35,370 nt of DNA, from positions 82,448-117,817 of the forward strand of contig NW_014577283.1 in assembly GCF_000485595.1 (NCBI RefSeq), given 5' to 3'. Below are positions 1 through 35,370 of the stretch, piece by piece. The number at the start of each line of letters is the position of its first letter. Position 1 is the stretch's first letter. Below the pieces are notes generated by a model. That model worked only from the letters and a program-made list of their open reading frames with translations. It was not told the DNA's origin and ran no database searches. The stretch is from Priapulus caudatus. Its lineage: Eukaryota; Priapulida; Priapulimorpha; Priapulimorphida; Priapulidae. Both the position numbers and the translations under genes were made by a program.

Positions 1-330
1 GTTGTGCAAAACCAGTGCAAGGGGTTGTACAATACACAGTGTAAGGGGTTCTACAATACTAGTGTAAGGGGTTGTAGAATACCAGTGTAAGGGGTTGTAG
101 AATACCAGTGTAAGTGGTTGTGCAAAACCAGTGCAAGGGGTTGTACAATACACAGTGTAAGGGGTTCGACAATACTAGTGTAAGGGGTTGTAGAATACCA
201 GTGTAAGGGGTCGTACAATACCAGTGTAAGTGGTTGTACAATACCAGTGTAAGGGGTCGTACAATACCAGTGTAAGTGGTTGTACAAGACCAGTGTAAGG
301 GGTTGTACAATACACAGTGTAAGGGGTTTG
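1..330. repeat. Tandem array, 23-24 bp unit
   Basis: About 14 head-to-tail copies of a unit close to CAGTGTAAGGGGTTGTACA plus a few bases. Variant classes (GAATAC, AATAC, AATACA junctions) recur in higher-order order. The array runs off the left edge of the window. Long minus-strand ORFs (NPLHW-like repeats) are a by-product of the repeat and are not a gene. Confidence 0.9.
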
Positions 331-973
331 TAAGTAGTTGATTGTAATTCTTTGTTTTATAAAGACACACTGCTGATTGCCACTGAAAAGGATGACAAGA
401 TAACGGAACCAGAGGAGGCGATTCAGACAAGATCTTTTTCATCTTTAACACCTGTCGCAGGCAAACCTACAGCAGAAGGTAGGCTCCGTCACATCCACGT
501 GAATACTACTAGTAGGTCTCAGGGGAGAGATAGTGAATATAGAAATAATTGTGGATATAGAAAATCAGTTAACCCTAACCCTAACCCTAACCCTAACCCG
601 AACCCGAACCCGAACTCTAACCCTATCTCTAATTCTAAATTAAAACAATATTAGCCAAAATAATAAACAATAAAAATAAATAAAAGACCAAATTAGCCAA
701 TCAGACGCCGTTTTTATTGGCTCTTAACGCGCCCTCTTAGGCGGATCACTATCTCTCCCTTGTGGCCAGACACTGCCAACTGTTACGTATTGCCCGTAAC
801 TTTGTTACGGACCGCGAGTCAAAATTACGGCTGTTACGCACGACCTCGAAAAATACGGACAGCAAGAAATCTCTGAAAATTTATATTTTCTAATGCAAAA
901 AAAAATAAACACAGTGTAAAATCAACTACATTATCATGTAACATGACTACTGTGTCTGTAGATTTAGACTAAT
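331..973. repeat. Intronic DNA with a short telomere-like tract
   Basis: Positions 572-640 carry four to five CCCTAA units that decay into CCCGAA and CTCTAA variants, an interstitial telomere-like tract. Such tracts usually reflect repaired breaks or short telomeric insertions. The rest of 331-973 shows no exon, RNA gene or element I can identify. Confidence 0.7.
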
Positions 974-1943
974 GGCCCTGTCACACATTGACGATTTAAG
1001 CCAGCGTATGCCGGACGTATCAAAATTTGGTGAACTACGCTGCGTACGTCGAATAAGTTATGGGTAGCTTTGTATATAGTTAAGAGCACGCTGAAGCACG
1101 CTGAAGTACGCTGAAGCACGCTGGTATAATCGTCGTAGTACGGTGAGGTTGTCTTAAAAATTTTGAGCATTCTCAAAATTTTCCGAAGTATGCCAGCGTG
1201 ATGCCCATACGTCCCGCATACGCGGGCCCATAATTGTAGGTAAGTTAATGCGATCGTTGACACACGTTCACACACGTTACTTGTAACGTTACTCATAAGT
1301 CGAAAAATACGTCAGATATATGTCTAGCGTACCCAAAACTTATTTCTAACTTATGAGTAACGTGCTTTGAACGCTATGTGTAACTTATCTCCAACGCATA
1401 GTTGACGTATGTAGACGTATTTGACGTGTTTCCGGGACGAACCACAGAACTTACATGAACGTGTTTCTAACTTACAGCTACCGTATAATGGCGTATTGGC
1501 AGCGTTTAGGGGAATTGTATATAAAATGGTATTGGCATGTTGATACTTGCGACGGTGATGTTGATTACTCGTGATGTCTAGTGCGGTTATGATTTGAATC
1601 GTCGAGCGGCAGCCTTTTATAGGCTACGACACGTGATCGTCGGGCGATCGCTATGACCGCGCGCTATGCATCAAGTTAGACTAATCGTTGAGCATAAGTT
1701 GTGAACGCCCTGGCAACACAGCTAAGGCATTCGTTGGTAACTAAGTTATCTTATAAGATTATCGAAACGTTCTATATACGTTACTAATACGTTAAGTATA
1801 CGTCCAACTCGAATATAATACGCTATGTATACGCCCAAAATTCGAAAAAAACATCGATAGTTCAGCGTATGCCAGCTTTTTTAGAGAAATTTTTGATACG
1901 TCCGGCATACGCTGTCTAAATCGTCAATGTGTGATCAAGGGCG
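974..1943. mobile_element. Non-autonomous DNA transposon with ~50 bp TIRs
   Basis: The left end (974 onward, GGCCCTGTCACACATTGACG) is repeated inverted at 1890-1943. Both ends share the blocks CACACATTGACGATTTA and CAGCGTATGCCGGACGTATC. The interior is rich in ACGT/ACGC motifs, including four GAAGCACGCT-type subterminal repeats at 1085-1123, which could be transposase-binding sites. No transposase is visible. The target duplication is unclear (TAAT occurs at both flanks but not flush), so the superfamily is not called; the ends look Harbinger-like. Confidence 0.75.
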
Positions 1944-2402
1944 CAATAATACCTCTTAAAACGTAACCGGTACTCACTGAAAATGGTAAATTATGCTGTG
2001 TGTATGCGGCTCGTCTGTCTGGTTTTATGGGCGCAGCATTTTGAATGACGTCACGGATCCAGGAATAGAGTACCGCACTTAAGGCTATTTTCAGCCAATC
2101 ACCGTGAGAGATATAATTAGGTTGCTGCGTAGTGCACTGTAAATAGAGCTGACAAAAAGGTGTACTGCCAAATGCCTATTTGTTACGGAAAAATCCAATA
2201 ATTATTACTGATGATCATCAGATGGGTTGGCAGGTCTGCTTGTGCAAGGGGTTGGCAGGAGGTTATGTATTCGGGTCTGTGCATTAGTGTGTGCGTGTGT
2301 GTGTGTTCGCGCGATCGATAGTCAGCAACAGCTTGCCTTAGGGCGCGAGTCAGCAGCAGCTCGCCTATTGCGTCGAGTCAGCAGCAGCTCGCCTTAGGGC
2401 GT
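1944..2402. repeat. Intronic spacer with a short CAGCAG tandem
   Basis: Mostly unremarkable intron. Positions 2318-2400 hold three ~33-bp copies of a GAGTCAGCAGCAGCTCGCCT unit next to a small GT run (2290-2306). No coding signal for the missing downstream CNOT1 exon was found. Confidence 0.6.
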
Positions 2403-2931
2403 CCTTGTTTACTACCGCCACACAAAGAAAAATCGGTGAGCTACCGATGTAACGAGTTTGCTCTTACACTTACACGGCGACTCTTTGTTTATTACCGCCA
2501 TACTAAGAAAAACCGACGAGCTACTGATGTAACGAGTTTGCTCTTACACTTGCACGGCGACTCTTTGTTTACTACCGCCACACAAAGAAAAATCGGCGAG
2601 CTACCGATGTAACGAGTTTGCTCTTACACTTACACGGCGACTCTTTGTTTACTACCGCCACACAAAGAAAAATCGGCGAGCTACCGATGTAACGAGTTTG
2701 CTCTTACACTTACACAGCGACTCTTTGTTTACTACCGCACACAAAGAAAAATCAGCGAGCTACCGATGTAATGAGTTTGCTCTTACACTTGCACGACGAC
2801 TCTTTGTTTACTACTGCACACAAAGAAAAATCGGCGAGCTACCGATGTAACGAGTTTACTCTTACACTTGCACGATGACTCTTTGTTTACTACCGCCACA
2901 CAAAGAAAAATCAGCGAGCTACGCACGTAAC
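2403..2931 (-). repeat. 79-bp tandem array ending at CNOT1 exon s donor
   Basis: Seven copies of a ~79-bp unit (each marked by CTTTGTTTACTACCGC) lie immediately downstream of the exon in the direction of transcription. The unit contains a copy of the last nine exon bases (ACTCGTTAC) and the first ~20 intron bases (GTAGCTCGCNGATTTTTC). In the repeat copies the donor GTGCGT is changed to ATCGGT, so the canonical GT is lost. Confidence 0.9.
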
Positions 2932-3051
2932 GAGTCCATGTTCAATGATGCCGCCGAACAAGCAGGCAGTGATCTGCAGCTCGCGATCCGGGTACTGAGG
3001 GAAGAAGCGATACTCCTCAAACAGGTTCCTCAGCATGCAGTTGTACACCTC
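2927..3051 (-). CDS. CNOT1: CNOT1 exon s (last exon in window)
   Basis: 125 nt, phase 0 to 2. It encodes [20 protein letters not shown], then [20 protein letters not shown], Val and two bases of Thr. It is almost identical to vertebrate CNOT1 ([18 protein letters not shown].. region). Acceptor ACTTGCAG, donor GTTAC/GTGCGT. The next expected exon, beginning (T)YMALGLALRYVLEAL, was not found in 1-2926. The last 9 exon bases are part of the repeat unit of the array at 2403-2931. Confidence 0.96.
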
Positions 3052-6000
3052 CTGCAAGTACGAACGAACAATTGTAGGAAAGGAATAGTACAGTTATAAA
3101 CTAATATTTATCACATACATTATAATGTATTACTAAAGTCCGGCACACACGTGGCGATTTTAATCGCCACGTGTGCGCCTCGTAATGTCAAAAAGACACG
3201 GGCGTTCCTGCCACATTTCAACAAGCTCATCCTCCTGCTTTTTTCCCACACCAAGGGCGCTGCCATATTTGATCACGTGCTTCAAATCATGCATTTGATT
3301 AGTTAATCCAAAAACTGTTGCCTGAATCCGTCGCCAGTGCAGCGCACACGTGGCGATTGTTCAGCGACTCGGCAACAAATATCAAACATGTTTGATATTC
3401 CAACGACGAGTTTCTGGCGTCAAAATCGCCATCGCCATGCAGCGCACACGTGGCGATCTCTCGGCAATTCTGTCGCCGGCAACAAAATCGCCAGTACTAG
3501 CAATAAAAATCGCCATGTGTGCGCCCGGCTTAAGGCACACAGTAGGTCAGATCTTTTTATGAAAAGTCTGAAATCGTTAGTTCATAGTGTGGGCATACAC
3601 AGCATTAAACTTGTTTCGTTAGAACTTATTTAGTTACTTGCACCAATAGTGAAAGAAAGCATGAAATCCATAGGGGGTCCAGAAAAAATACCCAACGATT
3701 ACAGTCCGACCTCCTTTATCCGGCCACGTCGGGACCGGCACCCATCCGGTTATGCGATTTGGCCGGATATGAGTTATGCTCAAACACAGCATTTCTATGC
3801 AGTTCAGTAGGGTTTATGCATGTGATAATGTATTTACTCGTTGCTATGATTATTTGTAACAAACTGTTGTGTTTTATGGTTTATATGAAATGGAAATAAA
3901 ATGAAATAAAGCAGAAATTCTACCACTTCGGTTTATGTTTGTTTCTTTTGTGCTGAGATCTAGGGCTGTAACGATCGATACATTCGTGTATTCGGTGCAC
4001 CGAATATTGTTGTTGGACGATACGTATTCGTTATTCACGTCGTCATTATTCGAATACTGACAAATACAAATAATATAAATAAAAAAATCTTTTTTAAACT
4101 GCAATTCTACGCCGATTTGCTCGAATTCTGAATGTCATTTGCAGCTTTCTCCGTGAACGCACCTAGACTGGTACCCGTCCCTTCTCACATGTCGAGAAGG
4201 CCGGGACGTGTATCTTACTATCACGTGTAACTCGCCCCATATCGAGCGTGTGAGAAGGGACGGATACTAGGGATGCAGCGGTATACCAGAATTGCAATAT
4301 TATCGCGGTGTAATATTTTAGAATATCATACCGTAACCAGCTCAATACCGTGGTTTTCTCGTTGACATGTGATATATACGTGTACAGTGATGTCACGAAA
4401 ATCTGACACAGCCATGCCACGTTTTTCCAGCCATGTCCAAGTTTTGAGCGAGATTTTTAGGTGAAAATAAATGAAAAACCAAAGATCATACACTGCGAGA
4501 TCGCGGCCGGTTAATAGAGATTTCCGGATAACGGGTGGCCGGATAAAGAAGGTCAGACTGTACCATAAATACACTTAGTATCAAGAACACCTTGTACGTG
4601 GATAAACGTATTTCTTAGAGGTCAGGATGCGCAACCATACTCATGAGATAACCGACATGAGGTTACAAACGCTCGTACTAAGCTAAATCACAAAACTCAC
4701 CCTTTCTACCATACTTCTCATATCCGACATATGAGGTTACAAACGCGCCGTACTAGTGATGGGAATCGGCTTGGAATTTCATAATCGATGTTATCGGTTT
4801 CCCTTAACCGATCGATAATCGATTATAATCGGTAAATCGGTTAATAATAGCATAGATTTAATTTAATCTTACTTTGTATATATACAATTATACATAGCAT
4901 TTCAATATTATCATGTTTTATGATCATGTAGGCCCTATTAACTCTGTGAAGGTTGCTGTATGTATATCAATGTCTGTTCCTATACAGTATTTAATCAATT
5001 TAAAAAGAAATGGTTTAAATGCCTTTATTTTAAAAACATTAAAGATTTTTAAAAAAACATGATCAAGACATGTTCTTTATTATAGTAAGTAAGTTGTTTG
5101 TGTTCTAAATAGTGTAGGGCTGTGTAGCCGCAGTTAATGCTCCTGTGCAATGGAATTATCCTCTCCAACATGGATGTAACAAACAATACGTGAGAGTAGA
5201 ATCTCATCTACGGATAAACATCTGTGGGACAGTGTCAAAACAAAACAAGACACTGTCCAATTTGTCCATGTCTATAAGTACACTAGTACCGCTCTGGCAA
5301 TCAGACAGTACTATGTTAACAGTGATTCATGAAGGTGTCCTCTGGACTACACACTGATGCACTTCTATCTTCGCTACCAATACATGTCCATGCTGCGATT
5401 TAATAATTTAAAAAAAAAAATTTTTGTTGTTGTATTTTTTATAATCGAATTATTTGTTTATTCATAATCGATTATCGAATTTGAGACTATAATCGATCGA
5501 TTTTCGATTATAATCGATCATCTGGACATCACTAGCGCGTACTAAGCTAAACTACTCATCCTTTCTACCATACTTCTCATATCCGACATGAGGTTACAAA
5601 CGCGCGTACTAAGCTAAACTACTCATCCTTTCTACCATACTTCCAGGAGTAGATAAAGGAAGGAGGTGTGACTTCAATAAACAAGGGAAATTCGTCATTT
5701 ACTAGCCTTATAATACCTACGATTTACTACGCGTAACTCATCCAACTTGAGCTCAAATCGGACACAGTACATTGCGCCCATCATCGTACGAAATCATTTC
5801 CTCGTAGACACACCCGCAATCCGGAGATACAGACTGAAACGTACGACACGATTCTCTATTCTCTGGCCAATAAATTCACCGCATAGAGCGCCTATACTTC
5901 AAACAAAAGGCAGCTACTAACCACACTGTCCACGGGGCTTGCGCTCACGGGAGGGCGCTGTGGCTAGCAGGGTGATTAGGCTCAACGCAACACTCGGCGA

Positions 6001-9000
6001 GATAACCTTTGACCCGGTAGACAGCTACAATGTATGCCTGTATGTCATACCGGCATGCCGGCACGCACGCACGCCAATCCGCTATCAGCAGCAGCTCCCT
6101 TGTGAGCCACAGCGCCTCGCCGTGAGCGCAAGCCCCGTGGACAGTGTGGTTAGTAGCTGCCTTTTGTTTGAAGTATAGGCGCTCTATGCGGTGAATTTAT
6201 TGGCCAGAGAATAGAGAATCGTGTCGTACGTTTCAGTCTGTATCTCCGGATTGCGGGTGTCTACGAGGAAATGATTTCGTACGATGATGGGCGAATGTAC
6301 TGTGTCCGATTTGAGCTCAAGTGGATGAGTTACGCGTAGAAATCGTAGGTATTATTAAGGCTAGTAAATGACGAATTTCCCTTGTTTATTGAAGTCACAC
6401 TCCTTCCCTTTATCTACTCCTGATACTTCTCATATCCGACATGAGGTTACAAACGCTCGTACTAAAGCTAAACAACTCACCCTTTCTACCATATTTCATA
6501 TCTGACATGAGGTTACAAACGCTCGTACTAAGCTAAAACTACTCACCCTTTCTACCATACTTCTCATATCTGACATGAGGTACAAACGCTCGTACTAAGC
6601 TAAACTACTTCACCTTTCTACCATACTTCTCATATCCGACATGAGGTTACAAACGCGCGTACTAAGCTAAACTACTCATCCTTTCTACCATACTTCTCAT
6701 ATCCGGACATTGAGGTTTAGAAACGCGCGTACTAAGCTAAACTACTCACCCTTTCTACCATACTTCTCATATCTGGACATGAGGTTACAAACGCTCGTTA
6801 CTAAGCTAAACTACTCACCCTTTCTACCATACTTCTCATATCTGACATGAGGTTACAAACGCGCGTACTAAGCTAAACTACTCACCCTTTCTACCATACT
6901 TCTCATATCTGACATGAGGTTACAAACGCTCGTACTAAGCTAAACTACTCATCCTTTCTACCATACTTCTCATATCTGACATGAGGTAACAAACGCACGT
7001 ACTAAGCTAAACTACTCACCCTTTTCTACCATACTTCTCATATCTGACATGAGGTTAGAAACGCCGCGTACTAAAGCTAAACTACCTCACCCTTTCTACC
7101 ATACTTCTCATATCCGACATTAGGTTACAAACGCTCGTACTAAGCTAAACTACTCGCCCTCTACCATACTTCTCATATCCGACATGAGGTTACAAACGCG
7201 CGTACTAAGCTAAACTACTCACCCTTTCTACCATACTTCTCATATCCGACATGAGGTTACAAACGCGCGTACTAAGCTAAACTACTCACCCTTTCTACCA
7301 TACTTCTCGTGTCTGACATGAGGTTACAAACGCGCGTTATAAAGCCTAAACTACTCATCCTTTCTTACCCATTACTCTCATATCCGACATGAGGTTACAA
7401 ACGCGCGTACTAAAGCTAAACTACTCATCCTTTCTACCATACTTCTCATATCCGACATGAGGTTACAAACGCTCGTACTAAGCTGAACTACTCACCCTCT
7501 CCTTCTTGTTGTTTGAATCCTTGAATTTCTTCAGCATCTCCAGTACCTCGTCGATGCTCAGTGCGGGCGGGTGGTTGTAGATGCGCTGGAAATAGCTGTT
7601 CGCTTCATCTTCCACCTCCTTAGAGAACGACTGAGTCATCTCCGGAAACATGGTCGCCATGTCTCCACCAACGCTCCCAACGCCACCCGTGGGCGTCACT
7701 AGAAAATGCATATGCAAAACACGTTGCTTTTATGCGGCTAGCGGTCACATTCACACTGCGAACTGGGATAGACGAATAAAACACGGACTAAACTCGTAAA
7801 TGGTGCAAGATGCACAGAGAGCCATGGACTATTACAGGTCAAACTAGAAATGGCAGTTGTCGCCAACTACATGTAGCACCCGTGATCTAGTATGAATGAA
7901 ATATCTCTGTAAGGACGTAGAAGGTAGGTAAAGTTAAATAAGTCACAAAGACAAAGGTTTGTTTACACAACTCATCTGCCTGAGATGTGCCAAGTATGTT
8001 AAAATTGGTTGCCTTAGGGGTTTTGGTACGCCGACACACCTTCTCCCCCAAGATGTGTAAGTATTACAAAGTTTGCTCGCGCTAGGTCAATTTAGGGCCG
8101 AGTTATAGAGCGGAAGGGAAATATGATAAAGTCAGTCAAGGTCAAATAAATTCCGCAAGTGATGTGGTTTTGATATGCGACACACATTCTACCCAAGATG
8201 TGTAAGTATACCAAGTTTGGTAGCACTAGGTCAATTAGGGGGCCGATTTATAGAGCGGAAGGGAAATATGATCAAGGTCAAGGTAAAAGGACAAAATAAA
8301 GGTCACAGTGACTGTTTTTGGTACGTGACCCACCTTCTCCCCAAGATGTGTAAGTATACACAAGTTTGGTGTAGCGGCTAGGTCAATTAGGGTCGAGTTA
8401 TAGAGCGGAAGGGGAAATATTGATCAAGGTCAAGGTAAAGTGTCAAATAAAGTGGCAGTGACCTTGGTTTTGGTACGCTGCTCTCCTTCTCCCCAAGATG
8501 TGTACGTATAACAAGTTTGGTAGCACTAGGTCAATTAGGGTCAAGTTATAGAGCAAGGGAAGGGCAAGTGTCTGCGGCGGCAGCTGGACAGACATGAAAC
8601 CATAGTATCTCCGACGACTTCGTCGCGGCGGATACAATTACAGTTGATCATGTCTTCATCTTGCACCCTAAGTCAATTTAACTTAATCGAGTCAGATTTG
8701 AATGTTACTGAATTGAGGAATTGGAATTTGAAAGGAATCAGTTTTACAATAAACTAGAAAGGGCAGTTGTCGCCAACTACATGTATCCCCCGTGTTCTCC
8801 CCAAGATGTGTAAGTATACGAAGTTTGGTCGCGCTAGGTCAATTAGGGGCCGAGTTATAGAGCAGAAAGAAATATAATAAAGGTCAAGGTCAAGGTCAAT
8901 GTCAAATAAAGGTTGCAGTGACCTGGTTTCAGTACGCGACACACCTTCTCCCCATGATGTGTAAAGTATACCAAGTTTGGTCGCGCTAGGTCAATTAGGG

Positions 9001-10431
9001 GGCCGAGTTATAGAGTGGAAGGGAAATATGAGCAAGGTCACGGCCAAGGTCAAATAAAAGCCGCCATTGACCTTGTTTTGGTACGTGACACACATTTTCC
9101 CCAAGATGTGTAAGTATACAAGTTTGGTAGCGCTAGGTCAATTAGGGCCGAGTTAGAGAGTGGAAGGGAAATATGATCGAGGTCAAAGTAAAGGTCAAAT
9201 AAGGTCACAGTGACCTGGTTTTGGTGCGCTGCTCACCTTCTTCCCCAAGATGTCTAAGTATACCAAGTTTGGTAGCGCTAGGTCAATTAGGGGGCGAGTT
9301 AGAGAGCAGAAGGGAAATATGATCAAGGTCAAGGTAAAGGTCAAATAAAGGTCGCAGTGACTGGTTTTGGTTACGCTGCTCACCTTCTCTCAAAGATGTG
9401 TAAGTATTACCAAGTTGTTAGCCCTAGGTCAAATTAGGGGCAGAGTTAGGAGAGCGGAAGGGAAATATGATCAAGGTCAAGGTAAAGGTCAAATAAAGGT
9501 CGCAGTGACCTGGTTTTGGTACTCTGCACACCTTTCTCCCCAAGATGTGTAAGTATACCAAGTTTGCGTCACGCTCGGTCAATTAGGGGTCGAGTTTATA
9601 AGAGCGGAAGGGAAATTCTCCTGCGCGGACGAGCGCGGCGGCGGCGGCTGGGAGGACATGAAACCATAGTATACCCGCCGACTTCGTCGCCGGGGGGGGG
9701 GGGGGGGTACAAATACTGTACACTAGTGACTATACCAGGAATACAAATATGAGTCCGCAGGCAAAAATGAGGGAGTCCGTTTTGTAACTATCCTGATTTG
9801 AACAATCTGCGTTGATAGGATCAGGGTTCATAATGACAGACTTTCAATCGTAAAGACCTTAATAATTATAAGTATATAATAATCAATCATAATTATTAAT
9901 AATTACAGACCTTCATAATTATCAACCACTCATAGGATAAAACGATAGGAAGAGGGAGCTACACACCTTCAATAATGATCACCATCTCATAGACATAGGA
10001 TAAAACAAGCACGACAGGAAGAGGGAGCTTCCGGTTTTGGTTTTACTTTCGTTCTCCCTTCCAGGCACCCGTCACTCCTACGCACTCATAAACACGCTCC
10101 ACACAGGGTATGACTTCGCGCCATAGACATGAAACAATCAATCGCCCGTACATCAATCGATACCGCTGCTGGCCATGACTCACGTACATCGTACGCACTA
10201 GCTGCAGGCGCGTTATACGCTGCCAGGCTATCTGTAACACCCGCGCTGTAAGTCTACTGGCAGGTACTGTTGAAGGTATAAGTTCAATTTTTACATTCTT
10301 ACCCCCCCCCCATTTTCTCAACGAATTTGAGGTTTACACAAAATCGACCCCTGGGACTGTTGAAATCGCGGATTTTCGCGCATCCGCGGCGAAATCTCAT
10401 CCCTGAGTCAGTTGTATGCGTGTGTCGTTGC

Positions 10432-10464
<33 letters not shown>

Positions 10465-10641
10465 GTGTGTGTGTCTGTGTGGGTGCTGCGCGCGTGTGCG
10501 TGTGCGTGTGCGTGTGCGTGTGTGTGTGTTTGTGTGTGTGCGTGCATGCGCGGGTGCGTGTGCCTTTATGTGTGTCGTGGCGTGTGGGTGGCGGGGGAGG
10601 GGGGGTCAAACCCGTCTGGAGTCCCTGGACGACAGGTAATA

Positions 10642-10685
<44 letters not shown>

Positions 10686-10691
10686 ATATAT

Positions 10692-10762
<71 letters not shown>

Positions 10763-13700
10763 TTGTCATATCACCATATACAGTGACTAGCAAGCAGACA
10801 ATTACTCATTAGCATGCTTACTACATCTGTATGATAGTGGCTATGTGAAAGATAACTACATACATTGTTGACAGTAACAGCTACAAATATGCCTCCATCC
10901 TACACTGACAAGCAGAAAATATTGTTGAAACTACTTATCCATATTGCAATGCTCTGCATCTAAATTAATAACAGCTACAAATATGCCTCCATTACACTGA
11001 CAAGCAGAAAATATTGTTGAAACTACTTATCCATATTGCAATGCTTTGCATCTAAATTAATAACAGCTACAAATATGCCTCCATTACACTGACAAGCAGG
11101 AAATATTGTTGAAACTACTTATCCATATTGCAATGCTTTGCATCTAAATTAAATGTTTGACATGGGAGGAAAATGGTTAATATTTTCATTGCGTATTGTG
11201 GCCATGTTAAAAAAAATATATATATATATATGAACAATCAGTAAAATGTATACTCACCATTGTAAACAGATTCTAAATGTTCGCATCACAGTTTCAAGTC
11301 ATCACAGTTAAAAAAATTAATGGATGACGTCATTTAATCACTACGACGCAATTTAAAAAGTCTCATGTTTTTTACAATGTCTTAACATTTCCTCGCATAA
11401 TCCGCTATGTTGATTAGGGTTAAACTAAAAGTCGGAGAGATTATCTTCAAGTCCAGAGTAAAGGTCAAAGACAGGTGCCAATGTGCAATTTCTCTCTCAG
11501 ACGTGTAAGTATACCAAGTGTCGTTGCGCAAGTAGGGGAAAATAAGGAAAATAAGAAATAAAGGTCGCAGTGATCTGGTTTTGGTATGCGACAGACCTTC
11601 TCCCCAAGATGTGTAAGTATACCAAGTTTGGTCGCGCTAGGTCAATTAGGGGCCGAGTTATAGAGCAGAAGGGAAATATGGTCAAGGTCAAATAAAGGTT
11701 GCAGTGACCTGGTTTTGATACGCGACACACCTTATTAGGAGCCGAGTTATAGAGCGGAAGGGAAATATGATCAAGGTAAAGGTCAAATAAAGGTAGCAGT
11801 GACCAGGATTTGGTACGCTGCGCACCTTCTCCCCAAGATGTGTAAGTATACCAAGTTTGGTAGCGCTAGGTCAATTAGGGGCCGAGTTATAGAGCAGAAG
11901 GGAAATATGATAAAGGTCAAGGTAAAGGTCAAATAAAGGTCGTAGTGACCTGGTTTTGGTACGCTGCGCACCTTCTCCCCAAGATGTGTAAGTAGACCAT
12001 GTTTGGTCACGCTAGGTCAATTAGGGGTCGAGTTATAGAGCGGAAGGAAAAGTGTCTGCGGCGGCGGCGGCGGCTGGACAGACATGAAACCATAGTATCA
12101 CCGCCGACTTCGTCGCGGGGTATAAAATTAACAGCTAATTACAGTCCGTTGCAAGATACACAGACTAACCACGGACTACTAACGAACTGCCTGTTAACAA
12201 TTATCCAATCTCGAGAGTCTGTGATTTCGACGTTCATAGTACGTGGCTTTCCTCACGACCTTGGCAGCCTCATACCAGCAGCTGGAGCTTTTAGAGCAGC
12301 TGAATGTGAAAAGGTGCTTGTACGCGGCTGCAACGCTCGCGGGAAAATCCACGTACCAAGAACGTAATAATCAGGAACTCTTGAGATTAGGCCATTCTTA
12401 ACAGGCAGCCCGTTAGCAGTCCCGGATTAGTCTGCGTCAGTCAGTGTATTTTGCAACAGACTAACGGTAATTTTGTCCATTATAGTCCGCGGCTCTCCGC
12501 GCATTTTGCACTGTTTACGTGTTCAGTCCGTGTTTTATCCGTTTAATCCAGTTCATAGTGTCGCCTGTCATTATTTCAACTTACTGTGAGCTAAGAAAGT
12601 TGGTGTGGAATAAGAACAGTGCATGAGTAATCTGTAATGAACTTCTAAGAGAGAATGATGCTACCTACCTCGCATGCCACCCACTCCTGCTGTAGGCGTA
12701 ACTGAAAAAGACGAACATCGTATAAATAACAGCGGCAGGGTGGCGTTGTTGGTGGACATTTTGTTCATGGACGGGAACAGACAGCAGCGACGAATTACAT
12801 ACAACGCTTCACCAATAACATGCCACGTATATAACCCGACGGCAAGACAACCAAGATACAAAGGTACAAACCAGGTCCTGGTTGGCGACCCCTCTCTGCA
12901 TTAGCTGCTTGCAAGAAGGCGGCTTTCGCACTGAGGCTATTCAGTCCGCCGGACATGATGCTGGTGCTACTCAGACCCGTTGCCAGTGACCCTGACGGGA
13001 AACCATCTGGAAAATGGTCGCAAGCTCTCACTCACATGCAGGAGTCGAACAAATCAATACACATGAAATGGGGCCATAAAGCAGAAATGTAGAAATCAGC
13101 TGAGCATTGCAGATGCCGCACCAATCTAGAAATGTGGCACGGCGATATAACTCACTTAACTTATCAAAATCTTCAGATTACGATCCGACTAAGAGAGCCG
13201 CATACCTTGTATCTGTGATCCGAGACTCGGGATGCCGGACATGGTAGACATTCCGGACATGGTAGACATTCCGGACATGGTGGACATTCCGGACATGGTG
13301 GACATTCCGGACATGGTCGACATTCCGGACATGGTGGACATTCCGGACAGAATGCTAGGCGACTGCAGGCTGGGGAAGGCAGATACCTTCCCCGGAGAGC
13401 CGGGTGTCGTTGTGAAGGAGGAGAGGCTGCTAGGGAACGGGGGAAGGCTGCTGCTCACTGCTGCCGACCCCCCGGACGCAGCTGCCGTCCCAACTCCCCC
13501 TCCCATCGTCAGAGATCCCATCGCACCACTTAGGCTAGCCAGCTGGTCGATCTGTGAAAGATTCAGTGGTCTAGTTCTCGAATGGAAATACGTGCATTGT
13601 CTATTCGTCAGTCAACTATTCGTCAGCACATGCACAGATAGGAGCAAAATTGTAAACAAACCATTTTTTTTTTAACTTTTTAATTACTTCTACTGAATAC

Positions 13701-16700
13701 TGAACTAAAATGTTTAAGTAGCAACTTTTAACACTGGTAATTAGTTATTAAATCTATTAAAGGTATACTTTTAGGTAAGTCGTTCCAGGGTTCATAGTAG
13801 TAAGACACATGTTGAAATAAGGACTTATAAGACCCTTTCTGGAGGCCAAAATAAGACTTTTTTACGCGATTTCTGATAGATCACCGACTATTAAAGTACA
13901 CTAATAATATTTATATACACAATTGCACAGCAACAACTCATCTGCCTGAGATGTGCAAGTATGTTAAAATTGGTTGCCTTAGGGGTTTTGGTACGCGACA
14001 CACCTTCTCCCCAAGATGTGTAAGTATACAAAGTTTGCTCGCGCTAGGTCAATTAGGGGCCGAGTTATAGAGCGGAAGGGAAATATGATAAAGGTCAGTC
14101 AAGGTCAAATAAATTCCGCAGTGATGTGGTTTTGATATGCGACACACATTCTACCCAAGATGTGTAAGTATACCAAGTTTGGTAGCACTAGGTCAATTAG
14201 GGGCCGATTTATAGAGCGGAAGGGAAATATGATCAAGGTCAAGGTAAAGGACAAATAAAGGTCACAGTGACCTGGTTTTGGTACGTGACCCACCTTCTCC
14301 CCAAGATGTGTAAGTATACCAAGTTTGGTAGCGCTAGGTCAATTAGGGGCCGAGTTATAGAGCGGAAGGGAAATATGATCAAGGTCAAGGTAAAGGTCAA
14401 ATAAAGGTCGCAGTGACCTGGTTTTGGTACGCTGCTCTCCTTCTCCCCAAGATGTGTACGTATAACAAGTTTGGTAGCACTAGGTCAATTAGGGGTCAAG
14501 TTATAGAGCGGAAGGGCAAGTGTCTGCGGCGGCAGCTGGACAGACATGAAACCATAGTATCTCCGACGACTTCGTCGCGGCGGATACAATTACAGTTGAT
14601 CATGTCTTCATCTTGCACCCTAAGTCAATTTAAACTTAATCGAGTCAGATTTGAATGTTACTGAATTGAGGAATTGGAATTTGAAAGGAATCAGTTTTAC
14701 AATAAACTAGAAAGGGCAGTTGTCGCCAACTACATGTATCCCCCGTGTTCTCCCCAAGATGTGTAAGTATACGAAGTTTGGTCGCGCTAGGTCAATTAGG
14801 GGCCGAGTTATAGAGCAGAAAGAAAATATAATAAAGGTCAAGGTCAAGGTCAATGTCAAATAAAGGTTGCAGTGACCTGGTTTCAGTACGCGACACACCT
14901 TCTCCCCATGATGTGTAAGTATACCAAGTTTGGTCGCGCTAGGTCAATTAGGGGCCGAGTTATAGAGTGGAAGGGAAATATGAGCAAGGTCACGGTCAAG
15001 GTCAAATAAAAGCCGCATTGACCTTGTTTTGGTACGTGACACACATTTTCCCCAAGATGTGTAAGTATACCAAGTTTGGTAGCGCTAGGTCAATTAGGGG
15101 CCGAGTTAGAGAGTGGAAGGGAAATATGATCGAGGTCAAAGTAAAGGTCAAATAAAGGTCACAGTGACCTGGTTTTGGTGCGCTGCTCACCTTCTCCCCA
15201 AGATGTCTAAGTATACCAAGTTTGGTAGCGCTAGGTCAATTAGGGGCCGAGTTAGAGAGCAGAAGGGAAATATGATCAAGGTCAAGGTAAAGGTCAAATA
15301 AAGGTCGCAGTGACCTGGTTTTGGTACGCTGCTCACCTTCTCTCAAAGATGTGTAAGTATACCAAGTTTGGTAGCCCTAGGTCAATTAGGGGCAGAGTTA
15401 GAGAGCAGAAGGGAAATATGATATAGGTCAAGGTAAAGGTCAAATAAAGGTCGCAGTGACCTGGTTTTGGTACGCTGCTCATGTTCTTTCCAAGATGTGC
15501 AAGTATACCAAGTTTGGTAGCGCTAGGTCAATTAGGGGCCAAGTTAGAGAGCAGAAGGGAAATATGATCAAGGTCAAGGTAAAGGTCGAATAAAGGTCGC
15601 AGTGACCTGATTTTGGTAAGCTGCTCACGTTCTCCCCAAGATGTGTAAGTATACCAAGTTTGGTAGCGCTAGATAAATTAGGGGCCGAGTTAGAGATCGG
15701 AAGGAAAATATGATCAAGGTCAAAGTAAAGGTCGAATAAAGGTCGCAGTGACCTGATTTTGGTAAGCTGCTCACGTTCTCCCCAAGATGTGTAAGNNNNN
15801 NNNNNCTTAGTAAGACACATAATAAGGACACATAATGTTGAAATAAGGACTTATAAGACCCGTTCTGGAGGCCAAAATAAGACTTTTTTACCGACTATTA
15901 AAGTACACTAATAATATTTATATACACAATTGCACAGCAGATTTAATTATTCCGTATTATATATACAACAATTCTTACTCTAAGTCGAGAACAGTAAGTC
16001 GAAAAATAAGGACTATTAAGTACTTTTCTAAGAATTCACCAAAAATAAGTACTAATAAAGGTCCTTATTTTATTTTTGGCAAAATAAGTACTTATAAGAC
16101 TTTGGAAGACCCGCTACGAACCCTGCTAACGCTAAAACATACCATTAATGGGGAATTTTATGGTGAATTTTAGCAAATAGAAACTTTGGAAATGGACCTA
16201 TTATCACCATTTAGCAATTACACATTTTTATCATCTATTTATTTTTCTACAAGTGATTGCCACTGTTCTCTAATAAGATGCTAAAAACAAAGGTGGCTGT
16301 GAAATATTGCGTAACAGTTACGTTTCTATACATTCTATACAACCTGTGACATGTGTGAATAACTTGAATTGATAGCATTCTTAGGGGAACTTACTCCACT
16401 CCCAATGGCTGTTGGATTGTATGCCGGCTCCAGTCCTCTAGAACTTTTGATGACACCAGGTGGTGGTTGTCGTGGCTTATTCAGCAGCATGTTACAGTTG
16501 GCCACCATCGTGAGAATCGCCTCCGACAACTCCTGACTGACGTTGCTAAATCGCAAAATATTAATCAAACCACCACCTTACAACTTATCAGGAGTTAATA
16601 AAGACAAATTTGTCTTTATTAACTCCTGAACTTATGACAGTATTGAATGGACCAAAGATTTCTGGTAATAAACCTTCCGTAAAAGGTTCAAAGAAATTGC

Positions 16701-19700
16701 GTGTGAACAAACTATATTTATTGCATGTTCTGCTAATCAGGTTACACATCATATTCTGCAAATACCTGTAGACATGCAAAATTTTCCTTAAAAAAACTTT
16801 TTTTACTAAAATCTTTTTCAACTAGACCATGTACATTAAATATGCAGGTTCGCGAATAGGGAAAACCCTTACCCTGCGCATGCCTGTAGACAAGCGAGCA
16901 TGGTTCCGAGCGTCTCGGGTGGAAGCTGAGCACTCTTAGGTAATGCATCCTCTTTCATCGGACCGCCCAAGATCGATGGGCAGCGGCGTTTCAGGAAAGC
17001 TACGCACGCCTCAATGAAGGGTTCCTGTGTAGCGCACGCAAGTACACAATGTGATTTAATACTCTTTCAGTTCTACGTCACTAATACTATAACACTACTA
17101 ATACTATAACAAAGCTCTCGTCTCTTTGTCAAGGGTAATAGTAAAGAACAAAGAGGCATATTTTATCACTGCATTGTTCGCCACATGGATCGCAACTAGG
17201 AGGCGTTTCTCTGCATGTGTATACCCTATTGTAGTTGCCCCGGCGACTCCATGCAACTGGTGTTCACTAATTACCTGGTGTTCACGCATTGACTGGTGTT
17301 CACGAATTACTTGGTGTTCACGCATTGACTGGTGTTCACTAATTACCGGGTGTTCACGCATTGACTGGTGTTCACAAATTACCTGATGTTCACGAATCTT
17401 GTCCGTCAGCCACTTGTCCAGCTTCAGATACTCCCGTCGGGAGGCAAGACATGCTAGATCGATCACAAATGCAAACGGGGTAGCATTCAGCAGCATCGAC
17501 AGTGCCTGAAACAAACACGCACTCGTCAGACTCTACCAAGAATACTCACAGCTTCAATACGTTCATAAAAGAATATACATAATGTATGGTCTCGATTAAA
17601 GAGACATCGTACAAACGATTGATAAACAAATCGTTGCTCACGAGCAAATCCAGTACTATGGCGTACATGTTAAATCTGTGAGGTGAAGAGAGTCGTCAAG
17701 CATTACCTTGAGATCTTGAGCCACGTCAAGTATCCGTGAAAGTCGTGACTGGTCGCCGTACCAGTACGGCATGTACCAGTCTGCCATCGCACGCATGATC
17801 AACGTCCTGATGGTGGTGGACTGTCCCTGTAACAACACATGAAACAATAAAAAACCAAACAATTTATTCAACCAAGCCTTGTATTAGTTGAAGAGCCAGA
17901 AAACTTCTAGAAAAAGCTTCTACTTCATGTTCACAATAGCAGTTTATATATAAAAATTAAATTTAAATTATAGTCGCTCTAACCTAGCATAAAGTGTATT
18001 CCTTTGCTAAGTTAAGGATACACTCAAGCTTTTGCACGGGTATTGCTCCAATGAGGAGTAAACGTTTATTGAGGAAGGAATCGAATCAATCACGTTTTAT
18101 TGATAGGTTATATCATTGCTGTATCGTGCCCTATTCTAAGACACGACACACAGCGGCCATAAACACTGATTTGTGTGACGATGACGTTATAACAAATTGG
18201 TCGAGTCATAAAACAACTTTGTCGGAACTGTAGCAACATTATAACGAAACAACGTTGTCTGGGGCAAGGTTAACTTGAGAATATCTATAAAACTTCAACG
18301 ATGAAGGTATGAGCAAAGTATAATTAAACATGAGCAATCACAACTGGACATTCATTACCTGACAGTGCCATGCGTAGTGTAGGATGATAGCTGAATTGGC
18401 ATGATTTCCGAGGAAGATTGTCATCAGGCTAGTGATGAGCTCCCGCCGTAGGTGGTTGATTGGTGGCTGGGTACATTAAAGATGCGCAATTTCAACAGCA
18501 GAATAGAATGAACACTACAACAGTTCAAGTAATATTGGAATAAAGGATAGCTCAACTTGACTGGGGTCAGCTACATCCAGAAATGAGTGAGGGAGAATAA
18601 ACCAATCCATACAAGGCTACCACTATAGCCCACCAAGTTTGCTACCGTGATTATTAAACATCATAATAAAAATGAATGTGTCAATGACACTATAGCTCAC
18701 CATGGGTGTGATAGAAGAGGGAGATGATATTTAAAATTTGGCAAGTGTTTCATTTACGACAGACCGAATTGTGATCAAATGTCCTTATTCCCTGTTTTAT
18801 GCTAATAGAAATTTCACTGTTTTGTTTCAGGGTTAATTTTGATGCGAAAATAAATGTTTCAGATCTGGAAGTCTGAAATCTGGGCGAGAGATGGCGCTAC
18901 GCCTAAATGCTCGCCATTTTGGTTTTCGATTATCGCGCAAAAAAAGCAATAAAATATTCCAGTCAAATTTCTGTAATGAAGAATCTAAAACACAATATTA
19001 CACGTAGGTATGATTAGGTAAGTAGGTAGGTAGGTAGGTAAATTTAACAAAATCGAATGAATCTAGATGGCCATTTTTATTTTTGCCAAAAAGTTGGCGT
19101 GGCTCGAAAGTAGGTCAACTGGCGTGCCCCAAAATAGGACGTTCACATCTCTCCCATAGGAGTAACAACTGTATGCAATTTGAAATCGTTGTTATCGTTG
19201 ACCGTAGCCGAATGTTGACGGACGGACGGACAGACGTACGATGGACGACGCCCCATGGCAATAGCTCATCTTGACTATGTCAAGGTGAGCTAATTAACAA
19301 AAATCATATAATGTATTTCAGGTGTTAAAATTTAGAAAAAAACTGCAACTTTGCTTTCAGAAACAAAGAGAGGCCAAACTACTTTTCTGTAGGAGCTCTA
19401 GGATATCCTGCAAAAATCATTAGCAAGGTGCACAAGAGCCATTTATACCCACAGGGTCATGTGCTACCATTCAGCAAGGTATGCCAATAGGAAGGTTAGA
19501 CAGCATAACAGCAAAACACCGAGTGAATAGATGGAAAAAAAATTATTTTCCACCAAAACAAACATAGTTACTCGCACTCTTTCGACAGCAGATATGCTTG
19601 TCCCGAAAAAATTGAAACTATCATTAATGACCCCTGCTGTATTGTATCAGAGACAGCAGTTACTTACACTGATCTGCAGAAGAGCAAGGACGAGAACGTC

Positions 19701-22700
19701 TGGACAGTGCTGTACCGGAAACTTAAACAGCTCTTGTGTATGAGCATAGTACAGATCAGACAGGAACAGCAGTGTCTCAACCATCTCCAGTGATTTCCTA
19801 CAAATACAGAGGTAATTAGCACAAAAAACAAACGTACACAAAAACGTGCACGACTCGTGCAAAACATGGCTCATCAATCCAGAACACGTCTACTTAAAAT
19901 GCTCCGTTACACGGTGTTACGCTGACTGTCATAATTTGTATTCTACAATAAACTTCTGCTCCTGTCGTTTACTTGCGATTTTGTTATTTACCAAGTAGCG
20001 ATATCTCTGTTGTCTTCATCTGGTGGGGCCTTCAGAATGTCGATGGCAACACAACGGCATGGATAGTCAGCAAAGCAGAACACATCAGAGTTCTTTAGTG
20101 CCTGTCAAACAATTACATACGATTAACACGTTTTACTGGCATTATACGATCCGTAAACATTGTATTAAGGCAATAACCATGGTAGAGGTGTAACGATAAA
20201 CTAGGCTCACGACACAACACGTATCTCCATACGTAGGTCATGATACGATACGTATCGCGATACACACACAGAAAGATAACATATAACCTAATAAAGATTA
20301 GTCTTCAAAGTCCAAGGGACTATATCGAATCAATGGACTATATCAAAGACGGAAAGAGACAAAGTTGATCAAATAGACAGATTAGATCACACCCCTAAAC
20401 CATGGTATTAGTACTATTCCTCTGACATCCACTTGTATAGTACACTCACACTGTCATCGCAATGTCACGACAACTCACTCACCTGTTGGAACCAGGAATG
20501 CTGTCCTTCAGTGTTCTTCCACTTGCGATAGAGCAGTTCTATTGGAAAAGCCATCTCCCTTAGACCACGGAATATCGCCTGGATGATGATCTTGAAGCCC
20601 TGCTTGTCCTTGATGGTGAAGCCAGGATGATCTAGCTCAAACACAACCTCCCGCCAGTTCATGTGAGGATTCTAGAGATGCAGGAACAATAACGATCTAT
20701 ACTCGTCGATGACAATGAAAACGATAAGATTAAGATAAGAATATTTAATTACTTCTATGGATTAAATGCGATTATTGGCTTCTGCATATAGCTATCTACT
20801 GTCTTTTTTGTTCAAAGACCAATTTTGCTCTAAATACAATTGTGAATCCCAACCGTTTATCCATTCTGTGAAGCTACATTCGCCATACCTAAAATTAATC
20901 AGTACTAACAAAAAATAAACAATAAAAAACATGGAATAAAAATTATATAGATTACGTAAATAATCACATACCGGTGTACATAACAACAACCAAATTAAAT
21001 TTAGATTATCGTTATAAAATAAGTATATATAAAGAATTATACATCTGTGTCCATAATAGAATTTAATAATTTGTAAATTTGCTATGCAGCATTCCGAATG
21101 AATCAATCCTAGCACCCCTGCGCTATTGGCAATCCTTCGATTCTACCGAACACACACACACACACACACACACTCTAGACCAGTGGCTCTTAACCTTATT
21201 TGAGTCATGGACCCCTTTGAGAATCCGGTGAAAGCTACGGTCCCCTCCCCAGAAAAATGCGCATAAGCAAATAAATACAAAATTTTGCATGTGCCTGGTT
21301 CATGCACCCCCTAAAGCCCATCCACGGACCCAAAACGGTCCATGGACCACAGGTTAACAACCCCTGATCTACAAGAACGACTTGACGTACGATTTCCTGC
21401 ACGACTTGCACAAACACATCGACGTTCCATGTTGTCATCAGCGCGCCCTCATGCTTCTCCTTCGTGTCGCTCCAGATGCCAGCGGATGACGTTACTGGCT
21501 GCACCGGCACCGGATCCTCTAGACCTGACGCAAGCAGAAAGCAACAGAGCCTCAGTAGAAGCACGTCGATCAGTGCTTACACGCATGCAGAAAGCAACAA
21601 AGCCTCAGTGGAAGCACGTCGATCACTGCTTACACGCACGCGACGATCAAGTGCCACGCGCAATAGTACACACTCGAAACTATTCGAGGTGAAAGTTACT
21701 GAATACGTCACGAATTTTCTATGGTGTTTATTTGTAAAATGTTTGTTTCAATTCTAAATGTATCTTCAAATTCTTACCTGATAAAATTGTTTTTCAACTA
21801 GTTAAAAATCCGAAAAAATCTGGACGATTCGATATATATTGATCACGACATTAAATGCTTGCTATTTGCTATCTATTAGTCATGAGTGTTTGTTCACATC
21901 GAACGGAATAGCAAAATAAGAAGTATAATGCAGCAATTTACACATAAAAAGTAAACAGGATCACTTACATTTTGTGAAAAAGTGGACATGATTTTTTTTA
22001 CTTTTACTATTTACGGTGACATAACCACTTTCAACGCCACGAGTTACCAGCTGCGCATTCTAATGTAAATGGCTCAGAGGCCTACGGGTGAGTACCAGAG
22101 TGAGTGCGAGCCATCATGGCAAGCACACGCGCGACCGACGCTGGCGTCACATCGTGTATTCCAAACTGAAGCAGACTCGCACGACATTCTTCGATGTTGG
22201 CTGTGAAATTGTAGCCGACTTCATGTATTAAATCTGCTAGGTTTCCATCCATCTGAAATACAGAGTACAACACGGTTTACGCCCGGTTGGCCTACTCGAA
22301 TTTCGCCTACGGCAAAATTCCCATTTCATCTATAGCAAAACTCCCAGTTGGCCTACACCCATTTCGCCTACTCCCAATTCGGCTACACTAAAAATCCACC
22401 TTATTTCAATTTTGTCTACCATCAGTTTGTCCACTAAATAATCATTTATAAATGTAATATATGGTTTGGATTAGCATACATATTTAGACTAGACAGAGTG
22501 GCATCCACACCAATTTCTACTGGTATTTGTTGTAATATCAATACTACGACGAAATATCACTATTGCCAATTCTGAGAGTAGATGAAATGGGAGTAGGCGA
22601 AATGGGAAGTAGGCGAAATGGGAAGTAGGCGAAATGGGAAGTAGGCGAAATGGGAGTAGGCGAAATGGGATGTTACCCTACCTACAACACAGGTATGTAC

Positions 22701-25700
22701 GTTACCTGTTTTAAACTGAATAAATACAGAGGAAATATCTACGACGAGGATTCACCTTCACCATGTTCAATGAACTGCATGTACAAAATATGCATTCTAG
22801 CAGCTTGTACCAATAAACTATCTGGGAATAGGTTTTTTTAATGACCAACACATTTCAAATTTAAGGAGAATAGATGTACTTCCAGGGCCTACCATTATTG
22901 CAGTACTGATTATATAACTATCCATGCATCTATAAACCTATGTACTTCATAGTGTAACTATGTAGTCCTAAATTATTCTTGCTCATCGCAGTTATCATAT
23001 TATTTACTACACGAGTTGCTCACCAGCGTTTTTGACATGCTTCCGCTCTCAGCCAGAATCTTGTCCACTTGCACGTCTAAACTGTCAGGGTACAACAATG
23101 GCGCAAGTACCACTGGCACCCTGTCCTTGGGGAAATCTGTAGAAAATAATAGGATAGGTGTTTTTTTACACGAAGACAAAAAGTGCATAAAAAATCACTC
23201 GTGAATCCTCCTTCTTGCAAATGCAACTTAATTTACCTAGTTCTCACGCGCAAACGCATGCTATAAACTTATTTTTAAACACTGGCTCCAAGAGCGATAA
23301 AGATGATCAGTAACAAATCAAATCTAGTCCACCTTTCCGAAGACTGAGGAGAAATGCTTCAATCTGGTCCAATCCTATTCCAAAATGGTCCTTCGATCCG
23401 TGGATTAAATTTTCGAGGATCAGGTGCAGCACCTCAATCGAAGTATCATTCAGACCTGATTCTTGGTTGTTACTAGAATCTGAAATGAATACACGATCCT
23501 TAATATAAATTTCTTAATACGTAATACTGAATATTTCCACCTTCAAGAAAGTGAAATTATATTTATATATTTTCATTTATATATATATTTATTATTATAT
23601 TTAATTCACATTTATTCAGCATGCAAAGTTAAGCTTCTTTGTTTGGTAATCATACGGTTTACTACATTCAGTAATCTGGTAGTCTGTGAGCAATTCTGTT
23701 AGTTCCGATTTTTAGTATTCCGTGAGTTTTGCCAAAACGTGTGAAGTCCGTCTACGTCATAGCATAAGCAACAACCATCATTAGATAATAGATTAAAAAA
23801 TCCCTGTATCTTCATCTAATCTGCACTGCACTTGTGATTACCCAGACGATAGAGATCCAGAGATCATCCAGAGAAATAGAAAAACAAATGAAAAATGACA
23901 AATCTATGTAATGCAATACCTGAATTGACAAATGACCTCAAAAGATCCGGTAACTTCTGTTTGACGTATTGTAGAGCGTGGTTTCGCGTTTCCGGGTTAG
24001 TTGAATTGAGCAGTCCCAAGCCGAAGGCTACCTCTTGAACACGCGATAGGCTTAGTGTCTTGCTCAGATAATAGAAGAGCTGCGGCGATGGCTTCAGTGA
24101 CTGCAAGGAAACGTTCTTATAATAATTAACGTTTTCAATTCAAATGGATACTCATAGATTTGGTAGCTCTCACGAATATTTACTAACTGTCATGAAGTTT
24201 AATATTAGGGTAGACAATTCTAATTCAGAAGAAATTTTAGTTATTTGAGACCTCCATCGGGGTTTTTAAAGCCTAGGTTAAAACTTGGTTTTCTGCCTTA
24301 TGCAGATACACAATTTGGTAGCTCTCACGAATATTTACTAACTGTCATGAAGTTTAATATTAGGGTAGACAATTCTAATTCAGAAGAAATTTTAGTTATT
24401 TGAGACCTCCATCGGGGTTTTTAAAGCCTAGGTTAAAACTTGGTTTTCTGCCTTATGCAGATACACAATTTGGTAGCTCTCACGAATATTTACTAACTGT
24501 CATGAAGTTTAATATTAGGGTAGACAATTCTAATTCAGAAGAAATTTTAGTTATTTGAGACCTCCATCGGGGTTTTTAAAGCCTAGGTTAAAACTTGGTT
24601 TTCTGCCTTATGCAGATACACAATTTGGTTATGCATGTCAGCATTTACATGTTTGGTTTAAACTGATTATTACGAGATTTTTACCCAGAAAAACTATATA
24701 AGAAAGAAAAAGAATATAGCTGAATATAGTCTCACCTGACAGTGGAAATATCACTGATTACACCCACATTAAAAACACTAAGATTTTATGCAGTTATAGC
24801 ACAGAAAAATGGATTTGACCACATCATAACAGCAATAAATTTTATCGTATGCCGAGTCCGACTCACGAAATCACAAATAGCGCCTTCAAAACAAGTGCAC
24901 ATAATTAAAACAAAGGAGCATGTATTTGTGTGTGCATGTAAATCAAACAACCATGGAAGCAGTAGGGCGTGTACTTTGGAGTTCAGAGAAGAAGAGAAGA
25001 CGTTTTTGGTCAAAGCAGAGCTATGTGAGTTGGAAAGGGTTCCGAATGAGCCTTGGCGATCAGTTTCTTTACCGAGCATCAGTATTACACTCCCCGTACG
25101 CTAGTCTGAACCTCTGCGTTTACACTCGGACCAAAACTGCCGCGGTGCGACTATTTTATACTGCACCCGGGTCGATGTCTCGCGCTCACCGCGAGAAAGT
25201 CCGAGAGATGGTAACAGAAACGAAATCAGTAAACAAAAGTTGTACTTGTAATCGTGCATATTATGGTGAATACGAATGTTCTAAGAAATTTTATCGTTAC
25301 TCTAGACAATTGCTGTTACTCAAGCAAGAACGGTAAGTATCATGAACAGTGGGGAAAACACTGGAAAACTCTCGTAACAATTACTTTAAACATAGTAGTT
25401 TTGTACAAGAAACAACCTGTTATACGAACCTGTATTGAGTTAAATCATAGTAAATATATATATAACAAAATACTCACTTTTTGATGTTGTAGTGGGTTAT
25501 CAACAGCAAAGCACAAATTGGTCAAAAAATTTGGCTTGGATATCAGCGATGCGCACTCATGGATTAGATACTGTACCTGAAGAAAACACAACCATAAAAA
25601 TTTCAGGAAAGCTATATTTTTAGACTTTCAATCTATTTATGCTACCTTGCATACACATACTAACAAGAGCTAATAAATACCTAGAGTGTACAACGAAAAA

Positions 25701-28700
25701 ACGGGAAAATAGTGCTATTTCACGGCAATGTTAATCTATTTTGCCTGCGAGTCTAGAATAATTTTATGGTATTGCATTAAGCAGAATTCTTTGCTCTCTA
25801 AAACAAGACCAACCGCTTGTCAATACGATACTCCTAGGCTGAGATATTGCTCGTAAACTTCCCCTCCCACAGGCCTCACAGCGCCTCGCATCCACAATAT
25901 TCACTACCCTTCTCGCCTTTCGCGGGTTAGGAAAGTCGCTTCGTGAGTTCGGTTTTTTCCGCGATAACTTTATGAATGAACGGCGTTTCGGTTATCATCG
26001 GTGACTTTTGTGGACATCGCCTATGCCCCTATCTCCCATTATCTTTCCTAGCACCTATGTTAACTAATTATTATTATTATTAATGTTTATTAATGTTTTC
26101 TAAATTAAGTCTCTACAACGCAGCACAGTTACTATAAGGTATAGTAAGAGTACCAACTTTGGGCATGTGACATCAATTATCAGCGCTCCAAGCGGCGACG
26201 AAAAACGATAGCCAGACCCGCAGAAGGCGAGAAGGATAGTGAATATTGTGGATGCGAGGCGCCGTAAAGCCTGTGGGAGGGGAAGTTTACGAGCCAATAT
26301 CTCAGCCTAGGAGTATTGTATTGACAAGCGGTTAGTCTTGTTTTAGAGAGCAAAGAATTCTGCTTAATGCAATACCATAAAATTATTCTAGACTCGCAGA
26401 CAAAGTAGAATAATATTGCCGTGAAATAGCACTGTTTTCCCGTTTTTCCGTTGTACACTCTAGGTGTTTATTAGCTCTTGATACTAAGTAACCACAGTGA
26501 CATCTAGGAAAAATTGATAAAAATTGATACTTACCATTCATTACAGCACATATGTAACATAATAATTGATCTGTTTATTTACCTACATTCTACTGCACAA
26601 CATTGGTGCACACTAACTGCTGTTTTACTATAAACAACACTCCTGAGTCGCAAATAGGTAATTTACCACTCATACAAAATCTACATGTCACGTTCGAATC
26701 AATGCATTATATATACATATATGCATAATAAGACGTTATATAGAGAGGCCATAGTATAGACTGTCCATGTTTAATTTCTAATCATTTTGCTGATTTTTGA
26801 TCAGTAATCTGTAAGAAAATACGAGTAAAAACAATGCCAAAATGTTGCCACAAGCTGACTTACATTGGTGCGTTTTAATTGTTTTCTTGAGCCACTTTGT
26901 GTTTAGCAGAAAACGTGTTTTAAACTGGAGTACCACTAACATATATATCAAGAGTAGATAATAACACAAGAGTGAGACAACCGATTCCCGCATTTTTAAC
27001 CGTTTTTTCTCATCAAAATTTGCCACCAATTAACGAGCACAGTGTAATACGTTCCTCAGCTTATCTTATGACCAATAATCACTCACGCTTCAAGGTAACT
27101 GATATTCCGTTTTACATATATCTTGCGTAAAGCGTATTGATGGTAAATCGTAATCTATGCCACGAGCTGAAATTCGATAAATTTAACCGCGCTAAAAATG
27201 GCGACTTGTTACCGAGCTGTTCTAGACATCTATTAGAGAGCCTAGTCAGGTTCACTATTTTTTTTGTTCAGAAATTATGTAGATTAGCAAACCGTATACA
27301 TTTCTTGGAAAGGTCAGTAGCATGAGGAATCCGAAAAACAATTCACATTTCGCGGAGAACTCGGTATGCGCCATTTCTTGTTTCTAGAAATGGCCGCCAT
27401 AAATACGATATTTAGCCGTATTTTCTGCCTCTAATCACCCTAAAACTTTTAAATATGCTAAATCCTATGCTTTTCAGTGGACAAGGAATCTATTGGTGAC
27501 ATAACCACGACATTCTAACTGTAAACACTTGTATGTTTTTAGAAATATTGTCAATAAACAAACAAAAACCATTAGTACGATATAGCATATATTAAACCCG
27601 TTCACTGCGGGTCTCGCCGTGGCGGAACATCGTGCAAGGACTTGATTCATAGCTGCTGCAGAAGTTGCAACATGAAGTGGCCTACCATGCTTGACTGCTC
27701 ATTCTGCACAGGCATCCGAATCTGCAATGACGTTGGTCGTTCGCGTGAACGAATACCCGAACAGTGATTTCGTATCGACATGAGCACTGCTACGAGAAGC
27801 GTAGTGCCAGTTACTGGATTCAAGACTTGACTCTGTAAAGGGGGCAGTTGCCCGAGACTGGGTCAGCTACATGCTGGTCGATGGCTGCGCTGCGAGACGA
27901 TCTGGAAACGTTCCATAGAACTCACAGAAATAGATGATGGGTGGATTGAGGCCTGACGATATACGGCTCGCACAACCAGAACAAGCATGCACTCAAGTCG
28001 CCGCTGCACTAGCAAGAGAACTCTCGTGTCACACATACCACATCTCTAGTATGGCTCTATAATAAACTTGTCCTGCGGAACAGTTCCTTCACAGAGAAGC
28101 CCCAACGCTTTAAAGCCATTTGCGTGAACCAGCAGATAAGGTCCAAGGAAGCTTGAACGCCAAAATCAGCAGTCGATCAGAAAGCCTCAAATCCAGGAAT
28201 GCGTTGTTACGAAGTGACCCAAGACGACTCTACTACAACCATCAACAGCTGCAAATGTGAGAAGCGCAGAAATCCCTCAATGCATGTTCAAACTTTTTGA
28301 TGAACCTAGATCCACCGGATTTGAACCCATCTGCACCTTTGATGAGGCATTCCCCAAGGAATTCCATCATGCGTCTCCACGGCTTCAAGCTGGGGAGCAC
28401 TTAAGCAAGTTATTCTTCGGCCATGGATCGACATAGAAATACATAGCGCCGACTGGCCACGTATACAATCGCAGACATGCATGATGCAGGACAAGCCATG
28501 CAACCTGGCCGCTGAACTGTCAATAGCGGAAACTTATTGTGACCAAGAGTATCGATTCCATTTTGTCCTGCTGATTTGGAGCAGATCACGCATCTGCCGA
28601 CATCAACAGACGATGATAAAAGATACAATTCGCTGGATATAATTGACATTCTCCAATAATGCCAACCGCTCGGCGCAACGGTTGCACTTCTTTGGCCACT

Positions 28701-31700
28701 CCTGAGATGTCAACGTCTTTTCAGCCTAAAGTTAATGGCCAATCTCAATCTTGCTGCTTAGACAGACCCAGCCAGAGAAGCATGATCATCATGTTCAACC
28801 AAGATGCTGTGAGGAACAGCGCATGATAACGTTGATCGCATGAAAGGCTGCCATACTGATACCACGAGCATCCCTCTTGCGCTGAAGGTGGACCAGCCTC
28901 TAACAACTCTATCCAGCACAATACATATGTCTCACAAGAGAGTGTCTCCCCCCCCCCCACAGATCTGATACGCGCGACACTGGGCAAAGCATCGTATGTG
29001 GAATTACGTTGGGCAGAACGCAGCTGGGATGAAATGGAGATGTCAGTCCTCTGGCACCGTCCAAGAAGCAGAACAAACAGGCGTGTACATGATCACGGAA
29101 GACCAAGACAGCAAACGGTAAAGATCCCGATGACCAGTCGGCTAGATCTAAAAGAACAAAAGATCTGTACCGTCGGTGATGTACTGGCGCAGATCAAATG
29201 CCGTGAACATCGATCAGAAGCATGCGATTGGGACTCACAGCAGGTCACTCTACCAGCCCCAGCACTGGTTTGCGCACTCGACCGGTTCGATCCTACGACT
29301 TAACTGAACAAGTCAAAGCTATATCCATACGCGCTTGACAACTTTGGTAAAACCCAACAGAAACTCAGTGCTGATGTACAGAAGCAGCAGAAGCCGGATC
29401 AAACAGGCCTAACTGATAATTGCTGATACAGGAACGGCACATCTCATCCACCACTCCTACCGAAAATTGTTTTGTGTGTCGGAATGGTACTCGTCCACGA
29501 AGTATGACAAAGAAACCAGAGACATATCCAACCAACAGTCAAAATATCTCTGTCATCATTTCAACGACCACCTATGAAGCATCGACAGCAGGAACTCGAC
29601 GTGATATCCTGGGGTGTTGAGACACAGAACAGGCAGAGCAGACTTCATTTAAAGCAGAAACTAACGACAAAGCAAAGGACCCTGTGCAATACCAGATTGC
29701 AGATAGATACAACCATCAAACATATACGCAATGGGCCGCTTCCTATTTCAGCGAATAGAACGAAAGCTGATATACCATCTAACCTTGCTGGAGGCACATC
29801 TTGGAATATAACGTAAACTCTCCATAAGTTAATCATCACGATACAGCATCGCGATGCATACTAGAAGCAACACAGAAGCATGCACATGTTTGAACGCAAA
29901 CAACCACGAGGAAGCCTGACAGCATTGAATGCCATGGCGTATATCAAGGTATGCGTGGAGGTAGGCACCCATCTGGCAGGAGCGGCTAGAAGAGACCAAG
30001 AACAACAGCGTATACTGATCGTCATTCACGCATTCACTGGGCAGACACATGGTCCGGTCGATCTCAGGAGTAAGGTAAAAACGAAATGCGTTATCAGCAC
30101 TACATCCAAGCTGAAAGGAACACAGTCAAAGCACTAATAAACTACTAGACGAGGACGACGATCTAATGACAGGACGTGACAAACATAATTGGCCAGCTTT
30201 GTAATGCTTAGACGTACTGCCGCAAAAGTATTCAGATTCGCATAAGTATCCCTAAGATCAGCCTCATATTGGCAATCGTTTGGCAGAACATCCGGACAGG
30301 AAAAGTAAACAAGTTGCCTCCAACATACTGGTGCCCACTTGAGAGCATATGCGAAACGTGTGCCAATACAGAGTAGCAGTCTTGGGTGACAGGCAACCGT
30401 CATGTGCGCAACAGCTGTTCGACACCACACAACATGCTAGCCGATCAGGGAGCGAACAATCACCATACTACCTCATCACTACACCCAAGTTCTACCAGCA
30501 CCGACAGTCAATATAGCTAAAAGCTAATTGCTCAACCCAGAGGAGCTCATGTAGAAGAGAATGACAATTAAACTTGCACCGACCTTGCTTGTGTGGAACG
30601 GACTGTGAAAACGAATGCGGGACTGTATTGTCGGCTATGACAGGCGAGGACAGCTGAAGATGAACTCTTAAAATGGCATATTCTGTAAATCATGGTGGTA
30701 TGTTTACAGCACTGCCCAGTGTATGTTATGCTTCGTTTACTATGCCTATATAGTTTTGATGCCTGTCTAAGATGAATGAGAGGATTGACACATGTCTTGA
30801 CGGTTATGTAACACTGTCCTGTAAGCAACATGTGATTTCATCTATTGGCACTTATTCGGGAATTAAGACAGATTTGATGTTAAAATCTTTGATTTTTGTA
30901 TTACTGTTCTCCATACACTATTCGATAGCTTTCAGTTTGCGATTCCTTGGTCCTGAAAACATAGGAATAACCATATTTAAAAAAGTTTTTTAGGGTATTA
31001 GAGCAGAAAATACGCTAAATATGTATTTTATGGGCGCCATTTTGAAAATCCAAAATGGCGGCCATCCGTATCTCCGCAAATGTAAAACATTGTGTTATTT
31101 CGGAATCCTTCATAGTATAAACCTTATCCAAAAATGTCATAGATTTGCCTAATCTACCAGTAATTACTGGAAACGGAAACTTAATTTCATTGACATAGTG
31201 AACCTGACAAGCTAATCGCGTGCGCCAATATCTTGTAGCAACGGCAACGGTTTCAAATCATGCGTGCCCCGGAATAGCGGTCTTAATTCTACTTGATACC
31301 TGCCGCTCCGTAAGTGATACTTACCTGCAACTTACTTAACAGAGAATATTGTTGATTATTGTATGTATTACTGTATGTAAGATTGTAGTATGTCAATTTC
31401 TTGTGTTGCGATCACAATAACTGAGCGCGTCTCGCAGGTTCTTCACGAGATCAAAATTCGAAATTTAGATTGTCTCTCAACCCTATCGGGGCACGAATGA
31501 TTTGGAAACCGTCCGTTGCTAAATATTAGCGCCCCGATAGCTTCTAAATAATGGCTAAACAGGTCACAACAACAGCGGTAAATCGTGCGAATTGAGCTCG
31601 TGCAAGATTACGATTTACAGCAATACGCTAGCAAATATATGTAAACGAATATCAGTACCATGAAGGTGAGTGATTAGTGGTCATAATAAGCTGAGGAACG

Positions 31701-32100
31701 TATACACTTGCTTCTTTATTGGTGGCAAATTTTGATGAGAAAAATCGGTTAAAAATGCGGGATCGCTTCTTTATTGGTGGCAAATTTTGATGAGAAAAAT
31801 CGGTTAAAAATGCGGGAATCGGTTGTCTCACTCTTGTGTTATTATCTACTCTTGATATATATCTCATGTTATAGCTTACGTGCCAACAAGCATTTACCTG
31901 AATTACAGTGATTATGCAACGAGATGAAACACTGACTCAGCGTCATTCTAAGCCTGGTATAAATCTGTGATTCCTAGGTGATTCCCACTCACCTGATTAA
32001 AGTCCTTTCCAGTGTTTTTACCATCACCATTAACCTCAACGTAGGAAAAGAGACAGCGCAGCAGATGTCTTTCTGCCTCTTGTCCGTGTTGTGCAACAAT
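2927..32100 (-). CDS. CNOT1: CNOT1 (CCR4-NOT subunit 1), partial gene, 20 exons in window
   Basis: Locus-level entry; exons are listed separately. CNOT1 is the large cytoplasmic/nuclear scaffold of the CCR4-NOT deadenylase. Its N-terminal HEAT region docks CNOT10/CNOT11, the next HEAT domain binds tristetraprolin-type adaptors, and the MIF4G domain beyond carries CNOT7/8-CNOT6. Exons were found by translating the minus strand and recognising conserved CNOT1 blocks in the correct order, such as [68 protein letters not shown] and [18 protein letters not shown]. Summed coding length is 2864 nt, or 954 codons plus 2 nt. Every junction uses GT..AG and every phase matches its neighbour. The N-terminal ~35 residues and everything after the first third of the tristetraprolin-binding domain are outside the window. 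Identity is certain; the precise end of one exon (12872/12890) and the microexon are less so. Confidence 0.96.
3137..3530. mobile_element. Harbinger-like MITE with TAA target duplication
   Basis: TIRs of ~23 bp: the left begins AGTCCGGCACACACGTGGCG and the right is its imperfect inverse (GTGTGCGCCCGGCT). Both are flanked by TAA (3134-3136 and 3531-3533). There is an extra internal palindrome at 3149-3178. It has no transposase. The 3-bp TAA duplication fits PIF/Harbinger elements; the assignment is inferred from TSD and end structure only. Confidence 0.75.
3702..4560. mobile_element. pogo/Tigger-like MITE (TA duplication) carrying nested insertions
   Basis: The left end is CAGTCCGACCTCCTTTATCC; the right end is its inverse, ending GGATAAAGAAGGTCAGACTG. 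Both flanks are TA (3700-3701, 4561-4562). These ends and the TATCCGG motif are typical of pogo-group Tc1/mariner elements. Inside, 3961 onward (TAGGGCTGTAACGATCGATA) looks like the end of a hAT-type element. Positions 4173-4266 form an inverted repeat (CCCGTCCCTTCTCACATGTC and its inverse), so at least two later insertions seem nested here. Confidence 0.78.
4754..5534. mobile_element. hAT-like MITE inserted in the 65-bp array
   Basis: Ends TAGTGATGGGAATCGG and (inverse) TAGTGATGTCCAGATG. The target duplication is GCGCGTAC (5535-5542) with left copy GCGCCGTAC, one extra C. The 8-bp duplication comes from the array unit itself (ACAAACGCGCGTACTAAGCT), so the insertion post-dates array expansion. 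The interior is AT-rich and full of ATCGATTATAATCG palindromes; no transposase is visible. Confidence 0.82.
5644..6422. mobile_element. Foldback element with ~300-bp inverted arms and 7-bp duplication
   Basis: The left arm (5644-5950) and right arm (6120-6422) are nearly perfect inverse copies, joined by a ~170-bp loop. Ends are CAGGAGTAGATAAAGG and CCTTTATCTACTCCTG. The flanking 7-bp duplication is ATACTTC (5637-5643, 6423-6429), again taken from the array unit. No coding capacity is visible. Confidence 0.88.
7496..7698 (-). CDS. CNOT1: CNOT1 exon r, start of tristetraprolin-binding HEAT domain
   Basis: 203 nt, phase 1 to 0. It encodes [20 protein letters not shown], then [20 protein letters not shown], then [18 protein letters not shown] and KDSNNKKER. 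The [31 protein letters not shown] block opens the tristetraprolin-binding domain of animal CNOT1. Acceptor GCATTTTCTAG, donor AGG/GTGAGT. The donor and the last few exon bases form the final unit of the tandem array extending to 4600. Confidence 0.95.
7699..7965. other. Intronic DNA next to the exon r acceptor
   Basis: Holds the acceptor tract of exon r. A short satellite-associated segment lies at 7843-7875 (GGCAGTTGTCGCCAACTACA), also found at 8760-8780 and 14715-14735. Nothing else identified. Confidence 0.5.
7966..9715. repeat. GGTCA-rich satellite, ~148-bp unit, noisy copy
   Basis: Tandem units include CCCCAAGATGTGTAAGTATA, then GCGCTAGGTCAATTAGGG, then GATCAAGGTCAAGGTAAAGG and GTCGCAGTGACCTGGTTTTG. 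The block twice reaches a terminal segment (GACAGACATGAAACCATAGT followed by GCCGACTTCGTCG). It is colinear with 13930-15470 over about 1.5 kb and differs chiefly by one-base insertions and deletions. Recurring minus-strand ORFs of ~62 residues ([11 protein letters not shown]) are repeat artefacts. Confidence 0.88.
9716..10411. other. Intronic spacer with small local duplications
   Basis: A homopolymeric G run (about 9690-9707) adjoins the satellite end. Positions 9930-10030 contain two similar copies of CATAGGATAAAAC plus AGGAAGAGGGAGCT. No exon or recognisable element was seen. Confidence 0.5.
10412..10760. repeat. (GT)n and (TA)n microsatellites
   Basis: Positions 10412-10590 are a GT/GC-rich dinucleotide run (TGTGTG with CGTGTG variants). 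Positions 10641-10760 are nearly pure TA. The long ORFs on both strands here are only dinucleotide translation. Confidence 0.95.
10880..11155. repeat. ~90-bp tandem triplicate
   Basis: Three consecutive near-identical units contain ACAGCTACAAATATGCCTCC, then GACAAGCAGAAAATATTGTT and CATATTGCAATGCTTTGCAT. Copies differ at only a few bases. They lie within the large CNOT1 intron. No function is inferred. Confidence 0.9.
11460..12125. repeat. GGTCA-rich satellite, second block
   Basis: Four to five units of the same ~148-bp satellite as 7966-9715 end in GGCGGCGGCGGCGGCTGGAC, then the GACAGACATGAAACCATAG motif and GCCGACTTCGTCG. This terminal segment recurs at three further places in the window (about 8575, 9620 and 14525), so it is the fixed end of a dispersed element rather than random satellite. 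Confidence 0.88.
12126..12668. other. Intronic DNA, nothing recognised
   Basis: Single-copy-looking sequence between the satellite and the candidate microexon. I find no splice-flanked coding block, RNA gene or repeat in it. Confidence 0.5.
12669..12701 (-). CDS. CNOT1: Candidate 33-nt CNOT1 microexon
   Basis: 33 nt, phase 1 to 1, flanked by a strong acceptor (GTCTTTTTCAG) and donor (GAG/GTAGGT). It would add 11 residues beginning [11 protein letters not shown]. The peptide resembles the first residues of the next exon ([12 protein letters not shown]), suggesting an old partial exon duplication. Because the length is a multiple of three and the phases are symmetrical, it can be included or skipped. 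No homologous segment is known to me, so this is inference. Confidence 0.5.
12872..13006 (-). CDS. CNOT1: CNOT1 exon q, linker (3' end uncertain)
   Basis: Phase 1 to 1. It encodes [20 protein letters not shown], then [20 protein letters not shown]. This continues the Ser/Gly-rich linker and has the right phase for both neighbours. The acceptor CATTTTCCAG is good. Two donors are possible: CTG/GTTTGT (exon ends at 12872) or GGG/GTCGCC (ends at 12890). Both preserve the frame; GTTTGT is the better match to consensus. Conservation is low here, so the call rests on splice sites, phase and position. Confidence 0.75.
13206..13551 (-). CDS. CNOT1: CNOT1 exon p, low-complexity linker with hexapeptide repeat
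   Basis: 346 nt, phase 0 to 1. It starts [20 protein letters not shown] and continues as a Gly/Ser/Pro/Met-rich linker. Six exact-length SGMSTM repeats follow, then [11 protein letters not shown]. The human linker begins similarly with a D.LA...SL..GG pattern, so placement is supported by order, by the acceptor (ATCTTTCACAG) and by phase, not by strong residue identity. The donor is CAAG/GTATGC. The repeat is an 18-bp DNA minisatellite at 13238-13345. The linker is expected to be disordered. Confidence 0.88.
13238..13345 (-). repeat. 18-bp coding minisatellite (six copies) inside CNOT1 exon p
   Basis: Six consecutive copies of GACATGGTRGACATTCCG (plus-strand orientation) are read on the minus strand as SGMSTM. 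All copies are full length and in frame. Third-position variants (GTA, GTG, GTC) show that they are not brand-new. Confidence 0.95.
13930..15795. repeat. GGTCA-rich satellite, third block
   Basis: About ten ~148-bp units, cleaner than the 7966 block, run up to a 10-N gap. Units contain the 15-bp palindrome AGGTCRCAGTGACCT plus several AAGGTCA direct repeats. At 14259-14273 and 15156-15170 the palindrome is the exact sequence AGGTCACAGTGACCT. Confidence 0.9.
15796..15805. other. Assembly gap (10 N)
   Basis: Ten undetermined bases interrupt the satellite array. True gap length and array copy number are therefore unknown. ORFs spanning it are meaningless. Confidence 0.99.
16395..16545 (-). CDS. 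CNOT1: CNOT1 exon o
   Basis: 151 nt, phase 2 to 0. It completes a Gly and encodes [20 protein letters not shown], then [20 protein letters not shown] and [34 protein letters not shown] is conserved; the tail enters the variable linker before the tristetraprolin-binding domain. Acceptor TGCGATTTAG, donor GGA/GTAAGT. A perfect 42-bp palindrome (16588-16629) lies 42 bp upstream of the acceptor. Confidence 0.95.
16588..16629. repeat. Perfect 42-bp palindrome upstream of CNOT1 exon o
   Basis: The sequence TCAGGAGTTAATAAAGACAA followed by A and its exact inverse has no mismatches and no loop. It lies 42 bp upstream of the exon o acceptor in a 327-nt intron, near where a branch site is expected. 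The rest of that intron (16546-16872) shows nothing else. Confidence 0.95.
16873..17024 (-). CDS. CNOT1: CNOT1 exon n
   Basis: 152 nt, phase 0 to 2. It encodes [20 protein letters not shown], then [20 protein letters not shown] and [23 protein letters not shown] and [19 protein letters not shown] are CNOT1 landmarks. Acceptor GCGCTACACAG, donor GG/GTAAGG. The exon contains no in-frame ATG-led ORF; the minus-strand ORF overlapping it is in a different frame. Confidence 0.96.
17257..17398 (-). repeat. 18/36-bp tandem repeat spanning CNOT1 exon m 5' splice site
   Basis: Eight 18-bp units of GTGAACACCAG plus seven bases alternate between a donor-like tail (GTAATTN) and a TCAATGC tail, giving a 36-bp higher-order unit. 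The first unit is exon sequence plus the real donor (GTGAACATCAG/GTAATT). Four GTAATT sites lie at exact 36-nt spacing. Confidence 0.95.
17383..17505 (-). CDS. CNOT1: CNOT1 exon m, with three in-frame tandem alternative donors
   Basis: 123 nt, phase 0 to 0, 41 residues: [20 protein letters not shown], then [20 protein letters not shown] and a final Q. This is the most conserved part of the CNOT1 HEAT region. Acceptor TTTGTTTCAG, donor CAG/GTAATT. The end at 17383 was chosen because the next exon resumes exactly at the conserved EPFI. A tandem repeat beginning in the last 11 exon bases recreates donor-like GTAATT sites at 17347 (CCG/), 17311 (CAA/) and 17275 (CAG/). They are 36 nt apart, and the intervening sequence stays open in the CNOT1 frame. 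Use of the outer sites would add 12, 24 or 36 residues made of REHQ-type repeats. Confidence 0.95.
17707..17826 (-). CDS. CNOT1: CNOT1 exon l
   Basis: 120 nt, phase 0 to 0, 40 residues: [18 protein letters not shown], then a lineage-specific MPYWYGDQS stretch, then [23 protein letters not shown] and [12 protein letters not shown] are strongly conserved. Acceptor TGTTGTTACAG, donor AAG/GTAATG. Confidence 0.96.
17827..18358. other. CNOT1 intron, nothing recognised
   Basis: 532-nt intron between exons k and l. A plus-strand ORF at 17994-18233 has no recognisable features. No repeats of note. Confidence 0.6.
18359..18466 (-). CDS. CNOT1: CNOT1 exon k
   Basis: 108 nt, phase 0 to 0, 36 residues. 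It reads [20 protein letters not shown], then [16 protein letters not shown], corresponding to the CNOT1 [29 protein letters not shown] region (quoted here as separate motifs LRRELI, FLGNH and AIILHYAWH). Acceptor TGTACCCAG, donor CAG/GTAATG. No ATG-led ORF covers it. Confidence 0.94.
18690..19292. mobile_element. Probable non-autonomous element ending AAGGTGAGCTAA
   Basis: The left edge TATAGCTCACCATG and right edge CAAGGTGAGCTAATT are short inverse copies. The interior has a GTAGGTAGGTAGGTAGG run (19018-19040), a GACGGACGGACGGACAGACG tract (19213-19235), and CCCCATGGCAATAGCTCATC near the right end. These are features of dispersed repeats in invertebrate genomes. Boundaries and class are tentative. 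It occupies most of the 1.2-kb intron between exons j and k. Confidence 0.45.
19668..19797 (-). CDS. CNOT1: CNOT1 exon j
   Basis: 130 nt, phase 2 to 0. It completes the split Trp and encodes [20 protein letters not shown], then [20 protein letters not shown] and QIS. The [14 protein letters not shown] motif is conserved CNOT1 sequence. Acceptor CTGTATTTGTAG, donor AGT/GTAAGT. Confidence 0.96.
19992..20101 (-). CDS. CNOT1: CNOT1 exon i
   Basis: 110 nt, phase 0 to 2. It encodes [18 protein letters not shown], then [18 protein letters not shown], and the first two bases of a Trp codon. [16 protein letters not shown] is a signature of CNOT1. Acceptor TGTTTGACAG, donor TTG/GTAAAT. The exon has no ATG, so it is missed by start-to-stop ORF searches. 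Confidence 0.95.
20161..20290. mobile_element. Fragment of a hAT-type repeat
   Basis: AGAGGTGTAACGATAAACTA followed by ACGATACGTATCGCGATACA resembles the GTAACGATACR end class also seen at 3965. Only one end is recognisable, so this is a fragment in the 381-nt intron between exons h and i. Confidence 0.4.
20483..20671 (-). CDS. CNOT1: CNOT1 exon h
   Basis: 189 nt, phase 0 to 0, 63 residues. It starts [18 protein letters not shown], continues with [18 protein letters not shown], and ends [22 protein letters not shown] in outline, with short gaps omitted here. ELDHPGF and YR.WK..EGQ are landmark CNOT1 motifs. Acceptor CATCTCTAG, donor CAG/GTGAGT. Confidence 0.96.
20672..21180. other. CNOT1 intron, AT-rich, CA microsatellite
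   Basis: AT-rich sequence with no coding support, ending in a pure (CA) run of about 12 units at 21149-21172 directly before the hAT-like element. Confidence 0.6.
21181..21366. mobile_element. hAT (Charlie-like) MITE
   Basis: Ends CAGTGGCTCTTAACCTTATT and (inverse) CAGGGGTTGTTAACCTGTGG. Subterminal TGGACC motifs are mirrored. This is the classic short hAT end structure. The 8-bp flanks CTCTAGAC and ATCTACAA match at five positions, so the insertion is old. It ends 24 bp from exon g. Confidence 0.75.
21391..21524 (-). CDS. CNOT1: CNOT1 exon g
   Basis: 134 nt, phase 1 to 0. It encodes [20 protein letters not shown], then [17 protein letters not shown] and VQVVQEI. SGIWSD..K..TWNV is diagnostic for CNOT1. 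Acceptor CTTGCGTCAG, donor ATC/GTACGT. A hAT-like element ends 24 bp downstream of this exon (21181-21366). Confidence 0.94.
21534..21645. repeat. ~54-bp tandem duplication
   Basis: Two copies of GCAGAAAGCAACARAGCCTC, then GAAGCACGTCGATCASTGCT and TACACGCAYG lie immediately upstream of the exon g acceptor. The ORFs through it on both strands are not gene-like. Confidence 0.85.
21691..22032. mobile_element. MITE with GAAAGT..ACGTCAC ends (copy 1)
   Basis: Ends GAAAGTTACTGAATACGTCA and inverse GAAAGTGGTTATGTCAC. The interior (CACTTTTTCACAAAATG, AAATTGCTGCATTATACTTC, CGTCCAGATTTTTTCGGATT on the minus strand) recurs at 33770-33979 and partly at 32990-33060. It has no coding capacity. It fills the intron between exons f and g. 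Confidence 0.72.
22096..22252 (-). CDS. CNOT1: CNOT1 exon f
   Basis: 157 nt, phase 0 to 1, 52 residues plus one base. It reads [20 protein letters not shown], then [16 protein letters not shown], then [14 protein letters not shown], nearly residue-for-residue the animal CNOT1 block [28 protein letters not shown]. Acceptor GTATTTCAG, donor CTG/GTACTC. The first codon is an ATG but it is internal to the protein, not a start. Confidence 0.96.
22281..22672. mobile_element. Inverted-repeat element built on CCCATTTCGCCTAC
   Basis: The left half (22281-22385) has several CCCATTTCGCCTAC-like units. The right half (22580-22670) has five inverse units GTAGGCGAAATGGGA. The centre is single copy. Simple repeats at both ends in opposite orientation give a strong potential hairpin within the 771-nt intron. 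Confidence 0.75.
23024..23136 (-). CDS. CNOT1: CNOT1 exon e
   Basis: 113 nt, phase 1 to 0, encoding [18 protein letters not shown], then [18 protein letters not shown]. The VVLAPLLYP block is strongly conserved in CNOT1. Acceptor TTTTCTACAG, donor CTG/GTGAGC. Confidence 0.95.
23333..23479 (-). CDS. CNOT1: CNOT1 exon d
   Basis: 147 nt, phase 1 to 1, about 49 residues. It includes [16 protein letters not shown], then [18 protein letters not shown], which corresponds to the human CNOT1 segment ending in LKTLRRDF. Acceptor ATTCATTTCAG, donor AAAG/GTGGAC (acceptable but not strong). The Asp codon is split across the junction with exon e, as expected from the homologous protein. The reading has no alternative open frame of similar length. 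Confidence 0.92.
23480..23919. other. CNOT1 intron, nothing recognised
   Basis: 440-nt AT-rich intron. A TATATATTTA run is at 23560-23600. No repeat, exon or RNA gene was seen. Confidence 0.6.
23920..24100 (-). CDS. CNOT1: CNOT1 exon c
   Basis: 181 nt, phase 0 to 1. It encodes [20 protein letters not shown], then a [13 protein letters not shown] block, then [15 protein letters not shown], all typical of the CNOT1 N-terminal HEAT region. Acceptor TTTCCTTGCAG; the donor is G/GTATTG, a weaker match than elsewhere in the gene. The upstream intron carries three identical 155-bp repeats (24159-24629). Confidence 0.94.
24159..24629. repeat. Three identical 155-bp tandem units
   Basis: The segment beginning TTTGGTAGCTCTCACGAATA recurs at 24159, 24314 and 24469, with a terminal partial at 24624. 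I found no differences between copies. This indicates very recent amplification or strong homogenisation, in the intron just upstream of exon c. Confidence 0.95.
25176..25334 (+). other. Weak candidate exon on the opposite strand
   Basis: An ATG at 25176 opens a Lys/Arg/Tyr-rich frame of about 52 codons ([17 protein letters not shown]...). It ends at a good donor context (GAACG/GTAAGTAT). A TATTTTATA motif lies ~25 bp upstream and the surrounding 24960-25210 is GC-richer than its surroundings. The frame itself is open from 24920. No homology is recognised. It could be a first exon of a nested antisense transcript or chance. Confidence 0.2.
25478..25576 (-). CDS. CNOT1: CNOT1 exon b
   Basis: 99 nt, phase 0 to 0, 33 residues starting [17 protein letters not shown] and ending DNPLQHQK. 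This is the CNOT1 HEAT segment that directly follows exon a in other animals. Acceptor TTTTCTTCAG, donor AAA/GTGAGT. The intron between exon a and this exon is about 6.4 kb and is filled by two transposable elements (25664-26480 and 26938-31870). Confidence 0.94.
25664..26480. mobile_element. Foldback element with ~285-bp inverted arms and 7-bp duplication
   Basis: The left arm (25664-25946) and right arm (26190-26480) are close inverse copies, with a ~240-bp loop. Ends are CAAGAGCTAATAAATACC and GGTGTTTATTAGCTCTTG. The flanking 7-bp duplication is ATACTAA (25657-25663, 26481-26487). It has the same architecture, size and duplication length as 5644-6422 but a different sequence. No ORF of substance. 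Confidence 0.87.
26938..31870. mobile_element. ~4.9-kb transposon with 560-940-bp terminal inverted repeats
   Basis: The left TIR runs 26938 to ~27497; the right TIR runs ~30935 to 31870. Shared blocks include ATATATATCAAGAGTAGATA, GAGACAACCGATTCCCGCAT, GTCAGGTTCACTAT and CGTATTTTCTGC. The right TIR is longer because a ~54-bp stretch (ATTGGTGGCAAATTTTGATG region, 31708-31815) is duplicated and extra segments are present. The interior carries a wrecked coding region related to the ORF at 33998-35200. No flush target duplication was found. Class unknown. It sits in the CNOT1 intron between exons a and b. Confidence 0.85.
27600..30480 (+). pseudogene. Disrupted transposon coding region (PIN/FEN1-like family)
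   Basis: Plus-strand coding remnants in many frames. In order: a Cys-rich patch at 27604-27730 (about ten Cys, zinc-binding-like); from 28400 to 29830 the counterpart of the ORF at 33998-35200, with islands of identity broken by frequent 1-3 base indels; then HAFTG at ~30029 and LPPT at ~30316. In relatives of this invertebrate transposon protein family these follow the acidic EEAD motif. No frame is intact beyond a few dozen codons. The density and type of breaks suggest sequencing noise on top of any real decay. Confidence 0.7.
31993..32100 (-). CDS. CNOT1: CNOT1 exon a (first exon in window)
   Basis: 108 nt, phase 0 to 0, 36 residues starting [18 protein letters not shown] and ending NTGKDFNQ. 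This matches the N-terminal segment of animal CNOT1 that follows the first ~35 residues. Acceptor CTTCTTGTTGTAG and donor CAG/GTGAGT are both strong. No upstream exon was found between 32100 and 35370. A hAT-like element (32147-32501) ends only 46 bp upstream of the acceptor, so the branch point and pyrimidine tract are confined to a short host segment. Confidence 0.94.
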
Positions 32101-32146
32101 CTACAACAAGAAGAAGATGAAATTCGACAATTAATAAATATTTTAG

Positions 32147-32501
32147 CAGGGTGCGAAATTAACGAGAGTCCGGAGTCAAATACTCCCCGATTTAATGTCG
32201 GACTCCCTGATTTGACATAATTATGCAGGAGTCCATGTGACTCCCTGAAAATTCTGCCATTCTAACTAGTTCGTTCCAGAGCACAACCTCGCGGAATTAC
32301 CGTATTTTTTCAGTAAAAGTCCAAAGAAAATTTGGCAGGCGTGTAACCGCATGAATCTTCAAAATAAGCACATGCGTTATTGTTAATATCTTTAATTTTG
32401 AACTTCAGACTGCGGACTCCCTCATTTTGCTGCGAACTCCCTCTTTTTGAGGGTAGGGAGTCCGTTGGACTCCCGTGTTCAAAAGTGAATTTCTACCCCT
32501 G
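32147..32501. mobile_element. hAT-like MITE flanked by TTTTAG
   Basis: Ends CAGGGTGCGAAATTAAC and (inverse) CAGGGGTAGAAATTCAC. Flanking TTTTAG occurs at 32141-32146 and 32502-32507 (6 of an expected 8 bp). The interior has repeated GACTCCCTGA/GGGAGTCC motifs. It ends 46 bp upstream of the exon a acceptor. Confidence 0.8.
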
Positions 32502-32507
32502 TTTTAG

Positions 32508-32877
32508 AAAGCCGACACACTTATATACTCAACTACAATATATAATATCAGTAACTGATTATGAAAAAACACTACAATTTTAAAATAACAAATTTCAAAC
32601 TTCATTAATAAAGCACATATTTCATTGGATAAACTACTAATTCATTCCACACACAAAATGGATATAAGTATGTTTTAATGTGATAAAAATAGCAGAAGCG
32701 ATTTCCACAGAACATATTATGTTCAATGAAAGAATTAAATATCAAACATTTATGAATGAAACAACTTAAAAAAGTAATGAATGTAAAAAAAGAATAAAAA
32801 TAACCCTACATTGGTATATATATCCTTATATTACTTACACTTAGAGCTGTAGTTAGGGTAAAATTAATCTACACATT
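32508..32877. other. AT-rich DNA, nothing recognised
   Basis: AT-rich sequence where the upstream CNOT1 exon could have been expected. No CNOT1-like reading with splice sites is present on the minus strand. Confidence 0.55.
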
Positions 32878-33751
32878 AAAGTGTCTACGTCACGAATCTC
32901 CAGAAATTATTTTTAAAAATATAGTTGAAACCTTATTTTTGTAATTTTTTTACATCAAAATTTAGTACTAACGTTACTAAATATATCCTCAAACTCTCAC
33001 CTGATAAAAATGTTTTTACGTTGGTTAAATTTGCAAAAATCTTGACCATTTGAATTAGTGTTGTCTAACACTATTTACATAGTACTGGCGTCTCTCTGTT
33101 GCTGTACTGGTTGCTGTGGTCGATGTCATCGTGATTTGTGTATGGTGCACAAAGTAATGCCCAAACAGTTTCTGTTTTGATTTGTGTTAGCTATATAGAG
33201 TATACAATATAGGAAAAATAAATAATATATGTTCATGTGTATTATGTTTGAAAAATTATTATTAAAACTGCGAAATGTTATTTGTGTTTTATTTAATTTC
33301 TGCCAACAAAAATGTTTGTGACATCCCCTTCAGGAAAGATAAGAGGCTAGATCAACTAAACGATAAACAATGGTGGGCAGACCAGTGCATCAGAAAGAAA
33401 ACGAAAGAGAAAAAAGCAGAAAGAAGATTATATGAGAAACTCCCGCTTAAGTTTACAAGGAATTTCCATGGCTGCCACAATAATTTTGCCAATGCCTCGT
33501 TTACCGCAGATGTTTGCTATATCGGCTAGCTGCGTCTGGGCGCCACACAAGAATTTCGAATTAATGGCGGTTGTTGTTGTGTCGAGCGTTTGGTTACATC
33601 GAATGCACCGGCAAATTAGGGAGTATAAAGAAGGTATATAAGCATGAAAAGTTAACAGAAACGCTAATTGTATTTTCATACATTTGATTTTGTACAAATA
33701 ACACAAAAATATACTACTTGCTGGTGCTCGAAATTCGTGACGTAGACAGTT
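32878..33751. mobile_element. TIR element AAA(G/C)TGTCTACGTCACGAAT
   Basis: 20-bp ends are inverse copies with one mismatch (left AAAGTGTCTACGTCACGAAT). The subterminal stretch 32990-33060 matches part of the MITE at 21691-22032. An 84-codon plus-strand ORF (33275-33529, Lys/Arg-rich) and minus ORFs inside show no recognisable domain, so I do not call a transposase. Confidence 0.68.
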
Positions 33752-33979
33752 TAAAGTGATTACGTCACAGTAAATAATAAAACGAAACAAAATATTTCCA
33801 CTTTTTCACAAAATGCAAGTAATTCTGTTCACTTTTTATGGTTAAATTGCTGCATTATACTTCCTATATATTCCTATATTGTTCGATGTAAACATACACT
33901 CGTGACTCATACATAGCCCATAGCAAGCAATTAATGTCAGGATAATAATATCAAATCGTCCAGGTTTTTTGGATTTTTA
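33751..33979. mobile_element. Truncated copy of the 21691-22032 MITE
   Basis: Starts AAAGTGATTACGTCAC and matches the inverse of 22032-21810 through CGTCCAGGTTTTTTGGATTT. The match stops at about 33979, where the transposon ORF region begins (TTAAGCAAGTTATTCTTCG, shared with 28401). Either this MITE was interrupted there or the two were joined by recombination. Confidence 0.7.
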
Positions 33980-33997
33980 AGCAAGTTATTCTTCGCC

Positions 33998-35200
33998 ATG
34001 GATCGAATAAAATACAAGCGCCTCTGGCCACGTTACATCGCAGACATGCATGAGTTGAGGACAAGCCATGCAACCTGGCGTGAACTTCAATACGGAAACT
34101 TATCTGTGACCAAGAGTACGATTCCATTTGTCTCGATTGGAGCAGATCACGCATGTGAACAACTCAACAGGATGATAAAGATACATTCTGGATTAATTGA
34201 CATTCCCAATAATGCCAACGCTCGTCAACGGTTCTTCTTGGCCACTCCTGAGATGTCACGTCTTTCAGCTGAATTCAATGGCCAATTCAATCTTGCTGTA
34301 GACAAGCCACAAGAGCATCATCATGTTCAACCAAGTGCTGTGAGGAAAGCGCATGACAACGTTGATCGCATAAAGGCTGCCATACTGAGTCACGGCAATC
34401 CCTTTGCTGCTGAAGGTGACCAGCTCTACAACTTCATCACACATACATATGTCTCACAAGAGAGTGTCTCACAGATCCTGAATATCGACGACACTGGGCA
34501 GAAGCTGTATGTGGATTACGTTGCAGAACGCATGAATGGAGATGTCAGCCTCTGGGCACCAGTCAAGAAGCAGAACAACAGGCTGTACATGTCAGGAAAC
34601 AAGAAGCAAACGGTAAAGATCCGTGACCAGTCGGTAGATCTGAAAGAAACAAAAGATCTGTACGGTCGGTTGATGGTACTAGCCAGATCAAGCCGTGACA
34701 TCGATCAGAAGCATGCGATTGGGAACTACGAGTTCACTCTTACCCCCAGAGCACTGTTTGCACTCGACGGTTCGATCCTACCATGTACTGACAAGTCAAA
34801 GCTTATCCATAGCCTTGACAACTTTGGTAAAACCACAGAAACTCATGCTGATGTACAAGCAGCAGAAGCATCAGAACAGGCTAATGATATTGCTGATACA
34901 GGAACGCCATCTACATCACCATCTACGAAAATTGTTGTTGTGGATGGAATGGTACTCGTCCAGAAGATGACAAAGAAACCAGAGACAATCACCACAGTCA
35001 AATATCTCGGTCATCATTTCAACGACCACCTTATGAACATGACAGCAGGATCCGACGTGATTATCCTGGTGTTGGACACATACAAGGCAGACTCATTTAA
35101 GCAGAAACTACGACAAGGCAAGGACCCTGTTCAATACCAGATTGCAGATGATACAAACATCAAACATATACCAATGGGCCGCTTCCTATTTCACGAATAG
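33998..35200 (+). CDS. Transposon-encoded protein with PIN/FEN1-like region (truncated)
   Basis: 400 codons, the longest ORF in the window. It belongs to a protein family dispersed in invertebrate genomes that I recognise by its layout: DRIKYKRLWPRYIADMHEL at the N-terminus, SIGADHACEQLNR near residue 55, a GNYEFTLTPRALFALDGS block around residues 243-261, and CTDKSKL. Residues 311-400 hold KIVVVDGMVLVQ (Asp316) and, 44 residues on, VLDTYKADSFKQKLR (Asp360). The spacing and context resemble the first two acidic sites of FEN1/XPG-type PIN nucleases. The ATG is probably not the native start: the frame is open upstream and the homologous region begins before 33980. The stop TAG (35198-35200) looks like a nonsense change, because the same frame continues in family-like sequence (YLAEATLEYNV). 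A frameshift near 35288 then precedes FDPNNHEEADTLM. Nuclease activity is inference. Confidence 0.7.
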   Translation: MDRIKYKRLWPRYIADMHELRTSHATWRELQYGNLSVTKSTIPFVSIGADHACEQLNRMIKIHSGLIDIPNNANARQRFFLATPEMSRLSAEFNGQFNLAVDKPQEHHHVQPSAVRKAHDNVDRIKAAILSHGNPFAAEGDQLYNFITHTYVSQESVSQILNIDDTGQKLYVDYVAERMNGDVSLWAPVKKQNNRLYMSGNKKQTVKIRDQSVDLKETKDLYGRLMVLARSSRDIDQKHAIGNYEFTLTPRALFALDGSILPCTDKSKLIHSLDNFGKTTETHADVQAAEASEQANDIADTGTPSTSPSTKIVVVDGMVLVQKMTKKPETITTVKYLGHHFNDHLMNMTAGSDVIILVLDTYKADSFKQKLRQGKDPVQYQIADDTNIKHIPMGRFLFHE

Positions 35201-35370
35201 ACGAAAGCTGATATAACCATATACCTTGCTGAGGCAACACTGGAATATAACGTAAACTCTCCTAAGTTAATCATCACGTCAGCATCGGGTTTGACCCAAA
35301 CAACCACGAGGAAGCTGACACATTGATGGCCATGGTATCAGGTATGGTGGAGGTAGGACCCATCTGGAGA
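35201..35370 (+). pseudogene. Continuation of the 33998 transposon gene past a stop and a frameshift
   Basis: Same frame after the TAG to about 35288, then +1 to the window end, with NNHEEADTLMAMVSGMVEVG visible. The E-E-A-D cluster matches where FEN1-like PIN domains place their third acidic group. The corresponding segment of the disrupted copy is at 29760-29970. The gene runs off the window. Confidence 0.65.

Follow-up and report, generated by a model that had tools for sequence, protein, structure and literature searches.

A minisatellite spanning an exon/intron junction of CNOT1 could lengthen the protein but is more probably spliced out unnoticed

Four copies of the 5' splice-site hexamer GTAATT stand exactly 36 nt apart at the end of a CNOT1 exon, on the minus strand of the 35,370-nt stretch of DNA analysed here (the window), and the question that they raise is whether a repeat that overlaps a splice junction alters the protein or is removed with the intron. 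The identity of the gene is clear, as the two exons at the array match three CNOT1 chains of solved structures (E 5e-47 to 2e-46) and two further exons in the window match CNOT1 structure chains at E 4.9e-20 and 4.2e-22. By homology and sequence, the exon ending in TDKIREHQ (17383..17505, minus strand) stops at an ancestral phase-0 junction, and the next exon (16873..17024, minus strand) begins with EPFIEAC at 17024. The intron between them (17025..17382, minus strand) measures 358 nt from the first of the four donors (donor 1) and 250 nt from the last (donor 4). On a limited look at the CNOT1 literature, we know of no junction minisatellite described in this gene.

Tandem Repeats Finder reports an array at 17256-17397 on the minus strand that overlaps the end of the exon (17505-17383) and is far beyond chance as a repeat. 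Two periods are found, one of 36 nt (17256-17394, 3.9 copies, 92% matches) and one of 18 nt (17257-17397, 7.8 copies, 77% matches). The original prediction had described a 36-nt repeat grown from the junction itself; the 36-nt period is present, but the basic unit is 18 nt and 36 nt is a higher-order unit in which every second 18-nt unit is without a donor. Odd units start with GTAATT, and even units start with TCAATG in its place (17287..17292, 17364-17359 and 17328-17323, minus strand) and hence carry no GT donor. Aligned in register with the donor, the last 18 nt of the exon share 14 of 18 bases with unit 5 and 12 or 13 with the other units, so that the exon end belongs to the repeat and growth from the junction is supported. 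The element is thus a junction-spanning minisatellite (17257..17397, minus strand) that starts within the exon. The assembly searched comprises 385 Mb in 2952 contigs, with the window on a contig of 483 kb; in a match search that may skip very common words, the array sequence found one place, with or without its flanks, no second haplotype of the array was seen, and a dispersed satellite family was rejected on that single match. An RNA structure spanning the array was likewise rejected, the fold having a z-score of +1.4 with 188 of 200 shuffles folding at least as well.

Conservation of the exon end indicates which of the four donors is old. In one set of homologues, a junction pattern fitted 88 of the 120 proteins listed (of 261 found) and 32 did not fit; the residue after REH (or REN) in the fitted sequences was G in 73, R in 7, Q in 3 and another residue in 5, and the next residue was valine in 49 of the 88, as expected when an open reading frame enters an intron starting GTN. 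Full-length homologues numbered 2193, many of them isoforms or from close species, and in 119 of the 120 listed a single G separates REH from the next helix; the one that the pattern missed, from Lineus, also reads REHGEPF. None of these 120 carries an insertion at the junction. Donor 1 is taken as the old site because homologues end this exon there, and the first copy of the array would therefore, judged by exon-end conservation in the listed homologues, be the genuine splice site.

The four donors were originally placed at 17383, 17347, 17311 and 17275 and treated as equivalent, each behind the same exon-end copy, GTGAACAYCAG. The sites are real, but those numbers are the last exonic bases, and the GT starts at 17382, 17346, 17310 and 17274; the exon-end copy is exact in copies 1 and 4 but ends CCG in copy 2 and CAA in copy 3. 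Scored with an approximate donor matrix and with a U1 duplex energy computed alongside it, the four do not behave as equals. Donor 1 (CAG|GTAATT, 17377..17382), whose position is conserved in homologues, scores 9.1 with a duplex energy of -8.2 kcal/mol, and donor 4 (CAG|GTAATT, 17269..17274), identical to it at the nine consensus positions, scores 9.1 with -8.4 kcal/mol. Donor 2 (CCG|GTAATT, 17341..17346) is weakened at -2 (6.9, -5.3 kcal/mol) and donor 3 (CAA|GTAATT, 17305..17310) at -1 (5.8, -3.0 kcal/mol); all four lie on the minus strand. Of the 16 other CNOT1 donors placed in the window, ten were scored and span 4.9-12.1 on the matrix and -5.3 to -12.4 kcal/mol for the U1 duplex. On the matrix all four array donors fall inside this spread; in duplex energy donor 2 equals the weakest of the ten, and donor 3 pairs less stably than any of them. 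The realistic choice for the splicing machinery would consequently be 0 or +36 residues, with donor 4 as the apparent sole equal-strength competitor of donor 1 and an isoform of CNOT1 longer by 36 residues a possible product.

Translation could run through every copy. As originally claimed, the frame is open from the exon through the whole array and onward, closing only at a TAG at 17104..17106 (minus strand), 92 codons beyond donor 1, and all four donors preserve it, with predicted inserts of 0, 12, 24 and 36 residues for donors 1 to 4. An open frame is nevertheless a weak sign of use. Bases derived from the exon inherit its frame, unit lengths of 18 and 36 nt are divisible by three, and among the 197 proteins listed there are six, predicted ORFs of other genomes, that also cross the junction in frame from REHG to QEPFIQAC. 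Between the 36-nt copies there are, counted by eye, five single-base differences, of which four alter a residue (R/C, R/S twice, Q/P) and one is silent. Insertion into a conserved HEAT region had been proposed, and the region is right; the point of insertion is, in the model, a turn between two helices. In a structure model of a mammalian CNOT1 homologue, built on 14 sequences with a mean pLDDT of 70 (74-87 per ten-residue block near the junction), helices occupy residues 59-70 and 72-85 and the junction falls at residue 71. An insert would thus be placed where one HEAT helix turns into the next, which may be a tolerant site for it.

The reading that we prefer, with a probability of roughly 0.7, is that of a neutral minisatellite seeded at the junction and tolerated there, with donor 1 remaining the main site. 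We infer the duplication route, the order of events, the neutrality and all splicing outcomes as follows. Slippage may have occurred between two ATT triplets lying 15 nt before and 4 nt after the exon end, the proposed ends of the first duplication being the pair 18 nt apart at 17397-17395 in the exon and 17379-17377 in the intron (+4 to +6; 17377..17397, minus strand). The first product would have been a second copy of an 18-nt segment that holds the exon end together with its donor. In one of the copies GTAATT would then have become TCAATG, with loss of the GT, and the 36-nt dimer so formed would have been amplified. As the first copy retains the whole original exon and its donor, the extra copies would fall in the intron and hence be tolerated, while low-level use of donor 4 may add 36 residues at the helix turn. 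That donor 1 is the main site is nonetheless insecure, since donor 4 reproduces it together with its exon-side context and, of two equal donors, the downstream one can prevail.

A rival reading has donors 1 and 4 compete at a level that matters, with rare use of 2 and 3, so that CNOT1 is made with 0 and 36 (or 12 and 24) extra residues. The strength of donor 4, the open frame and the predicted position of the insert at a helix turn would all permit this, and there are human parallels: by published accounts, IFI6 employs two downstream repeat units as donors and so makes three mRNAs (PMC4526556), and ABCA7 retains one unit of its repeat at 2 +/- 1% in the tissues measured (PMC5954066). Against these stand the absence of an insertion from the 120 listed full-length homologues, the status of the six junction-crossing ORFs as gene predictions and not transcripts, and the copy differences, four of five of which change a residue with no sign of constraint at the protein level. 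The repeats at exon/intron boundaries in amphioxus, known as mirages, are moreover reported not to interfere with regular splicing (PMC3087553, PMC3902484). Competition at a level that matters is, on this sequence evidence, doubtful, and the repeat, which could lengthen CNOT1, is more probably spliced out unnoticed.

A further reading is that an ordinary intronic minisatellite, in a gene rich in repeats, happens to have reached the exon, and it bears on whether contact with donors is special in this gene. The gene was mapped as 34 CNOT1 exon pieces, picked by eye against human CNOT1 over the window and its contig flanks, with part of the gene reading N; the two exons at the array and two others were checked one by one, and the joined pieces as a whole. 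This placed 29 donors, with five of the 34 exon ends left out because their donor could not be located, and 30 acceptors, several only to within a few bases. At four of the 29 donors a tandem array starts from the exon end. Besides the 18/36-nt array, a 67-nt unit repeated 15.9 times (6423..7498, minus strand) begins at the donor of the exon ending SNNKKER|GTGAGT; an 80-nt unit repeated 6.7 times (2405..2935, minus strand) begins in the last bases of the exon ending GIIEHGLVT, an exon end placed to within about 2 nt; and an 87-nt unit repeated 3.2 times lies outside the window at contig positions 65241-65528, running down from 65528 at the donor AAG|GTAGTT. Nine GTGAGT sites, the genuine donor included, occur in the 67-nt array. 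The exon side is clearly shared in the 18/36-nt and 80-nt arrays, and only the intron side in the 67-nt and 87-nt arrays, the latter two counting against seeding at the junction. In the 67-, 80- and 87-nt arrays, translation straight past the donor would reach an in-frame stop within 4 to 10 codons, which fits arrays that are normally removed by splicing. One of the 30 acceptors examined touches an array, of 53 nt x 2.1, a duplication at window 21528-21638 that ends at or beside the 3' splice site.

Other repeats lie elsewhere in the gene. An 18-nt repeat of 6.4 copies at window 13235-13349 sits within a CNOT1 coding exon about 29 nt before its donor and encodes (MSTMSG)n; a satellite of about 146 nt occurs at three places in CNOT1 introns (window 8795-9616, 11645-12051 and 13984-15795); and a 155-nt unit in three copies with 100% matches (window 24158-24629) precedes a CNOT1 exon by about 57 nt. 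In the 180 kb further along the contig, 80,516 of 180,000 bases are N and few genes were recognised by eye in ORF lists.

Array edges coincide with donors more often than expected (4 times, where 0.2-0.6 would be expected; P 0.003 or less for every one of the four score thresholds, with 3001 draws each), an enrichment that is partly automatic, as a conserved exon halts any array at its edge. Arrays occupy 15-17% of the mapped gene, and the number of donors inside them, 4 of 29, is close to the 4.7-5.5 expected from random intron positions (P 0.7-0.8), which favours chance contact. A local-copy score taken over all 29 placed donors is high at the four array donors and weaker at one more, and 8 to 14% of random gene positions reach the scores of those four; local copies equal to those at the 80-nt array donor are found at about 12% of random positions and equal to those at the 18/36-nt array donor at about 8%. 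Because some 12% of positions match the 80-nt array donor, this score alone shows nothing special about donors. These random-position controls add weight to chance contact and slightly lower that of neutral seeding, yet contact by accident would not account for a unit that holds exon-derived bases in register with the donor, nor is it favoured by an array sequence with no other match in the assembly, and we consider it unlikely.

Three other possibilities may be treated more briefly. The most elaborate would have donors 1 to 4 all used in one animal, giving 0, 12, 24 or 36 residues at the HEAT-helix turn in a ratio set by copy number, so that the repeat acted as a length dial and different alleles made different CCR4-NOT scaffolds, and would also have donor-seeded minisatellites recur along genes outside the cephalochordates; the conjunction appears distinctly improbable from the sequence at hand. 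Less probable again is a permanent lengthening of the exon, in which donor 4 would be constitutive and the 36 residues part of the normal protein of the species. In its favour, donor 4 equals donor 1 in strength and lies closer to the 3' splice site, and the frame would allow it, but the conserved exon end is donor 1, codon-level constraint is not seen, and donor 1 is intact though it would have been free to decay after a full switch; we give this very little credence. Finally, the number of copies or the layout of the array might have been misassembled, as this is a draft assembly with unread stretches and short arrays are easily collapsed or expanded; this is extremely improbable, since several bases distinguish the copies, the array has a single matched place and further arrays stand at donors of the same gene.

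The array belongs to a class of repeats that has been met before. Mirages were described in amphioxus as minisatellite-like tandem repeats across exon/intron boundaries in Adh3, the globins BflGb6 and BflGb9, troponin C and PGBD5 (PMC3087553, PMC3902484), the last two genes being additions of the later-numbered report (PMC3902484), and were proposed as a path to new introns (PMC3087553). Like the present array, mirages span exon/intron boundaries; they are found in several genes of one lineage, many of the repeats having AG/GT signals, with units of 10 to about 160 bp. The present array differs in its gene, CNOT1, in an 18/36-nt unit that leaves the frame open and in its host, which is not close to Branchiostoma lanceolatum. 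Over 1475 gap-free columns of joined exon pieces, the host protein is 68.0% identical to that of B. lanceolatum, 68.4% to Ptychodera, 69.7% to Lineus, 68.8% to Owenia, 68.1% to Ridgeia and 67.2-67.9% to three vertebrates, which are 93.6-95.2% identical among themselves, and in a nine-sequence CNOT1 tree the host falls outside the deuterostomes sampled. Since its CNOT1 is no closer to B. lanceolatum than to other animals, the host is presumably no cephalochordate; an amphioxus mirage in the strict sense, belonging to a cephalochordate genome, was accordingly rejected on the 68.0% identity, no closer than that to other phyla. Mirages in that sense also show length and somatic instability, and the present array was seen as one copy in one assembly. 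Repeats of this kind thus also occur beyond the cephalochordates, for which the term mirage was introduced, although human cases were already known.

The minisatellite of human IFI6 (6-16, G1P3) has a repeat unit of 12 bp, in frame, and was reportedly described by Turri, Cuin and Porter in 1995 (NAR 23:1854). It is alike in that a minisatellite at an exon end supplies several splice donors, and unlike in that IFI6 is a human interferon-induced gene in which downstream donor use is reported as demonstrated (PMC4526556), whereas the CNOT1 array is known from its sequence. In the 25-bp VNTR of human ABCA7, the first GT of the array is reported as the canonical donor of exon 18 (PMC5954066), and there too the first GT is genuine, but that unit breaks the frame, is present in twelve or more copies and starts at the first intron base. 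The 31-bp VNTR of human CBS, named c.1444_1467+7 (PMC2630376), similarly has a unit that, judged by this name, runs from an exon end into the intron as far as its seventh base; unlike the CNOT1 array it is reported as polymorphic, with 16-21 copies, and its unit breaks the frame. Internal tandem repeats at human exon-intron boundaries have also been reported, with alternative transcripts that retain the repeat (PMC2812944). What joins the CNOT1 array to IFI6, ABCA7, CBS and the mirages is a set of tandem units that contain the exon/intron boundary and a splice signal, so that the kind is already described and this array is another case of it. It adds an open-frame example, in the gene of the CCR4-NOT scaffold, to a little-known class of repeats born on splice sites; its donors 1 and 4 amount to a natural duplicate-donor experiment, and the several donor arrays in CNOT1 (67, 80 and 87 nt as well as 18/36 nt) make the gene a place in which to test the proposal that mirages give rise to new introns.
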